Source: Bacteroidales bacterium
GTDB lineage: Bacteria; Bacteroidota; Bacteroidia; Bacteroidales; F082
Assembly: GCA_021647205.1 (NCBI GenBank)
Contig: JAKIVD010000008.1
Location: 1 to 64,000, forward strand
Direction of reading: 5' to 3'
DNA length: 64,000 nt
Shown here: piece after piece, positions 1 through 64,000 of the stretch
Numbering within the stretch: the stretch's first letter is position 1
How the letters are laid out: every line of letters begins with the position of its first letter
Made by a program: the position numbers and the translations under genes
Notes under the pieces: generated by a model
Database searches by the model: none
What the model was told of the DNA's origin: nothing
What the model saw: only the letters and a program-made list of their open reading frames with translations

Positions 1-1
1 T

Positions 2-775
2 AATGTGTTCCTGGTTAACTGCACCATGGCTGATAATACATCTGAAAATATACAGGGTGCAAACATTGGCCAGGTTTATGGCGCAAAGCTGCATATTTAT
101 AACTCCATCATGTACAACAACAACCCGGCTGAGATTTATATGTTTACAGATGACAATGCGGATGAAAACTACCTAAATATCTACAACTCATTGTTGGATA
201 GTGGGCAAGAGAATATCCGTATCCTTAGTCAACGGAACAACATTTTTTACGATAACGAAACCAACATCAACACCGACCCCATTTTCCTCAACAAATGGGA
301 ACACCCCTACCAAATCGACAACGGCTCGCCCTGCATTGATGCCGGAACACTGGCGAACCTGCCCGATTTTATCGAACTGCCCGAATTCGACCTCGCCGGC
401 AACCCCCGCATCGTCGGCGACAGCATCGACATGGGCGCCTACGAATGGAACCCCACCGTTGGAATTGATAAGTACCAATACCAACCCATCCAAAACGACA
501 AACCCAAACTGCTACGTGCCGTGCCCAACCCCTTTTCAACTTCCACCACCCTCTCGGCCAAATGGGATTTTAACGGCCACGTACAAATAGAGATTTACAA
601 TAATTCCGGGCTGCGGGTGAAAGTGCTCAAATCCGGCGCTTCTGGCCCCGGCAGCATCCAAACCCGCTGGGACGGCAAAGACAAAAACGGTAACATCCTC
701 CCCGCAGGCATTTACCATGTGGTGATGTTTTGGGATGGGAAAGAAATTGAGGGGATGAAGGTGGTAAGACAGTGA
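2..775 (+). CDS. T9SS-sorted beta-helix/choice-of-anchor Q protein, 3' part only
   Basis: The reading frame is open from the first bases of the window, so the true start lies upstream and about 257 codons are visible. The N-terminal part has the short repetitive rungs of a right-handed parallel beta-helix. It is followed by the choice-of-anchor Q signature (SPCIDAG, then LAGNPR and DMGAYEW at about residues 108-147 of the visible part). The last ~90 residues (VPNPF, LPAGIYHV, KVVRQ end) form a type A Por secretion sorting domain. The protein is therefore probably exported by Sec and then across the outer membrane by T9SS, ending on the surface or outside the cell. Substrate or binding partner cannot be told. 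The next gene is on the same strand about 160 bp away. Confidence 0.85.
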   Translation, partial: NVFLVNCTMADNTSENIQGANIGQVYGAKLHIYNSIMYNNNPAEIYMFTDDNADENYLNIYNSLLDSGQENIRILSQRNNIFYDNETNINTDPIFLNKWEHPYQIDNGSPCIDAGTLANLPDFIELPEFDLAGNPRIVGDSIDMGAYEWNPTVGIDKYQYQPIQNDKPKLLRAVPNPFSTSTTLSAKWDFNGHVQIEIYNNSGLRVKVLKSGASGPGSIQTRWDGKDKNGNILPAGIYHVVMFWDGKEIEGMKVVRQ

Positions 776-934
776 TTTTTTGAATTTTGAATAACACAGC
801 TTGGTCATTTCTAATCGCCAGTTTCATCAAAAACTACTTGCTCAATAAAATAATTCTCACAACCAAGTCATAGTTTGTCAATTATTCATACCTTTACCGC
901 TCCAAATTTTGACCAAAACAAACCCGTTTTTAAC

Positions 935-1162
935 ATGAAAACGTTTCTCAAAGTTGTTGTTGCAATTTTAATTGTTTCATCGGCAGGCATTTTCACGTCC
1001 TGCTCAAAAAGCACCTACACACATAAATACAGTACAAAGAGCCGGGGCTCAGCCTCAACCATCAACCCTGCCGCGAGGAAAAGTGAACCTGTCCGTAAGA
1101 ACTACGTCATCAACAACAAAAGACGAAAGATACTTGGAAACGAAAAGCCAGCATTCAGATAA
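935..1162 (+). CDS. Small lipoprotein of unknown function
   Basis: The product is 75 residues starting at MKTFLKVVV. An upstream in-frame start at 875 exists, but it would put a non-signal stretch before the hydrophobic segment. Residues 1-23 form a lipoprotein signal peptide ending in a lipobox-like FTSC, so the mature protein would be a lipidated ~52-residue basic, Ser/Lys/Arg-rich peptide. I recognise no domain. It is followed within 10 bp by a strong bidirectional terminator. Function unknown. Confidence 0.6.
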   Translation: MKTFLKVVVAILIVSSAGIFTSCSKSTYTHKYSTKSRGSASTINPAARKSEPVRKNYVINNKRRKILGNEKPAFR

Positions 1163-1166
1163 ATAA

Positions 1167-1196
1167 AAAAAACCGGCTGTCAGGCCGGTTTTTTTG
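1167..1196. terminator. Bidirectional intrinsic terminator
   Basis: The hairpin AACCGGC-TGTCAG-GCCGGTT at 1171-1190 is flanked by an A-run on the left and a T-run on the right. It can therefore end transcription of the small lipoprotein gene (plus strand) and of the P5C dehydrogenase gene (minus strand, ending at 1222). Confidence 0.85.
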
Positions 1197-1221
1197 TGCA
1201 CTTAAATTCCCCTGTCTTCTG

Positions 1222-2853
1222 TCAATCTGCCTGCATAAAAGGATACCTGTAATCTGTTGGTGGCAGAAGTGTTTCCTTGATGGTGCGTGGCGATGTCCAG
1301 CGAATTAAGTTGAGGTAAGACCCTGCTTTGTCGTTGGTTCCCGATGCGCGGGCACCACCAAAGGGCTGTTGACCGACAACGGCACCGGTAGGTTTGTCGT
1401 TAATGTAAAAGTTGCCGGCAGCCTGCGATAAGCGTTCTACAGCATATTCGGTCGCATAACGGTCGTTGGAAAAAATTGCCCCCGTAAGCGCGTAAATCGA
1501 CGTGTTGTCAACCAGCTCCAAAGTCTCTTCCCATTTTTCAGCCTCGTAAACATATATTGTCAAAACCGGGCCAAATAATTCTTCTTCCATTGTTATGTAG
1601 TGGGGATCAGTCGTTACAATCACTGTCGGACGGATGAAATATCCTTTTGATTTGTCATAATCACCACCAACGATGATTTCAGCATCATTATCCTTTTTTG
1701 CATTGTCGATAAACAGCGCCAGCTTGTCGAAAGAAGCTTCATCAATAACAGCACCCATGAAATTTGTAAAATCTTCAATGTCGCCCATGGTGATGCCGTT
1801 CACCTGATCCGACAGTTTGTCTTTTATTTCGGGCCACAAATTGTCGGGGATGTAGGCACGCGATGCGGCCGAACATTTTTGTCCCTGGTATTCGAATGCA
1901 CCCCTCACCAGCGCAGTAACCACCTGGTCAACATTGGATGACTTATGCACCACCACAAAGTCTTTCCCACCGGTTTCGCCAACAATGCGCGGATAGGTTT
2001 TGTATTTGGCAATATTGGTTCCGATGGTCTTCCAGATTTGCTGAAAAACACCTGTTGAGCCCGTAAAATGGAAACCGGCGAAATCAGGGTGTTCCATCAC
2101 CACTTTGCCGCCAACAGGGCCCGAGGGGAAGATTAGGTTGATGACACCATCCGGCACACCGGCTTCTTCAAAAATCTCCATCAGTATCCTGGCGGAATAA
2201 ACCTGGGTGTTGGAACATTTCCAAACCACTACATTGCCCATCATGGCCGGGGCCGATGGCAGGTTTCCGGCAATGGCCGTGAAATTAAAAGGAGTGAGCG
2301 CGTACACAAAACCTTCCAGTGGACGGTACTCAAGCCTGTTCCAAATCCCTTTGTCGGAGGCAGGTTGCTGACTGTAAATCTCGGTCATGTACTGAACGTT
2401 GAACCGCAGAAAGTCAATAATCTCGCAAGCAGAATCAATCTCGGCCTGGAAAGCCGTCTTGGATTGTCCGAGCATGGTTGCGGCATTCAACTTCGCACGG
2501 TAAGGTCCGGCAATTAAATCGGCAGCTTTCAGGAAAATAGCAGCGCGGTGATCCCAGGGCATCTTCGACCATGTTTTCGAGGCTTCGAGTGCAGCGTCAA
2601 TCGCCATGGTTACGTGGCTGGCCTCACTCTTGTAGTAGTAGCCCAACACAAACCCGTGATCGTGTGGCGGGTGGGTGGCGATACGGTTATCCGATTTCAC
2701 CCGTTTTCCACCAATCACCATCGGAATTTCCACTTCTTCCGATTTCATTTGTTTGAGCATGGCCTGTAATTCAATCCGTTCGGGAGAGCCCGGCCTGTAT
2801 TCTTTAACAGGTTCGTTGTATGCTTTCGGCACACTTTGAAGGTCTTTGTACAT
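1222..2853 (-). CDS. pruA: L-glutamate gamma-semialdehyde (1-pyrroline-5-carboxylate) dehydrogenase
   Basis: Oxidises glutamate-gamma-semialdehyde to glutamate with NAD+, the second step of proline (and arginine/ornithine) catabolism, in the cytosol. The 543-residue product carries aldehyde dehydrogenase landmarks: FTGST in the NAD site, the general-base region GETGGKDF and the catalytic cysteine in GQKCSAASR. Length matches the stand-alone P5CDH family. I start it at MYKDLQSVPKAYNEP, as in homologues. The frame stays open 21 codons further (to 2916), but that extension runs over the likely promoter at 2914-2921. No proline dehydrogenase gene lies nearby in this window. Confidence 0.92.
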   Translation of the reverse strand: MYKDLQSVPKAYNEPVKEYRPGSPERIELQAMLKQMKSEEVEIPMVIGGKRVKSDNRIATHPPHDHGFVLGYYYKSEASHVTMAIDAALEASKTWSKMPWDHRAAIFLKAADLIAGPYRAKLNAATMLGQSKTAFQAEIDSACEIIDFLRFNVQYMTEIYSQQPASDKGIWNRLEYRPLEGFVYALTPFNFTAIAGNLPSAPAMMGNVVVWKCSNTQVYSARILMEIFEEAGVPDGVINLIFPSGPVGGKVVMEHPDFAGFHFTGSTGVFQQIWKTIGTNIAKYKTYPRIVGETGGKDFVVVHKSSNVDQVVTALVRGAFEYQGQKCSAASRAYIPDNLWPEIKDKLSDQVNGITMGDIEDFTNFMGAVIDEASFDKLALFIDNAKKDNDAEIIVGGDYDKSKGYFIRPTVIVTTDPHYITMEEELFGPVLTIYVYEAEKWEETLELVDNTSIYALTGAIFSNDRYATEYAVERLSQAAGNFYINDKPTGAVVGQQPFGGARASGTNDKAGSYLNLIRWTSPRTIKETLLPPTDYRYPFMQAD

Positions 2854-2913
2854 TTTTTTTTGAATTTTTATCCTGCCCGTGACAGGTGATTGTTGAACAA
2901 AAATTAAACGGTG

Positions 2914-2921
2914 CAAAAATA
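2914..2921 (-). promoter_or_regulatory. Bacteroidota -7 element upstream of P5C dehydrogenase
   Basis: On the minus strand this reads TATTTTTG, matching TAnnTTTG, about 60 bp before the chosen start. No well-spaced -33 TTTG is seen; candidates lie 14 and 25 bp away. Confidence 0.45.
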
Positions 2922-3160
2922 GAAAATAAATATGTCAAACTTTTGACAAAAATCAGTTTCAGATGCATGATTAATCTTTGCTGACGACTGGTTTTTCTGG
3001 GGGCATTTGCTGCGCTGTCATTGGTGGTAGCCGGAAAATTACCCTTGCTTAATTGCTGTAAACGTAAATTTACCCTTTATCATGGTTCCTGTAGCCTGTG
3101 CTTCCTGGCTCTTGTTTCCTGCCTCCTACATCATGTTTCTTTTATCTTTCAAATACCTGG

Positions 3161-3421
3161 TTCAGGATATTGTTGATATTTGCCCTGCTGGAAGAAACAA
3201 AAATCGCAGGAACCCTTACGGGAACGGCAGTCGGACTCATCTCTGTAATTGGCTATACGCCCGATGCTTTTTTCAATTCACTGGCCGGAAGAATACTTGA
3301 TGCCTCACCAGGGCCGGAAGGATTTCAGCATTTCTATATGGTTTTAGGCGCTTTTTCAGGGGTTGGTTTGCTGGCAACTCTTCTGCTGAATCGCACAAAA
3401 CAATCTGAAACTTTGAGCTAA
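3161..3421 (+). pseudogene. MFS transporter C-terminal relic
   Basis: About 86 codons resemble the last two to three transmembrane segments of a major facilitator protein: ALLEETKIAGTLTGTAVG, ISVIGYTPDAFF and AGRILDASPGPEG, then a final hydrophobic helix ending LLLNRTK. The N-terminal nine or so helices are missing. Immediately upstream is low-complexity sequence of the type TTCCTGGCTCTTG rather than coding sequence. It is best read as a decayed 3' end. The stretch from 2922 to 3160 holds nothing else I can support. Confidence 0.65.
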
Positions 3422-3564
3422 GAATGAAATAAATGGGTTAAAATCATTGATTAATTTAGATCATAAAAGGAGAATAAGACGTAAAAAAGTACGTTTAAAT
3501 AAATAGAGGTTCATTTTCACACCGAGTCCTGACGTCATTGAAAAACAGCCTAAAAAGCCCTTTA

Positions 3565-5850
3565 ATGAAAAAGTTATTGTCTGTTTTGGTATTTGGAGTT
3601 TCTTTATTCAACCCGGCTTTTTCACAATCGCGAAGTGGAGAAATAACACTTTCTATCGACACGTACCGGGAGTATGAATTCCAAAAGGATAAACCACCTG
3701 ATTATTCTCCCTTTCGTTATTTTACCGTGTCTCCGCTCTATAAAAATACAATATGGTTAGGATCATCTTTCTTAGAAAGCGAGCTAAACTTAGAAACAGG
3801 GGCATTCAAAAATATTAAAGATATCCTTGGATTTAAGATCAATTCGTCGCAAGTATTGTCCTATAAATGTACCAGACAAGACCCTTTTGACGATGATATT
3901 TTTTGGATTTACCTGAACGGGACAGGCCTTATAAAATATTCGAGGAGCTTAAAAACATATAACCTATTCAAAGAAAATTGTTCTAAATCTATTGCATTCA
4001 CAGAAGAAAAAGTTTTGTTGGGGGGCCAAAATGGACTCATCTGTTCGATTGATAAATCAGACGAATCGACAATAGTTTTTAACACTGGTTTGGATGAGCC
4101 TGTCAGCAGTATTATTCCTGATGAATCTGGAAAATATGTTCTTAATCACAAGTATTTCTATTCTCCTTCTGAAAACTCAACAACCTTTTTATCTCAAAGC
4201 GAAATTGCGAAATTTAAATCGAATAGGTTTTTTAAGCACTGGCAAAGACCTTCGGGATTCTTTAATCAGGTTAACCAGGGAAAAGAGATTTGGTTTTATA
4301 AAAACCGTCAACTGTATGTTTATGATACCGTACCTGATGTTTTACTAAAACTTGATTATGGTCCTCCGGCTGATATTTTATCACTAAAAGCTGATGACAC
4401 TTATCTTTACTTAGTGTGCAAAACATCTAATATTTTGATGATAAAGAATGATATCAGATTTGTTGTTGTAAATAAGAGTTTTTTAAGGGAAAACGCATAC
4501 ATTCAAAACCCTGGCGGTTCGCGAGAAGAAAGAATATTTAAACTTGAAGAAAATAGATTTAATAAATTTTGGCATGCAAGTTTTGACGAACTGATTACAA
4601 GACTGGATGATTTAAATAATAAGTATTCTAAATCGACAAGCAAGTATATCACAGATCGTCTATCTGGAATTAACACTCGATTAAGGTCGGTTGCTTACAA
4701 GGATGATCAACGCTTTAGCGCGGAAAACCAAATTAAAACAAATACCATCAAGCCGTACTATTTAATGCCAATCTTATACGGACTGGTAAGTTACTATTAT
4801 AAAAAAGCAGATTTAGAGAAAGTCTTTTATAACGATTCTATTCTCACATCGAGATTCCCTGATTTGGAATGGCAAAACGAAACTTACGTCAGTAGCATAA
4901 ACCTGGCAAAGAAGGTGAAAATCAAACTTTCAAACCTTGATTCATTGGAGTTGGCTACTGATGTTTATTTATGGAAAAAAGCCGAAATATGTAAAGAATT
5001 AGTATCGTCCGACTGGAATTGTGGTGAAATGGGGTGCAACCCGGAATTGTATTTTCAGTTTTATCGGGAACTTATTGAAAGATATCCAAAAAGTGAGTAT
5101 GTCGATGATGTGGAATTTCGTATTCTGGTTTATAATCAGAATATGGCTCAGGTATGTGGAGAGTTGAGTTCGAATTTGGAGTTTATTGAGAAGTATGAAA
5201 ACTTCAACAAAAAATATCCAGACTCAAAATATAAACCGAATGTGCTATATCGCCTTGCAGGCCTTTACTCAGATGCCCTGGTGAGCTGGGAAAAGTTGTA
5301 TGAATTTAATAAAATAGCTCTTGAAATCAGTTACAGGGTTCTAAGCGAATACCCTGACTTTGAGAAGAACATGTATTTGCCGCGTTTCATTGAAGAAACC
5401 AAACGCAACCTGCCCCTGCTGGCATTAAACCTTTCAATAGAGTCAGACAAAACCGTGTACAACGAAGGAGACCCCATCTATATCACATTTAAGCTTACAA
5501 ATACTTTCCCTGACACCAACAAGATTGACATAAAGGGACTTGACAGCATACCAATTGCGTTAATATATGTTTACGACAATTATAAGCGGAAGTTTATATT
5601 CGAAAAAACAAAATCATATCGTGACTATTGGTGGAAAACCCTCACCTTAGCTCCTGAGGAAACACATACTGAAAAATGGGATATAACGAAAAGTGCTTTA
5701 TTCGGGAAAAATCCATATAGTTTTGATAAAGAATATATGCTGGGGAATTATACTTTCCCAACAGGGAAATACGAAATCACTGCTTACCTTTACCCTTATA
5801 TAAATGAACGCTATATGCACTCAGAACCTATCCAAATTGAAGTTCGATAG
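3565..5850 (+). CDS. Large exported protein of unknown function with TPR-like and Ig-like parts
   Basis: The 761-residue product begins MKKLLSVLVFGVSLFNPAFSQ, a Sec signal peptide ending in a typical Bacteroidota FSQ site; an in-frame TTG at 3538 is less likely. Residues ~30-340 look like a degenerate beta-propeller (repeated IWLG / ICSID / IWFY blades). The middle (~470-600) has helical repeats with phrases such as ELIERYPKSEYVDD and KKYPDSKYKPNVLYRLA, as in the YfiO/BamD TPR type. Residues ~620-761 form a beta-rich domain (SIESDKTVYNEGDPIYITF) like BsuPI or Ig-type domains. No T9SS tail is present, so a periplasmic site is likely. It stands alone between the MFS relic and the convergent thioesterase. 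Base composition is more AT-rich than its neighbours. Role unknown. Confidence 0.7.
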   Translation: MKKLLSVLVFGVSLFNPAFSQSRSGEITLSIDTYREYEFQKDKPPDYSPFRYFTVSPLYKNTIWLGSSFLESELNLETGAFKNIKDILGFKINSSQVLSYKCTRQDPFDDDIFWIYLNGTGLIKYSRSLKTYNLFKENCSKSIAFTEEKVLLGGQNGLICSIDKSDESTIVFNTGLDEPVSSIIPDESGKYVLNHKYFYSPSENSTTFLSQSEIAKFKSNRFFKHWQRPSGFFNQVNQGKEIWFYKNRQLYVYDTVPDVLLKLDYGPPADILSLKADDTYLYLVCKTSNILMIKNDIRFVVVNKSFLRENAYIQNPGGSREERIFKLEENRFNKFWHASFDELITRLDDLNNKYSKSTSKYITDRLSGINTRLRSVAYKDDQRFSAENQIKTNTIKPYYLMPILYGLVSYYYKKADLEKVFYNDSILTSRFPDLEWQNETYVSSINLAKKVKIKLSNLDSLELATDVYLWKKAEICKELVSSDWNCGEMGCNPELYFQFYRELIERYPKSEYVDDVEFRILVYNQNMAQVCGELSSNLEFIEKYENFNKKYPDSKYKPNVLYRLAGLYSDALVSWEKLYEFNKIALEISYRVLSEYPDFEKNMYLPRFIEETKRNLPLLALNLSIESDKTVYNEGDPIYITFKLTNTFPDTNKIDIKGLDSIPIALIYVYDNYKRKFIFEKTKSYRDYWWKTLTLAPEETHTEKWDITKSALFGKNPYSFDKEYMLGNYTFPTGKYEITAYLYPYINERYMHSEPIQIEVR

Positions 5851-5894
5851 GGAAACAAAAATATCCCGATTTAGTCATTTAACTTTTAATAATT

Positions 5895-6374
5895 TCATTT
5901 TTCAAAAAACTCTTCATGCCTGGGAAAATACAATTTCTCCCTGGCAACGTCCGGAGAGAAAGTGTAGTAGGTGATGACGCCTTCAGCACCGATTTTCCCG
6001 TCCGGGTTAATCAGTTCGACATGCACATCTACCAGGTTTTTCCTGGTTTCCTGCAAGCGGGCTACCAGTCTCAGTTTACCTTCTTTTACCGGTACACTCC
6101 TTTTGAGGCGAATATTTATGGAGGAAGTTACGCCGGCTGTTTTCATTTTGACCTGGATAAACCAGGCGGCAATCTCATCCATCAATGTTGCCTGTATGCC
6201 GCCGTGCAGCACATTGTTGTAGCCGGCAAGAAAACCGCGCGGCTCCCATTCGCAGGTAAGGAATTCGCCGTCTTCGACAAACTGCATTTGCAGGCCGTTT
6301 TCGTTATCCGGCGAACAACCGAAACAATTATAGCCGGCTATTTTTGTGTAGGGATTTTTAATCTTTTTTGCCAA
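5895..6374 (-). CDS. PaaI-type hotdog thioesterase
   Basis: The predicted 159-residue protein has a single hotdog fold with the family signature VLHGGIQATLMDEIAAW, in which HGG and the following Asp/Glu form the acyl-CoA thioesterase site. The N-terminal CFGCSPDNENGLQMQF is typical of the PaaI/4HBT subgroup. It probably hydrolyses an aromatic or medium-chain acyl-CoA; the substrate cannot be deduced. I choose a TTG start at 6374 with an AGGAAAG-like ribosome site just before it. The frame is open to 6434 but would then overlap the upstream gene by 77 bp, whereas the TTG gives a 17-bp overlap. The upstream MORN gene is probably co-transcribed. Confidence 0.75.
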   Translation of the reverse strand: MAKKIKNPYTKIAGYNCFGCSPDNENGLQMQFVEDGEFLTCEWEPRGFLAGYNNVLHGGIQATLMDEIAAWFIQVKMKTAGVTSSINIRLKRSVPVKEGKLRLVARLQETRKNLVDVHVELINPDGKIGAEGVITYYTFSPDVAREKLYFPRHEEFFEK

Positions 6375-7113
6375 TTTTCTTTCCTTTCTTGTATCGGGTT
6401 TCCTGAAGAAGCACTCCTGTTTCATCAAATTCAATCCACTTTCCCGTTTTCAACCCGTTTTTATAACTGCCCGTTTCTTTGAGTTGTCCGTTGCTGAAAT
6501 ACAGTTTGTACTCGCCAACTGCAATATTATCCTGAAACAATTGTTCACTTTTCAAAACGTCGTTGGCATACCAGGTCCGTTGCCAGCCATCGAAGCCGCC
6601 GTTTTTATAGTTATATTCAGCAATTCTATTTCCTTTGGTGTCGAACCACTTTGAAATACTGTCTTTTTCACCATTACGGTAATAACTCTCTTCCTGAACA
6701 CTGCCCTGCTTATAGAAAACCGTCCGCAATCCGTGAAGTTTTCCTTGCTGATAATTTGCAATAAGCCGCGGCTTCCCCCCCGGGTTAAACTCTACTTTTT
6801 TCCCATCCGGTTCTCCCGACTTGTATTCCGATTGCTCTTCAATATAACCACGTCGCCCAATCTTTAAATAAAGCCCATCTCTTTTTCCTGCTTTAAAATG
6901 TTCTACAATATGCACCTGTCCGGTAGGGAAAAGGGTGATCCAGTTGCCTGTTTGCAACGAATCTTTAAAATAGCCCTTAATTGTCATGTTGCCATAAACC
7001 ATGGTAAAGGCTCCTTCGGCGATAGTATCAGGAATGACAGATGACAGGTCCTGTGCTTTGGCAAGCAGTCCTGACATGATCATTGTCATCAGCATGAAGG
7101 CACGTATATTCAT
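6358..7113 (-). CDS. Exported MORN-variant repeat protein (YwqK-like)
   Basis: The 251-residue product has an N-terminal signal peptide (MNIRAFMLMTMIMSGLLAKAQ). It then has about eight repeats of the toxin-antitoxin YwqK/MORN_2 type, with cores such as GYFKDSLQTGNW, EHFKAGKRDGLY, NYQQGKLHGLR, YKNGGFDGW and SYKNGLKTGKWIEF. Such proteins are abundant in Bacteroidota and are usually annotated as YwqK family antitoxins by similarity. The signal peptide argues for a periplasmic or surface role and against an antitoxin function. It overlaps the thioesterase gene downstream. Confidence 0.8.
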   Translation of the reverse strand: MNIRAFMLMTMIMSGLLAKAQDLSSVIPDTIAEGAFTMVYGNMTIKGYFKDSLQTGNWITLFPTGQVHIVEHFKAGKRDGLYLKIGRRGYIEEQSEYKSGEPDGKKVEFNPGGKPRLIANYQQGKLHGLRTVFYKQGSVQEESYYRNGEKDSISKWFDTKGNRIAEYNYKNGGFDGWQRTWYANDVLKSEQLFQDNIAVGEYKLYFSNGQLKETGSYKNGLKTGKWIEFDETGVLLQETRYKKGKKIGKKD

Positions 7114-7129
7114 GATAAAAAGTTTTTGG

Positions 7130-7137
7130 CAAATTTA
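7130..7137 (-). promoter_or_regulatory. -7 element upstream of the MORN-variant gene
   Basis: The minus strand reads TAAATTTG, matching TAnnTTTG, 17 bp before the ATG at 7113. A TTG lies 16 bp upstream as a weak -33 candidate. Confidence 0.5.
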
Positions 7138-7194
7138 GAGTTTTGCTTACTATCAACTGTTGAAAATGAAAAAAGAAATCAACCGGAATAAAAT

Positions 7195-7233
7195 GAAAAC
7201 AGGCCGGGAGGGTTCTCAACCGGCCTGCATCAA
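7195..7233 (-). terminator. Possible rimO terminator hairpin
   Basis: AGGCCGG and CCGGCCT arms flank a 12-nt loop. On the minus strand a T-rich stretch (GTTTTCATTTT) follows. This is the only structure I see in the 326-bp gap between rimO and the MORN gene; the gap holds no supported gene. Confidence 0.4.
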
Positions 7234-7439
7234 CCAAAACCAAATTTTACAATTACGATCAGAAATACTGATAATACATTGCTTTGACCCAGACTTTGCA
7301 AAGCACATGCCAGATTATACTAATTACTGGCATTCAACTTTTTAGAAAAATTTATTAAAGGAATGGACAATCTTTTTGGATTAAAAAGCTACGAATACTT
7401 AAACGGGGCAAATCAGATTATCCACAAACGGAAAGCGGC

Positions 7440-8741
7440 TTAAGCACCGGTGACAACTTCGCCGTAAAGATCGAAGAAATCAGCTTTCTGTATCTGTACC
7501 GTGTAAAAACTGCCAACCGTCAGCGGCAGACCACTATCAGCAATTAATACTTCGTTGTCAACTTCAGGCGAATCGAACTCAGTCCGGCCAATGTAATAGC
7601 CCCCTTCTTGCCGGTCGATGATAACTTTAAGCAACTGACCTTCTTTTTGTTTATTCAGGTCAAAAGAAATTTGTTGCTGGAGCATCATCAATCGGTCCAG
7701 GCGGTCTTGTTTGGTTTCTTCAGCTACATCGTCTTTCAGTTCAAAAGCCGGTGTTCCTTCTTCATGGGCGTATTTGAAAACACCCAGGCGGTCGAAGCGG
7801 TATTTTTCAACAAAGTCGAGCAGTTGTTCAAATTCTTCTTCCGTTTCGCCCGGATAACCGACGATAAGTGTTGTGCGCAAGACCGCATCGGGGACTTCTT
7901 TTTTAATTTTCTCCACCAGGTTTACAGTTCCCAGTTCCCCCAAACCCCTTTTCATGGATTTCAGAATCCGGTCGCTGATGTGTTGCAGGGGAATATCGAG
8001 GTAGTTACACACTTTCGGGTTTTCCTTCATCAGCTGTAAAAGCTCCACCGGAAACTGTGCCGGGTAAGCGTAATGTAAGCGTATCCATTCAATACCGGGG
8101 ACATCGGAAATCCGGCTCACGAGATCTGCAATTTCCTTTTTTCCGTAAATATCGACACCATAGTAAGTGAGGTCCTGTGCAATCAGCAACAATTCTTTCA
8201 CGCCTTTTGAAGCCAGGAACTTAACTTCGCGGATAATCTCTTCTTTGGATTTTGACTTGTGTTTTCCCCTTATCAACGGGATGGCACAAAAGGAACAATT
8301 CCGGTCGCAGCCTTCCGATATTTTTAAATAAGCGAAATGAGACGGGGTAGTGATTAAGCGCTCTCCCAGCAGTTCCTTTTTCAGGTCGACTTCGAGGGCA
8401 GCAAGCACTTCTGGCAATTCGTTGACCCCAAAAAAGCCGTCCACCGTTTTAATTTCATCTTTTAGTTCTGCTTTGTAACGTTCCGACAAACAACCGGTAA
8501 CGAACACTTTCTTTAAATCGCCATTCTTTTTGGCTTCAACAGCCTGCAGGATGGCGTCGACCGATTCTTCCTTGGCATCACCAATAAAACCGCAGGTATT
8601 GATGACCAGCACATCGGCCTGCTCATTTGAATCGTGTTCTACAATGTATTTATCGCCCAACTGGCGCATCAGGATTTCGGAGTCGATGAGGTTTTTGGAG
8701 CAGCCCAGGGTGATGACATTTATTTTTTGTTTCGGGGGCAT
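7440..8741 (-). CDS. rimO: Ribosomal protein S12 methylthiotransferase RimO
   Basis: Radical SAM enzyme that adds a methylthio group to the conserved aspartate of ribosomal protein S12. The 433-residue protein has the three expected parts: an N-terminal UPF0004 domain (INVITLGCSKNLIDSE with cluster cysteines), a radical SAM core with the CDRNCSFC motif at about residue 145-152, and a C-terminal TRAM-type RNA-binding domain. LGCSKN and the full length separate it from MiaB. It lies 50 bp downstream of ftsY in the usual Bacteroidota order and is probably co-transcribed with it. Confidence 0.95.
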   Translation of the reverse strand: MPPKQKINVITLGCSKNLIDSEILMRQLGDKYIVEHDSNEQADVLVINTCGFIGDAKEESVDAILQAVEAKKNGDLKKVFVTGCLSERYKAELKDEIKTVDGFFGVNELPEVLAALEVDLKKELLGERLITTPSHFAYLKISEGCDRNCSFCAIPLIRGKHKSKSKEEIIREVKFLASKGVKELLLIAQDLTYYGVDIYGKKEIADLVSRISDVPGIEWIRLHYAYPAQFPVELLQLMKENPKVCNYLDIPLQHISDRILKSMKRGLGELGTVNLVEKIKKEVPDAVLRTTLIVGYPGETEEEFEQLLDFVEKYRFDRLGVFKYAHEEGTPAFELKDDVAEETKQDRLDRLMMLQQQISFDLNKQKEGQLLKVIIDRQEGGYYIGRTEFDSPEVDNEVLIADSGLPLTVGSFYTVQIQKADFFDLYGEVVTGA

Positions 8742-8790
8742 GGGGAGGGAGGGTTCGGGTTGCAGGGTTCGGGTTACGGGTTACGGGTTG
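8742..8790 (+). repeat. GGGTT-rich short tandem repeat between ftsY and rimO
   Basis: The gap contains GGGTTCGGGTT and GGGTTACGGGTTACGGGTT, imperfect 7-8 bp units. Similar low-complexity tracts occur in several other gene gaps of this window. Confidence 0.6.
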
Positions 8791-9750
8791 CTATTCATTC
8801 TGGAATAGGGTTTCAACAAATTCTTTCCGGTTGAATACCTGCAAGTCGTCCATTTGCTCACCAACGCCGATGTATTTCACCGGGATTTTAAACTGATCGG
8901 AAATACCGATGACGACGCCCCCTTTGGCTGTTCCGTCAAGTTTGGTAAGGGCGATGGCATTGACTTCGGTAGCGGCAATAAACTGACGGGCCTGTTCGAT
9001 GGCGTTCTGGCCGGTTGATGCATCAAGAATGAGCAGGATTTCGTGGGGCGCATCGGGAATCAGTTTCTGCATTACCCGTTTCACTTTCGATAATTCATTC
9101 ATCAGGTTTACCTTGTTGTGCAGACGGCCTGCGGTGTCGATAATCACGACATCGGTTTGCTGTGCAATGGCCGACTTTAGGGTGTCGAAAGCAACGGAAG
9201 CCGGATCGGCACCCATTCCCTGGCTCACGATAGGGACCCCTACCCTTTCGGACCAAATGGTCAGTTGATCCACCGCAGCGGCGCGAAAAGTATCGGCAGC
9301 ACCCAATACAACTGATTTACCAACCCGCTTAAAATTATGTGCCAGCTTTCCGATGGTCGTGGTTTTTCCCACGCCGTTCACGCCAACTACCATGATCACG
9401 TATGGTTTCTGTCCTTCGGGAAGGACGAAGTCCATTCCGTCCCCTGAGTTGTTTTCCTCCAGAAGTGCCTCAATTTCCTCCCTGAGGATGCGGTTCAATT
9501 CATCCGTTCCCAGGTATTTATCCTTTGCTACCCTTGCCTCAATCCGGTCGATAATTTTCAGGGTAGTTTTCACACCCACATCCGACATCACCAGGGCTTC
9601 TTCCAGGTTGTCAAGCACCTCGTCGTCAACTTTTGACTTACCGGCAACCGCCTTTGACAGTTTATTGAAAACACTGGTCCTCGTTTTTTCAAGTCCTTTA
9701 TCAAGGTCTTCTTTTTGTTTCTGTTTAGAAAAAATTGAGAATATTCCCAT
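8791..9750 (-). CDS. ftsY: Signal recognition particle receptor FtsY
   Basis: GTPase that docks SRP-ribosome-nascent chain complexes at the SecYEG translocon on the inner membrane. The 319-residue protein has a short charged N-terminus in place of the long acidic A domain of enterobacteria, as is normal for this phylum. The NG domain follows with GVNGVGKTTTIGKLA (G1), DTFRAAAVDQL, DTAGRLHN (G3) and TKLDGTAKGG (G4/G5). It is downstream of rpmG and DUF4295, the conserved phylum order. Confidence 0.96.
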   Translation of the reverse strand: MGIFSIFSKQKQKEDLDKGLEKTRTSVFNKLSKAVAGKSKVDDEVLDNLEEALVMSDVGVKTTLKIIDRIEARVAKDKYLGTDELNRILREEIEALLEENNSGDGMDFVLPEGQKPYVIMVVGVNGVGKTTTIGKLAHNFKRVGKSVVLGAADTFRAAAVDQLTIWSERVGVPIVSQGMGADPASVAFDTLKSAIAQQTDVVIIDTAGRLHNKVNLMNELSKVKRVMQKLIPDAPHEILLILDASTGQNAIEQARQFIAATEVNAIALTKLDGTAKGGVVIGISDQFKIPVKYIGVGEQMDDLQVFNRKEFVETLFQNE

Positions 9751-9761
9751 GGTTTAATGAT

Positions 9762-9835
9762 TCGATGGTTTGATGGTTTGATGGTTTGATGGTTTGATGG
9801 TTTGATGGTCAGATGGTCATATGGTTAAATGGTTA
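9762..9835 (+). repeat. 8-bp tandem repeat (GATGGTTT)n
   Basis: About six to nine units of GATGGTTT, clean at first and then degenerate (CAGATGGT, CATATGGT, TAAATGGT), sit directly upstream of ftsY. The following ~110 bp are low-complexity TTCCTGGCTCCTGG-type sequence with no gene. Confidence 0.9.
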
Positions 9836-9956
9836 GACTGTTTTATGGTTGCGCTGTTTAATGAGTACAACTGTTAATTAATTCCTGGCTCCTGGCTCTT
9901 TTATCTTGTATCTTTTTCTTGATTCCTGTCTCCTGTTCCATCCAATCCTCCAAACT

Positions 9957-9992
9957 AAAAAAGCTCTTCCCCGCCGTACAGGAAAAAGCTTC
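9957..9992 (-). terminator. Possible terminator after the DUF4295 gene
   Basis: On the minus strand AAGCTTTTTCC and GGGGAAGAGCTT form an imperfect stem followed by a T-run. It could separate the rpmG-DUF4295 transcript from ftsY or attenuate it. Confidence 0.45.
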
Positions 9993-10024
9993 TTCAGTAA
10001 GATCGAAAGGGAAACTTGTTAAGC

Positions 10025-10177
10025 TTACTTTTTAGCAAAAAAATCCTTTACTGCTTCCGTGGGAACAATATCCTCTTTAAAGGTGTATGCTCCGGTTTTC
10101 TGAGACCTTGTCATTTTAATAACCTTTGCAAAATCTTTTCCTGATGATTGTAAGGTTGCTACTACTTTCTTTGCCAT
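10025..10177 (-). CDS. DUF4295 family small ribosome-neighbourhood protein
   Basis: A 50-residue lysine-rich product starting MAKKVVATLQSSGKDFAK and ending DFFAKK. Proteins of this size and sequence (DUF4295) lie next to rpmG in most Bacteroidota genomes. The gene starts 8 bp after the rpmG stop codon, so the two are co-transcribed. Its basic character and context suggest a ribosome-associated role, but this is inference. Confidence 0.9.
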   Translation of the reverse strand: MAKKVVATLQSSGKDFAKVIKMTRSQKTGAYTFKEDIVPTEAVKDFFAKK

Positions 10178-10184
10178 GGTTCAA

Positions 10185-10373
10185 TTATTTAATTTCTCTG
10201 TGAACGGTCATTTTTTTTAAGATCGGATTGTACTTTTTCAACTCGATCCTGTCGGGAGTATTTTTTTTATTTTTCGTCGTGATGTATCTTGAGGTGCCGG
10301 GCATCCCGCTGTTTTTGTGCTCGGTACATTCCAATATCACCTGAATCCGTACGTCTTTGGTCTTTTTAGCCAT
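10185..10373 (-). CDS. rpmG: 50S ribosomal protein L33
   Basis: A 62-residue basic protein with the L33 pattern: [34 protein letters not shown] and a C-terminal VHREIK. The single remaining cysteine shows that it is the zinc-free (C-) form. In many relatives rpmB (L28) precedes it. Here the upstream space is only 76 bp and holds a promoter, so rpmB must be elsewhere. Confidence 0.95.
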
Positions 10374-10399
10374 TGATCAATCCTTTAAAATTTGGTCGG

Positions 10400-10432
10400 C
10401 AAAAGTACCAACTTCCCCAATAATATGCAAAT
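10400..10432 (-). promoter_or_regulatory. Promoter of the rpmG operon
   Basis: On the minus strand TTTG (10432-10429), a 21-bp spacer and TACTTTTG (10407-10400) match the Bacteroidota -33/-7 consensus. The -7 element is 26 bp before the rpmG ATG. This is among the best-spaced promoters in the window. Confidence 0.65.
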
Positions 10433-10449
10433 TTTTATTAAATAATTCC

Positions 10450-11079
10450 TTAATTGATAATCCCCTGAATATAAGGCGTTATGCCCGCGAAGAAAAACTC
10501 CACTGCAATAACCATGACAATCAGCCCCATCAGTTTCATCATTATTTTATTACCGGTATCGCCCAAAAAGCGGGTAATGCCCACGGCACTGAACAGGACA
10601 AGGAGCAGGGTAACGGATACCATAAGAATGGAAACAATCACCATCATTTTGGCGCTGTAATCCGAGCTTTCGCCCATCAGCACAATGGCATTTGTAATAG
10701 CGCCCGGGCCGGCAATCATGGGAATGCCCAAAGGGGTAATTGAAATGTCGTCAACGTATTTCTCCACATCTTCAGCCTTAATTTTCATGGGGCTCAGGCG
10801 TGCATTCAGCATGTCGTAGCCCATCACAAAAAACAACACGCCCCCCACTACTTTGAGGCCGGCAACCGAAATGCCAAAGAACTGAAAAAGATAACGACCT
10901 GCGAAAGCAAATAAAATGAGAACAGCCGTTGCCGTGATTACTGCCTTGAGCGCTGTGTGCCTCCGCTCTTTCTTTGACAAATCCGAAGTCATTGAGAGAA
11001 ACACGGGCATGATGCCCATGGGATTCATCAGGGTGAGGAAGGAGGTGAAGTAAAGCAGTATGGTGGTTAACTGATCCAT
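10450..11079 (-). CDS. MarC family integral membrane protein
   Basis: The 209-residue product has six predicted transmembrane segments and the MarC/UPF0056 hallmarks NPMGIMPVF near the N-terminus and GIPMIAGPGAITNAIVL in the middle. The family is widespread; despite its name no transport or resistance role is established. I start at MDQLTTILLYF; the open frame continues upstream to 11142 but includes a palindromic repeat and part of ftcD. It lies 37 bp after ftcD with the palindrome between them, so co-transcription is possible. Confidence 0.88.
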   Translation of the reverse strand: MDQLTTILLYFTSFLTLMNPMGIMPVFLSMTSDLSKKERRHTALKAVITATAVLILFAFAGRYLFQFFGISVAGLKVVGGVLFFVMGYDMLNARLSPMKIKAEDVEKYVDDISITPLGIPMIAGPGAITNAIVLMGESSDYSAKMMVIVSILMVSVTLLLVLFSAVGITRFLGDTGNKIMMKLMGLIVMVIAVEFFFAGITPYIQGIIN

Positions 11080-11096
11080 TGGTTGCTTCGCTATTG

Positions 11097-11116
11097 AGAC
11101 GCAATGCATTGCGTCT
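11097..11116. repeat. 20-bp perfect palindrome (AGACGC...GCGTCT)
   Basis: AGACGCAATGCATTGCGTCT is its own reverse complement and is flanked by G on the left and TTAC on the right. A sister element, AGACGCGGTGCACCGCGTCT, lies at 18506-18525 with compensating base changes. Both sit next to gene ends, as small REP-like palindromes do. Confidence 0.8.
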
Positions 11117-12814
11117 TTACAGTTCATTGATCTTTTGTTCAACCGTTTCCATAATCATATCGCGGCAGGCTTTTGCTTTTTGGGCGATTTCTTCCCCACG
11201 GCTTATCAGGTCATTGGTGAAAGCTTTGTCGGCAATGCCGGAAGCGTTGATTTTCACGTTCAGGAAAGCGCCTTCGACGGCTGTCAGCGCACACATAGCA
11301 CCCACACCGGCATCGGACACCGAATTGGGGTTGCCGTTTTCGGCCATGGCACGCATCACCTCTATGGAACGGTAAGCCGTGTCCATTACTTGAAAAGGTA
11401 TTTCCATGGCGTATTTTGAGGCGCTTTCGATGGCCTGTTTACGGGCTGTTTTTTCTTCGTCCGTCTTTTTAGGCAAAGCAAAGGCATCCATAATTTTATT
11501 AAAGGCATTCGTATCTTCATCTACCAGCCGCAACAATTCATCCTTGTATTTTTGACCTTTTGCCGCCCAATCGGAAAACTCCTCCCAACGCTCGTCCCAG
11601 CCCCGCTTGTGCGCCGAAAGGTTGGCCACCATCGTTCCCAGCGAAACACCGAGCACGCCGGCGTAAGCCGCGATGGAACCACCACCCGGTGCAGGGGACT
11701 CCGAAGCCGTTTCGTTGGCAAAACCGGTGATGGTCATGTCCACCAGTTTGTTTTTCCCTTCTTTCAGCAAATATTCGATGATCCTTTCCCCGGGCTTGAA
11801 AGTTTTCAAATCGTTGAGACCCATCGACTTGATGGCAATTTTGATCAATTCGTCATTGTCAACACCCACCGAACGCTGTTGTTTTCTGAGGAAATACCTT
11901 CCGGCTTCCAGCATCGCTTCCAGTGGGATGAGGCCCACGAGCTCCGAACCGGTAACACGTATTCCCCTGGCATCCGCTTTTTTGCAAACTTCGTCGAAGG
12001 CGATGTGAACGGGTGTGATGCTGATATTGGTCAGGTTCATCGAAATCTGGGCAATGCCGTATTCTTCAATAAACCAGCCGATTCCTTTCACTGCTTTAAG
12101 CGAGCCGGGGATCATGACGGGTTTGCCGTTTTCGTCTTTCACTATTTTTCCTGTGATGGGGTTACCCTCCCGTTTTGCCCGGCCACGTTCGCGCACATCA
12201 AATGCGATGGCATTGGCACGGCGGGTAGAAGTTGTGTTCAGGTTGACGTTGAAGGCCACCAGGAAATCGCGGGCACCAACGGCCGTTACCCCGCTACCGG
12301 CTACCCTTTCGGTAAATTCATTTGGCCCGAAATCGGGTTTCCATTCTTCAGAAGTAATTCGTTCCGGAAGCGCTTCGTATTCTCCTGAACGGCAGTTGGC
12401 GAGGTTTCTGCGCACTTCGGTGAAGGCCGCATTTTCGTAACAAAAGACAGGAATACCAAGTTCTTCGCCAATGCGTTTGGCCAGCTTGCGGGCGTATTCT
12501 ACGGTTTCTTCCATGCTGATGTTTGCAACCGGCACCAACGGACAAACATCGGTTGCACCAAAGCGGGGGTGTTCTCCTTTCTGGTGGCGCATGTCAATCA
12601 CTTCGGCAGCTTTTTTTACTGCTGCAAAGGCTGCATCAATAACCTCGTCGGGCGTACCGACAAAAGTAACTACTGTCCGGTTGGTGGCGGCACCCGGGTC
12701 AATATCCAGTAATTTAACGCCTTCTGCTTTTTCTATTTCATCGGTAATCTGCCTGATTACAGCCATATCGCGGCCTTCGCTGAAATTTGGGACACATTCT
12801 ATCAGTTGTCTCAT
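11117..12814 (-). CDS. ftcD: Bifunctional formimidoyltransferase-cyclodeaminase
   Basis: Transfers the formimino group from N-formiminoglutamate to tetrahydrofolate and then cyclodeaminates it to 5,10-methenyl-THF. This is the end of one histidine degradation route. The 565-residue protein begins MRQLIECVPNFSEGRD, the formiminotransferase N-subdomain; RHQKGEHPRFGATDVCPL carries the catalytic His region. The C-terminal third (GFANETASESPAPGGGS, then helices) is the cyclodeaminase. The in-frame extension to 12871 is rejected because the promoter lies there. hutI occurs at 55.1 kb; hutH and hutU are not seen. A severed 5' copy of this gene lies at 18.0-18.4 kb. Confidence 0.95.
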   Translation of the reverse strand: MRQLIECVPNFSEGRDMAVIRQITDEIEKAEGVKLLDIDPGAATNRTVVTFVGTPDEVIDAAFAAVKKAAEVIDMRHQKGEHPRFGATDVCPLVPVANISMEETVEYARKLAKRIGEELGIPVFCYENAAFTEVRRNLANCRSGEYEALPERITSEEWKPDFGPNEFTERVAGSGVTAVGARDFLVAFNVNLNTTSTRRANAIAFDVRERGRAKREGNPITGKIVKDENGKPVMIPGSLKAVKGIGWFIEEYGIAQISMNLTNISITPVHIAFDEVCKKADARGIRVTGSELVGLIPLEAMLEAGRYFLRKQQRSVGVDNDELIKIAIKSMGLNDLKTFKPGERIIEYLLKEGKNKLVDMTITGFANETASESPAPGGGSIAAYAGVLGVSLGTMVANLSAHKRGWDERWEEFSDWAAKGQKYKDELLRLVDEDTNAFNKIMDAFALPKKTDEEKTARKQAIESASKYAMEIPFQVMDTAYRSIEVMRAMAENGNPNSVSDAGVGAMCALTAVEGAFLNVKINASGIADKAFTNDLISRGEEIAQKAKACRDMIMETVEQKINEL

Positions 12815-12845
12815 TTCTGTTCTTTTTTTGTGAAAAACGGAGGTG

Positions 12846-12853
12846 CAAAAATA
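12846..12853 (-). promoter_or_regulatory. -7 element of ftcD
   Basis: The minus strand reads TATTTTTG 32 bp before the ftcD ATG. In the truncated copy at 18403-18410 the equivalent site is CATTTTTG, so the near-invariant first T is changed. No -33 TTTG is evident. Confidence 0.5.
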
Positions 12854-13107
12854 GGAAATATTAGGCTGCACATTAGGTTGACTAAAAGTTGAACATGAAT
12901 ATTAGTCATCTTGAAACATCAAAAAACGGACTGTCGAAAAATACAGTACAAAAACAGCACAAGATAAAATTAAAGCATTTTTTTCACTAATGGGAAAAAA
13001 AAGTATTTTTGATGCACATTATTCTTTTCAGAACAATAACATTTGTTGCGATAGAACCTTGAATTCAGTATAATAAAACAAGCATTCACAAACTAATTTT
13101 AAAGAAA

Positions 13108-14115
13108 ATGAAAGGAATTAAATTATTTTTTTTGGTAATCATGATGATTGCAGGTACGGCCTTAACAGCCCAAATAGCCATCAACACCGATGGCAGCAAC
13201 CCCGATGCCAGTAGTATGCTGGACATTAAAAGTACAAGCAGCGGCTTTTTGGCGCCGCGAATGACACAGGCTCAACGCAATGCCATTGGCAGTCCGGCAA
13301 CAAGCCTTCTGATTTACCAAACTGACAACACCCCCGGTTATTACTATTACAACGGCAGCACCTGGCAGCGGATAGTCGATGGCGACGATGGCGACTGGAC
13401 CATCAGCGGAAGCAATTTATACAGTTCCGTAAGCGGCTATGTCGGTATTGGCACAAGCATTCCGGGTGCAAAGTTGGATATCAGAAACAAAGGCACCGAG
13501 GATATCTTAAATCTTTTTGATGATGCCACCGAAGTTTTTACCGTAGAAGATGGGGGATATGTGGGGATCGGCAACGATAACCCGAGTGTACCATTACATA
13601 TTTTAAGCACTTCGACCCCTCAGTTTAGGATAGATTACTCAAAAACTATCTGGGGTTATACCGGTGCCGAATTTTACATTAACGCATCAGGCGACTTATC
13701 AATAAATACACAACAAACTACGGGTTCTACTTCCGCTCGTAATATTTACTTGTCTAGCGCAGGAGGAAAAGTTGGCATCGGCACATCGTCCCCGGTTACC
13801 GATTTTGATGTTGATGGCAGTGTGGGTATGAATATTATAACCAAAACTGCTAACTATACAATTGCCGATGATGACGGTGTTTATACAATTGTGAGTGGCT
13901 CCACAATAACTATTACTTTGCCAACTGCTGCTGACAATACGGGGAGAATATTAATTATCAAACGAGGATATGAGACCGGTCTTCCGACAACTGTCGATGG
14001 GGAAGGAAGCGAAACCATTGATGGGCAACCAACTTATTCTCTTGGAGGTGCCTACAGTAGTGTAACAATCCAATGCGATGGAGAGGTGTGGTGGATTATT
14101 GGTCAGGTAAATTAG
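13108..14115 (+). CDS. Secreted repeat-containing surface protein (tail-fibre-like)
   Basis: The 335-residue product has a signal peptide (MKGIKLFFLVIMMIAGTALTAQ). It is followed by the widespread Bacteroidota N-terminal module AINTDGSNPDASSMLDIKS, then GFLAPRMTQAQRNAI and GYYYYNGSTW. The centre has repeats of the form GYVGIGTSIPGAKLDI / GYVGIGNDNPSVPLHI / GKVGIGTSSPVTDFDV, typical of trimeric fibre and collar-like proteins. The end is beta-rich with no T9SS tail. Location is probably cell surface or periplasm; partner unknown. A 290-bp gap upstream holds no gene. Confidence 0.75.
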   Translation: MKGIKLFFLVIMMIAGTALTAQIAINTDGSNPDASSMLDIKSTSSGFLAPRMTQAQRNAIGSPATSLLIYQTDNTPGYYYYNGSTWQRIVDGDDGDWTISGSNLYSSVSGYVGIGTSIPGAKLDIRNKGTEDILNLFDDATEVFTVEDGGYVGIGNDNPSVPLHILSTSTPQFRIDYSKTIWGYTGAEFYINASGDLSINTQQTTGSTSARNIYLSSAGGKVGIGTSSPVTDFDVDGSVGMNIITKTANYTIADDDGVYTIVSGSTITITLPTAADNTGRILIIKRGYETGLPTTVDGEGSETIDGQPTYSLGGAYSSVTIQCDGEVWWIIGQVN

Positions 14116-14322
14116 AATAGTTGAATTGCCCCCCCCTGCGACCAAACTTGTTGGAGCCCGCAGCCAGCCCCCTACGGTTGCATGTTTGCGCGCAGATTCC
14201 GCATGTCTTAATGAAAATTGCCACCGATGCCCTGTAAAATATAACTACAAAGAAACAATCCCCCACCCTAACAGGTGAAGGAAAATCCACATTATCCCCG
14301 CTAATTAAAACAGAGTTGTGGC

Positions 14323-14856
14323 TTGAAAAACTCTACAACCAAAGAGGTCTTTGATCCCAGCCTGTTTGTTGATATTCATACACGCCTTGGCGGGGATGAG
14401 CTTGCGCAGTTCAAGCAGTTGGTAATCGATAAATTGGAAAACATAAATCCACATATAACACGTATAAAAAGAAAAGACCAATTCCGGTAAACAGGATCAA
14501 GACGATACAGAAACCCCAAACCGGGGCACCTTAAAAACAGAAAGTATCTGAAAGAGAAATGGATAGGGGTTTATGGGAAGCCTTTGGGAGGCCCTCCAAA
14601 AACCACAATTGAAACAGCATCAAAAAGGTACCGGAAAAAGAAGATAGCCGCACAGCGAAACCACATTGATGGAAGATTCGGACAAGGCAAAAGAGCTTAC
14701 AGGCTAAACAACATAAAGGGCAGGCTGCCTTAGACTTCCAAATCGTGGGTAAATGCCATTATTTTTATAATGAACCTGACCAAACTACTTCAGCTAGCCC
14801 AAAAATACCCCGGTTTTTTTGTGCCTTCTTTGAAATGGCCTAAACTGTTGTTTTGA
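14323..14856 (+). mobile_element. IS5/IS1182-like transposase relic with internal deletion
   Basis: Two pieces of one DDE transposase are visible. The N-terminal piece (from a TTG at 14323) reads FDPSLFVDIHTRLGGDELAQ and stops at about 14490. The C-terminal piece reads KYLKEKWIGVYGKPLGGPPK, then AAQRNHIDGRFGQGKRAYRLN, TSKSWVNAIIFIMNLTKL and ends at 14856. It contains an in-frame stop after KGRLP. The catalytic middle is missing. The RNHIDGRFGQGK block with a downstream FxMNL is the conserved C-terminal region of these transposases. It is non-functional. I could not identify terminal inverted repeats. The stretch 14116-14322 contains nothing else recognisable. Confidence 0.7.
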
Positions 14857-15103
14857 AATCTTGCGGAAAGTAATTTTAAAACAGCTTCTACATGCCAAGC
14901 CCACACTTGTGATAAATTTCGCATGAAAAAAAATCAGCAGAGCCTGATTAGAAACTCTTGCAGATTTCAGGTACAGAGGAGAACGAGCAGTAACTTGCAG
15001 AATAGTACCCTTTTTTCTTGACAAACCATGTATTTTGGCTTAATTTTGTTTGTTCCTGATTTCCTAATCCAAAAACCGACATGTCATGAAAAAGTTGTTT
15101 CCC
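14630..15103 (+). repeat. Copy 1 of a ~475-bp near-identical direct repeat
   Basis: From ACCGGAAAAAGAAG to TTGTTTCCC this segment recurs at 17586-18060. I see three substitutions and one base of length difference in a T-run. It includes the transposase C-terminus, about 230 bp of non-coding sequence, a promoter and the first six codons of the T9SS cargo gene. Confidence 0.92.
15018..15048 (+). promoter_or_regulatory. Promoter of the T9SS cargo gene at 15.1 kb
   Basis: TTG at 15018-15020, a 20-bp spacer and TAATTTTG at 15041-15048 fit the phylum consensus, 38 bp before the ATG. The same promoter is duplicated at 17975-18005. Confidence 0.55.
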
Positions 15104-17296
15104 GTTTTTTTTTCTCTCCTGCTTTTCTTTTTGATCCCAAAAGCTAATCTGAACGGCCAGAATGGCGCCTGGGTAGAACAGCCCACCGGCTCCGAAACCG
15201 CAAGCAATCAATTCCTGGAAGGCGGCATGGACTGCATCGGCTATGCCAAAAAGAACTCCCGCTACATTTATTTTTTCGATGTCAACATCCATCAATGGAC
15301 AACCGTTGACCTGCAAACCGAACAGGTTTTTAAGGGAATGAAAGCCGACAGCCGGGTGATCATGGCTTATACAAATGAATTCATCATCGGTTATTCTTCC
15401 ATCACTTCCACTTACGACACCCTGCGTTATGAAGGCACGCCGCTTTATCCCAATACCAATGATCCGTTTCATCGCAGTTACGGCTGCATTGAAAAGGCGG
15501 CTTACTTTGCCACCTACACGCATTTTTATGTTTTTGATGCCGAACTCGGTATATGGCAGCAATTTCCGTATCCGGCCCACCCTTACGATGACGGCGCCAT
15601 CATCTTTCTGCGGGGTAACAATTACATCGGCATGATTATTCCCAACCACGGAGACCCCGACAATATTGTCACAAATCTGGCCTATAGTTTACCCAAACAC
15701 AATGCTTCATCCCATAGCAGTGCCGGATACCCTGACAACCCAGTAATCATGGCCGACGGTTTTGTCACCACGCTTTTTAACGACGAACACTTTGCGATTC
15801 TGACCGGTTACTGTTCGGCCACAAACAGCTTTTCGCAGATCGTTCTCAATGAACTTGAAGACGGCGATGTGCGTAAGGGCTTATGGACTTACCCGGATAA
15901 ATACAACAGGAAAACCGTAATGGCATACACCCAGCGTAAGTTAAAAGCTGATGGGTTCGTACATCAGAACTTTTATGGCTATAATACAACAAGAGGAAGT
16001 TGGGATGCAGAATATAATGCCTATTCTTACAAACCAAATGAAGAATCGGGTTATTTGGTTTTTTTACAGGGAGGATCGGTTGCAGGGGTAGCTAATCAAA
16101 ATTATGTTACCGATGAATTAAGCATGTACGCTTATTATGGTAATACCGGCGTGTTTCACAACCTGGGCCCGGGTATCGTGGGTGCTTCCGGTGCCGGGCA
16201 TTCACCACAATGTGCCAACGACATCTTACTGGCTTACGACACAACCAAAGTCTGGATTTACAACCCATACATGACAGATGCCCACATTGCAAACGGTTTC
16301 TTCGATAATTTAACCGACTTCGTCATCGGTGATCAGTTTATTGCCGTCAATATATGGGATCCCACAAAAAGGTTATCGAAAGACAAATTTCATATTTACA
16401 ATACGGAAACAAATCACGCAACAGTCATTGAACTGGAAATGCATCATAATTCAATTTACCCGTATCTCACAAAAGATTTCTTTGCTTTTATACCGCCGCT
16501 GGCCGATAAAAGAGAGGTCTGGTTTTACTCCGGTTTGCTGGATTCACTGTCGCATGTTACATTCAGCATGGGGAATCAGGCATATAATGTTGATGTGAAA
16601 GGACGGATCGGTGCTGCTTTTTCCGACAGCGGACTGGAAACTTTCCTGTATGATGCAAACACAGGAGCGCTTACTTTACTGAATACCAATTTTTCAAGTT
16701 CTGAATTAGGCGGGAATTATTTCATGTTCAAAGAAGATGAAACCATGCATGTATATAATTTCACGAAACAGGAATTTTCACAGGTTCAGGTGAACAACAT
16801 GGGAAACTTCTGGGCAGGAGATACGGTCGGTTTGGTGACTGATGCCCAAAAAAAGAATTTCTATGCCTACAACGGCTATACCAATGCCTGGGTTCCTTTG
16901 GCCGCCGAAGGATACTGGACCTACAACACCGGTGCATTCGGCAAAACCGCTGTGGTTGTCAGACAGGATCGCCTCTATGCTTTTGATCCGTTTCTTGTTT
17001 CCGGAATCGATGAGACAAACCTCGGTGATGATAATTCCTTTGAACTGATGCAAAACCGGCCGAACCCCTTCTCCGGAACTACCGAAATATCTTATGCTCT
17101 GGCAAGATCGGGACTCGTCAGTTTAAAAATATACGACCTGTTCGGAAACCAAGTGGCTTTGCTGGTGGATGAAAACAAACAGCCCGGCGAATACAAGATC
17201 AGTTACCAACCGGCCGGGCTTTCCGAAGGAGTTTATTATTATACCCTGACTTTCAACAACAGGCTGAAGACACGAAAGATGGTGCTAGTCAGGTAA
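15086..17296 (+). CDS. T9SS-sorted exoprotein of unknown function
   Basis: The 736-residue protein starts with a Sec signal peptide (MKKLFPVFFSLLLFFLIPK). A long body of repeated ~45-residue beta strand motifs follows with phrases such as YIYFFDVNIHQWTTVDLQ, TYDTLRYEG, AYFATYTHFYVFDAELGIW and FYAYNGYTNAWVPL, reminiscent of a beta-propeller of kelch or related type. The last ~80 residues (MQNRPNPFSGTTEISYAL, LKIYDLFGNQV, LSEGVYYYTL, RKMVLVR) are a clear type A sorting domain. The start codon and first six codons lie inside the duplicated segment. Substrate unknown. Confidence 0.85.
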   Translation: MKKLFPVFFSLLLFFLIPKANLNGQNGAWVEQPTGSETASNQFLEGGMDCIGYAKKNSRYIYFFDVNIHQWTTVDLQTEQVFKGMKADSRVIMAYTNEFIIGYSSITSTYDTLRYEGTPLYPNTNDPFHRSYGCIEKAAYFATYTHFYVFDAELGIWQQFPYPAHPYDDGAIIFLRGNNYIGMIIPNHGDPDNIVTNLAYSLPKHNASSHSSAGYPDNPVIMADGFVTTLFNDEHFAILTGYCSATNSFSQIVLNELEDGDVRKGLWTYPDKYNRKTVMAYTQRKLKADGFVHQNFYGYNTTRGSWDAEYNAYSYKPNEESGYLVFLQGGSVAGVANQNYVTDELSMYAYYGNTGVFHNLGPGIVGASGAGHSPQCANDILLAYDTTKVWIYNPYMTDAHIANGFFDNLTDFVIGDQFIAVNIWDPTKRLSKDKFHIYNTETNHATVIELEMHHNSIYPYLTKDFFAFIPPLADKREVWFYSGLLDSLSHVTFSMGNQAYNVDVKGRIGAAFSDSGLETFLYDANTGALTLLNTNFSSSELGGNYFMFKEDETMHVYNFTKQEFSQVQVNNMGNFWAGDTVGLVTDAQKKNFYAYNGYTNAWVPLAAEGYWTYNTGAFGKTAVVVRQDRLYAFDPFLVSGIDETNLGDDNSFELMQNRPNPFSGTTEISYALARSGLVSLKIYDLFGNQVALLVDENKQPGEYKISYQPAGLSEGVYYYTLTFNNRLKTRKMVLVR

Positions 17297-17434
17297 GCTT
17301 GTTTTGTATCGGTTCGAAAAAGAATCACCGGAAAACTCCGATCCGTTTCATATAATTGTTTCGCTCAAATAAACAGCCATCATCCGGGATTATTTATCTT
17401 TGGATGGTATAATAAATTTTCAGGAGGAAAACAG

Positions 17435-17689
17435 TTGGCTTCACATCGCAAATTATGCTTTATAATATTTGTTTTCCTGTTCTTTCAGTCCTTATCCTGT
17501 AAGGCTGAAGAAGGGGGTTCGTTACAATGGATTCCCTGTGATTCCACGCTTAACTCCGATCTGAAATTTCCTTTTCAAGAGAAAGACCGGAAAAAGAAGA
17601 TAGCCGCACAGCGAAACCACATTGATGGAAAATTCGGACAAGGCAAAAGAGTTTACAGGCTAAACAACATAAAGGGCAGGCTGCCTTAG
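17435..17689 (+). pseudogene. Chimeric ORF: lipoprotein-type 5' end fused to transposase relic
   Basis: A TTG start with a good AGGAGG site 7 bp upstream opens a frame whose first ~50 residues have a signal peptide ending in SLSC (lipobox-like). A short mature part (EEGGSLQWIPCDSTLNSDL) follows. At base 17586 the sequence switches into the duplicated transposase segment (RKKKIAAQRNHIDGKFGQGK) and stops at KGRLP. The original gene downstream of residue ~50 is lost. Whether the chimera is translated is unknown. Confidence 0.7.
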
Positions 17690-18060
17690 ACTTCCAAATC
17701 GTGGGTAAATGCCATTATTTTTATAATGAACCTGACCAAACTACTTCAGCTAGCCCAAAAATACCCCGGTTTTTTTTGTGCCTTCTTTGAAATGGCCTAA
17801 ACTGTTGTTTTGAAATCTTGCGGAAAGTAATTTTAAAACAGCTTCTACATGCCAAGCCCACACTTGTGATAAATTTCGCATGAAAAAAAATCAGCAGAGC
17901 CTGATTAGAAACTCTTGCAGATTTCAGGTACAGAGGAGAACGAGCAGTAACTTGCAGAATAGTACCCTTTTTTCTTGACAAACCATGTATTTTGGCTTAA
18001 TTTTGTTTGCTCCTGATTTCCTAATCCAAAAACCGACATGTCATGAAAAAGTTGTTTCCC
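17586..18060 (+). repeat. Copy 2 of the ~475-bp direct repeat, carrying the transposase C-terminus
   Basis: Near-identical to 14630-15103. The left junction cuts into the lipoprotein-like ORF. The right junction fuses the first six codons of the T9SS cargo gene to an inverted 5' fragment of ftcD, giving the dead-end peptide MKKLFPFPPC. The transposase part ends at 17813. Confidence 0.92.
17975..18005 (+). promoter_or_regulatory. Orphan duplicated promoter
   Basis: An exact copy of the TTG-N20-TAATTTTG promoter found at 15018-15048. Here it would read into a 10-codon ORF and then antisense into the ftcD fragment. Confidence 0.5.
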
Positions 18061-18370
18061 TTTCCTCCATGCTGATGTTTGCTACGGGCACCAGCGGACA
18101 AACATCGGTAACGCCAAAGCGGGGGTGCTCCCCTTTCTGGTGGCGCATGTCGATGACTTCGGCGGCTTTTTTTACCGCAGCAAAGGCTGCTTCGATCACC
18201 TCGCCGGGCGTACCCACAAAAGTAACCACCGTCCGGTTGGTAGCTGCCCCCGGATCGACGTCCAGCAATTTAACGCCTTCTGCTTTTTCTATTTCATCGG
18301 TAATCTGCCTGATTACAGCCATGTCGCGGCCTTCGCTGAAATTGGGGACACATTCAATCAGTTGTCTCAT
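18041..18370 (-). pseudogene. Severed 5' copy of ftcD
   Basis: The first ~103 codons match the formiminotransferase N-terminus of the complete ftcD at 11117-12814. It begins MRQLIECVPNFSEGRD and runs to VPVANISMEE at 18061, where the duplicated segment interrupts it. I see only four amino-acid differences from the intact gene over this stretch. Homology also continues upstream through the leader to about 18420. The remaining ~460 codons are absent, so no enzyme can be made. Confidence 0.88.
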
Positions 18371-18446
18371 TTCTACTCTTTTTTTGGTGAAAAACGGAGG
18401 TGCAAAAATGGAAAATATTAAGTGTGCGGGCGGACGACTTTCCCAC

Positions 18447-18485
18447 AAAAAAAAGCTGTCCGCCTGGGGCGGACAGCTTTTTTTT
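18447..18485. terminator. Bidirectional intrinsic terminator
   Basis: The stem AGCTGTCCGCC / GGCGGACAGCT with a TGG loop is flanked by eight A on one side and eight T on the other, so it works on both strands. It lies between the ftcD fragment and the IPTL-tail gene. Confidence 0.88.
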
Positions 18486-18505
18486 AAGATTTTCTGTTGC
18501 AGTGG

Positions 18506-18525
18506 AGACGCGGTGCACCGCGTCT
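18506..18525. repeat. 20-bp perfect palindrome, second copy
   Basis: AGACGCGGTGCACCGCGTCT is the sister of the element at 11097-11116. It differs at symmetric positions so that the palindrome is kept. It sits 13 bp from the stop codon of the IPTL-tail gene. Confidence 0.8.
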
Positions 18526-18537
18526 TTACCTTGGCTT

Positions 18538-19257
18538 TTATGCCAGTCTTCTTTTCCTGATGCGGTAAACTGTAAAAGCTGCAATTAAGAAAATGCCAAG
18601 GATGATGGCCCAGTTGGAGAGGGGGATATGCGGTGAGACATATAAACAAAAGGCTAGATCTGTCCCGATGTTGCTTCCATTTTGAAGAGCCAGCAAATCG
18701 CCGGTGGAGGACTCCTCCCATAAAAATGAACATGTGCCCTGTGGACTTCCTTGAATGGAAACCCAACCAGAAGACAAACCTGAAACTGCCGTGGGTAGCG
18801 TTGTCGAATACTTTAGGATTGGGTGACCAGCTAATGTATTTCCCGTTGCTTGTCCGGTGACTAAAGCATTAAAAATAGCAACCACTGTCCCGGGTGTTCC
18901 GGCATTATCCTGGTAGAAAATAATCTCGAAATTTTTTGGATTTTCGGTGCAAATGTCCCAATTCGACCCATTCCAAAACAGAGTAAGTCCCCACCAATCA
19001 ATTGAGGTGATGTCACCCGATATGCCTGTGAAATTGTCAGATACAATAAATGCCGACATAACATCAGATGTGAACGCACCAAAAGAAATTGGATCTTGTC
19101 CGAAAAAGGCATCAGGGGTACAATAAAATTCTGTACCAGGCGCGAGAGCTGGCATTTCTTGTCCGTTGCCCCGGATCATAGAAGGAACCTGAGCCTGACC
19201 GAAAACCAATAGTCCAAACAGACTAAGGGAGCTAAGAATAAATAATTTTTTCATCAT
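18538..19257 (-). CDS. Exported protein with IPTL-CTERM-like C-terminal sorting tail
   Basis: The 239-residue product has a signal peptide (MMKKLFILSSLSLFGLLVFGQAQ) and a beta-rich body containing SIDWWGLTLFWNGSNWD. It ends in a tripartite tail: the motif IPLSNWA, then a hydrophobic helix (IILGIFLIAAFTVY), then the basic cluster RIRKRRLA. This layout resembles IPTL-CTERM and PEP-CTERM anchors, which are processed by exosortase-like or rhombosortase-type enzymes in other phyla. No such enzyme gene is in the window. The body has no family I recognise. Confidence 0.7.
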   Translation of the reverse strand: MMKKLFILSSLSLFGLLVFGQAQVPSMIRGNGQEMPALAPGTEFYCTPDAFFGQDPISFGAFTSDVMSAFIVSDNFTGISGDITSIDWWGLTLFWNGSNWDICTENPKNFEIIFYQDNAGTPGTVVAIFNALVTGQATGNTLAGHPILKYSTTLPTAVSGLSSGWVSIQGSPQGTCSFLWEESSTGDLLALQNGSNIGTDLAFCLYVSPHIPLSNWAIILGIFLIAAFTVYRIRKRRLA

Positions 19258-19340
19258 GCAATTTTTTAGTTAACAAATACAATTTTCATTTAAATTAGCC
19301 TATAAAGTGACAACATTAAAAGCCGAAAGTCAAGATCTTG

Positions 19341-19444
19341 TTGTATGCCTAACGCTTAGGCGTACAAATTTATTTTTATATCTTTGTTTTCCAGCGACTT
19401 AAAAATTTGTAGTTCTAGGCAAAAAAACGCTTAGAACTACAAAT
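19341..19444. repeat. Paired hairpins, possible MITE-like element
   Basis: Hairpin 1 (19341-19367) has arms TTGTATGCCTAA / TTAGGCGTACAA around CGC. Hairpin 2 (19405-19444) has perfect 13-bp arms ATTTGTAGTTCTA / TAGAACTACAAAT around a 14-nt loop. Both contain AACGCTTAG or a close form. A promoter-like TATCTTTG (19379-19386) sits between them. No gene follows on the plus strand. Confidence 0.55.
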
Positions 19445-19550
19445 GGAATTGTGTGGGCGCTTAATTTTTCCATTTAATCCATCTCCAGGAAGGTGGATTA
19501 TTGACGAAAGATTACAAATCCCGGCCGGCGGCCCCGGTGATAGAAAAAGT

Positions 19551-20261
19551 TCAGAAACTGTACTTCTCACAAATGTTTTTCAGAAAAGAAAGTTTAAGTA
19601 TCCTTATAGATTTTCCTTCGGGTTTGATGACCCCGGTTTTTTCGAATTCGGCCAGCACCCTGATCACCGTTTCGTAAGTGGTGCCCGATAAATTGGCAAT
19701 GTCTTTCCGCGACGGGGTATAACTCAGCATCGTATTATCCTTTCCAGCAAAACCAAACGCATTTACAATGGTCAGCAGGGCAGAAGCCACCTTTTCAAGG
19801 GCAGACATTACTGCGTATAATTTCATCCGTGTTTCAGAAGCCTTCAATTGGTCGGCAAAAAACTTAACGAGAAAAAGTGCCATATCTGGATTGGCTTTTA
19901 CGGCTTTGTAAAAGACACCTATCGGGATAAAGGTTACTTGCGATGCTTCGAGGGTCACTGCGGTTACCGGATAAATCATGTTTCCGCCCAATCCGTGGTA
20001 ACCGAGTATTTGTTCCCTTTTGGCAAAACTGATGATCCTCTCCTTGCCGTTTCCGTACGAACTGACGACTTTAATTTTACCGGCATAAATTTCATAGATT
20101 CCCGTAACCGGTTCACCTTCCGTAAAGATTGTTGCGCCGACAGGGTAATCCGTCGTTGTTTTATTAAAGGTAATGATAGGCTTCCATTCATCAGAACAAT
20201 ACTTGTTGATGAAGCAACTAGAGTGTGTACAGGTTTCGCATTTTCTTTTCATAATAAACAT
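19551..20261 (-). CDS. Crp/Fnr family regulator with N-terminal four-Cys motif (A)
   Basis: The 236-residue protein has a cyclic-nucleotide-binding-type beta barrel (residues ~35-150, with FTEGEPVTGIYEIYAGKIKV). A C-terminal Crp winged helix follows (SRKDIANLSGTTYETVIRVL). Before the barrel are cysteines 8, 11, 16 and 22 in the spacing CX2CX4CX5C. FNR itself senses oxygen through N-terminal cysteines holding a 4Fe-4S cluster, so an Fe-S or NO-sensing role is plausible but unproven. It is the last gene of the nitrate respiration cluster, 59 bp after its paralogue. ATG at codon 4 is an alternative start. Confidence 0.88.
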   Translation of the reverse strand: MFIMKRKCETCTHSSCFINKYCSDEWKPIITFNKTTTDYPVGATIFTEGEPVTGIYEIYAGKIKVVSSYGNGKERIISFAKREQILGYHGLGGNMIYPVTAVTLEASQVTFIPIGVFYKAVKANPDMALFLVKFFADQLKASETRMKLYAVMSALEKVASALLTIVNAFGFAGKDNTMLSYTPSRKDIANLSGTTYETVIRVLAEFEKTGVIKPEGKSIRILKLSFLKNICEKYSF

Positions 20262-20320
20262 GAAGCTATAATCACTTTTTATGGATTCTGCTTTCGGCGA
20301 AATCCGTCAGACCAGGTTTG

Positions 20321-21004
20321 TTATCCCGCCAATGCCCTGAGGGCCGGTTCGTTTAAAGCAGCAATCTTATTTTTGCCCCAGTCAATTATCTTTGCGTCTG
20401 ACAAATACTTCAGGACCTTTGTCAGTTCAGTTTCCGAAGTCTCAGAAAAATTAGCAAGGCCGGACAGTTTCAAAGGCGAATCAATTATATTTTCGTGGCC
20501 ACCTACAAATCCAAAAGCATCCAAAACCATACAAAGTGATGCGGCGACTTTCTCTTTGTCGGATTTTAAAATATGCAGCCTGAATTTTTGTTCGGTACGC
20601 ATTAATTCATCGGCAAAGAACATCATCATAAAATAACTCAGGTCAACATTATGTCTCAGCAGCTTAAAAAACACCTCGTGCGGAATAAACGCCAGTTCAG
20701 AGCTCACAAGTGATTCAGCCGAAATCGGGTAAACCATTTCTTCACTTATCCCCCTGTGGCCAAGCACCTGTCCGTCGCCGGCCAACCTGATAATGGATTC
20801 TTCCGCTTTATCGTTTTTCATTGTGATTTTAAACTTTCCGGAACAAATCACATAAATTCCGGTTACCAGATCACCGGCAGAAAAAACTTTCGAACCGGCA
20901 GAAAGCTGTTTTCTGGTTTTAAATTCCTGGACAAATTCAAGCCAGGAGCTTAAACAATTAGCGTTGATATAACACTTCTTATTGCTGCAATCCCTACAAT
21001 CCAT
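20321..21004 (-). CDS. Crp/Fnr family regulator with N-terminal four-Cys motif (B)
   Basis: The 227-residue paralogue of the next gene has the same architecture: cysteines 3, 6, 11 and 17 (again CX2CX4CX5C), a sensory barrel (VFSAGDLVTGIYVICSGKFK) and a C-terminal helix-turn-helix. That HTH (GLANFSETSETELTKVLKYL) is less canonical than in copy A, so its DNA contacts may differ. It starts 30 bp after the NarK-type transporter stop. The pair could act as a two-sensor switch for the nar genes (inference). Confidence 0.87.
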   Translation of the reverse strand: MDCRDCSNKKCYINANCLSSWLEFVQEFKTRKQLSAGSKVFSAGDLVTGIYVICSGKFKITMKNDKAEESIIRLAGDGQVLGHRGISEEMVYPISAESLVSSELAFIPHEVFFKLLRHNVDLSYFMMMFFADELMRTEQKFRLHILKSDKEKVAASLCMVLDAFGFVGGHENIIDSPLKLSGLANFSETSETELTKVLKYLSDAKIIDWGKNKIAALNEPALRALAG

Positions 21005-21034
21005 GCGGCATTTTAATTTTTTCTGAATCAGCCC

Positions 21035-22702
21035 TTACGGGTTCTTAATCTCCGCTTTCGGGCCAAGGTAGTACCACCAGTTTAAGACAGCACAGATTCC
21101 ATAAAAAATGGCAAAGCCATACAAAGCATATTCGGGTGTTGTCATTTTCATCTGTTCCCCAAGTACTTTTGGAATAATAAAAGCCCCGTATGCTGCTACT
21201 GCAGAAGTCCATCCGAGTACCGGCCCGGCCTGCTCTTTGTCAAAAACGATGGCAATGGTTCGGAATGTAGAGCCGTTGCCAATTCCGGTTGCCGTAAACA
21301 GAATAATAAGCAGAATGAAAAATGGCGTGAAATATTGTTGCGGTGTTTCGGAGTGGTATGCCAAAGACATGTAGTATGCAACGCCAAGAGCGGCAAAAAC
21401 CATGATAACTGAAACAATCTGGGTTATCAGTGCCCCACCGAACTTATCGGAAAGTTTACCCCCAACCGGGCGAATCAAGGCGCCGATAAAAGGCCCTGCC
21501 CAGGCAAACATAAACGCACTTGGCCCATCAGGGTTTGAAACACTATGAACCCAAACGCCATCAGCGTTGAGTGTATGAATATAGCCAAAAATAAACTTAA
21601 TGGACAGCGGAACAGCTGCAGAAAAGCCAATGAAAGAACCGAAGGTCATCGTATAAATAATTGTCATCACCCAGGTGTGCTTGTTGTTAAAAATGGCATA
21701 CTGACGTGTTAAGTTAGCTTTTATCTCACCTGGAGATGCCAGTTTTAAAAGATAGACCGTTGCCGCAATAATCAGCGGGAGTATCACCCATTTGTTCTTC
21801 AATACATTTTGCATAAAGGCACTGTCTCCGGCATCCAGTCCAATCGGGGGGGGCAGTATAAAATACAAGCCCACGCCTGCGGTCAGAAACCCGATGAACA
21901 GCAACCAGGAAATCCGCCCGAAAGAAACAAGCGGGCTTTTTAAATTAGGGGTGACGGTTTCTGTTTTGATGTTGTTCATGCCAAACCAGCCGAAAAGCGC
22001 AAGTGGAACCAGCCACAAAACCCAAACCCAGCCTGCGTTGGCAATCCAAGTTTCGGCCCCTGCCGGAATACGTTTAAAGATAGTGCCCGAAGCTTTGGTG
22101 AGTTCAAGCGCATCGCCGCTCAGCAGGCCAAGCAAAGGAACAGTCATGGCAAGCGGAATGAGTATTTGCATCGTGGTTACGCCGAAGTTGCCAAGGCCGG
22201 CATTCAGGCCCAGCGAAGTGCCCTGCACTTTTTTGGGGAAGAAAAAACTAATGTTGCTCATGGAGGAGGCAAAATTACCGCCACCAATTCCTGACAAAAA
22301 GGCCAGGAACTGAAACTGCCACAAAGGCGTTGATTGGTCCTGCAAAGCAAGGGCCGTACCGATGGAAGGAATCAGTAGCAGGGCGGTCGTGAAAAAGATG
22401 GTGTTTCTGCCACCTGCAAGCCTGATGAAGAAAGTGCTTGGAATTCTCAGCGTTGCCCCGGTCAGTCCCGCGATGGCCGCGAGCGTGAGCATCATGCTTT
22501 TGTTGGTTGCCGGGTCAGGATCGAAAACAAATCCCAAATTAATCATTTGAACACCAATGATTCCCCACATCAACCAGACCGCAAAGCCAACAAGCAAACT
22601 CGGAATAGAAATCCACAGGTTCCGGTTGGCAATTTTTTTGCCGGTCGAATTCCAGAAATTTTCATCTTCGATGTTCCAGCTACTAATATTAGTTTTTGAC
22701 AT
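21035..22702 (-). CDS. narK: NarK-type nitrate/nitrite transporter (E. coli NarK-like)
   Basis: The 555-residue MFS protein aligns by eye with E. coli NarK: an N-terminal FWNSTGKKIANRNLWISIP, then GGGNFASSMSNISFFFPK and the nitrate signature GLNAGLGNFGVTTMQ. Later it has GSFIGFSAAVPLSIKF and GPFIGALIRPVGGKLSDKFGG. Twelve helices are expected. It is about 90 residues longer than E. coli NarK, with extra sequence around 190-330 that includes additional hydrophobic stretches. It probably exchanges nitrate for nitrite across the inner membrane. It follows the second NarK-type gene by 77 bp. Confidence 0.9.
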   Translation of the reverse strand: MSKTNISSWNIEDENFWNSTGKKIANRNLWISIPSLLVGFAVWLMWGIIGVQMINLGFVFDPDPATNKSMMLTLAAIAGLTGATLRIPSTFFIRLAGGRNTIFFTTALLLIPSIGTALALQDQSTPLWQFQFLAFLSGIGGGNFASSMSNISFFFPKKVQGTSLGLNAGLGNFGVTTMQILIPLAMTVPLLGLLSGDALELTKASGTIFKRIPAGAETWIANAGWVWVLWLVPLALFGWFGMNNIKTETVTPNLKSPLVSFGRISWLLFIGFLTAGVGLYFILPPPIGLDAGDSAFMQNVLKNKWVILPLIIAATVYLLKLASPGEIKANLTRQYAIFNNKHTWVMTIIYTMTFGSFIGFSAAVPLSIKFIFGYIHTLNADGVWVHSVSNPDGPSAFMFAWAGPFIGALIRPVGGKLSDKFGGALITQIVSVIMVFAALGVAYYMSLAYHSETPQQYFTPFFILLIILFTATGIGNGSTFRTIAIVFDKEQAGPVLGWTSAVAAYGAFIIPKVLGEQMKMTTPEYALYGFAIFYGICAVLNWWYYLGPKAEIKNP

Positions 22703-22779
22703 AATCTTATATGTTTAAGTTAAGTTCAATCCATATTTGGAAACCCTGCTGACCGTTGTGATGCCCAATAATCACCCTG

Positions 22780-24318
22780 TCAGAACTCATCAACAAACGC
22801 ATCTTTAGGCTCCTTCAGCATAAAGAAGCAATAAATCAGGCTGACAAATGCACCGCCCGAAAGCATAAATAAAAAGGATTTATCATCCATAAAATTGTAT
22901 AAGAACAAATAAGTAACAGCGCCAACATTACCAAAAGCGCCGGCCATTCCCGCAATCCGCCCCGTCATTTCCTTTTTAATGGAAGGTATCATGGCGAAGG
23001 TTGCCCCTTCGGCCCCCTGCACAAAGAAAGAGGCAAACATGGTAATAAATATGGAAACAGCCAGCCAGGTCATTGTATTGAATTGCGGGAGAAGTGTAAC
23101 CTGGCCATCGCTGCCGACAGGGCCATATTTTGCAATTACAGCCATCAGGAAGAAACCTACCGTAATACCTGTCATGTAGAAAAGCATCGTTTTTTTACGG
23201 CTGCCCATTTTATCAGAAAGCAGGCCGCCCAGCGGACGGGCCACGAGGTTCATAAAAGCAAAAGAGCCTGCAACCGCCCCGGCCATTGTCAGTGTCATCA
23301 CCTGCGAACCGTCATCGTAAACCAAATTACTGAATACTTCATAAAAAAACATGGGAAGCATGGAAACGATGGCCAGTTCGGCGCCAAAATTTGCAAAATA
23401 GGTTGTGTTGAGCGCCCCGACACTGCCAAACGGAAACTTCTCTTCTTCGGGCACTCCGGCTTTCAGGCGCGGCAGGTTGGCCCTGAGTATCCGCACCACA
23501 TCAACGATGTACACAGCGGCAAGTATAAACCATGTAAGCCAGACATTTGCCCAGCTGATTAATGGTACGCCATTGATCAGTTGTTTGTGCAAAACAAAAG
23601 CCACAAGCCCGAGCGCACCATACAGCGGCAATTCCCAAACGACATACTGCCCCAAATCAACATAAGAGGAAACGGGCATTGCACCACCTTTGCTCTTCTT
23701 GGCAGAAGGCGCGGTTCCTTCCGGGTAATCTTTAACGGAAAAGAAATAAAAAACACCGTACAATGCTGTAATAATACTCGTTATTGCTAAGGACCACCGC
23801 CAGTCGCCACCCAAAATATTTACGGCAACAAAAGGGACCATTGCCGCCGCTGCCGCCGACCCGAAATTTCCCCATCCGGCGTAAAACCCCTCGGCACGCC
23901 CAATGTATTTCGGTGTAAACCAGTTGGCTGTCATTTTAATGCCGATTACAAAACCGGCGCCAATGGCGCCAAGGGCCAGCCTCGACAAAACCAGTTGGGT
24001 TAAGTCGTCGCCAAAGGCGAAGGTTAAACCCGGAATAAGCATAATGACCATCAGGCCGGCAAATATCCTTCGCGGGCCGTACTTATCTATTAGCCCGCCC
24101 ACTATTATCCGCGCAGGAATCGTCAACGCAACATTCGTAACCAACAGGGCTTTGACGTTTGACTTTGAAAGCCAGTCGAACTGCTCGATCATTTTTGAAA
24201 GAACCCCGGCCATATTAAACCATACGACAAAAGTTAAAAAGAAGGCAATCCAGGTCAGGTGCAAAGTCCTGATGCTCGGATTACTAAAATCTAATAATGA
24301 AGGTGCGTTTTGCTTCAT
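22780..24318 (-). CDS. narK: NarK1/NasA-type nitrate transporter
   Basis: The 512-residue MFS protein belongs to the other NarK subgroup. It has LTWIAFFLTFVVWFNMAG at the start, GLIDKYGPRRIF, NWFTPKYIGRAEGFYAGWGN with the AGWGNFG nitrate signature, and NLVARPLGGLLSDKMGSRKK. In Paracoccus-like systems a NarK1 type (proton/nitrate symport) is fused to a NarK2 type (nitrate/nitrite antiport). Here the same pair is encoded as two adjacent genes. It likely supplies nitrate before nitrite accumulates. It lies 39 bp after narI. Confidence 0.9.
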   Translation of the reverse strand: MKQNAPSLLDFSNPSIRTLHLTWIAFFLTFVVWFNMAGVLSKMIEQFDWLSKSNVKALLVTNVALTIPARIIVGGLIDKYGPRRIFAGLMVIMLIPGLTFAFGDDLTQLVLSRLALGAIGAGFVIGIKMTANWFTPKYIGRAEGFYAGWGNFGSAAAAAMVPFVAVNILGGDWRWSLAITSIITALYGVFYFFSVKDYPEGTAPSAKKSKGGAMPVSSYVDLGQYVVWELPLYGALGLVAFVLHKQLINGVPLISWANVWLTWFILAAVYIVDVVRILRANLPRLKAGVPEEEKFPFGSVGALNTTYFANFGAELAIVSMLPMFFYEVFSNLVYDDGSQVMTLTMAGAVAGSFAFMNLVARPLGGLLSDKMGSRKKTMLFYMTGITVGFFLMAVIAKYGPVGSDGQVTLLPQFNTMTWLAVSIFITMFASFFVQGAEGATFAMIPSIKKEMTGRIAGMAGAFGNVGAVTYLFLYNFMDDKSFLFMLSGGAFVSLIYCFFMLKEPKDAFVDEF

Positions 24319-24357
24319 GGCATGATGGTTTTGATACTTGTTGGTTGATGGGTTTTA

Positions 24358-25080
24358 CTAATTATTCTTTGAGCGGACCCCGTTCACTAATTTACGGGAA
24401 GTCCTTATTTTCTTGCGGTCCCAGTTCCAGATAACAAGCTGGTAGCTCCGCCACAGGTAGGCAAACGGATAAACCAGGAAGTGGATAAAACGCGTAAAGG
24501 GAATCATCCCGATAAAAACAAAGGCCGAGACAATGTGGATTTGAACAGCCAACGGCATTTGGGCCAGGACGGCAACGTCAGGGTTGAAAGTGAACAACGA
24601 TTTTAGATAAGGGGTTAGCGAGGAAGCGAACCAGGCAGATCCCCAGCGGACAAAAAAGGCAACCCACATGCCCGAGATAATTTGTGTTAACAGCATGACG
24701 TAAACGAACACGTCCATTTTGGAAGTTACCGCCCACAGCCTCCTGTTCTTGAAACGCCGCTGTATCAGCATCAGCAGGCCAAACAAAGCCGAGAAGGCAA
24801 AACCCAGCGCGGAGGCTTCGAGAATGATCAGCCGCAAAGGCACACTGTTCCACAGCAGTACGGAGCCTGGGAAAAGGAATGCAGTGGCATGGCCAAAGAA
24901 CAAAAAGATGACCCCCCAGTGGAAAGGACGGCTTCCGTAAAAAAGTTCCTTTCCTTCGAGAAATTGCGAAGACAACGATGATACCTTAAAACCGAGCCGG
25001 TAGTACCTGAAAATGGACCCGACCAGCAAAACCGTCAGTGCTGCATAGGGTAAACCGATAAAAAAGAAGTTGTTGAACAT
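24358..25080 (-). CDS. narI: Respiratory nitrate reductase, cytochrome b subunit NarI
   Basis: Quinol-oxidising membrane subunit that takes electrons at the periplasmic side and passes them through two b haems to NarH. The 240-residue protein has five predicted transmembrane helices. The four haem-ligand histidines expected from E. coli NarI are present as H54 and H64 (FHWGVIFLFFGHA) and H182 and H200 (VQIHIVSAF, RFIHFLVYP). It starts 3 bp after narJ. Confidence 0.95.
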   Translation of the reverse strand: MFNNFFFIGLPYAALTVLLVGSIFRYYRLGFKVSSLSSQFLEGKELFYGSRPFHWGVIFLFFGHATAFLFPGSVLLWNSVPLRLIILEASALGFAFSALFGLLMLIQRRFKNRRLWAVTSKMDVFVYVMLLTQIISGMWVAFFVRWGSAWFASSLTPYLKSLFTFNPDVAVLAQMPLAVQIHIVSAFVFIGMIPFTRFIHFLVYPFAYLWRSYQLVIWNWDRKKIRTSRKLVNGVRSKNN

Positions 25081-25082
25081 AT

Positions 25083-25724
25083 CTAAAAACTTTTACGTTT
25101 GTTACAGTGTGTATCGCAAATGGCAGACTTTGGTGAGGGCATGACGAATTCGTTGTCGCCGGTAAATGCCTGCTCGGGTACCGCATATTCAGTCAGGCCG
25201 TCGCCTTTGAAATCGCGCTGAAGGAGTTCCAACAGGACTTCAAGTATTTCTTTGTAGTAATTGTTGATGTTCTTAAATTTCGTCAGCATAAAGCGCACGG
25301 CCGGGGTGGTGATGATGAACCCCAGTTCTTCGGCAAAATCAGGGTTCGTTGTTTTCGAAAGCAGCGTAAGCACATTGGGCAGGTGGTCGCCCAATTCGCT
25401 CCCGCAATCAATACCCGCAATTTTGTGCTCATTTTGAAGGTTCACCAGCAGTTGGGCCCTTTTGTAATCTTCGCCGAACAATACATAGCCCAGGTCGAGA
25501 TAACAAACGGCTTGTACGTCGAAGGTCTTCATGAAGTATTCCTGTTGTTGGTGAACCGTTAATTTGTTGTGGTTTTCAAGAAGTTCCTGCATTTTCCCGG
25601 CTTTGCCGGGAAGTTCTTCCACCACCATTTGCAGGAATTTTTTGCTGTACTCCGAAAAGTGCCCGTCAGGATACCTGAAAACATCTGCCAGAATTTTATA
25701 ATGATTTAATTTTTTCATGATCAT
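25083..25724 (-). CDS. narJ: Nitrate reductase molybdenum cofactor assembly chaperone NarJ
   Basis: Cytoplasmic TorD-fold chaperone that helps insert the molybdopterin cofactor into NarG and holds NarGH until membrane docking. The 213-residue protein is all-helical, with the family pattern YPDGHFSEYSKKFLQMV, VCYLDLGYVLFGEDYKRAQLL and DHLPNVLTLL. ATG at codon 3 (25718) is an equally possible start. Spacing to narH is 8 bp. Confidence 0.92.
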   Translation of the reverse strand: MIMKKLNHYKILADVFRYPDGHFSEYSKKFLQMVVEELPGKAGKMQELLENHNKLTVHQQQEYFMKTFDVQAVCYLDLGYVLFGEDYKRAQLLVNLQNEHKIAGIDCGSELGDHLPNVLTLLSKTTNPDFAEELGFIITTPAVRFMLTKFKNINNYYKEILEVLLELLQRDFKGDGLTEYAVPEQAFTGDNEFVMPSPKSAICDTHCNKRKSF

Positions 25725-25732
25725 TTATCTGT

Positions 25733-27223
25733 TTACATTCCTCTCTCCGGAGGCTCTTTAAAACCAAAACCCGTATTCCCTTTCACATCGGCCGTACTTT
25801 CCAGCATTTCCATGGCCTCTTCGCGGTGGGCCGCCGGAATCACAAAACGATCATCGAACAAGGGCAGCGAAGTCAGCCTGAAAATAGCATCCGCCGTTTC
25901 CTTGTCCATCTTCACTTCACCCATGGGGTCGCTCACTTCTTTCTCAGGCAGGTCGCCCACGGTTTCATTTCTGCGGTGCAGACGGACTGCCATCAGTTTC
26001 TTCAAAACTGTTTCGATGGTTTTTTCATTTCCGGCACTGAAAAGGTTGGCGAGGTATTTCATCGGCAAGCGCGATTTTTCGATGGCGCCCCAGAACGATT
26101 CGCTGGTGGTTTCGTAAGTGCCGTTTTCCACAAAAGCCATGGTGGGCAGCAGGGGTGGCACATAAAATAAATTGGGCAGTGTCCTGAACTCGGGGTGCAA
26201 CGGCAAAGCCAGCCCCCACTTTTTGACGAATTTGTACACCGGTGATTTTTGCGCCGAAGTAAGTGTGGACTCGGGAATGCCATTGGCCCGGGCCATTTTG
26301 ATGACCATCGGATCGTTGGGGTCCAGGTAGATATCCAGCTGTTTTTGAACCAGATCGCTCTCGTTGCAGGAAGCAACGGCCTCAATTTTGTCCGCATCGT
26401 ACAACAGCACACCGAGGTACCTGATGCGTCCCACGCAGGAATGCATGCACGCCGGGGCCTGACCCGATTCAACACGCGGGTAACAGAGCAGGCATTTTTC
26501 GGATTTTCCGGTGTTCCAATTGTAATAACTCTTTTTGTACGGACAGGCCGTTACACACATTCTCCATGCACGGCATTTTTTCTGGTTGATGAGTACGATG
26601 CCGTCTTCACCCCTCTTGTAAATGGCACCCGAAGGACAGGCAGCCACGCAGGCCGGATTCAGGCAGTGGTTGCAAATGCGCGGCAAGTAGTGGAAACTCA
26701 TTCTTTCCAGTTGGAACATTGCTTCCTGCTCAGCAGCAGAAAGATTGCGCGAATTGACATCTTTCCGAGCATATTCCTGGCTTCCGCCCAGATCGTCGTC
26801 CCAGTTGGGCCCCGCTTTTGGCGTGATAGGCTCTCCCGTAATCAGTGAAACAGGTCGGGCAACCGGTTGGTCATCGCCTTCCTCCGCCTCGAACAAATGT
26901 TCGTACTGGTAGGTCCACGGCTCGTAATAATCGTCAAGCACGGGCATGTTCGGATTGTGGAACATATTTTTCAGTCCCTTGAATTTGCCGGCTCCTTTCA
27001 GCTTGATCGAACCCCCTTTTTTCTCCCATCCGCCTTTGTAAATATCCTGGTCTTCCCATTTGCTCGGGTAGCCGGTTCCGGGTTTGGTTTCCACATTGTT
27101 CCACCACATGTATTCGGCACCTTTCCGGTCGGTCCAGATATTTTTGCAGGCGATGGAACAGGTATGGCATCCGATACATTTATCAAGATGAAATACCATT
27201 GCAATTTGTGATCTTATGTCCAT
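25733..27223 (-). CDS. narH: Respiratory nitrate reductase, iron-sulfur subunit NarH
   Basis: Carries electrons from the NarI haems to NarG through three 4Fe-4S clusters and one 3Fe-4S cluster. The 496-residue protein has the first cysteine group C16-X2-C-X2-C-X3-C (DKCIGCHTCSIACKN). Further groups are CNHCLNPACVAACPSG, KKCRAWRMCVTACPYKK (tryptophan in place of a cysteine, the mark of the 3Fe-4S site) and KCLLCYPRVESGQAPACMHS. Length and order match the NarH family. Confidence 0.96.
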   Translation of the reverse strand: MDIRSQIAMVFHLDKCIGCHTCSIACKNIWTDRKGAEYMWWNNVETKPGTGYPSKWEDQDIYKGGWEKKGGSIKLKGAGKFKGLKNMFHNPNMPVLDDYYEPWTYQYEHLFEAEEGDDQPVARPVSLITGEPITPKAGPNWDDDLGGSQEYARKDVNSRNLSAAEQEAMFQLERMSFHYLPRICNHCLNPACVAACPSGAIYKRGEDGIVLINQKKCRAWRMCVTACPYKKSYYNWNTGKSEKCLLCYPRVESGQAPACMHSCVGRIRYLGVLLYDADKIEAVASCNESDLVQKQLDIYLDPNDPMVIKMARANGIPESTLTSAQKSPVYKFVKKWGLALPLHPEFRTLPNLFYVPPLLPTMAFVENGTYETTSESFWGAIEKSRLPMKYLANLFSAGNEKTIETVLKKLMAVRLHRRNETVGDLPEKEVSDPMGEVKMDKETADAIFRLTSLPLFDDRFVIPAAHREEAMEMLESTADVKGNTGFGFKEPPERGM

Positions 27224-27237
27224 GGTTTAGCGTTGTT

Positions 27238-30200
27238 TTAAAATTCGACTTTGTCCATTTTCTGAATCAGGACGTGGGTATCGCGGTTCACCCCGACGGG
27301 TCCCCAATAATTAAAATGATAAGTAAACTGACCGTAACCGCCCACCATCAGGTTGGGCTTGAGGTGAATCCGGGTAAAGCTGTTGTGGCCACCGGCCCGC
27401 CTGTTGCCCCTCACCTGAGATTTGGGAATGGAATACGTACGCTCAGGCGAGTGATAAACAATGCAGATACCTTTCGGGATACGGGCACTGACACAAGCGC
27501 GTGTACAATACACCCCGTTGTCGTTGAACACCTCTACCCAATCGTTGTCTTTGATGCCCAGTTCGGCAGCATCCTCTTCACTCAGCCAGCATGGTTCCAT
27601 GCCACGCGAAAGCGTCAGCATGCGCAGGGTGTCGCCGTAAGTGGAGTGAATATGCCACTTTCCGTGGGGCGTGAGCACGTTCAGCATTTTGGCCTTTCCG
27701 GTGGCTACCGAAGTCCTCAACTCTCCGTAAACCTCCGGTTTTGGTGAAGGCTTGTAGGTTGGCAGATGCTCGCCAAATTTGATGTAGCCTTCATGGTCAA
27801 GGTAGAAATGCTGCCGTCCCGTGAGGGTACGCCAGGGCACCAGTCGCTCTACATTGTAGGTGTAGGCCGAATAAGCCCTGCCATCAGTGAGCAGTCCCGA
27901 CCAGACGGGGGAATTCAGGTAACGGTGGGGCTTGGTTTGCAGGTCTTTGTAATTCATCCTGACGTTTTTGTTGCCTTCCGAAAGGTCGCAAAGTGTCAGC
28001 CCGGTTTTCTTCTCAGCAACTTTATAAGCCCTGTGGGCCAGCTCGCCGTTGGTCAAACTTGATAAATGCAGTACGGCATTTGCAGCTTCCTCATCTTCGT
28101 AGATTGACGGATATTCTTTGCCATCCAGCTTGCTGACATGGTTCCTGTCGTCGAGCATTTGCTCATAAAAGTCGGTGCACTGATAGCTGTTGCCATGCGC
28201 GCCGAGGCCGTTTTTGATATTGGGCCCCAGCCTGATGAATTTATCGTAAACTTTGGTGTAATCCCTTTCGACCACCACAATGTTGTGCATGGTTTTTCCG
28301 GGAATGGGTTCGCACTCCCCTTTGCTCCAGTCCTTGATTTCTGATTGTGCCACTTCGCCGGCACTGTCATGGGCAATGGGCACATTCACGATGTCTTTAA
28401 CAGGTTTCGCGAAATGTGTTTTGGCCAGTTCGCTGGTGGCCTTGGCAATTTCCCTGAAGATTACCCAGTCGCTTTTCGATTCCCAGACCGGGTCGATGGC
28501 TGCCGACAAGGGATGGATGAAGGAGTGCATGTCCGTACTGTTCAGGTCGGTTTTTTCGTACCACGAAGCTGCCGGCAGCACAATATCGGAATACAATGCC
28601 GAGGTGTCCATCCTGAAGTTGAGGTTGACAATCAAATCCATTTTACCTTTCGGGCTTTCGCTGCGCCACTTTACATCTTTCACAAACTGGTCGGCAACTT
28701 CATCAGCTACCGAATTATGGTGTGTGCCGAGGTAGTGGTTCATAAAAAACTCATGGCCCTTGGCACTCGACATCAGGGCATTTCCACGCCAGATGTACCA
28801 CACCCGCGGGAAACTTATTTCTTCATCAGGCTCAACCACGGCATGAAGCAGTTCTTTGCTTTTCAGTTTCTCTACAACATATTTTTTGATGTCCTCGTCA
28901 GAGCTTGCCCCTGCTTTTTCGGCATCTTTTACAATCTCCAGGTTGTTCTTGTTGTATTGGGGATAAAAGGGCATCCAGCCATTGCGGACAGCTTTGGCCA
29001 CCATATCTGCCGAGTGCATGCCCGAGAAATCGTTTTTGGGAACGGTGTTGTAATCGGCCTGGTTGCCGTCGTAACGCCACTGGTCGGAATTGATGTAGTG
29101 CCAGATGGGTGTTTGCTGCAAGCGTGGTGGCGCCTGCCAGTCTTTTCCCGACATGATGGCACCCCACGAATCGGATGGTGCCAGCTTTTCCTGACCAACA
29201 TAGTGGTTCATTCCGCCACCATTCACACCGATACAACCTGTCAGCATCAATGCCATGGTTCCGGCACGGTAAATCAGGTTGTTGTGGTACCAGTGGTTGA
29301 TTCCTGCACCTATAATAATACTGCACTTTCCATTGGTTGTTTCAGCAGTCCTGCTCCATTCGCGTGCGAACTGCATAACCGTTTCAGGTCCGATACCTGT
29401 AAATATCTCCTGCCATGCCGGAGTGTAAGCCGCATCTTTTTCTTCGTAAGAAGCCGGGTAGTCGCCGCCCAGTCCGCGGTCGATGCCGTATTGTGCCATC
29501 ATCAAATCGTAAACAGTGGTAACCTTTAGCGTTCCGTCAGCCGTTTTGATGTGTTTTACAGGAACTCCCCTTTGGGCAAACTTATTCTGTCCGTATTCGA
29601 CAAATTCAACTTGCAGTACTTCATCGTTATTGTCAAGTAACGTAAGTACCGGGTCGTAGGGTTTTCCGGTTTCGGCGTCTTCAAACTTCATGTTCCAGTT
29701 GCCGTCTTTACCATCCCACCTGTGCCCTGAGCTTCCGCCCGGACAAACCAGGTCGCCGCTTTCTGCATCAATGTTCAGGAATTTCCAGTCACCCTTTTCA
29801 ATGTCTTTATATTTTTTGACTTTGCCGGCCCTCAGCATCCGTCCGGGGACGAGTTTTCCGTCTTCTTCGTTTACTTCCACCAGGAAAGGGCTGTCGGTGT
29901 AGCGCTTGGTGTAATCGATAAAATAAGGTGTCTGTTTCTCATAATGGTACTCCTTTAATATCACATGGACGACAGCCATCCAGAAGGCGCCGTCCTGACC
30001 TGCATGTACCGGAACCCACTTATCGGCATATTTGGCCACCATATTGAAGTCGGGTGAAAACACAACCGTCTTGGTTCCGTTGTGGCGTGATTCTGAGAAG
30101 AAGTGCACATCAGGCGTACGGGTCATCCCCAGGTTGGCGCCCATGCAGGCGATGAATTTTGAGTTGTACCAATCGGCACTTTCGGCCACATCGGTCTGTT

Positions 30201-30849
30201 CCCCCCATATTTCGGGAAAAGAGTTCGGCAGGTCGCAATACCAATCGTAGAAACTGAGGTTAACTCCGCCCATCAGCTGCAGAAATCGCGAACCTGCCGC
30301 ATAACTCAACATCGACATGGCCGGAATCGGTGAGAACCCAACCAGCCTGTCAGGACCATATTTTTTAGTTGTGTAAATATTCGATGCAGCGATAATCTCT
30401 TTGGCATCGTCCCACGACACCCTTCGGAAGCCACCTTTTCCCCTGGCCCGCTGGTACCTGGCCCTGACTTCGGGATTGGTCTGGATGTTCTCCCAGGCTT
30501 TCAGGGCATCGCCGGTTTTGGCTTTTTCTTCGTTGAACGCATCGATCAGGGCTCCCCTTATCATGGGATATTTTACACGTATCGGGCTATACAAATACCA
30601 TGAAAAAGAAATACCGCGCTGGCATCCCCTCGGCTCGTAAGGCGGCAGGGATTTTTCAAGCAAAGGATAATCGAGTGCCTGGGTTTCCCAAACAACAATC
30701 CCGTCTTTCACATGGATATTCCAGCTACAGCCGCCGGTACAGTTCACACCATGCGTGCTTCTGACAACCTTATCGTGCTGCCACCTGTTTCTGTAAAACT
30801 CTTCCCATTGGCGGGTTTTGGGAGAGATTAAATCTTTTATCCAACTCAT
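27238..30849 (-). CDS. narG: Respiratory nitrate reductase, molybdopterin subunit NarG
   Basis: Catalytic subunit that reduces nitrate to nitrite in the cytoplasm. The 1203-residue protein begins at [11 protein letters not shown] and has no Tat signal. It shows H33, C37, C41 and C76, matching the FS0 cluster ligands of E. coli NarG (H49, C53, C57, C92). The molybdenum ligand region [10 protein letters not shown] supplies the Asp. [17 protein letters not shown], the molybdopterin-contacting WYHNNLIYR region and a C-terminal molydopterin dinucleotide binding domain follow. It is therefore a membrane-anchored, cytoplasm-facing Nar and not periplasmic Nap. Confidence 0.97.
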
Positions 30850-30865
30850 AAATGTATCTGTTAAG

Positions 30866-31708
30866 TTAGTTAATTACATTTGAAGCCCTGCTGAGGAGGT
30901 CGTGGTTAACAGCAAGCTTTTTACGATTAAAATAAATGATGATCGAACTCATTATTATCACCATAAAAACTACCAAACCGAGAAAGACAAAACTCAGGCT
31001 GAAATCGGTGGGTACCTGGTAAATTCTTTGTTCGCTCACCGATTTTAAATAGGCCGTGAGGTTAATGACCTCATCTTCGGTTAAAGGATGGTTAACATAG
31101 GCTGCCCCCATCACCGGAAAGGGTGGGTTTTTCACAATTCCGGCTATTCCGGCACTGCCCATCAGCTCGTAGGTCTGACTCAAATCTTTGGCCAGGGTGC
31201 CGCTGCTGAAAACCCGTTCGTCCCTGACTTTGTGGCAGGAAGTACAGGCTGCGCCCCCGTTTGTCAATCGCTCGTTGCCTGAAAAGAGTGCCGCTCCCTG
31301 ACTGACATTGTCGGCGCCCGTTTCAATTAAAATATCAACTGTAGCTGTGGCTGCCTGCCCTTCGGCTCCTGTACCCGAACTGATGTAGTTGAGCACATTG
31401 ATAATCTGTGCATCGGTAAAATTATTGTCGGGCATCAGTATCCGGTTGTATTCTTCAAAGATGGCCAGCGCAGCCGCATCACCACTTTTAATTTTCGTTG
31501 TTGAGGATTTAATGAAAGATACAAGCCATTCCTGACTTTGTTTATCCGCCACATTCTTTAAGTCGGGGCCGACAAGCCGCCCCTTGCCAATGGTATGACA
31601 TGCGGCACAGGTTTTTTTAAAGATGTCCTCCCCTTCGCCGGCAAAAATGATGGTGAACGTAAAGATTCCGATAAATAAGAGTAAAGCCTTCATTCGATAA
31701 ATATTCAT
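30866..31708 (-). CDS. Membrane-anchored di-haem cytochrome c of the nar operon
   Basis: The 280-residue protein has a hydrophobic N-terminal signal, a first cytochrome c domain with CAACH (C34, C37, H38) and a second domain with CTSCH (C155, C158, H159). One C-terminal transmembrane helix (~236-260, [20 protein letters not shown]) is followed by a basic tail. The globular parts therefore face the periplasm. [10 protein letters not shown] and [18 protein letters not shown] provide the likely distal Met ligands. It is the first gene of the operon, 16 bp before narG. Thermus has a cytochrome (NarC) in an equivalent spot that links Nar to electron transfer. A start at codon 6 (31693) is also possible. 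Confidence 0.9.
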
Positions 31709-31887
31709 GAACAGACGATTAATTTTTCGATGTAAAAATATTATAAATATGTTTCAGGTCATACTTTTTTATGCACCATATCATAATTTAGACTCTTTCT
31801 AAATACACGAGTTTACGCTTCCTGCTGAGTTTAAAGCTTTTTAGCATGTTTTGCTCTTTGATAGTGAAATTAGCAAATAACCTGAAC

Positions 31888-31901
31888 ATGATTAATATCA
31901 C
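31888..31901. promoter_or_regulatory. FNR-box-like palindrome upstream of the nar operon
   Basis: ATGATTAATATCAC holds TGAT-N4-ATCA, the eight central positions of the FNR/ANR consensus TTGAT-N4-ATCAA; the outermost pair differs. It lies about 180-195 bp before the cytochrome gene. With two Crp/Fnr proteins in the operon it is a reasonable operator candidate, but such an 8-bp match can occur by chance in AT-rich sequence. Confidence 0.35.
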
Positions 31902-32006
31902 ATATTTTAAAAACCAATCTTGTTGTGAAAAGTGTTTCGGGCGGGCTGTACTTTGCAAATTCTCCAAGTTCGGATACTTGAAACAGGTAGTGGAGCTGGG
32001 TGAGGT

Positions 32007-32186
32007 TCACACCCCTATCAGGCGGTAGCCGGAGCCGTGCAGGGTTTTGGCGGTAATGAAAATAAAAGGGAGATGAAGGGCTGTTTCCCTGATTGTCCTT
32101 GCAATGCTGAAACCATCCAGCTTGGGAAGCATGACGTCAAGTAGAACCAAATCACAGGTAAGGCTTTTGAATTTAGGCAGGGCTCT
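32007..32186 (-). pseudogene. Collapsed OmpR-type response regulator
   Basis: In one 59-codon frame the core of a receiver domain (CDLVLLDVMLPKLDGFSIAR, with the phospho-accepting Asp, to PFIFITAK, with the conserved Lys) is joined directly to the last residues of a winged-helix output domain (TLHGSGYRLIGV, then stop). About 130 residues between the two, and the first ~40 of the receiver, are gone. A TGA closes the frame immediately upstream. It is an in-frame deletion relic of an OmpR/PhoB-family regulator, next to the nitrate locus. Confidence 0.75.
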
Positions 32187-32242
32187 TCATTTACGGAAAA
32201 ACTACAGCTCTGAACAAGGGGGGGGTTGAGATGGCATGCGAA

Positions 32243-32938
32243 TTACAATGCCACTGCTTTGGGGTACAAAATGTTGTTCTCGAGGTGGACATGCACATGC
32301 AGGTCATCTTCAAATTGTTCCAGAAGCTGGAATGTTACACGGTAGGTGTTGCACGCATCTTCAGGAAGATGGTAGCCAGCAGTCATCCGGTTGATCTCGT
32401 CCATGGCACCACCGGCAAAATCGTGCTCGCCCGCCATGCGGTCAATTTCAGATTTTATCAATGCCCTCAGCTTTTTGGAAGGCTGGTCGAGGGCCTCTTT
32501 TATCGCCGGAAACAAAACTTCTTCTTCCTTTTTCAGGTGCTGCATCAGTTCCTCGTTAATCTTTGCAAACAAAGTGGCCATCTCTACAAGTTCGGGATGG
32601 TGCTCCCCATGTACGTCAGCAATTTTCCGGGTATAAAAAAGCAGCTCAGGTAATGATTTCAGCACATATTTATGGTGGGTGTTGACAATATAATCAGAAA
32701 GGAAATCCAATTCCCAGTCTTTGTAATTTTGTAGAGGGCTCAGCGGCGAGAGTTCCAAAGCTTTAATTTTCCCAACCAGCACAGATTGTTCAATTCCCTT
32801 TTCCCGGCAGGCTTCTTCAATGCTCTGTTTGCCACCGCAGCAAAAGTCGATGCCGCTTTCTTTGAATATTGATGCCGTCCTGAAATCGTTGGTCACTATC
32901 TCGCCAACGGTCAATTCATTATGTTTTACATTTTTCAT
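32243..32938 (-). CDS. ric: Ric (YtfE/ScdA) di-iron iron-sulfur cluster repair protein
   Basis: Repairs Fe-S clusters damaged by nitric oxide or oxidants in the cytoplasm. The 231-residue protein has the N-terminal ScdA_N domain with the conserved TASIFKESGIDFCCGGKQS (CC pair). A hemerythrin-like four-helix bundle follows, with di-iron ligands in HHKYV, HGEHHPEL, EEEVLFPAI, AGEHDFAGGAMDEI and HVHLENNILYPKA. Its place upstream of nar fits protection against nitrite-derived NO. Confidence 0.95.
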   Translation of the reverse strand: MKNVKHNELTVGEIVTNDFRTASIFKESGIDFCCGGKQSIEEACREKGIEQSVLVGKIKALELSPLSPLQNYKDWELDFLSDYIVNTHHKYVLKSLPELLFYTRKIADVHGEHHPELVEMATLFAKINEELMQHLKKEEEVLFPAIKEALDQPSKKLRALIKSEIDRMAGEHDFAGGAMDEINRMTAGYHLPEDACNTYRVTFQLLEQFEDDLHVHVHLENNILYPKAVAL

Positions 32939-32960
32939 TTTGGGTCATTTTAATTTACGG

Positions 32961-32968
32961 CAAAGATA
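32961..32968 (-). promoter_or_regulatory. -7 element of ric
   Basis: The minus strand reads TATCTTTG, a strong TAnnTTTG match, 22 bp before the ric ATG. No well-placed -33 TTTG is visible, which could point to activator dependence (inference). The rest of 32969-33187 shows no gene. Confidence 0.55.
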
Positions 32969-33187
32969 AGAAGAACTGACAATAAAAGAGTAAAAGGTCT
33001 TTTTATATTTTATAGTCTTTGTCCAGGCTGCTAAACAAGGCCGTTTACACAGCGCAGCCGATACCATCTTGTAACCCCGGGGCAGGGACAGGCCACTTAA
33101 ATTGACCGGCATAGCGGAGAGCGACATAAACATTGGCGCAACTTAAATAAGCGCCTGTTAAAATAAATGTCTCAAAGAAGCAAAAAA

Positions 33188-33542
33188 TCCGGCGGGCCTT
33201 TAAGCGGGATTCTGTCTGGCCCTGTCATTTATCTTGGCTGCACATCACTGCGCAGCTCCAGCAATCTACCCGCCGGCATCGGACGGGCAGCCCTCAATCG
33301 CCGGCATATTTGATCTTGCAACCCATAAGGTTTACCCCTCTACCGTGTCACCACGATACAGCGTGGGCTCTTACCCCACGTTTTCACCCTTACCCTGTCA
33401 AGGGCGGTTTTTTTCTGTGGCACTCGCTGTTTCTCCCGATTCTCAACGAAAGAACCTTCCTGTTAGGAAGTATGGCGCCCTGTGTTGTCCCGACTTTCCT
33501 CCATCTGTCAACTGACAGACAGCGACAGGACAGCCCACCGGA
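33188..33542 (-). ncRNA. rnpB: RNase P RNA
   Basis: Catalytic RNA that matures tRNA 5' ends. On the minus strand the conserved blocks appear in order: GAGGAAAGTCGGGACAACAC (P4 5' side and J region), GCGCCATACTTCC, GGTAAGGGTGAAAACGTGG, GTAAGAGCCCAC, AGATAAATGACAGG and ACAGAATCCCGCTTA near the 3' end. The terminal P1 helix forms between 33541-33533 (CCGGTGGGC) and 33197-33189 (GCCCGCCGG). Length of about 355 nt fits bacterial type A RNAs. Confidence 0.93.
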
Positions 33543-33595
33543 TCGGCTGCAAAGATAGCGTATTCAGGAATGAGTTGCATGTTTAAAATTAAAAA

Positions 33596-33645
33596 GGCGG
33601 TTAGTTTAGCTCAGCGGCAGGTTCAAGTCGCAGCTCCATTCACGA
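33596..33645 (+). pseudogene. Possible tRNA relic
   Basis: GGCGGTTAGTTTAGCTCAGC looks like the acceptor and D-arm of a tRNA. It is joined directly to GGTTCAAGTC, a T-loop-like block, with no anticodon arm between. It could be a deleted tRNA or chance similarity. The rest of the gap to 33753 shows nothing. Confidence 0.3.
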
Positions 33646-33753
33646 GAAACACGAGCCTACACGGGCCATCTGAAAAGCGGTTGCTATTTTATCCGCCTTA
33701 GCTGCAATGGCCGGCAGATGGTTGCGTAAGGTAATCGGGCAGTGGTGCAATTT

Positions 33754-35136
33754 TCAAGCTGACCTTTCGGGAGGCCTTGCAACCGAAAGGTCGAAAAGAT
33801 GACTCAAAGCAACCTGCTCCTTTTTAGAAAGCCAATAAAGCCACAAACCATAAACTGCCAGCAAAGGCAGCAGCCAAATCATTTTTGCCCCGAAACGGTC
33901 GATGGCATTCGAAAAGGTGGCCGAACCCCAGGCATTAACAACTATCCCCAGGATAACAAGAACAGTGAGCAGTATGTATTTTCTTCGTTGCCCCATTTTC
34001 AAAACAAAAAGCCAGAACACGATTCCTGCAATTGAAATCAGGACAATAATGCTGTAAAAATAGTTGAGGTTTTTGGTGAAGGAAAGCGCATCCCGGTTTT
34101 GTTTCGATTGCTTGAACTGTTCCAATTCCCCTGGAAAATACGTGCGCATCCTTTCGTAAACCAGGCTGCCATCCGGAAAGGGTGTGTTGCCATCGTTAAT
34201 CTTGAATTTCAAAAGCTGTTCGTAAGTTGCAGCCAGAGAGGCCTGTACATGCATCCCAATGTACTTTGGGATGGTGAGTGTTTGAAAAATAATTGCATTG
34301 AATTCTTCTTCAGTGGCTTTCCATCCCCCCATTTTGTTTACCGGCCCATCGGCATCCCAAACAAATTCAAAGGCCCTTTTGGGCAACGAATCTTTGTAAG
34401 CGCACAATTGGTAGTTGGTGGTTTCGCAGTTGTCGTCTAAAAAAGTTTTCAGGATACCGTGTTCGTTCATTGCGCCCATAAAAAAAACATGCCGCGATTT
34501 GGCCAGGGCCGAAAGCATAGTCGATAAGGCAATAAGAGTAAGACCAAAAAGAATCAAAATAGTTCGCAAACGGATAACTTCCCGAAGCCGGAAAAACCGA
34601 ATTGAACGGACAAGAACCACGACGGTAAGAAAAACAAGATTGTAACTGATGTGCGACAAATGCATAGCTGTTGCCAGCAGGAAAACAAAAAACAAAAGCC
34701 AGGCTTCCTTTTTGTTGGGCTTGCCAAGAAATAAAATGATGGTAGTGAGCAAAAGTATCGGCGTAAAAATATCAGAAATGGGCTGGCTTGCCGTCCAGGA
34801 AAGGCTGGTGAAAAGAGAGAGGAATAGAAGAACGGCCAAAACGACAAATTTGTTCAATCCATCTCCAAAAAGTATTTTTGCGACCCGGAAAATCAATCCA
34901 GAAACAAGAAAGGATTGTGCAAAAATGACCGTCCAAAGTGACAAGCCATTTAAACTGAACAGGCGCAGAAACAGGCAGTAGGTAATGGGGCGGTCGAAGG
35001 GTGTTTGCAGGTCGAAACCGTTGGCGATATAAGTGGTTACATCTGAATACAGGATGGGGTACGAGTTATAGAAAGCATCGGCCATTAAAAACAGGGCGCC
35101 AATGCCGTAAAATACTAAGTTTTTAAGCTTTTGCAT
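33754..35136 (-). CDS. Polytopic membrane protein, glycosyltransferase-like topology
   Basis: The 460-residue protein has about 10-11 predicted transmembrane helices with a ~90-residue loop (residues ~240-350). An acidic SDVTTY motif follows the first helix, as in many GT-C fold transferases (an aspartate in the first periplasmic loop), followed by FDRPITY. This suggests a lipid-linked sugar or related transferase, but overall I recognise no named family. It ends before the tRNA relic and stands alone. A TACTTTTG element lies so close to the ATG that the message would be nearly leaderless. Confidence 0.7.
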   Translation of the reverse strand: MQKLKNLVFYGIGALFLMADAFYNSYPILYSDVTTYIANGFDLQTPFDRPITYCLFLRLFSLNGLSLWTVIFAQSFLVSGLIFRVAKILFGDGLNKFVVLAVLLFLSLFTSLSWTASQPISDIFTPILLLTTIILFLGKPNKKEAWLLFFVFLLATAMHLSHISYNLVFLTVVVLVRSIRFFRLREVIRLRTILILFGLTLIALSTMLSALAKSRHVFFMGAMNEHGILKTFLDDNCETTNYQLCAYKDSLPKRAFEFVWDADGPVNKMGGWKATEEEFNAIIFQTLTIPKYIGMHVQASLAATYEQLLKFKINDGNTPFPDGSLVYERMRTYFPGELEQFKQSKQNRDALSFTKNLNYFYSIIVLISIAGIVFWLFVLKMGQRRKYILLTVLVILGIVVNAWGSATFSNAIDRFGAKMIWLLPLLAVYGLWLYWLSKKEQVALSHLFDLSVARPPERSA

Positions 35137-35143
35137 TGCTTGT

Positions 35144-35151
35144 CAAAAGTA
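35144..35151 (-). promoter_or_regulatory. -7 element just before the membrane protein gene
   Basis: The minus strand reads TACTTTTG only 7 bp before the ATG at 35136. If used, the leader would be only a few nucleotides. Confidence 0.4.
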
Positions 35152-35193
35152 GAAAATAATTGAAGAAGAAGGCGCTTCTTTCTCTTGCGTAAC

Positions 35194-36921
35194 TCAAACC
35201 AATTTCAACCCGTTGCTGATTAGTTTTGAAAGCTCTTCTTTGCTGTCTTTCAACTCGCTAAGATAGCTTTTGATATCCTTTTTAAGTCCAGGAGCCCGGT
35301 AGTCGCTGCTGAGCAGTTCCAGTATTTCCAAAGGCAAAAGCCATTCGTTTTGGTGGTGTCTTTTCACCTTTTCCCAGATTTCTTCCAGTTTGTCGTAGCC
35401 ATTTTTCTCCTTGCGTATCCGGCGCACACCGGCATACAAAGCATGCAGGGCTTTGGCCTTTGCACCATACTTTATTTTGTGTGTTTTTTCCACAGGCGGA
35501 TCGTATTTCAAACCAAAACCGTCCGCGTCGGCAGGGCCGCTGAAAGCCGAGCGGATGCGTTCCCCAACAGCCATGTCGTAAGTGCCCCAGTGAGGTTCAA
35601 AAAGTGTTTTTCCGCGATGCTTCACCCTGCAATCGGTAAACGACAACAGCAACAAACGCCCGTCTTTCCGCAGGCTGTGCAGCAGTACTGCCTCCACTTC
35701 AACCCCCGACTCAAACTCAAAGCGGCAGCGCCTTCCTTTGCTTATCCCAAGCTTCCTTAAATCACTGTCACTGAGCAAACGTGTCGGTTTCAGGCTGCCT
35801 TTTATTTTCCCCATGGGAGAACCGAAACCATCGGCGTGCACTTTTTTCGAATGCCCTTTCAGTATCTTGTTTTTGTAGTTCAGGGTAGTTGGCCCCGTTG
35901 TGTTGATGTAGATGGCACGTCCGTCATGGATCATCACGTCGGCAAAAGTTCCCGAGACCTGCAAACCCGAGGCGTATTCCAGGGTCGCCGTATTGCCCGA
36001 ATCGATGGCTTTTAAGATGCCTTCGAGCCCACCTGTCCGCAACGCCATCTGAGCAGCAAACTCGTCAAGAACAGTTACCAGGTGTTTCCAGTCAGGGCTA
36101 ACATAAAGCTGGGGCTGGGGTTTGGTAATGTCAAAATTGTTGTCGATGGCATCGATGGAGTACGGAAGCTTCTGCACACTTTTTTTGAAGGCACCGGCAC
36201 TTTCCCCGATTGAGGACAACAAACCTGCCCCGTAAATTTTCGGTTTTTCCAAATCGCCGATCAGTCCATATTCTACAGTCCACCAGTGCAGGTTGCGGAT
36301 GAGCGCCATTTCGGAGGGCATTCCCATTTCCTTTGAAAGATTGTCCAATTCTTTCTCTGCACCGGCAATAGCTGTTGCTGTGCTTCCCGGATTGGCTTTG
36401 AGGATGGAAAGGTGACGGATGGCTTCGTACATTTCATAGTCTTTTTTCGACGAGAAAGCCTTCGAGCCGATTTCGCCAAAATAGCGCAGGTATTCGGCGT
36501 ATTCCGGGTCTGCGATGATGGGTGCGTGGCCGGCAGCTTCGTGGATAATGTCGGGTGCGGGTGTGTATTCAATCTGGTTGACAGGCCGGATGCCGGCAGC
36601 AATCACCAGCACCTGGTGTTGCTGGAATTCCATAAAGGCCGGGGGTGGGATAAAGCCATCCACCGTTACGGCAGCCCATCCAATCTCCAGCAATATTTCA
36701 TTCATTGTTTCAATACTTGGAATGCATTCCGCCGAAATACCGGCTTTTTTTAAACCTTCGATATACGAGCTGTGCGCTACTTTTCCGAGGTGATGGATGT
36801 TCTGCTGCATCACATAACGCCAGACTGCATGATCCTGCGGTGTGTAGTCTTCGTAATGCTGATCAACAATAAATGACCGGAGGTGTTTCGGGAGTTTCTC
36901 AATGACGGGATTAGAAATCAT
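35194..36921 (-). CDS. Aromatic amino acid (phenylalanine-4-) hydroxylase, long Bacteroidota form
   Basis: Non-haem iron, tetrahydropterin- and oxygen-dependent hydroxylase, most likely converting phenylalanine to tyrosine. The catalytic domain (residues ~40-290) has the iron ligands H127 and H132 in IIHEAAGH and E218 in WWTVEYGL. The protein is 575 residues long, roughly twice the typical bacterial enzyme (~260-300). The extra ~270 residues hold a beta-rich segment (LEYASGLQVSGTFADVMIHD) and a helical tail. There is no ACT regulatory domain at the N-terminus. No other pterin gene is adjacent. Confidence 0.9.
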   Translation of the reverse strand: MISNPVIEKLPKHLRSFIVDQHYEDYTPQDHAVWRYVMQQNIHHLGKVAHSSYIEGLKKAGISAECIPSIETMNEILLEIGWAAVTVDGFIPPPAFMEFQQHQVLVIAAGIRPVNQIEYTPAPDIIHEAAGHAPIIADPEYAEYLRYFGEIGSKAFSSKKDYEMYEAIRHLSILKANPGSTATAIAGAEKELDNLSKEMGMPSEMALIRNLHWWTVEYGLIGDLEKPKIYGAGLLSSIGESAGAFKKSVQKLPYSIDAIDNNFDITKPQPQLYVSPDWKHLVTVLDEFAAQMALRTGGLEGILKAIDSGNTATLEYASGLQVSGTFADVMIHDGRAIYINTTGPTTLNYKNKILKGHSKKVHADGFGSPMGKIKGSLKPTRLLSDSDLRKLGISKGRRCRFEFESGVEVEAVLLHSLRKDGRLLLLSFTDCRVKHRGKTLFEPHWGTYDMAVGERIRSAFSGPADADGFGLKYDPPVEKTHKIKYGAKAKALHALYAGVRRIRKEKNGYDKLEEIWEKVKRHHQNEWLLPLEILELLSSDYRAPGLKKDIKSYLSELKDSKEELSKLISNGLKLV

Positions 36922-36952
36922 GGTTCTTATCTGGAATAGATTTAAATAACGT

Positions 36953-36960
36953 CAAAAATA
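36953..36960 (-). promoter_or_regulatory. -7 element of the aromatic amino acid hydroxylase gene
   Basis: The minus strand reads TATTTTTG 32 bp before the ATG; no -33 TTTG is seen. Confidence 0.45.
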
Positions 36961-37147
36961 GAGAATAATTTTGGGATGGGTGTTTTTCTATGAAATTCAC
37001 AGAAGGAGGTTCCCAACAAAGTAGCATGCTGTCAATAGTATCCATCTTTTGACGGAGAGTGTCAAAGGCGCTCAGAAACTGGTGCGCAACCCATAACCCG
37101 ATAAGTTTGTATTTTTGTCTCGATTCATTTCATTTTAAAAAAGAACC

Positions 37148-39664
37148 ATGAAAAAAATTGTCCTTATAACTTCTATCCCGATTATCCTGATAGTCCTGCT
37201 ACTGAACAACTGGCAGGCGGACAACATTAAGACGAAGCGATCAACTCCCGCTACCGGCCCCGGCGAATGGATGGCCGCGCAGCGCATGTACCCTTACGAT
37301 GAAATCAAACAGGATGTGTACCTGAGCGAAATGAAAAAGGCCGCGCAGATGAGCACCAACCGGAATGGTGAGATCGAATGGGAGTTTGTTGGCCCGACAA
37401 ATATCGGGGGACGGATAACAGATATTGAAATGCCGGAAGGCCAGTCGCAGGTGATTTATGTGGGGGGCGCCTCGGGTGGAATCCTGAAAACGGAAGATGC
37501 CGGCAACAGCTGGGAACAAAAATTCTTCGGCGTGCCCACGGTCTCCATTGGCGACATGGCCATCGACCCCGACGATCCCGACATTCTTTATGTTGGAACG
37601 GGCGAAGCCAATGCATCCAGCTACAGTTTTTTGGGCAGTGGCATTTACAAATCGCTGGATGGAGGGGACAGTTGGCAGTATTCGGGACTGGAAGCAGCCG
37701 CTTATTTCGGACGGGTAATTGTTGATCACGGCAATTCGCAAAGGGTATTTGCAGCGGCTTGCGGGACACTTTTTTCGAAAAACGATACACGCGGTATTTA
37801 CCGTTCAACAGACGGCGGCCAAAACTGGGAGCAGGTGCTTTTTGTCAGCGACTCAACCGCTGCCATCGACCTGGTGCAGCACCCGGTCAATCCCGATATT
37901 CTTTACGCTGCTTTCTGGGAGCGGGAACGCGGACTGACCTGGCGAAAATCTTTCGGCCCCACGACGGGCATCTGGAAAACTACCGACGGCGGCGATACCT
38001 GGCTTGAACTGACAAACGGACTGCCCGGCGACACTGACAAAGGGCGTGTTGGCCTGACAATCTCAAAATCGAACCCCAATGTGCTGTACGCCATTTACGA
38101 CATGCCCGACCAAAGCATGTTTGTGTTTAAAACCAGCAATGGCGGCAACAGCTGGGAACGGGTGGACAACAATTACCTGCATGGAATGGGTTCGTCGTTT
38201 GCCTGGTATTTCGGACAAATAAGGGTGGACCCAAATGATGAAGACCGGGTTTTCGCCTTGGGGCAAATTATGTACAGGACGAATAACAGCGGCAACAACT
38301 GGTCGCAGATTGCCACCAACGTCCATGTTGACCACCACGCCATGTTTTTCGACCAGTCATCCGGCAGGGTTTATCTCGGCAACGACGGTGGATTGTACTG
38401 GAGTACCAACAACGGGAATTCATGGAACAAAATCAACAACCTGCCCCTCACCCAGTTTTATGGCTTCGACATCAGCAATACCAGTCCCGATTTTATGATT
38501 GGCGGCACACAGGACAACAACTCCATCCGTACGATTGGGGGAAACACTTTGAACTGGCAACCGGTTTGGGGTGGCGATGGCATGCAGTGTGCCATCAACC
38601 AGCAAAACAACGACATTGCTTTTGTTGAATCTCAATGGGGTGGCCTGGGCCGTTCGTTTAATGCCACCTCCACCTGGCCAAGCTTCGATTATATTGGTGA
38701 CGCCATGGGAGGTGACCGGACCAATTGGTCGGCACCAATTGTGCTGACACCCGGAAATGATCAGGTCGTTTATTTCGGAACCTATCGGGTATGGAAATCA
38801 ATTCAAAATGGCAGCAACTGGGTGGCTGTCAGCGCTGATCTGACTGATGGCGGCTTCAGCAGCTTCAATACACTCACCACGCTCGCCGTTTCTTCCCTCA
38901 ACCAAAATCATGTGCTGGCAGGCAGCGCCGATGGCAATGTGCACATTTCGTTAAATGCCGGCTTGAGCTGGACCTCAATTTCGTCCGATTTGCCCGACCG
39001 CTGGATTACCCGCGTGGCTTTCGACCCGATTGATGAGGAAACCATTTACGTTACAGTTTCCGGTTTTCGCTGGGACGAAGCATTGCCGCATGTTTACAAA
39101 TCAACAGACCTGGGCGAAAACTGGGAAGATATTAGCGGGGACTTACCGGAGATACCGGTAAATGCAATTGTCATAAATCCGATAAACAACGAAAAACTGA
39201 TTGTGGGAACGGATGCCGGTACTTACATCACGCATGATGGTGGTGCGAGTTGGGAAAATATGGCGGGAAATATGCCGCAAACACCGGTGGTTGCCCTCAA
39301 GATAAACCCGAATACCAACTGGTTGTATGCCGCCACTTACGGCAACTCGATTTACAAAGTGGATCTAAGCGACTTGTACGTGGGGAATATCGAATGGGGC
39401 GCGACAAAACAAAACTTTGATGCGAAGCTGGTTTACAGTGTTTCATCAAAATTCATTGTCATCGAGAACAACGAACCACAGGCTTTTCTGGTCAATGTTT
39501 ATTCCCTTTCGGGACGGAAGTTGGGCGCTTTCTCTACCGGGCTGCTTCAGGAAGGAAAAACACAACTTGATGTAACAAAATACTTCCGGCACGCAAAAGA
39601 AATGTTGTTGTTTGAAGTTGTTGGTAAATCGCAGAAACAAACTTTGAAAGGACTTCCAATTTAG
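37148..39664 (+). CDS. Secreted BNR/Asp-box repeat (sortilin-like propeller) protein
   Basis: The 838-residue protein has an N-terminal signal or anchor (MKKIVLITSIPIILIVLLLN). It carries many Asp-box repeats of the form S-x-DGGxxW, for example SLDGGDSWQYSG, STDGGQNWEQV, TTDGGDTWLEL, STDLGENWEDI and THDGGASWENM. These build a 6-10 bladed propeller of the VPS10/sialidase type. The last ~75 residues (VNVYSLSGRKLGAF ... LKGLPI) resemble a degenerate T9SS sorting domain. Asp boxes alone do not prove glycosidase activity and I see no sialidase active site. A TATTTTTG at 37110-37117 may be its -7 element. Confidence 0.82.
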   Translation: MKKIVLITSIPIILIVLLLNNWQADNIKTKRSTPATGPGEWMAAQRMYPYDEIKQDVYLSEMKKAAQMSTNRNGEIEWEFVGPTNIGGRITDIEMPEGQSQVIYVGGASGGILKTEDAGNSWEQKFFGVPTVSIGDMAIDPDDPDILYVGTGEANASSYSFLGSGIYKSLDGGDSWQYSGLEAAAYFGRVIVDHGNSQRVFAAACGTLFSKNDTRGIYRSTDGGQNWEQVLFVSDSTAAIDLVQHPVNPDILYAAFWERERGLTWRKSFGPTTGIWKTTDGGDTWLELTNGLPGDTDKGRVGLTISKSNPNVLYAIYDMPDQSMFVFKTSNGGNSWERVDNNYLHGMGSSFAWYFGQIRVDPNDEDRVFALGQIMYRTNNSGNNWSQIATNVHVDHHAMFFDQSSGRVYLGNDGGLYWSTNNGNSWNKINNLPLTQFYGFDISNTSPDFMIGGTQDNNSIRTIGGNTLNWQPVWGGDGMQCAINQQNNDIAFVESQWGGLGRSFNATSTWPSFDYIGDAMGGDRTNWSAPIVLTPGNDQVVYFGTYRVWKSIQNGSNWVAVSADLTDGGFSSFNTLTTLAVSSLNQNHVLAGSADGNVHISLNAGLSWTSISSDLPDRWITRVAFDPIDEETIYVTVSGFRWDEALPHVYKSTDLGENWEDISGDLPEIPVNAIVINPINNEKLIVGTDAGTYITHDGGASWENMAGNMPQTPVVALKINPNTNWLYAATYGNSIYKVDLSDLYVGNIEWGATKQNFDAKLVYSVSSKFIVIENNEPQAFLVNVYSLSGRKLGAFSTGLLQEGKTQLDVTKYFRHAKEMLLFEVVGKSQKQTLKGLPI

Positions 39665-39709
39665 ACCTTCCAGCGCTCAAAGAACCTGGAAGCATCTGTT
39701 ACTGAGCCT

Positions 39710-39739
39710 GACCCGACGGTTTTTTTCAACCGCCGGGTC
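39710..39739 (+). other. Hairpin between BNR gene and glycosyltransferase
   Basis: GACCCGACGGTT and AACCGCCGGGTC pair with one mismatch around a T-rich loop, 18 bp before the next ATG. There is no T-run after the stem, so it is more like a leader hairpin than a terminator. Just upstream (39665-39693) is a half-copy of the ACCTTCCAGCG / CCTGGAAG repeat found three times at 56.4 kb. Confidence 0.45.
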
Positions 39740-39757
39740 TAATATTTCAGCGAATCG

Positions 39758-41005
39758 ATGAACAATTCAAAAATCCACATCGCCCTCCCGGTCTTAAACG
39801 AAAGCGAAACCCTGCCTGCCTTAATCGATTGCCTTAAAAAGCAAAGCATCCGGGATTTCAGCCTGGTAGTCTGCGTAAACCAGTACGCGTCCTGGTGGGA
39901 TGAGCCGGAAAAATCAGCCCAATGCCACGACAACCAAAAAAGTATCGAAGTCCTCCGCTCAGCAAAAGGCTTAAACATTGAAGTTATTGACCGGAGCAGC
40001 AAAGGAAAAGGCTGGCCACCCAAAAAAGGTGGCGTGGGCCACGCGCGCAAAACGGCCATGGATTTGATTGCCCGCAGGGCGGAAGAAAACGACCTGATTG
40101 TGAGTGTGGATGCTGATACTTTTTATCCGCCGGATTACCTTTCCTCCATCCAAAAAAGTTTTCAAGAGCGCCCGGAATGGATCGGCCTTGCCGTTCCCTA
40201 CTACCACAAATTGAACGGGGATACTACTGACAGATTGATTTTACGTTATGAAATCTACATGCGTTACTACGCCCTGAACATGCTACGGATTCACAACCCA
40301 TACGCTTATACGGCACTCGGCTCCGCCATGGCTTTTCCCGTTTGGGCTTACAAAAAGGTGGGCGGGCTGACACCGGTTTTGAGCGGGGAAGATTTTTACT
40401 TTTTGCAAAAACTGGTAAAAAACGGAAGGCTTGGCTTGTGGACTGAAACCACGGCTTTTCCTTCGCCCCGCTTTTCCGACAGGGTGCTGTTCGGAACAGG
40501 GCCGGCACTGATAAAAGGAGACAAAGGGAACTGGGATTCCTACCCGGTTTATGACTATCAATTATTTGATAAAGTAGAAGATACCTTTCGCTTGTTTCCA
40601 TCGCTCTATAAAGAAGACCGGAGAACACCCATGGACGATTTCCTGCAAAAGCAATTCGGCACCACTAATATTTGGGGGCCTTTGCGAAAAAATTACAAGG
40701 ACACCGACAATTTTGTAAAAGCCTGTGTAAATAAAGTGGACGGCTTGCGTATTCTTCAATATTTAAAGCAGGGGCAAAGCAATACAGGGCAAAGCAATGA
40801 GGATGTCCTGCTCAGTTTTCTTGCAAAATATTCTGAGCACTTTTTAGATAAGAATCGCCAGAACCAATTCGGGGATTTGGATTTCGAAAGTTCACCCGTC
40901 GAATTGTTGAATCAGGTCAGGGATTTGCTCTTTGAGCAGGAAATGAGGTTACGGCTGAAAATGAGCCGAGATGTCTTCTCCAAAGACAAGCTTGATACGG
41001 ATTAA
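39758..41005 (+). CDS. Family 2 glycosyltransferase
   Basis: The 415-residue protein begins with the GT-A nucleotide-sugar fold: IHIALPVLNESETLPALID, then GVGHARKTAMDL and the metal-binding VSVDADTFYPPDYL (DxD-like). No transmembrane helix is evident, so it is probably cytoplasmic or peripheral. The donor and acceptor are unknown; the neighbouring GT39-like membrane transferase hints at a cell-envelope glycan. Its TAA stop shares the palindrome TTAA with the stop codon of the convergent gene. Confidence 0.85.
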   Translation: MNNSKIHIALPVLNESETLPALIDCLKKQSIRDFSLVVCVNQYASWWDEPEKSAQCHDNQKSIEVLRSAKGLNIEVIDRSSKGKGWPPKKGGVGHARKTAMDLIARRAEENDLIVSVDADTFYPPDYLSSIQKSFQERPEWIGLAVPYYHKLNGDTTDRLILRYEIYMRYYALNMLRIHNPYAYTALGSAMAFPVWAYKKVGGLTPVLSGEDFYFLQKLVKNGRLGLWTETTAFPSPRFSDRVLFGTGPALIKGDKGNWDSYPVYDYQLFDKVEDTFRLFPSLYKEDRRTPMDDFLQKQFGTTNIWGPLRKNYKDTDNFVKACVNKVDGLRILQYLKQGQSNTGQSNEDVLLSFLAKYSEHFLDKNRQNQFGDLDFESSPVELLNQVRDLLFEQEMRLRLKMSRDVFSKDKLDTD

Positions 41006-42606
41006 TAATAGATTTCAATCTTATTGTGAAAATCTGTCTGCCAAACCAGCGACCTTATTTTTGCAATACTGCTGTCATTTAAAATGTAGCCCGGCAGCTT
41101 ATCATTATCAAACAACACCGGCAGTATGTTTTTGCTTTTTAGGATTTGAATGTTCTCTTTTGACGGGATTCCAATACCCGCGCGCGAACCGGACATAAAT
41201 ATTATTTTAAACTTATCGAATGCCGGGGTGTTGAACACCATGATTTCTCTATGCTTAAACCTGCTTAACACTTCTTTGTAAACCAACGTCGAATTTAACC
41301 CAAACTGATAAGCTTTTCTTTGTTGGTCGTTATTCTTTAATGATAAACCATTATGGTTCAGAAAATGAAAAAAGACAAAAAACACCAATGCAAGGCCGAT
41401 GATTTGCGCAGCGATTTTCGCGTATGCCGGTTTCACTTTCATCTTCCCGGCCCAAAATACAATTTGAGAAATTGATTGAGCTACTATGATGTAAATCAGG
41501 GGGGCAACAATTAAAGAAAAGGCGCTTAGCTTTGTTGCTGCAAATGAGTAAAAGGCGTAAACAATGAATATCCACATGAGCAACACAAATTTAAACTTTG
41601 CCTGAATCCGGGATGTCAGAAAAATAATCAGCGACAGAATAATTACATACTGAAAATCGGTGCCATACAATTTTTCAATATTGTTGAAATGATACATAAA
41701 ACCACCGGTATGCCCTTCGATGACGTCAGTAAAATGCAGCATATTGAGGTTAAATTCATAGCTGCTCTCTTTCGGGAACCTGTAAAAAATGTAAAGTTGC
41801 CAGGGAAGCGCCACGATAGCTGTAACAGCAAGGCTGAGAACTAATTCGGCGTATAATTTTAGTTTTCTCCTGTTTTCTTTGAAAAGCAATATATGTAGTC
41901 CCCAGGCAGAATAAACCAACAAGCCAACCAGCCATTTGTTCAATATGGCGGCTCCCGAAAACAGCCCAATCAGAAATACCCAGTATTTCTTGTCCGATTT
42001 TTCTTTTTCGAACCATGCCCAAATACTTAAAGTTACATAAAACAAAAAGGCGGTATCGTTATGGTCGGTGGCAATTCGGCCTGTACTCAATTGATAAATA
42101 AAGTTTGAACCGCTTAATAAAACAGCTGCATAAAACCCGGTTTGTTTTCCTGAGACTATTTTTCCAATCCTGTAAACAGGGAAAACCAATAAAGAGGTCA
42201 TAAGCATACTTGGCAACCTTAAGCTTAAAATGCCCGTTCCGAAAAGCTTAAACGACAGTGCAATTTGCCATAAGAACAAAGGTTGCTTATGAAGCCAGAT
42301 ATGGTTACCTGTCCAGTTTTTATAATTGTAAGGCAATATCGGGTTTTCAATTAGCATGGGCTTCAACGGATTGCCCAGCATATTTTTCGCGACTACTGCA
42401 TGGAACTGTTCATCCCACATATGTAGGAAAGGGTCAGATAAACACAAAAATAAATGAACCGAAAAACTACCAAACACAAGAAAGAGAAGGCCAAGCCTGC
42501 TCTTGCCCGAAATTTGAAAACAGGACAACCCTAAAAAAACCAGTGCAATGCCAACATAAAGCAGATAAATGACAGATTGAATATGATCGTCGTAATTAAG
42601 GGCCAT
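41002..42606 (-). CDS. GT39/ArnT-like membrane glycosyltransferase
   Basis: The 534-residue protein has ~12 transmembrane helices. The hallmark of the PMT/ArnT group is present: SDPFLHMWDEQFHAVVAKNM (acidic DE motif in the first outer loop), then LLSGSNFIYQLSTGRIATDHND. Such enzymes move a sugar from a polyprenyl phosphate to lipid A or protein on the periplasmic side. The substrate is not deducible. It is convergent with and touches the GT2 gene. Confidence 0.85.
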   Translation of the reverse strand: MALNYDDHIQSVIYLLYVGIALVFLGLSCFQISGKSRLGLLFLVFGSFSVHLFLCLSDPFLHMWDEQFHAVVAKNMLGNPLKPMLIENPILPYNYKNWTGNHIWLHKQPLFLWQIALSFKLFGTGILSLRLPSMLMTSLLVFPVYRIGKIVSGKQTGFYAAVLLSGSNFIYQLSTGRIATDHNDTAFLFYVTLSIWAWFEKEKSDKKYWVFLIGLFSGAAILNKWLVGLLVYSAWGLHILLFKENRRKLKLYAELVLSLAVTAIVALPWQLYIFYRFPKESSYEFNLNMLHFTDVIEGHTGGFMYHFNNIEKLYGTDFQYVIILSLIIFLTSRIQAKFKFVLLMWIFIVYAFYSFAATKLSAFSLIVAPLIYIIVAQSISQIVFWAGKMKVKPAYAKIAAQIIGLALVFFVFFHFLNHNGLSLKNNDQQRKAYQFGLNSTLVYKEVLSRFKHREIMVFNTPAFDKFKIIFMSGSRAGIGIPSKENIQILKSKNILPVLFDNDKLPGYILNDSSIAKIRSLVWQTDFHNKIEIYY

Positions 42607-42632
42607 TCACGAAGCTGATAATACTTTTAAAA

Positions 42633-42640
42633 CAAATATA
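42633..42640 (-). promoter_or_regulatory. -7 element of the GT39-like gene
   Basis: The minus strand reads TATATTTG 27 bp before the ATG. Confidence 0.45.
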
Positions 42641-42720
42641 CTTTAGGCTGACGAAAATACAGAATAATATGCAGTCGAATGATATTGAACTTACAAGCTG
42701 ATTCTTCGTAAATTGCCCCC

Positions 42721-43638
42721 ATGTTTCAACTGATCACAATTCTTGGCCCCACTGCTACCGGGAAAACAAAGTTAGCAGCCAAACTGGCCTCATTGCTAAA
42801 CGGGGAAATCATCAGTGCCGATTCCCGTCAGGTATACCGGGGAATGGACTTGGGCACCGGAAAAGACCTTAATGATTTCAAAGTTGATGGGAAGCGTGTT
42901 CCTTATCACCTGATTGATATTGTTGCCCCCGGCTACGAATACAATGTGTTCGAATTTCAACAGGATTTTTTGAAAGCCCTGAAGTCAATTTCTGAAAGGG
43001 GAAACCAGCCCGTTTTTTGTGGGGGTAGCGGAATGTACTTAGATGCCATTTTGCGTCATTACAAATTGAACAAAGTACCCGAAAACAAGGCACTCAGGAA
43101 TGAGTTGGACGAGATGCCCGATGAGGAACTTGTTACAAAACTGAAGTCCTTTGGGGCCATCCACAACACAAGCGATACCGAAAGTCGCAACCGCCTGATA
43201 CGTGCCATCGAAATTAAAGCATTCGAAAAGAAATATCCCGATGCAAAACAAGGGCTTCCAAAAATAAATTCTATCAACTTCGGCATCCGTTTCGAAAGGG
43301 AAATTATTCGCCAACGGATTACACAGCGGCTTAAAACCCGGCTTGGGCGTGGTATGGTGGATGAGGTGAGAACTTTGCTTGAGGGCGATTTAAGTCCTGA
43401 ACAATTAAGCTTTTACGGACTCGAATACAAATACCTGACCCTGTATGTTGTTGGTGAGATTACTTACGACGAGATGTTCTCAAAGCTAAATACGGCCATC
43501 CACCAGTTCGCCAAACGCCAAATGACCTGGTTCAGGCGAATGGAAAAAAAGGGGGTGGAAATCCATTGGATTGACGGAAAACTTACTGACGATGAAAAAC
43601 TGGCTGTGATTGTTGGGGTGTTGCAGGGAAAGGAATAA
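42721..43638 (+). CDS. miaA: tRNA dimethylallyltransferase MiaA
   Basis: Adds the isopentenyl group from DMAPP to A37 of tRNAs that read UNN codons. The 305-residue protein has the P-loop GPTATGKT (residues 9-16), SADSRQVYRGMDLGTGK and GGSGMYLDAIL. R197-region RQRI and the C-terminal QFAKRQMTWFRR are typical. Length is normal. It stands alone on the plus strand. The 225-bp gap downstream (43639-43863) shows no gene. Confidence 0.95.
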   Translation: MFQLITILGPTATGKTKLAAKLASLLNGEIISADSRQVYRGMDLGTGKDLNDFKVDGKRVPYHLIDIVAPGYEYNVFEFQQDFLKALKSISERGNQPVFCGGSGMYLDAILRHYKLNKVPENKALRNELDEMPDEELVTKLKSFGAIHNTSDTESRNRLIRAIEIKAFEKKYPDAKQGLPKINSINFGIRFEREIIRQRITQRLKTRLGRGMVDEVRTLLEGDLSPEQLSFYGLEYKYLTLYVVGEITYDEMFSKLNTAIHQFAKRQMTWFRRMEKKGVEIHWIDGKLTDDEKLAVIVGVLQGKE

Positions 43639-43863
43639 CAGAAATAGGGAATAGGCGTATATAAGGGAAATCGGGTTAAATTGAAACCAGGGATTTGAAT
43701 AGTTTGAAAACTCAAAAAGATATTGGGGTGTGAAGACGTTCAGGAAGTTTTCAGGATGCGACCCTTATCCCTATACCCTTAACCCCCTCATTTCCACACA
43801 GGCCCAATCCATTTCCCCCCTATTTCCCTTATAGTTTACTCACCCTTAATCCCCCCAGCTTTC

Positions 43864-44139
43864 TCACTTCCCTTTCTTGGATTTCAACGTATTATCAGGC
43901 TTTAGCATATTTTTGGGGTTCAACTTTTCCACACCGTCCTTCATTTCTTTAATCTCGGTAGCCACATCTTTCAGGTCACCGGCAAGGTCGCTGTCCTCAG
44001 TGGCTTTCTTAAAATCTTTAATTCCTTTTCCCAGTCCCCTGGCAAGTTCCGGTATCTTTTTCCCACCGAAAAGGAGTAATACCACAACCACAATGACAAG
44101 CAGTTCGTAACCGCCCAAAAATCCCGCAAATTGAACCAT
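43864..44139 (-). CDS. tatA: Twin-arginine translocase subunit TatA/E
   Basis: A 91-residue protein with one N-terminal transmembrane helix ([20 protein letters not shown]), the [12 protein letters not shown] hinge and an amphipathic helix, then a charged tail ending KSKKGK. It forms the pore-like part of the Tat system. No tatC is next to it in this window. Confidence 0.92.
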
Positions 44140-44155
44140 GTTTTTGAATTTGAAG

Positions 44156-44163
44156 CAAAGGTA
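44156..44163 (-). promoter_or_regulatory. -7 element of tatA
   Basis: The minus strand reads TACCTTTG 17 bp before the ATG. The CAACTTT repeat begins directly upstream. Confidence 0.5.
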
Positions 44164-44173
44164 CGAAAAGTCT

Positions 44174-44251
44174 CACTTTCAACTTTCAACTTTCAACTTT
44201 TCAACTTTCAACTTTCAACTTTTCAACTTTCAACTTTCAACTTTCAACTTT
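44174..44251 (+). repeat. 7-bp tandem repeat (CAACTTT)n
   Basis: About ten units of CAACTTT, some with an extra T (CAACTTTT), lie between tatA and the convergent-side LamG gene. Confidence 0.9.
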
Positions 44252-44323
44252 TTCACCCCTCCGCCCTTCTGACATCTCCCCACGGGAGAATAAGCATCGC
44301 AAAACGAATTTTGGCTTTTGTGT

Positions 44324-45220
44324 TTACATGATTATTATTTTCTCCACTGCTTTACGCCCGTCTTTATTGGTAAAAACAAGCAGGTAACTCCCCGAATCAA
44401 GTAAAGTGGTACTGATTGAGTTTGTTCCGGCAGTAAGAGTTTGTCTGCTTAATTCGCTCCCGCTCATATTTATTAGTTGCATTACCACGCCTGTTTCATG
44501 TTGGGGGATTACGATACGCAAATCTTCGGGTGTGACTGCCACGTCAATACCGGTGAGCCCATTATTTTCGCCAATGCCAGAGGGGATGGCAGCATTGTAA
44601 ATTTTCAGGTTCCGCCAATAGCCTTTGAAAGTAAAGCCAATCCCGGCATGCGCATTCAAAAACCTGCTGTCGTTGTTGTGCTCCAACAGAGGCATTAATT
44701 CCTCAATAAGCAAATTACCATTAAAATACAAGCTGAGTTGTTTGAGTGGCCTGTTGTAGGTAAGGGTAACAGAATGCCAGCTATCGAGGCCGGCAACAGT
44801 ATTGGTTTGAAAAAAGTCGCCGTGATCGTTGGCCATCAGCGCCAGGCGGCCCTGTTCGTCCAGGTAAACACCTATCCAGCGCCAGAGCATACCTCCGATA
44901 AAAACGGGTTTGCTAAATTCAGGGTATTCCGCTACCCGGAATTCAAGTTTTAGGGTGAAATCGTCAAAATTAAAATCATTGATGAGCGGGCTGATGATAT
45001 CGGAGCCCGAGGTGTCGCTGTTGTAATAAATTCCATTGGAATAAACACCCCCGTTTTCAAAGGGTGCATTTCTCAATAAGATGTCATCATTGTTTCCGGT
45101 GGCATCGGCTGCATCGCTCACCAACGGATAATTTGCCAAAAGCGAAGTTTGGGCAAACAGGCTGCCGAATGAAAATAAGGCAAGAAGAATTGCAAGTTGA
45201 AGTCTCTTCATCTGTTTCAT
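44324..45220 (-). CDS. T9SS-sorted protein with concanavalin A/LamG-like domain
   Basis: The 298-residue product starts at MKQMKRLQLAILLALF with a signal peptide ending at FAQ; a longer frame to 45301 adds a non-signal leader. Residues ~25-210 form a LamG/concanavalin-like jelly roll (LLANYPLVSDAADATGNNDD, ADYFTLKLEFRV-like strands, LSLYFNGNLLIEEL), usually a glycan-binding module. The last ~70 residues (RIVIPQHETGVVMQLINMSG ... AVEKIIIM) form a T9SS sorting domain. Probably a surface lectin-like protein; ligand unknown. Confidence 0.82.
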   Translation of the reverse strand: MKQMKRLQLAILLALFSFGSLFAQTSLLANYPLVSDAADATGNNDDILLRNAPFENGGVYSNGIYYNSDTSGSDIISPLINDFNFDDFTLKLEFRVAEYPEFSKPVFIGGMLWRWIGVYLDEQGRLALMANDHGDFFQTNTVAGLDSWHSVTLTYNRPLKQLSLYFNGNLLIEELMPLLEHNNDSRFLNAHAGIGFTFKGYWRNLKIYNAAIPSGIGENNGLTGIDVAVTPEDLRIVIPQHETGVVMQLINMSGSELSRQTLTAGTNSISTTLLDSGSYLLVFTNKDGRKAVEKIIIM

Positions 45221-45249
45221 TTTTTTGTTTTTAAAATAATTGATGTGGA

Positions 45250-45257
45250 CAAATTTA
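45250..45257 (-). promoter_or_regulatory. -7 element of the LamG-like gene
   Basis: The minus strand reads TAAATTTG 30 bp before the chosen ATG and lies inside the rejected N-terminal extension, which supports the shorter start. Confidence 0.5.
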
Positions 45258-45472
45258 ATAAAAATGCTTACCCCTTTTCCTTTTTCGCAGTCTCTGCGCA
45301 AAACACCGCTTACTTGGTTTGTTCTCTTAGGGCACCAGCCGAATCAGCGGGGAAATTAAAACACGGCTCAATCAGGGCGCTTAGACAATGAAGTGCTGCT
45401 GTGTCGGATATTTTATTTTTCCTGGTCAAATAATTTATTCAACAGTTTTGCGTTTACTACTAAATCAAAAAC

Positions 45473-45907
45473 ATGAAAATGAAAAAAAATCTCACAATTA
45501 TTTCGGCAACTTTTATCATGGCTGGTCTGTTAATTTGGTCTACTGGTTGCAAAAAAGATGAAAACACGAGCAATGAATTTCTTATTCACATTGACAGCAT
45601 TGTTCATCCTGACACCATCCAGGTAACTGACAAGCTGACCGTTAAGTTTTACGGGGAAGTAGGGACAAATGGCTGCTACTCGTTTAACCGCTTCGAAAAG
45701 GTGGACCTGAGCAATGACGACCCGACAATTGCCATCAAATTTAAAGTGTGGGGGAAGTACGAAGACACCGGCAACTGCACCCAACAGATTGTATATTTAG
45801 ACGGGGCCGAGGTTGGCATCAACGGTTTTACCAAAGGGGCGTTCAGCATTCTTGTTATTCAACCCGACGGGTCGATAATGACCGGCTTGGTGTATGTGAA
45901 AGAGTAA
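45473..45907 (+). CDS. Lipoprotein of unknown function
   Basis: The 144-residue product has a lipoprotein signal (MKMKKNLTIISATFIMAGLL) with lipobox STGC. The mature part is a single beta-rich domain starting HIDSIVHPDTIQVTDKLTVK. It contains two or three conserved-looking cysteines and ends with VYVKE. Similar small lipoproteins are common in Bacteroidota; the role is unknown. It is closed by the terminator at 45985-46012. Confidence 0.75.
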   Translation: MKMKKNLTIISATFIMAGLLIWSTGCKKDENTSNEFLIHIDSIVHPDTIQVTDKLTVKFYGEVGTNGCYSFNRFEKVDLSNDDPTIAIKFKVWGKYEDTGNCTQQIVYLDGAEVGINGFTKGAFSILVIQPDGSIMTGLVYVKE

Positions 45908-45984
45908 ACAGCCAAGAGCCTGAAGACGGACGCCGGGGGGAAGAGTTCTTACTTTTAACTTTTGGCCGTAAATTCACGAAAACA

Positions 45985-46012
45985 CCCGCGCAGTTTCGGC
46001 GCGGGTTTTTTT
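45985..46012 (+). terminator. Intrinsic terminator upstream of prfA
   Basis: CCCGCGC-AGTTTCG-GCGCGGG followed by seven T. Its last T is also the first base of the prfA -7 element TATCTTTG. Confidence 0.85.
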
Positions 46013-46019
46013 ATCTTTG
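46012..46019 (+). promoter_or_regulatory. -7 element of prfA
   Basis: TATCTTTG, 20 bp before the GTG at 46040. It begins inside the T-run of the preceding terminator. Confidence 0.5.
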
Positions 46020-46039
46020 CAACCGTAAAAAACACCAGC

Positions 46040-47119
46040 GTGGAGATTCTTGATAAATTAGAAACCCTGAAAAACAGGCACGAAGAAATTGCCGATCAGA
46101 TGAGCGATCCGGACGTGATGTCGGACATGAAGAAGTTTGTAAAGCTGAACAAGGATTACAAAGAACTCGAAGCCGTCGTGAATGCTTACAAAGATTACAA
46201 ACAATTGTTGTCTGATTTGGAAAGCGCCAAGTCTGTCCTGGCGCATGAAAAAGACCCTGAATTCCGCGAGATGGCCAAAGAAGAGTTGGAAGAGCTGACC
46301 CCCAAAAAGGAAGAGCTGGAAGAAAAAATCAGGCTCTTGCTCATCCCCAAAGATCCGGAGGACGACAAGAATGCCGTGATGGAAATTCGTGCGGGGACCG
46401 GTGGCGACGAAGCTTCCATTTTTGCAGGCGACCTGTTCAGGATGTACCAGAAATTTTGTGAAAACAGCAAATGGAAAGTGGAAGTACTGGAACTGAACGA
46501 GGGCACGGCAGGTGGCTTTAAAGAAATTGTTTTCAACGTTATCGGCGATGGCGCTTACGGTATCCTGAAATTTGAATCAGGTGTGCACCGCGTGCAGCGG
46601 GTACCCAAAACCGAAACACAGGGCCGTGTGCACACCTCTGCCGCTTCGGTGGTTGTCCTGCCCGAAGCCGATGAATTTGATGTGGAACTTCACGACAAGG
46701 ACATCCGCAAAGACACTTTTTGCTCCAGCGGCCCGGGCGGGCAATCGGTCAACACCACTTATTCGGCCATCAGGCTCACACACATCCCCTCAGGTATTGT
46801 GGTAAGTTGTCAGGACGAAAAGTCGCAGATAAAAAACCTTGCCAAAGCCATGAAAGTGTTGCGGACCCGGCTTTACGAACGGGAATACAGCAAATACCTC
46901 GAAGAAATGTCAGGCAAAAGGAAAACCATGGTTTCTACCGGCGACCGCTCAGCCAAAATCCGTACCTACAACTGGCCGCAGGGAAGGGTTACCGATCACC
47001 GTATCAACCTCACACTCTACAACCTGCCGGCCATTATTGACGGCGACATCCGCGATATCATTGAAAAACTACAAATGGCTGAAAATGCGGAAAGGCTGAA
47101 AGAAGAGTTTGAAAGCTAA
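46040..47119 (+). CDS. prfA: Peptide chain release factor 1
   Basis: Recognises UAA and UAG and triggers peptide release. The 359-residue protein contains the GGQ catalytic loop ([20 protein letters not shown]), the peptide anticodon region around [27 protein letters not shown] and the C-terminal [18 protein letters not shown] use GTG at 46040 because homologues start at this point ([16 protein letters not shown]). The 26 upstream in-frame codons run through a terminator and promoter. The gene is followed after 88 bp by pyrF. Confidence 0.94.
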
Positions 47120-47207
47120 AGGGTCGCCAGGCAACTGAAAATGAGTATTGAAAACAATCTGCGTAACGAAAATGGCCCAACGGCTATTTGATTTGAAAAA
47201 AGAAAAC

Positions 47208-48041
47208 ATGGACCGAACCCGGCTTTTTCAACAAATCCAAAAAAAGAAATCCTTTCTTTGTGTTGGTCTCGACACAGACATTGAGAAAATCCCGCAACAT
47301 TTATTGCAAGCTGATGATCCTGTTTTCGAGTTCAACAAAGCCATTGTAGAGGCAACTTGTCAGCTCGCGGTAGCCTACAAACCCAACCTGGCTTTTTACG
47401 AAGCCATGGGGCCCAGGGGATGGGAAAGCCTGGCAAAGACTGTGGCACACATCCGCACCACCGATCCCGGCATTTTTCTGATTGCCGACGCCAAACGCGG
47501 CGACATTGGCAATACCTCGGCCATGTACGCCAAAACCTTTTTCGTGACTTATAACTTTGATGCGGTTACCCTTTCCCCATATATGGGGCTTGATACGGTG
47601 GCGCCCTTTCTTTCTTTTACCGGAAAATGGGCTGTTGTCCTTGCCCTTACTTCCAACAAAAGCGCTACCGATTTTCAATACTTCACGGATGGCAAATCGA
47701 AAAAGAAACTGTTTGAAAATGTACTGGAAAAAGGACAAAGCTGGGGGACCCCCGATCAAATCATGTTCGTGGTTGGTGCCACAAAAGCAGAAGCCTTCAA
47801 AGGTATCAGGGAGATTGCACCGGATAATTTCCTGCTGGTTCCCGGCATTGGCGCACAAGGCGGCAGCCTCGAAGAAGTCGCACATTTCGGTATGAACGGC
47901 CATTGTGGCCTGCTGGTGAATTCCTCAAGAGGGATTATTTACGCTTCTGCGGGAACCGACTTTGCCACACGGGCAGCAGACAGTGCCGAAAGCCTGAGAA
48001 AGGAAATGGAAGTGCACCTTCGTCAAAAAGGCCTGCTCTAA
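47208..48041 (+). CDS. pyrF: Orotidine 5'-phosphate decarboxylase, type 2
   Basis: Last step of UMP synthesis. The 277-residue protein is of the longer subfamily 2, with SFLCVGLDTDIEKIPQHL, the catalytic DAKRGDIGNTSAMYA (Lys/Asp network) and VPGIGAQGGSLEEV for phosphate binding. I begin at MDRTRLFQQIQ, where homologues start; two further in-frame ATGs upstream are less likely. Confidence 0.94.
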   Translation: MDRTRLFQQIQKKKSFLCVGLDTDIEKIPQHLLQADDPVFEFNKAIVEATCQLAVAYKPNLAFYEAMGPRGWESLAKTVAHIRTTDPGIFLIADAKRGDIGNTSAMYAKTFFVTYNFDAVTLSPYMGLDTVAPFLSFTGKWAVVLALTSNKSATDFQYFTDGKSKKKLFENVLEKGQSWGTPDQIMFVVGATKAEAFKGIREIAPDNFLLVPGIGAQGGSLEEVAHFGMNGHCGLLVNSSRGIIYASAGTDFATRAADSAESLRKEMEVHLRQKGLL

Positions 48042-48056
48042 GACAAAACCACAGCT

Positions 48057-48734
48057 TTAGTTGTACACATACACCTGCCATTCGCCGGGTTCGGTGATCT
48101 TGAACTCAAACCTGGCGCGATGCTTGGAAGTGTGCAGTTTGTTCCAGGTAATATAAGAGATTTTGCAATAAAACGGGAAGCTTACGTTATCGTAACCAAA
48201 CGAACGTCCCAGCCTGATTTCCCCGCCGCTGGTACCAATAATTGAAAAGTTTTCGATGTTAGTATTGTCAGTCCCGTTTATTAAAATATCTATCAGGATT
48301 TTTGAACCGTCACCGGTTCTTCTAAACCGATACTTTTCAACATATTCCGTTCCAATAACTTCAGGCCTCGCCGGAAGCGGCCCGAGGTATTCGTTTTCTT
48401 TCCATATTCCGGCAATAAGGCTGTCGCCCTTATCAGTTTTTATGGTCAAGACACCCTCACCACTCATTTGTCCATCCACCCATTTACCCTGGTATTCGTC
48501 GCCATTCGCCCAGGTGTATGTGCCATTTCCGTTGGGCAGGCCGCGACGGAACACACCTTCATAGGTGTCTATTCCGATGGCTTTGCCTTTTCCATGGGCA
48601 AGACCCTTCTTGCATTTACCGAAATAATTGCCAACAATAGCAGGGATGAGCACTTGACAATTCTGCTGGGCAATGACGATACTCCCCGTCCCGCTGAAAA
48701 ACAGCACGAACAGGATGACAAGGAGCTTTTTCAT
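48057..48734 (-). CDS. Exported MORN-repeat protein
   Basis: The 225-residue protein has a signal peptide (MKKLLVILFVLFFSGTGSIV) and three to four classical MORN repeats between ~40 and 115 (YFGKCKKGLAHGKGKAIG, TYEGVFRRGLPNGNGTY, EYQGKWVDGQMSGEGVL). A beta-rich C-terminal domain of ~100 residues of unknown type follows. It is convergent with pyrF, 15 bp apart. Likely periplasmic; role unknown. Confidence 0.8.
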   Translation of the reverse strand: MKKLLVILFVLFFSGTGSIVIAQQNCQVLIPAIVGNYFGKCKKGLAHGKGKAIGIDTYEGVFRRGLPNGNGTYTWANGDEYQGKWVDGQMSGEGVLTIKTDKGDSLIAGIWKENEYLGPLPARPEVIGTEYVEKYRFRRTGDGSKILIDILINGTDNTNIENFSIIGTSGGEIRLGRSFGYDNVSFPFYCKISYITWNKLHTSKHRARFEFKITEPGEWQVYVYN

Positions 48735-48856
48735 ATCTATCGTGTTTTTGGGTTATCTGTTAATTGGCCTGTCGCAAAGCCGAAAACCGGCAACCGACTG
48801 GTCATTTAGTGATGATATATTGTTCTTAAATCAACCGACCAAATGAAGAACAACAA

Positions 48857-49885
48857 CTACACACCTTTTATGATTGTCGTCCATTCGTGGGCGTCTTCGA
48901 TTTCCCCTTCCTGAATTCCCCTGAGTGTCTGATACAAACGGGTCGAAACAGGCCCGGCGGCATCGCCATACTCAATGGTTTTGTCATTCATTCTGTCATA
49001 AATCTTTCCAATCGGTGTGATGATTGCAGCCGTTCCACAGGCACCTGCTTCTTCAAACGATTCCAGTTCGTCAATAGCAACCGGACGACGCTCCACTGTA
49101 AGGCCAATGTCTTTGGCAATTTGTTCCAGGCTCATGTTGGTAATGGACGGCAGAATACTCTTGGATTGCGGGGTAATGTACTTTCCATCTTTTATACCAT
49201 AAAAATTTGCGGGGCCTGCTTCGTCGATGTATTTCTTTTCCTTTGCATCAAGGAACAAAACGGAGGCAAAACCGTCCTTGTGCGCCCGGTCGGCAGGGCG
49301 CATGCTGGCCGCGTAATTACCACCTACCTTAATATGCCCGGTGCCGAGGGGGGCCGCACGGTCAAAATCGCGGACAACCTCAATGGCTACCGGTTTAAAC
49401 CCTTCCTTAAAATAAGGGCCAACCGGGCTGACAAATACCATAAACATATACTCCTCAGCAGGCTTTACCCCAATCTGCGGGCCACTCCCAAATAACAGGG
49501 GGCGCAGATAAAGTGTGGCACCTGTTCCATAAGGCGGAATAAAGCGGGCATTCATTTCAACTACCTTAAAAGCAGCCTCTTTAAACAATTCGACAGGCAC
49601 CTCCGCCATCATAATGCCATCAGCAGAATTGCGCATGCGTTTGGCATTATCTTTCCAGCGGAACAAACGAACTTTTCCGTCTTTGCCACGGTAGGCTTTT
49701 AAGCCCTCAAAGGCTTCCTGGCCATAATGCAAGGCCGTAGCGGCCATGTGGATGGAAATGTATTCGGAAGAACTGATTTCGAGTTTCCCCCATTTTCCAT
49801 CACGATAATAACAGCGCACATTGTAGTCGGTTTTGAAATAACCGAAGGGAAGGTTTCCCCAGTCTGCATTTATTGTGTTTTCCAT
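48857..49885 (-). CDS. ilvE: Branched-chain amino acid aminotransferase
   Basis: PLP enzyme of fold type IV that interconverts Leu, Ile and Val with their 2-oxo acids. The 342-residue protein has ALHYGQEAFEGLKAYRGKDG, the Schiff-base lysine in GTGHIKVGGNYAASM and EEAGACGTAAIITPIGKI near the end, as in the BCAT subgroup. Length is normal. It stands alone; no other ilv or leu genes lie in the window. Confidence 0.95.
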   Translation of the reverse strand: MENTINADWGNLPFGYFKTDYNVRCYYRDGKWGKLEISSSEYISIHMAATALHYGQEAFEGLKAYRGKDGKVRLFRWKDNAKRMRNSADGIMMAEVPVELFKEAAFKVVEMNARFIPPYGTGATLYLRPLLFGSGPQIGVKPAEEYMFMVFVSPVGPYFKEGFKPVAIEVVRDFDRAAPLGTGHIKVGGNYAASMRPADRAHKDGFASVLFLDAKEKKYIDEAGPANFYGIKDGKYITPQSKSILPSITNMSLEQIAKDIGLTVERRPVAIDELESFEEAGACGTAAIITPIGKIYDRMNDKTIEYGDAAGPVSTRLYQTLRGIQEGEIEDAHEWTTIIKGV

Positions 49886-50078
49886 TACTGATTTTGGTTT
49901 AAATGTTAAAATTCCGAGCAGCTAATTTAGTAAAAATCGCGTATTGTTTTTTGGCGTTTTAAGCGCAAAAAAGCTATGCGCCTGCTTTTCATCACGTTAG
50001 GCAGGAACATTAACGAAAAATTAAGGGAAATACGTAGAACTCCTGTCCGGATTGCTTTGTGGAAGTTTCATGTCCGTG

Positions 50079-50768
50079 TCAAATACCAAAATCAGGGACC
50101 AGCCACAGCAGCACAGCAATCATCACCAAGGCAGGGAGCATGTTCATGACATTGATTTTTTTTATCTCGAGGATGTTAATCCCGAGCCCAATCAGCAAAA
50201 CACCGCCCACTGCCGACAGCTCAATTACCATGACCTGCGGAAAAAATTCGCCAAAGCCCGCAGCCAGCAAAGTAATCCCTCCCTGGTAAATCAATAAGGG
50301 CACCGCCGAAAACAACACCCCGATGCCAAGCCCCGATGCCAGTGCAATGGACGAAACGCCATCCATCAGCGACTTGATGAGCAACAGTTCCGGGCTGCCA
50401 CCCATCCCTTCTTCGATGGCCCCGAGTATGGTCAGCGAGCCCATGCAATACAGCAGGAAGGCTGTGAGCAGCCCTTCGGTAAATTTCTCATGACCTATTT
50501 TTAACCGCCCTTTCATCGCTTTTCCAAAATGCTCCATTGCCTTTTCCAATTGCAACAACTCTCCGATGACGGCGCCCAGGATAAGCGCCATGACAAGGTG
50601 TAAAACGTGGCTTGTTTTTATGGCCATGGAAAAACCCAAAAACAGGGTAAACAGGCCAATTACCTGGAAAAAAATCCGGATAAAACGTTCAGGCAGTTTT
50701 TTATTGAGTGCCAGTCCGATGGCACTTCCCGCCACGACGGTGATTACATTTATTAAGGTTCCTATCAT
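50079..50768 (-). CDS. DUF554 family membrane protein
   Basis: The 229-residue protein has about seven hydrophobic segments. It shows the DUF554 pattern GTLINVITVVAGSAIGL, MALILGAVIGELLQLE, FLLYCMGSLTILGAIEEG and SGLGIGVLFSAVPLLIYQGG. The family has a putative small-molecule transport role that is not established. Upstream is a (TTTCCTG)n tract. Confidence 0.88.
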   Translation of the reverse strand: MIGTLINVITVVAGSAIGLALNKKLPERFIRIFFQVIGLFTLFLGFSMAIKTSHVLHLVMALILGAVIGELLQLEKAMEHFGKAMKGRLKIGHEKFTEGLLTAFLLYCMGSLTILGAIEEGMGGSPELLLIKSLMDGVSSIALASGLGIGVLFSAVPLLIYQGGITLLAAGFGEFFPQVMVIELSAVGGVLLIGLGINILEIKKINVMNMLPALVMIAVLLWLVPDFGI

Positions 50769-50880
50769 TTGTTTCCTGTTTCCTGTTTCCGGTTGCCCGA
50801 AGCGAAAATATCATTTTTTTTCTTAACTTTATTGCCTAAACCCCGGGGGGTCGCGAACGGAAATTGTCAGCTCAAAGAAA

Positions 50881-51254
50881 ATGAACACTTACGACAGACT
50901 TGTCATTTACTATTTTTCCGGTACGGGCAATGCCAAACGGGCGGCTGAGTGGATTATCGGCAGGCCAGAGAAAAGGGCATGGAAACCTAATTACTGAATA
51001 TTTCACATATGCCGATAATTTATTTCTGCCAGGTGCACCAATACGACCCTTTTGGCCACTTGCAGAAACCCGGCCTTTGGACAGAATTGAGCTATTATTT
51101 TCTTGTGTATGTAGTTGGTACGGTCATTATCTTCGGTGCTTACAAACTGCTTCATCTTTGTCTCCGCTTTACGGTTGTCAATAAGCTGGTTGCCCTCACA
51201 TTGCTTACGAGTTTCAAGTTCTGGCGGCGTTACCGGGCACCAAAAAACCCCTGA
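50881..51254 (+). pseudogene. Flavodoxin/EFR1-type protein relic
   Basis: An ATG opens MNTYDRLVIYYFSGTGNAKR, the FMN phosphate-binding start of EFR1-like flavodoxin-ferredoxin proteins. The frame breaks after ~38 codons; in another frame the text continues QAREKGMET before a stop. From 51009 a third frame reads the expected C-terminal part (LWTELSYYFLVYVVGTVIIF ... SFKFWRRYRAPKNP). The flavodoxin core and both 4Fe-4S motifs are missing. At least one frameshift and one large deletion have occurred. Confidence 0.6.
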
Positions 51255-51334
51255 ACTGGTTTTTGGAACAAATCAATTTACGGAAAGGCTTATTTTTGGA
51301 AAGTGGAAACCCGGCATGGAACCAATACAATAAA

Positions 51335-52483
51335 ATGAAGAAACAAAGAATACTGTATCTTGATAATATCCGGATACTGTTGGCCTTCCTGGTTATTATT
51401 ACACACCTCGCCGTTATTTACGGCGGCGGCGGCGGCTGGTATTACAAAGAAGTGAAGCGGCCCGATGCGGCAACTTCCGCCCTGCTCACCATCATCATCA
51501 TTGCCAACAAGGCATTCCTCCTCGGACTTTTCTTTATGATTTCGGGTATGTTCACTGCGCTGAGTGCGGGCAGAGTCAGCACCGGGAAGTTTGTTGCCGG
51601 GCGTTTTATCCGTTTGGGCATTCCCCTCGCCATCTACGCTCTTGTTGTACACCCGCTGACCAGGGCACTTCAAAACATTTATTTGCACGGACAACATTTT
51701 GAACCACTGACTATTTTTAAAAATAACCTCATATATTTCAACGGTACCGCGGTAGGGCCGCTCTGGTTTGTCGAATTGCTGCTTTTCTTTACCCTGCTTT
51801 TTATGGGGTGGCATGTTTTTTTCCCACGACACGCACCAAGCCTGCCAAAAACTTACGGCAAAGGGTTTCCTGCCACGGGGCAGATAGTGGCTTTTATCGT
51901 TGTTTTATCATTGCTGACTTTTGTTGTCAGGATATGGTTTCCGGTGGGATGGTTGTTTAAACCATTTTCACTCGAACTCGCCAATTTGCTCCAGTACATG
52001 GCATTCTTTGTGGTCGGATTGTATTTGCCCCGGACACGGTGGTTCGATTCGTTAAGCCTGAAAACGGGGAAAGCCTGGATGATAATAACGCTCACAAGTG
52101 TAATTCTGGCTTTCCTGGTACTGCTTACTGTTTCCACTTTCCTTGCTGTCGACATCAATCTTTTCGCCGGCGGGCTGAGTTGGTTGTCGGCACTTTTTGT
52201 GTTCTGGGAGCTTGTTTTCAGCGTGGGCATGGCCATCACCCTCACGGTTTATTTTCGAGAGAAACTCAACCATCAGACCAAAACTGTCCGTTTTTTTTCG
52301 AGAAATGTTTATGCTGCATTTGTTGTTCACCCGCTTGTTATTACCGCACTGGCTTTGTTATTGAAGGACATACATATTTATCCCATGCTGAAATACTTCC
52401 TGCTTGCGCCCTTTGCCATTCTTTCCTCTTTTCTCTTCGGTTACCTGCTCCGCCTGGTCCCCGGAATGAAAAAGATATTGTAA
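51335..52483 (+). CDS. Acyltransferase 3 family membrane protein (paralogue 1)
   Basis: The 382-residue protein has 10 or more transmembrane helices. It shows the family hallmarks: RILYLDNIRILLAFLVIITH at the N-terminus (catalytic His in the first helix), then GPLWFVELLLFFTLLF and VYAAFVVHPLVITALALLL. Members transfer acetyl or other acyl groups to envelope glycans or lipids, or modify small molecules. I start at MKKQRILYLDN. The next gene encodes a close paralogue 105 bp downstream, suggesting tandem duplication and a shared transcript. Confidence 0.88.
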   Translation: MKKQRILYLDNIRILLAFLVIITHLAVIYGGGGGWYYKEVKRPDAATSALLTIIIIANKAFLLGLFFMISGMFTALSAGRVSTGKFVAGRFIRLGIPLAIYALVVHPLTRALQNIYLHGQHFEPLTIFKNNLIYFNGTAVGPLWFVELLLFFTLLFMGWHVFFPRHAPSLPKTYGKGFPATGQIVAFIVVLSLLTFVVRIWFPVGWLFKPFSLELANLLQYMAFFVVGLYLPRTRWFDSLSLKTGKAWMIITLTSVILAFLVLLTVSTFLAVDINLFAGGLSWLSALFVFWELVFSVGMAITLTVYFREKLNHQTKTVRFFSRNVYAAFVVHPLVITALALLLKDIHIYPMLKYFLLAPFAILSSFLFGYLLRLVPGMKKIL

Positions 52484-52587
52484 AAGGACGAAACTACTGC
52501 GGTAAGCTGTCATCAGGCCACAGAAAAAAAACAAATCTTTTTTCCGTATGTTTGGCCAGTCTTTTTCCTGAAAACCATGTACGGCTA

Positions 52588-53760
52588 ATGAGCAAAGAAC
52601 GACTGCATTATATTGACAACATCCGCATCTTGCTGACCCTTTTTGTAATTTTTATCCACATTGCAATGATTTACGGGGCGATGTCAACATGGTATTACAC
52701 CGAGGTAAAGCGGCCTGACGCGGTAACCACGGGAGTGCTCACCATTATTTTACTTTTGGGGAGGTCATGCGGACTCGGTATTTTTTTCGCCCTGGCGGGA
52801 TACATGACCGCATTAAAAATTGTCGAATACAAAGAAAAAGGGAAAAACTACCTGGCTTCGCGTTTGCTCAGACTCGGCATTCCCCTGATGTTTTTTCTGT
52901 TGGTGATTGCCCCGGTAACGAAAAAAATTGTCGGGCTGGTGGTGTACCACCAAAGCTTCAACTTCATCGAAGTTTACCGTAACTATTTTAACTATTTCAA
53001 CGGTTCGCAGGTAGGGCCGCTTTGGTTTGTGGAGCTGCTGATTGTGTTCACCTTGTTGTATATTTTCTGGTTTCATGTTATCCGGAAAGGCAGACCACTT
53101 GCGTTGCCTGAAGCATTCTTACAATTTCCTTCGGCGAAAAACCTCCTCCTGTTTATCGTGCTGCTTTCGGCCTTCACTTTTGCTGTTCGGCTGCAATTCA
53201 GGGAAGGTTACTACTTTCCACCAATGAACCTTGAATTTGCCAACCTGCCACAATACATCATTTTCTTTCTCTTCGGGACTTTGCTTCCGCAAACCAGGTG
53301 GCAAACGAAAATTCCTGCCCGGACAGCAAAAACCTGGCTTGTTGTTGCCCTTGTAAATGTATTTGTGGTGCTGCCTTTAATTTACACTTTTGTTGTTCTG
53401 ACAAAAGGCAACTTTGATGATTATACCGGTGGCCTGACCTGGGCATCATTCATCCTGACCAGTTGGGAGATTGTCAATCTGGTGGCCATTAACATTGCGG
53501 TATTTTATTATTTCCGAAAGTCGGTGAACAAGCAGGGGCGCATCGCCCGTTTTTTTATCCCAAACCTCTATGTGGCCTATGTTGTCCATCCGCTGGTCGT
53601 TATTTTGCTGGCCTTGCTTGTCAGGAACATTCTACTTTACCCCCTCCTTAAAATCACACTGGTTGCCCCTGTGGGTATTTTTGCCTCATTTTACGTTGCC
53701 CATCTGCTGCGTTCAATACCGGGGGTGAAGAAATTGCTGCAGGAACAGGGTATGTGGTAA
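52588..53760 (+). CDS. Acyltransferase 3 family membrane protein (paralogue 2)
   Basis: The 390-residue protein is collinear with the preceding one: LHYIDNIRILLTLFVIFIHI, WYYTEVKRPDAVTTGVL, GSQVGPLWFVELLIVFTLLY and VAYVVHPLVVILLALLV. The shared YYxEVKRPDAxTxxxLT segment after the first helix marks the pair as one subfamily. I choose ATG at 52588; the frame is open from 52039, but that region overlaps paralogue 1. The substrates may differ (inference). The 138-bp gap to 53898 has no convincing gene. Confidence 0.87.
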   Translation: MSKERLHYIDNIRILLTLFVIFIHIAMIYGAMSTWYYTEVKRPDAVTTGVLTIILLLGRSCGLGIFFALAGYMTALKIVEYKEKGKNYLASRLLRLGIPLMFFLLVIAPVTKKIVGLVVYHQSFNFIEVYRNYFNYFNGSQVGPLWFVELLIVFTLLYIFWFHVIRKGRPLALPEAFLQFPSAKNLLLFIVLLSAFTFAVRLQFREGYYFPPMNLEFANLPQYIIFFLFGTLLPQTRWQTKIPARTAKTWLVVALVNVFVVLPLIYTFVVLTKGNFDDYTGGLTWASFILTSWEIVNLVAINIAVFYYFRKSVNKQGRIARFFIPNLYVAYVVHPLVVILLALLVRNILLYPLLKITLVAPVGIFASFYVAHLLRSIPGVKKLLQEQGMW

Positions 53761-53898
53761 ATGCCGGGATTTGTGATACTCAATTTTAAAACCGGCGCCG
53801 GCTTAAACCAGTTTGGGCGACAGTGGAAGGTCAAAAGAGCCCGTGGTGAGCATGCCCGGTTCTCCCCTTGTGGGAAATACCCGCCGAACAGCGGGAAC

Positions 53899-55098
53899 CT
53901 AAAGCAGCAGTTTATATCTCCAAACCCCTCCGGAATGTTTGATAATTAGCAAATAGAAACCCGTACCTGTTCGGTCACCGGGCATTTCCAGGACAAAATG
54001 CTGTTGGTTTTTTATCGATTGGTGCAACAGCCTTTTTCCCGAAACGTCGTAAACTTCTGCAAAATCCGCGGTTGTTTTACCGCTAAGATCAAAAGCGAGT
54101 TTGCGCTTTCCGATATAGCGGTAAACAGGTTTGGGAATAAGTTCAGTTTCCATTGTTCCTGTTGGCTCAACAAACATAAAATGGTCGGTTATCACAAGGC
54201 TGTCGTTGTAATAGTAGTTGTAAGTCCACTCACCATAAAGCGATTGGGGAGGAGTGAAAATATAAGAATAATAATAGTAAAACCACCAGTCTTTCTGGTA
54301 GGTGATGCTGTAATCGTACCATAAATTCCCATCGGGGCTAAGCCATTCTATCCGGCTTGAGTCCCCGGCCTTTAAGCCGTACTGCAATGTCCAGAAAGTG
54401 ATGATCGAGTCTTGTGTGCTGAACCGGATTCGAGGTTTTGGGCGTTCACGCAATGAGTCGATGGGCGTTACATAATCGGTCAGGCCGTACTCCCAGATGT
54501 TGAAAGTGGTGTCGTAAGGAAGCGAATCAATCCAATAATTATAAGCGTTGCCACATGGGCCGGCAAAAGGGTCGACCAAAAACAACGAATCGTACCACAG
54601 CTCAAAATGGACATGCGGATCGGTGGAATTGCCCGAGCTGCCGACCTCTGCAATATTTTGTCCGGGGACAACCGCCTCACCAACCGCCACAATAATAGAA
54701 TTCTTTTTCAAATGGGCGTAGTACGAAAAATGCTTGTCGGGGTGTTTGATGGCCACGTAATTGCCAAAACCCAGTTCGGGGTCGCCATCGGTATTGCGGT
54801 CGGGTTCGCCGTCATGGAGGAAAACAACCACACCCGAATCGACGGCCTGAACATTCACCCCTGCATCCATTTGTGGAAAACCGCTGATCAGGAAATCAGT
54901 GCCCTGGTGGCCATCGTAAGTTTTGCTGCCGCATTGGTGGTCCATGATCGAATCAAAACTCCAATCCACATAATTAACAATGATGAAATCTTCCCCGTAA
55001 ACACCTTCGATGGGCTGAACAAATATCGGGTTTTGCGCTGAGAGCATCCATGCCTGCAAAACAATGGTAACAATAATTATGATTCTTGCGTGCTTCAT
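53899..55098 (-). CDS. M23 peptidase with T9SS-like C-terminal domain
   Basis: Putative zinc endopeptidase (LytM/M23 fold). The 399-residue protein has a signal peptide ending at SAQ. The M23 core carries HQGTD (HxxxD), DSGVVVFLHDGE, FSYYAHLKKN and DPHVHFELWYDS (HxH), so all zinc and catalytic residues are present. A central Tyr/Trp-rich beta domain (~240-320) follows. The C-terminal ~70 residues (VYDVSGKRLLHQSI ... GTGFYLLIIKHSGGVW) look like a T9SS sorting domain. It probably acts on peptide cross-links or secreted peptides outside the cell. Confidence 0.87.
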   Translation of the reverse strand: MKHARIIIIVTIVLQAWMLSAQNPIFVQPIEGVYGEDFIIVNYVDWSFDSIMDHQCGSKTYDGHQGTDFLISGFPQMDAGVNVQAVDSGVVVFLHDGEPDRNTDGDPELGFGNYVAIKHPDKHFSYYAHLKKNSIIVAVGEAVVPGQNIAEVGSSGNSTDPHVHFELWYDSLFLVDPFAGPCGNAYNYWIDSLPYDTTFNIWEYGLTDYVTPIDSLRERPKPRIRFSTQDSIITFWTLQYGLKAGDSSRIEWLSPDGNLWYDYSITYQKDWWFYYYYSYIFTPPQSLYGEWTYNYYYNDSLVITDHFMFVEPTGTMETELIPKPVYRYIGKRKLAFDLSGKTTADFAEVYDVSGKRLLHQSIKNQQHFVLEMPGDRTGTGFYLLIIKHSGGVWRYKLLL

Positions 55099-55104
55099 AT
55101 TTTT

Positions 55105-55112
55105 TAATTTTG
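55105..55112 (+). promoter_or_regulatory. -7 element of hutI
   Basis: TAATTTTG, 38 bp before the hutI ATG, with a TTG 17 bp upstream at 55085-55087. It sits at the 5' edge of the divergent M23 peptidase gene. Confidence 0.5.
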
Positions 55113-55149
55113 CTAAAGTAGATTTTTAATTTCAAAAAAGATTTAGATT

Positions 55150-56430
55150 ATGGCCATACTCATCGAAAATATCAAAGAAATTATCCAGATGGAAGCCAGC
55201 CCCCGGCTGATGGTCAAAGGTGCTGACATGGCAAAATTGCCCACACTGAAAGATGCTTACCTGTTTTTGGAAGGGGGCAGAATCGCTGCATTCGGAAGGA
55301 TGAAAGACCTGAACAAGCAAGAAATTCTTTTTGAGAATGAGGATGTTCAGGTGATTGATGCCAAGGGGAAAATGGTCTTTCCCTCGTTTGTTGATTCCCA
55401 CACCCATTTGGTTTACGCTGCTTCGCGCGAGATCGAATACATCGACAAAATCAAAGGTTTATCTTACGAAGAGATTGCCAAAAAGGGAGGGGGTATTCTC
55501 AATTCGGCTAAAAAAATTCAGGAAGCTTCAGAAGAAGAACTGGTGGAGGCAGCCATGAAACGCCTGGATGAAATTATCCGTTACGGTACGGGGGCTGTCG
55601 AAATCAAAAGCGGTTACGGCCTGACTACCGAGTCGGAATTAAAGATGCTTCGGGTGATTAAAAAACTGAAAGCACTTTCGCCATTGACCATTCGCGCTAC
55701 TTTTTTGGGTGCCCATTCCATCCCGATGGAATACCGTGGAAAACAACATTTGTATGTCGATAAAGTCATCAACGAAATGCTTCCCCTTGTGGCCGAAGAA
55801 AACCTTGCCGATTTTATTGATGTGTTTTGCGATACCGGCTTTTTTACGCTTGAAGACACGGAGCGGATTCTCGAAGCCGGATTGAAATACGGCATCCGGG
55901 GAAAAATTCATGCCAACGAACTGGATTATTCGGGCGGCATACAAGCGGGTGTAAAATACAATGCACTTTCAGTCGACCATTTGGAATTTACCGGCGATGC
56001 CGAAATTGAAGCGCTGCTCAATTCAGCAACCATGCCCACTGTTTTGCCGGGCGCGGCTTTTTTTCTGGGGATGGTGTACGCACCGGTTCGCAAAATGATG
56101 GATGCCGGCCTGCCACTGGCACTCGCCAGCGATTTTAATCCTGGTTCTTCTCCTTCCGGAAACATGCAGTTGATCATTTCGATGGCCAGCATCCTTTACA
56201 AAATGCTTCCTGAGGAAGCCATCAATGCCACCACCATCAATTCGGCTTATGCCATGGGTTTAAGCGAAGAACTGGGCAGCATCGCCATTGGCAAAAAAGC
56301 CAATGTTTTTATCACCACCGAAATTCCCTCTTACGAGTTTATGCCCTATGCCTACGGTTCCAACAAAGTGGAGACGGTGATTTTGAACGGAACGGTTTAC
56401 TCACCGCATTCTGCTGATCGTGATTTTTAA
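55150..56430 (+). CDS. hutI: Imidazolonepropionase
   Basis: Hydrolyses 4-imidazolone-5-propionate to N-formiminoglutamate, the substrate of FtcD. The 426-residue amidohydrolase has the metal motif DSHTHLVYA (HxH), GGGILNSAKKIQEAS, the later ligand His in GKIHANELDYSGG, DHLEFTGD and the metal Asp in LASDFNPGS. The gene starts 51 bp from the divergent M23 peptidase. The hut genes are dispersed here: ftcD lies 42 kb away. Confidence 0.95.
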   Translation: MAILIENIKEIIQMEASPRLMVKGADMAKLPTLKDAYLFLEGGRIAAFGRMKDLNKQEILFENEDVQVIDAKGKMVFPSFVDSHTHLVYAASREIEYIDKIKGLSYEEIAKKGGGILNSAKKIQEASEEELVEAAMKRLDEIIRYGTGAVEIKSGYGLTTESELKMLRVIKKLKALSPLTIRATFLGAHSIPMEYRGKQHLYVDKVINEMLPLVAEENLADFIDVFCDTGFFTLEDTERILEAGLKYGIRGKIHANELDYSGGIQAGVKYNALSVDHLEFTGDAEIEALLNSATMPTVLPGAAFFLGMVYAPVRKMMDAGLPLALASDFNPGSSPSGNMQLIISMASILYKMLPEEAINATTINSAYAMGLSEELGSIAIGKKANVFITTEIPSYEFMPYAYGSNKVETVILNGTVYSPHSADRDF

Positions 56431-56790
56431 AGACCTTCCAGCGTGCCTGCACCTGGAAGAGTCTTGGTAAAAAAACAACGTTTTCAAAGCGTTTGTACAA
56501 AAACAACGCTTCCAGGTCGTTCAGGCGCTGGAAGGTTGAAGTACTCGTACTAGACCTTCCAGCGTGCCTGCACCTGGAAGAGTCTTGGCAAAAAAACAAC
56601 GTTTTCAAAGCGTTTGTACAAAAACAACGCTTCCAGGTCGTTCAGGCGCTGGAAGGTTGAAGTACTCGTGCTAGACCTTCCAGCGTGCCTGCACCTGGAA
56701 GAGTTTTGGCAAAAAAACAACGTTTTCAAGGCGTTTGTACAAAAACAACGCTTCCAGGTCGTTCAGGCGCTGGAAGGTTGAAGTGCTCTT
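56431..56790 (+). repeat. Three tandem copies of a 121-bp repeat with inverted ends
   Basis: Units begin at 56431, 56552 and 56673 (AGACCTTCCAGCGTGCC) and are nearly identical, with only scattered single-base changes. Each unit has inverted ends (ACCTTCCAGCG / CGCTGGAAGGT) and a second inverted pair (CCTGGAAG / CTTCCAGG) around a centre containing two AAAAACAACG direct repeats, so each can fold into a long hairpin. It starts at the base after the hutI stop codon. Partial relatives lie at 39665 and 61483. Confidence 0.93.
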
Positions 56791-56937
56791 TCTGTTCAGG
56801 ATATTCAACCTTAAACCTAAGTTCAGTTTTAACAATAGGGTGGTCCGCATCGTAACTGTAATTAAAATGCTTAAATTTTTTTAGCGCATCTTTGGTTGCC
56901 TGTTGCATGGCACTTCTCCCCAGGGGGATGGCGGCAG

Positions 56938-57348
56938 TTACTCTTTTGCCACAAACGGCGCAACTTTTGCTGCACATCGATAAACAGTTTTGTAGTTGCA
57001 ATCTGAAAAGCAGATAATAACTCCATCAAACCTGTCAGGGTCAAGATTGCAAACGTGACTGATGTAACAGTGTCCAATTTCACAGTTCTTTCTCAAGGAT
57101 TCTGCTTCATCCCTACTGGCTTCTATAACCAATATCCCTTTTGAGGCAAGTTCCTGAGGCTGGTGGAGAACGATCCTTCCATAGTCTGGTGGTAAAATTA
57201 GCGCGCTGGTGCATTTTAAAATACAATTGGCATAACACGCATTTGCCTGCTGCCACATCCAACCACCAGGAGCAAATATTAATGCCACAGTACAGTATTT
57301 TTTAGATATTTGCCAACGGAGAATCTCAGGTCTGAAGCTGAACAGCAA
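56938..57348 (-). CDS. Cysteine-rich hypothetical ORF, possibly broken
   Basis: The frame gives up to 136 residues with ten cysteines and a core GRIVLHQPQELASKGILVIE, then CEIGHCYISHVCNLDPDRFD and GVIICFSDCNYKT. An in-frame stop follows PFVAKE. A different minus-strand frame (to ~56790) continues with SCAVCGKRV and MQQATKDALKKFKHFN and then runs into the 121-bp repeat. This suggests one gene split by a frameshift and truncated by the repeat. The 5' end overlaps the divergent glycosyltransferase; ATG at 57258 is a possible start. I recognise no family. Confidence 0.35.
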   Translation of the reverse strand: MLFSFRPEILRWQISKKYCTVALIFAPGGWMWQQANACYANCILKCTSALILPPDYGRIVLHQPQELASKGILVIEASRDEAESLRKNCEIGHCYISHVCNLDPDRFDGVIICFSDCNYKTVYRCAAKVAPFVAKE

Positions 57349-57408
57349 TACTGGAAGAACGCGTTAAACACAAGCCCCGGCCCTGAAACTTTACCTAAAC
57401 CAAGCACT

Positions 57409-58548
57409 TTGAAAATTGCCGTCAATACAAGATTGTTGCTTAAGGATAAGCTGGAAGGGATTGGGTGGTTTATCTACGAGTCGCTGAAGCGGGTGGTACA
57501 AGCCCACCCCGAACATGCGTTTTTTTTTCTTTTTGACAGGGCTTACGACGAATCATTTATTTTTGGGAGCAATGTAACCCCTGTGGTAATCGGCCCGCAG
57601 GCACGGCATCCCGTTTTGCACTACATCTGGTTCGAGCACGCCGTTCCCGGGGTGCTCAACCGAATCCGGCCCGACATCTTTATTTCCCCTGACGCCTATT
57701 TATCGCTCAAAACCAAATTCAAAACCCTGCTGGTCATTCACGACCTGAACTTTGAGCATTATCCCGGAAACATGCCGTTGCTGGTGCAGAAATATTATAA
57801 ATTTTTTACGCCGCGTTTCGCGGAGAAAGCAACACGCATTGCCACTGTCTCCAACTTCTCAAAACAAGATATTGTCAGGCAATACGGGACAGAACCGAAA
57901 AAGATCGACGTAGTTTACAATGGTGCCAACGAGCAGTTCAAGCCGCTTTCAAGAGAAGAAAAAGAGAAAGCAAAACTGGATTTTGCAGACGGCAAAGACT
58001 ATTTTGTTTTTATTGGTGCCCTCAACCCGCGAAAGAACCTGGTGAACCTATTCCGTGCTTTCGACAGTTACAGGAATGACGAAAACACGACAGCTAAACT
58101 GGTAGTTGTGGGCGAAAAAATGTGGTGGACGGGAGAAATCAGGTCCACCTTTGAAAGTATGGTTTACAGGAAAGAAGTAGTGTTCACCGGCAGACTGAAA
58201 ATGAAGGAACTATTACGTGTTGTCGGTGCTGCACTGGCGATGACCTATGTTTCACTTTTCGAGGGCTTCGGAATTCCCATCGTGGAGGCTTTTTTTGCAG
58301 AAGTACCAGTGATTACTTCCGAGGTTACGTCCATGCCCGAGGTGGCCGGCGACGCTGCCCTCTTGGTGAACCCTTTCCGTCCTGACGACATTGCCAGTGC
58401 GATGAAAAAAATTACTTTTGACAAGGAGTTAAGGCAACGGCTTATTGAAAAAGGGAAAAACCGGCGGCAGCGGTTTTCATGGGACAACACCGCCCGTCAC
58501 CTCTGGCAGTCCATCGAAAAAACATTGAACCAAAACCAAGCAAAATGA
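57409..58548 (+). CDS. Family 4 glycosyltransferase
   Basis: The ~379-residue GT-B enzyme begins [20 protein letters not shown] and has the donor-site motifs [27 protein letters not shown] and [20 protein letters not shown] (EX7E-type). Homologues begin near the KIAVNTRLL segment, which here is preceded by TTG at 57409. An in-frame TTG at 57310 would add 33 residues with no family match. The stop overlaps the purD start as ATGA, so translation is probably coupled. The acceptor is unknown. Confidence 0.85.
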
Positions 58549-59822
58549 ATATTTTAATTTTAGGGGCGGGTGGGCGCGAACATGCACTGGCCTGGAAAAT
58601 TGCACAAAGCCCGAAAACCGGCAAGCTGTATATTGCCCCCGGCAACGCGGGAACACGAAACCTTGGCACCAACCTGCCGCTGGACGTAAACGATTTTAAG
58701 AACGTGGCAATGGCTGTTGTGGAAAAAGACATCGACATGGTGGTCGTTGGCCCCGAAGCGCCACTGGTCAACGGCATTGCCGACTATTTTCTCCAGGATA
58801 AAATACTGAAACAGATTCCGGTAATCGGGCCTGTAAAGGCAGGTGCCATGCTGGAAGGAAGTAAAGATTTTGCCAAAGAGTTTATGAAAAAATACGCTAT
58901 TCCCACAGCGCGTTTTCAGACATTTTCATCAGAAAACCTGCAAGCCGGTTTTGATTTTCTGGAAAAGCTGAATCCACCTTACGTGTTGAAAGCCGATGGG
59001 CTGGCAGCCGGAAAAGGGGTGTTGATCATCGACGACCTGGTTGCCGCAAAAGAAGAACTGACCGCCATGATTACCGGCTCGAAGTTTGGTGAAGCCTCGG
59101 CCAAAGTAGTAATCGAAGAGTTCCTTGCCGGTACTGAATTATCGGTCTTTATCCTGACAGATGGCGAAAACTATAAAATACTTCCCGAAGCCAAAGACTA
59201 CAAACGTATTGGCGAGGGCGACACAGGACTCAATACGGGCGGGATGGGCGCTGTTTCGCCAGTGAGTTTTGCCACGAAAGAATTCATGGAGAAGGTCGAG
59301 AACCGCATTATCCGCCCTACGGTTAACGGGCTGAAGTCGGAAGGCATCCCTTACAAGGGTTTCATCTTTTTCGGGCTTATCAGCGTAGCGGGCAACCCCA
59401 TGGTTATTGAATACAACTGCCGCATGGGCGATCCCGAGGCCGAATCCGTCATCCCGCGTATCCAAAGCGACCTGGTCGATTTGTTCGGGGCCGTGGGGAA
59501 CAATACCCTGACGGATTCGGCCATCGAGTTTGACGAGCGCTTTGCAGCGGCCATCATGCTGGTTTCGGGCGGCTATCCCGGAAAATACGAAACAGGAAAA
59601 ATGATTGGCGGCATCACCAACCTGAGCAATTGTATTTTGTTCCATGCCGGTACGGCTACCGACATTGAAAACGATGCGGTAAAAACCGCCGGTGGCAGGG
59701 TGATTGCCGTAACTGCCTACGGGCAGACGATGGACGAAGCCTTGAAAAATGCCTATTCCACTGTCGAAACCATCGACTTTGAAGGCAAATATTTCAGGAC
59801 CGATATTGGGTTCGATTTATAG
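58545..59822 (+). CDS. purD: Phosphoribosylamine-glycine ligase
   Basis: Second step of purine synthesis: joins glycine to phosphoribosylamine using ATP. The 425-residue ATP-grasp protein has [19 protein letters not shown], the ATP-binding [28 protein letters not shown] and [18 protein letters not shown]. Its ATG overlaps the stop of the glycosyltransferase gene by the ATGA arrangement. Confidence 0.96.
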
Positions 59823-59885
59823 CCTTTGGAATAAGCGGTTTTTGAACTTATGGGCAGGTAATAACACGAATGAACAAAAACTGCG

Positions 59886-60875
59886 ATGTTAAAGTATTTT
59901 GATTCCGCTTACTTCCAGCGCACAGTGGTACTGGTTGCTTTTGCTGCGCTGTCCTGGTTACCGGCGTTTTTGCTGCCTGCACAAACAGCTGTTTCGGGGC
60001 AGGCCCCTCCATTGTACCGGGCGTTCTTATTTGTTAGCGGAAACCATGTTTTCATTCACCTGTCCTTCGCTTTTTCACTGACCATCGCCTCCGCACTGCT
60101 CCTCAACCAAATTGCTACTGAATTTGGCATAACTGAGAAAATATCCCAACTGGCACTCTTTGTTTTTATCCTGTTCTCGTCTTCGCTGGCCGGATATACG
60201 GCTATGAGCCAGGTGATTGCTGTCAACTTTCTGATGATCTTTTTTCTGCGGTGGTCGTTTAGGGTAACCGAAACCAAAGAGCATATCCCACTTGTTTTCA
60301 ATGCTTCTTTTGTTGTGGGGGCAGCAGCCCTTTTCTATTTGCCGGCCGCCCTGTTTATCTTGCTGCTTTGGATTGCCTTGCTGGTTTTCGGTGTAGGGCA
60401 ATGGCGGAATTTTATTGTTTCCCTGACAGGGGTTTCACTTCCGTTCCTCTTTGTTTTTACCTGGTATTTTTGGTTCGACGAAACAGGCGGGGCTTATGAT
60501 TTGTTGCTATCATCCTTACGCTTTCATGTACCTGAACTGTCAAACTTCCGGCCAGCCGATTTGACAATTGTGGTTATTCTGTCGGCACTCATTCTTGTTT
60601 CCATTGTAAAAACCAACAACAGCCTGATGGAGCGAAATATCAATCTCCGGCAAATGTTGATTGTTTTACTCAACTACCTCGCCATTGCATTCGCCCTTGT
60701 TTTGTTCTTTTCTGACAACTATGCCGGCAGTTTGCTTTTGGCCATACCCGCTTCACTGTTGCTGGCTTCAACAATAACAGGCGCTAAAAACACAAAGTGG
60801 TACGAATGGTCAGTCCGTTTACTTGGAGTACTCATCCTGTTTAACCAATACTTCCGTTTGTTTTATGCTGCTTAA
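59886..60875 (+). CDS. DUF6427-type polytopic membrane protein
   Basis: The 329-residue protein has nine to ten predicted transmembrane segments. It begins [20 protein letters not shown] and contains [14 protein letters not shown], matching a Bacteroidota-restricted family usually found beside purD, rnhB or uracil phosphoribosyltransferase genes. I assign DUF6427 by recollection of this pattern. Function unknown. Its last 11 bp overlap rnhB, indicating a shared transcript. Confidence 0.75.
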
Positions 60876-61461
60876 TATCCACACAGCGGGCGTGATTGAA
60901 GCCGGGTGTGACGAAGCCGGCCGGGGATGCCTTGCCGGCCCCGTATTTGCCGCCGCCGTTATCCTGCCTTTTGATTTCGAAAGCGGGGAACTCAACGATT
61001 CAAAAAAACTCAACGAAAAACAACGTTACCGTTTGCGAAAACTGGTTGAAGAAGAATCAATTTGCTGGGCAGTGGCTCAAGCGGGTCCGGCTGAGATTGA
61101 CAAAATCAACGTCCTCAATGCCTCATTTCTGGCGATGCAACGCGCCATCGAAAAGCTGACAACTGTCCCGGAAGCCCTGTTGATTGACGGCCCTCGTTTC
61201 ACCCCTTACAAAGCCATTCCTTACCATTGCATCGTGAAAGGCGACGGCAAATACCTGTCCATTGCCGCAGCTTCCATCCTGGCCAAAACCTATCGTGATG
61301 ATTTTATGAAAGAAGCACATGCTGAGTTTCCGGTTTACGGCTGGGAAGACAACAAGGGTTATCCCACGATGAAACACAAGCTGGCCATTCAGTCGCACGG
61401 GCTCAGCCCCCTTCACCGAAAATCGTTCAATTACCACGTACAGCTTAAACTGGAACTTTAA
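60865..61461 (+). CDS. rnhB: Ribonuclease HII
   Basis: Removes ribonucleotides from DNA and RNA primers. The 198-residue protein has the catalytic [19 protein letters not shown] (Asp-Glu), LLIDGPRF and [20 protein letters not shown] (Asp region), then [13 protein letters not shown] and [12 protein letters not shown] choose ATG at 60865 ([14 protein letters not shown]), inside the end of the DUF6427 gene. Confidence 0.95.
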
Positions 61462-61482
61462 CTGTTTCCTTTTGCACTTCCG

Positions 61483-61605
61483 ACCTTCCAGATTCCTGCC
61501 TTACCGGCAGGCTGATGTATGCTGGAAGTAAAGGGTTGGTAATCTGCAATCATTTTTTGACACCAAACCCGTTGCCTGTCGGGTCGGGATTACACATCCC
61601 GGCCA
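61483..61605 (+). repeat. Degenerate palindromic intergenic repeats
   Basis: The gap after rnhB holds ACCTTCCAG ... GCTGGAAG (relatives of the 121-bp repeat ends). It also has the small hairpin CCTGCC-TTACC-GGCAGG and CGGGATTACACATCCCG, an imperfect inverted repeat. The rest of 61462-61717 contains only the promoter of the next gene. Confidence 0.55.
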
Positions 61606-61665
61606 GCGGAGACCGAAGCACCCTTTGTTAACAATAATTTGTTGAATTCCGGAGTCGGCACCTGT

Positions 61666-61694
61666 TTTGCTGTTGCATTTTTGGCTTATCTTTG
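61666..61694 (+). promoter_or_regulatory. Promoter of the DUF3352-like gene
   Basis: TTTG at 61666-61669, a 17-bp spacer and TATCTTTG at 61687-61694, 24 bp before the ATG. Confidence 0.55.
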
Positions 61695-61717
61695 AGGACA
61701 GTCAATATGTAAATATT

Positions 61718-64000
61718 ATGAGTTCCAGGCAAATCTTTTTTTCGGCAACTGCCGTTGTTCTTGCTTTATCTGCTGCTGCTTATTTCTTTTGGCGGGACCT
61801 GAACAAAACCAATGCCGATCCGTTTTTATTTATTCCTGAAGATGCCGCGGTGATTTTGCAGTTTGACCAGCCCGGACAGGTTTTTGGAGATTTGCTGGCC
61901 GACACCACCATCTGGAAAACGCTTACGCAGTTTCCGGTCTTTAAAAAAGTGGAAACCGACGCATTGCGCCTCGGTGTATTGCTCAACAGAAAACCCGGTT
62001 ATTTTGAACAACTTAAAAAAAGCCAGCTCACTATTTCCTTCCATCCCGATTCCGCTTACCGGGCAAGCCATCTGCTTTTCCTGTCGAAGATTGCTCAACT
62101 GCCCCACAGCGGGGATATAAAAGCGTTCCTCGAACAAAATCTGGATGCGGATTTTGGTCTGGACGAATTCAAGAATAAGGACATCACCGTTTTTCGGATT
62201 TCCAATCCGGAAAACGGGCAAAACATCTTCCTTGTTTTTACCGACGGGGTGATGCTTGCTTCTTCCGGTAAAGAAATGATAGAACGGGCCATTGAAACTT
62301 TCAGGGACAAACAGCCACACTTCAGCCGTTCAAAAACTTTTGTCCGCCTGAAAGAAACTTCCGGGAACAAAGTGGACGCCAGGCTGTTTATCCATTACAG
62401 CCAATTGGGCGGGCTGTTTAAATATTTCAGCAACAGCGAAAACTTTGGCGCACTCGACTGGTTGGATGGTTTTGCGGGCTGGACAGTGACCGACCTGATG
62501 TTAAAAAGCAACGAATTACTGTTGAGCGGGTTTACTGATTACGAGCAAACCGGCAGCCAGTTTCTCGCTCAGTTTGCCGGACAGTCGGGCAGCGAAGACC
62601 GGACAATTAACCTGTTACCATTTAATACAAGCATCGCACTGCGGCAGGGTTTTTCTGATTTTCAGGCTTATTATGATCAATACGTCAGGGAAAGAACCAG
62701 CAGGGCGGACAGGGCATATTCCGACAAAATCAGCAAATATGTGGGCAATGAGGTTGCGCTGGCGACCAATGCATCCAAGGTACAGGAACTTGAAGAAAAA
62801 ACATGGGCCATCATCCGCTTGAACGATAAACTAAAAGCCCGGGCACTATTTGACCGTTTTGCGAAAAGGCTGAACGGTAAGTCCACTGTCTTTGAAGGCT
62901 ATGCAATCAGGCAGGTCCCTCACAAGGGATTGCTTTCTTCGCTATTTGGCAAGATGTTTTCTGCCATCGAAAAGAACTATTACGTTTTTGTGGGCGATTA
63001 CATTGTTTTCGCCAATTCGGCGCACAGCCTGGTCAGTTTTCTTCAATCTTACAAAACAGGAAAGACACTTGATTTAAGTGAGAGTTACAAATTGTTTTCC
63101 GACAACCTTTCCACAACGTCAAATATTACTTTGTTCTTCAGCCCCGCTGATATTTTGGACTTGCTGCCCCGTTTTTTCAGGGGGGAAGTGGCTGCGGGTT
63201 TCGCTGCGCAAGCCGATGCAGTCAGTCATTTTAAAGGAATGGCATTCCAGTTTTGCAGCAGCGAATCCGCGCTCTTTTACACTAATTTCTATGTGAACCA
63301 TGGAAAACCCTCCCTCACCGAAGACGTGTCGCAGTGGCAGGTCAGCCTGACAGATGAGGTTGTCGGGCAGCCGCAGCTTGTCTGGGACCACCGCACCAAC
63401 AAATACAATGTGGTTGTTTTTGACAAAAGCGCGAATATGTACCTGATTTCTTCCGATGGGCTTATCCTGTGGAAAAAGCGGATTGACAAACTGCCACTCA
63501 GTTCAATTTACGAGGTCGATTTTTTCAGGAACGGGAAAATCCAGTACCTGTTCAACACGGCAGACTTTATTTATTTGATTGACAGGAACGGGGAAATGGT
63601 CACAGATTTCCCTAAAAAGCTTAATCCTTCCGCAACAAATGGTTTGAGCCTTTTCGATTACAACAACAGCCGGGATTATCGTTTGCTGGTTTCGCTTGTT
63701 GATAAGTGGACTTACAATTACGACATTCGCGGAACACAGGTAAAAGGCTGGGCCAAACCCCGCATGGAGTATCCCGTTCGGGAACCGGTAACAAGACTGT
63801 TAATCAATAATAAGGATTACATAATTATTACTGACGAGCGAAACAAAGTAAAGATAGTTAACCGTAGGGGCGAAGTCAGGATCAACTTAAAGAAGAACCC
63901 CGACAAAGCCCGTAACTCCCGCTATTTCAAAAACGAAACCAACAGCAAAGGAATAATCCTGACCACAAACGAAAAGGGGAAACTGGTTTACATCAATACA
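61718..64000 (+). CDS. Membrane-anchored DUF3352-like protein, 3' end beyond window
   Basis: The frame is open from ATG at 61718 to the last base, 761 codons without a stop. It begins MSSRQIFFSATAVVLALSAA, an uncleaved anchor or signal, followed by WRDLNKTNADPFLFIPEDAA. The large extracytoplasmic region has repeated modules with LFIHYSQLGGLF and FVGDYIVFANSAHSLVSFLQ, typical of DUF3352-like proteins. From about residue 560 it has blades such as NMYLISSDGLILWKKRI and IYLIDRNGEMVTDFPKKL, as in PQQ-like propellers. The role is unknown; a periplasmic protein is likely. Confidence 0.75.
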   Translation, partial: MSSRQIFFSATAVVLALSAAAYFFWRDLNKTNADPFLFIPEDAAVILQFDQPGQVFGDLLADTTIWKTLTQFPVFKKVETDALRLGVLLNRKPGYFEQLKKSQLTISFHPDSAYRASHLLFLSKIAQLPHSGDIKAFLEQNLDADFGLDEFKNKDITVFRISNPENGQNIFLVFTDGVMLASSGKEMIERAIETFRDKQPHFSRSKTFVRLKETSGNKVDARLFIHYSQLGGLFKYFSNSENFGALDWLDGFAGWTVTDLMLKSNELLLSGFTDYEQTGSQFLAQFAGQSGSEDRTINLLPFNTSIALRQGFSDFQAYYDQYVRERTSRADRAYSDKISKYVGNEVALATNASKVQELEEKTWAIIRLNDKLKARALFDRFAKRLNGKSTVFEGYAIRQVPHKGLLSSLFGKMFSAIEKNYYVFVGDYIVFANSAHSLVSFLQSYKTGKTLDLSESYKLFSDNLSTTSNITLFFSPADILDLLPRFFRGEVAAGFAAQADAVSHFKGMAFQFCSSESALFYTNFYVNHGKPSLTEDVSQWQVSLTDEVVGQPQLVWDHRTNKYNVVVFDKSANMYLISSDGLILWKKRIDKLPLSSIYEVDFFRNGKIQYLFNTADFIYLIDRNGEMVTDFPKKLNPSATNGLSLFDYNNSRDYRLLVSLVDKWTYNYDIRGTQVKGWAKPRMEYPVREPVTRLLINNKDYIIITDERNKVKIVNRRGEVRINLKKNPDKARNSRYFKNETNSKGIILTTNEKGKLVYINT

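Follow-up and report, generated by a model that had tools for sequence, protein, structure and literature searches.

What two closely linked Crp/Fnr-family regulators contribute to a nar operon, and what the four N-terminal cysteines that both of them carry are for, are the questions raised by this locus of a Bacteroidales bacterium. The regulators, here called CrpA and CrpB, are encoded side by side, and each places its cysteines ahead of the sensory barrel. Our answer is a tentative one, which we rate at somewhat less than an even chance: both proteins would be FNR-like metal-cluster sensors with a relocated ligand, CrpB acting as the activator of nar and CrpA as its modulator.

The regulator pair and its operon

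The window (the whole stretch of 64,000 nucleotides that was analyzed) contains on its minus strand a series of genes in the order cytochrome c-narG-narH-narJ-narI-narK-narK-CrpA-CrpB, in which the regulators are the last genes:

30866..31708, minus strand, cytochrome c gene, first of the conserved operon (PF00034; synteny)
27238..30849, minus strand, narG, alpha subunit (TIGR01580 above cut-off)
25733..27223, minus strand, narH, beta subunit (TIGR01660 above cut-off)
25083..25724, minus strand, narJ-like chaperone (TIGR00684 below cut-off; operon position)
24358..25080, minus strand, narI, nitrate reductase gamma subunit (TIGR00351 above cut-off)
22780..24318, minus strand, first narK-type nitrate/nitrite transporter (TIGR00886 below cut-off; synteny)
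21035..22702, minus strand, second narK-type nitrate/nitrite transporter (best matches TIGR00886 and NF011608, both below cut-offs; synteny)
20321..21004, minus strand, CrpA, paralogue of CrpB, 227 aa (ORF)
20954..20998, minus strand, four-cysteine stretch of CrpA, C3 to C17 (direct sequence reading)
19551..20252, minus strand, CrpB, Crp/Fnr-family regulator, 233 aa (ORF and translation)
20196..20240, minus strand, four-cysteine stretch of CrpB, C5 to C19 (direct sequence reading)

The start of CrpB was placed at the ATG at 20252, which is common to its orthologues; an earlier start at 20261 adds three residues. In translation, C5/C8/C13/C19 of CrpB and C3/C6/C11/C17 of CrpA follow the same CX2CX4CX5C spacing, as part of a C-x2-C-x4-C-x5-C-x3-W pattern that lies near the N-terminus and before the cNMP-type barrel in both proteins. 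The first-pass annotation had described an identically spaced four-cysteine motif ahead of the barrel, a spacing unlike that of classical FNR and a nar operon setting, and these descriptions are borne out: both regulators have CX2CX4C and then X5C, not CX2CX5C, and the pair comes after narGHJI and two narK genes. The whole window has 143 stop-to-stop ORFs with a length of 100 aa or more, of which only CrpA and CrpB have the pattern, and this uniqueness, together with the conservation of the cysteines in orthologues, rules out a motif by chance.

Both proteins belong to the Crp/Fnr superfamily, combining a cNMP-type barrel with a Crp helix-turn-helix (HTH). CrpB matches PF00027, PF13545 and PF00325 above the Pfam cut-offs, and CrpA matches PF00027 above the cut-off and PF13545 below it (23.4 of 27 bits). 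At E 1e-50, the window's family has CrpB in 19 of 173 genomes, and a 393-genome sample of the order added G126 and G416, from two other families; a phylum sample of 395 genomes gave no additional CrpB copy among the matches listed. CrpA is present in 17 of these 21 genomes, spanning three families, and is absent from G003, G030, G034 and G044. Within the extent of the stretches compared, all 21 have an identical gene order, except for G016, in which a single, different NarK-like transporter gene and a short ORF replace the two narK genes; in G051, CrpA and CrpB each sit at a contig end, on different contigs. In the window, a gene for RIC (Fe-S repair) comes before the operon, and RIC genes also occur near nar in L071, L077 and the related L148, few contexts overall.

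Common origin of CrpA and CrpB

It had been proposed that the motif is all that the two proteins conserve, a claim that the alignment contradicts. BLASTP aligns CrpA with CrpB at 34% identity and 56% positives across 205 gap-free residues (E 2e-47), and 28 sequences of the twins share 23 invariant columns that extend from the N-terminus to the region of the dimer helix, with many in the barrel. For a tree of 113 non-redundant relatives, the N-terminal stretch and the barrel cysteine column were removed beforehand; the tree comes from a fast search and is supported by SH-aLRT values alone, several of its rows sit on long branches, and its rows are best matches to the twins rather than a random sample of Bacteroidota Crp proteins. 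CrpA forms one clade in this tree (17 rows, SH-aLRT 96) and CrpB a clade of its own (21 rows, SH-aLRT 87), and both nest within a 42-row clade (SH-aLRT 97). Convergence of the motif in unrelated regulators is refuted by the BLASTP paralogy, and again by the motif-free tree, which groups the pair with other carriers in one clade. Judged from their sequences, CrpA and CrpB are tandem paralogues from one ancestor.

Conservation of the cysteines and a possible shift of the fourth ligand

Absence of the motif from orthologues had been named as the result that would speak against a sensor, and the cysteines were found to survive: C1 to C3 are kept in 38/38 twins, and C4, and thus all four cysteines, in 17/17 CrpA and 19/21 CrpB. 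The two CrpB proteins without C4 have Val (G002) or Thr (G416) in its place and have no barrel cysteine either, leaving three cysteines, and the same is true of L098. A further barrel cysteine, Cys54, is invariant in CrpA (17/17) and missing from CrpB.

When solved structures are searched with a profile of 56 sequences, the CxxC of the motif (C1-C2) pairs with the two cysteines of A. fischeri FNR, and the profile's barrel cysteine column aligns with the Cys of FNR's VCEIP. C3 falls one residue off the FNR position because the spacing is X4 and not X5. At the position of the FNR barrel cysteine, CrpB of the window has Thr107 and CrpA has Ala, once Ser; a cysteine is found there in none of the 38 twins (0/17 CrpA, 0/21 CrpB). 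It is found in 64 of 67 relatives, comprising two assimilatory groups (8/8 and 15/15) and distant relatives (41/44), and in five of the eight remaining rows (present in L149, L150, L160, L146 and L095; absent from L147, L148 and L098). Over all 113 rows, C4 and the barrel cysteine occur together in 10, C4 only in 38, the barrel cysteine only in 59 and neither in 6. The group of L153-L159 and L161 combines a variant motif, CX4CX2CX2C-x3-W, with the barrel cysteine; in L158 the last N-terminal cysteine of this variant is replaced by Ser. Such a distribution is compatible with a step-by-step transfer of the fourth ligand, which may have moved from the barrel to the N-terminus. Independent events are too few for a statistical correlation of C4 gain with barrel cysteine loss, and for this reason we make no statistical claim on ligand transfer.

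The earlier proposal of a shared Fe-S or NO sensor is thus backed by homology as far as a metal sensor, probably of the Fe-S type, is concerned, the evidence being the conservation of the cysteines and the alignment of C1-C2 with the A. fischeri FNR pair. The geometry of the FNR cluster is usually discussed with the barrel cysteine as a fixed ligand. A clade with an apparently moved ligand and surviving intermediates would amount to a natural series of ligand swaps, which would serve to test how the state of the cluster reaches the dimer interface.

AlphaFold2 models of both proteins are of high confidence (pLDDT 94.1 for CrpB and 93.3 for CrpA), and the N-terminal 30 residues are predicted to be ordered. 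The CrpB model has the Crp/Fnr fold, and in a fold search its best match was P. gingivalis 2gau (Z 26.9), with GlxR and M. tuberculosis CRP at Z 24-25 and holo-FNR entries at Z 23-24. Holo-FNR entries align from residue 2-4 of the model, and for most FNR entries in the apo, degraded or [2Fe-2S] state the alignment starts only at 24-31. The match is to Crp/Fnr and not to FNR in particular, because cAMP-type entries and 2gau also align from residues 1-7, and the fold search was accordingly rejected as proof of an FNR-type N-terminus.

Relatives with C-x2-C-x4-C or CX4CX2CX2C are in many cases found beside nitrate genes. L146 and L148 adjoin narGHJI-like genes, L149 and L150 narK genes, and L153 nosZ. 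L152, L154 and L159-L163 lie with NasA/NasC-like nitrate-reductase genes (a likeness below NCBIfam cut-offs) and nirB, cobA, narK or moaA; L157 has nirB, cobA and narK in its stretch but no NasA, and L126, L127, L132-L134 and L136 have a NasA-like gene in 3.6-kb loci. None of the query genes was found within 20 kb of L155, L156, L158 and L082, or in the short stretches around L147, L151, L129-L131 and L137. Since relatives adjoin assimilatory-type genes, we infer that at least some members of the clade respond to NO, nitrite or nitrate and not to O2. Beside such genes one would not expect an O2-labile switch, a point that stands against the relocated-ligand reading.

These results also bear on a second explanation, which we consider unlikely but worth weighing in full: the four cysteines would hold zinc or form disulfides and do no more than brace the N-terminus, and the barrel would read the signal as in CRP or NtcA, the real signal being nitrate, nitrite or another small ligand. 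A compact Cys4 arrangement within 15 residues, followed by Trp, would suit this explanation, as would the high confidence with which the N-terminal stretch is predicted (block pLDDT 85-96 in CrpB and 80-94 in CrpA) and the assimilatory-type neighbors of the relatives. The barrel segment LGHRG-x5-M-x-YP-x-x-A is moreover among the best-conserved parts of the twins, and cAMP-type structures match the CrpB model as well as FNR does. Against it stand the homology of C1 and C2 with the FNR cysteine pair, the barrel cysteine retained at the FNR position by nearly all relatives in three groups, and the RIC genes found near some of the loci. In appearance, the relocated-ligand site proposed here would not differ from a Cys4 zinc site.

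Candidate operators and promoter

Regions upstream of the operon were compared in 15 genomes (14 of the 21 CrpB genomes and the related G203), with start codons set mechanically and unsure in L074, L081 and L144. All 15 of these regions contain a TATGAYN4RTCATA site with no more than one mismatch, as against a mean of 0.18 of 15 and a maximum of 2 in 60 first-order Markov shuffles; these counts are descriptive only because the consensus was drawn from the same sequences and the genomes are related. Two sites with at most two mismatches occur in 12/15, at -185 to -198 and at -55 to -80, the exceptions being L081 (one site, at -119), L144 (distal site only) and L148 (-219 and -56). The window has the following candidate elements:

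31748..31763, minus strand, candidate operator TATGACCTGAAACATA, 1 mismatch, at -55, in the same place as in L068
31770..31785, minus strand, candidate proximal operator TATGATATGGTGCATA, 2 mismatches, near the common position (about -78)
31887..31902, minus strand, candidate distal operator TGTGATATTAATCATG, 2 mismatches, near the common position (about -196)
31733..31740, minus strand, candidate Bacteroidota -7 box TATTTTTA

The last assignment follows the Bacteroidota -7 box consensus, and a TAnnTTT box begins -30 to -34 from the ATG in 13/15 upstream regions. A second palindrome, ATTTAGA-N5-TCTAAAT, abuts the proximal site. A classical FNR box was also sought upstream of nar; no perfect site was found, and one site with a single mismatch occurs in L078.

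Genome-wide, perfect TATGA sites are in no more than modest excess over a reversed-pattern control: nine CrpB genomes have 29 against 23, seven CrpB genomes together with G203 and G232 have 30 against 20, and 14 CrpB-less members of the family have 33 against 16; in view of the last figure the excess of sites is not tied to CrpB. Among 35 of the 59 sites of the first two sets that were inspected, six lie before cytochrome c-nar, five before a molybdoenzyme (PhsA-like TAT, best NCBIfam match below cut-off, partial protein) and four before a porin-like outer-membrane protein (named by eye). One of 19 inspected site loci in the CrpB-less genomes, in G018, adjoins the same porin-like gene. The molybdoenzyme has an upstream site with at most one mismatch in 13 of 18 genomes, including CrpB-less G018 and G052; CrpB-less G007 offers just 132 bases upstream of this gene to scan. 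The TATGA site was therefore rejected as an exclusive CrpB operator, as sites also precede the molybdoenzyme or porin-like gene in CrpB-less genomes, and because of this recurrence the motif is probably shared with another Crp. Another candidate reader in the window's genome is a Crp at C12 that adjoins a sulfide:quinone reductase gene. The intergenic region between the two holds one of the genome's two perfect sites, and the recognition helix of this Crp also has E and IR. L147, L148 and L082/L098 have a CrpB-like helix and such sites upstream of their own regulator gene; a scan of 17 other loci found no site just upstream of the regulator, and five had one site elsewhere.

Divergence of the DNA-binding domains

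Pairwise identities among orthologues from 16 genomes indicate that the two proteins have diverged unevenly. In the linker and barrel, identity is 0.70 for CrpB and 0.60 for CrpA; it is 0.68 against 0.35 in the HTH domain and 0.85 against 0.42 in the recognition helix. The recognition helix of CrpB in the window, TTYETVIRVL, is canonical. Compared with the FNR helix residues Glu209, Ser212 and Arg213, CrpB has Y, E and R in 16/16 sequences, with Ile in 15 and Val in one where FNR has Ser. CrpA has the FNR-type Glu in 1/16 and Arg at the 213 position in 8/16. The difference in recognition helix noted in the first-pass annotation is thus real between the two proteins, but the CrpA helix varies among its own orthologues as well.

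In five unsaturated close pairs, HTH dN/dS is 0.05, 0.27, 0.41, 0.59 and 0.42 for CrpA and, in the same order, 0.27, 0.17, 0.06, 0.04 and 0.14 for CrpB, so that CrpA has the higher value in four of five pairs and is the more constrained in the remaining one; four of the five pairs come from one set of four genomes that belong to a single genus, and another two pairs are saturated in CrpA. The N-terminus and barrel of CrpA have dN/dS of 0.04-0.15 in six pairs. With HTH identity low, Glu mostly lost, Arg kept in half of the sequences, and HTH dN/dS mostly higher, the DNA reader of CrpA seems to be drifting under persisting purifying selection, and the sensor and dimer helix seem to be kept. CrpA appears, on these sequence comparisons, to be losing the ability to read DNA, a pattern of helix and dN/dS that is easier to reconcile with a modulator than with a second specificity.

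The suggestion that the two regulators serve different DNA targets is accordingly unsupported, if less firmly, given that the helix Glu is missing from 15 of 16 CrpA proteins in a variable helix. Put in full, it would have each protein bind DNA independently of the other, at targets of its own and with a sensor common to both, which we regard as improbable. It can draw on the HTH dN/dS of CrpA, which stays below 1 in the five unsaturated pairs, on the retention of Arg in half of the CrpA helices, and on the second palindrome beside the proximal site. It is weakened by the low helix identity of CrpA relative to CrpB and its sub-threshold PF13545 match, and by the upstream regions of the four CrpA-less genomes (L068, L074, L075 and L078), in all of which the TATGA pair is present and the second palindrome is seen by eye, with a pattern match in L075 and L078. 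That CrpA is a decaying duplicate without function is very improbable: its absence from 4/21 genomes and its variable helix would suit decay, but it is kept in 17 genomes of three families with four cysteines and the invariant Cys54, its N-terminus and barrel have low dN/dS in six pairs, its model has a pLDDT of 93.3, and no CrpA remnant was recognized by eye in the translated gaps of the four CrpB-only genomes.

Proposed mechanism

In the reading that we prefer, that of two FNR-like sensors with a relocated ligand, CrpA and CrpB would each bind a metal cluster, most likely [4Fe-4S], through their FNR-like N-terminal cysteines. The place of the fourth ligand, formerly in the sensory barrel, would have been taken by a newly gained cysteine at the N-terminus (C-x5-C-x3-W), and all four ligands would therefore lie within 15 residues. 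CrpB would be an activator whose cluster-loaded dimer binds TATGA-N6-TCATA upstream of the cytochrome c-nar operon and, being encoded last in that operon, would thereby drive its own gene too. O2, or NO derived from nitrite, would react with the cluster and so switch CrpB. CrpA, with sensor, barrel and dimer helix retained and the conserved recognition-helix contacts lost, would probably tune CrpB through heterodimers or by competing for the signal. The metal and its identity, the signal, cotranscription, the protein that binds the palindrome and the heterodimers are presumed parts of this scheme. The three-cysteine CrpB of G002 and G416, the small number of RIC contexts and the lack of exclusivity of the operator are observations that run against a relocated ligand.

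A bolder version, which we consider rather unlikely, would combine stepwise ligand migration, an autonomous N-terminal module and a DNA-blind heterodimer partner in a nitrate- or NO-responsive Bacteroidota family. Migration would have run from three N-terminal cysteines plus the barrel cysteine, through four N-terminal cysteines plus the barrel cysteine, to four N-terminal cysteines only. The autonomous N-terminal cluster module would signal without touching the barrel, and the duplicated DNA-blind copy would heterodimerize and set the switching threshold of nitrate respiration. A DNA-blind partner, if true, would offer an uncomplicated natural example of tuning through heterodimers, in a family whose members are described as homodimers.

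Comparison with known regulators

CrpA and CrpB resemble FNR of E. coli and A. fischeri in their Crp/Fnr fold, in having N-terminal cysteines before the barrel with a homologous CxxC, in the recognition-helix Glu and Arg of CrpB, and in the TGA-core palindromes upstream of anaerobic respiration genes. Unlike FNR, they have C3 at a spacing of X4 instead of X5, Thr or Ala/Ser in place of the barrel cysteine, a new fourth N-terminal cysteine, and two tandem copies inside the putative target operon. Both score below the cut-off of 228 bits of the NCBIfam Fnr model NF008365 (CrpB 77.9, CrpA 45.8). The candidate half-site is TATGA and not TTGAT, the FNR box as given in the available part of PMC4505428.

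Other Crp/Fnr proteins tied to nitrogen oxides include DNR, NnrR and HcpR. The HcpR and DNR branches are described, in the portion of PMC1274295 available, without an FNR-type cysteine motif, and they differ in this from CrpA and CrpB with their four conserved N-terminal cysteines. The Thermus nitrate respiration element also encodes two nar-side regulators together, DnrS and DnrT, one of them of the CRP family; unlike CrpA and CrpB, DnrT is without a cysteine motif and DnrS is a GAF/BTAD protein and no Crp paralogue, according to the available text of PMC5748679. A literature search that covered few subscription papers, some sources being available in part, found no description of the motif in Bacteroidota and no described nar regulator in this phylum. 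Some Flavobacteriales and Saprospiraceae Crp homologues group loosely with the carbon regulator MalR, as far as the accessible part of PMC8510549 reports.

The C1 to C3 spacing of CrpA and CrpB is that of Bacillus Fnr, in which, in the section of PMC3520743 available, CX2CX4C ligates a [4Fe-4S] cluster at the C-terminus with Asp as the fourth ligand. The cysteines concerned are 227, 230 and 235 in B. subtilis Fnr and 219, 222 and 227 in B. cereus Fnr. CrpA and CrpB differ in that their motif is N-terminal and has a fourth cysteine, and a census of cysteines in the twins found no conserved C-terminal CX2CX4C of the Bacillus type. One passage of PMC3520743 prints x3 instead of x4 for the Bacillus Fnr spacing.

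Cysteines of CrpA and a sister group

Besides its N-terminal motif, CrpA carries a fifth invariant cysteine, in the barrel:

20843-20845, minus strand: CrpA Cys54 (context ICSGK)

This residue is conserved in all 17 CrpA proteins compared and is absent from CrpB. A sister group of regulators (L153-L159 and L161) combines the barrel cysteine of the FNR position with the motif CX4CX2CX2C-x3-W, which is the same N-terminal site in a different arrangement. Several members adjoin nirB/cobA/nas-like genes or nosZ.

Candidate regulatory sites and genes beside them

A further gene preceded by the candidate operator lies elsewhere in the same genome:

Contig C12 of G000, about 147600-149100: PhsA-like TAT molybdopterin oxidoreductase (loci L211 and L265), named from a partial protein by its best NCBIfam match, which is below cut-off

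A perfect TATGAYN4RTCATA site is located at -167 of this gene, and perfect sites likewise precede its orthologues in G001, G003, G030, and G126; in G018 and G052, which lack CrpB, the sites have one mismatch.

At the nar promoter, the middle TATG..CATA site is adjoined by a second palindrome, and a repair gene lies immediately upstream of the operon:

31786-31804: palindrome ATTTAGA-N5-TCTAAAT
32243-32938: RIC/YtfE-type di-iron protein for the repair of iron-sulfur clusters (scores above the TIGR03652 cut-off)

A related sequence, ATTYAGA-N6-ATAAAT, occurs at -94 to -97 in five loci (L069, L070, L075, L076, and L078), two of them from genomes without CrpA. The second palindrome is possibly the site of another regulator. 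RIC genes also occur in the nar neighborhoods of L071, L077, and the related L148.

Sequence flanking the regulator pair

Just past the pair, 18061-18420 is a 360-bp copy (90% identical) of 12505-12863, the 5' portion of a formiminotransferase gene (11117-12871, named by eye). An ORF lies between this copy and the pair:

18538-19257: secreted-looking protein

At the C-terminus, its product has a hydrophobic segment whose last residues are basic (IRKRRLA), a pattern that may resemble a sorting signal.
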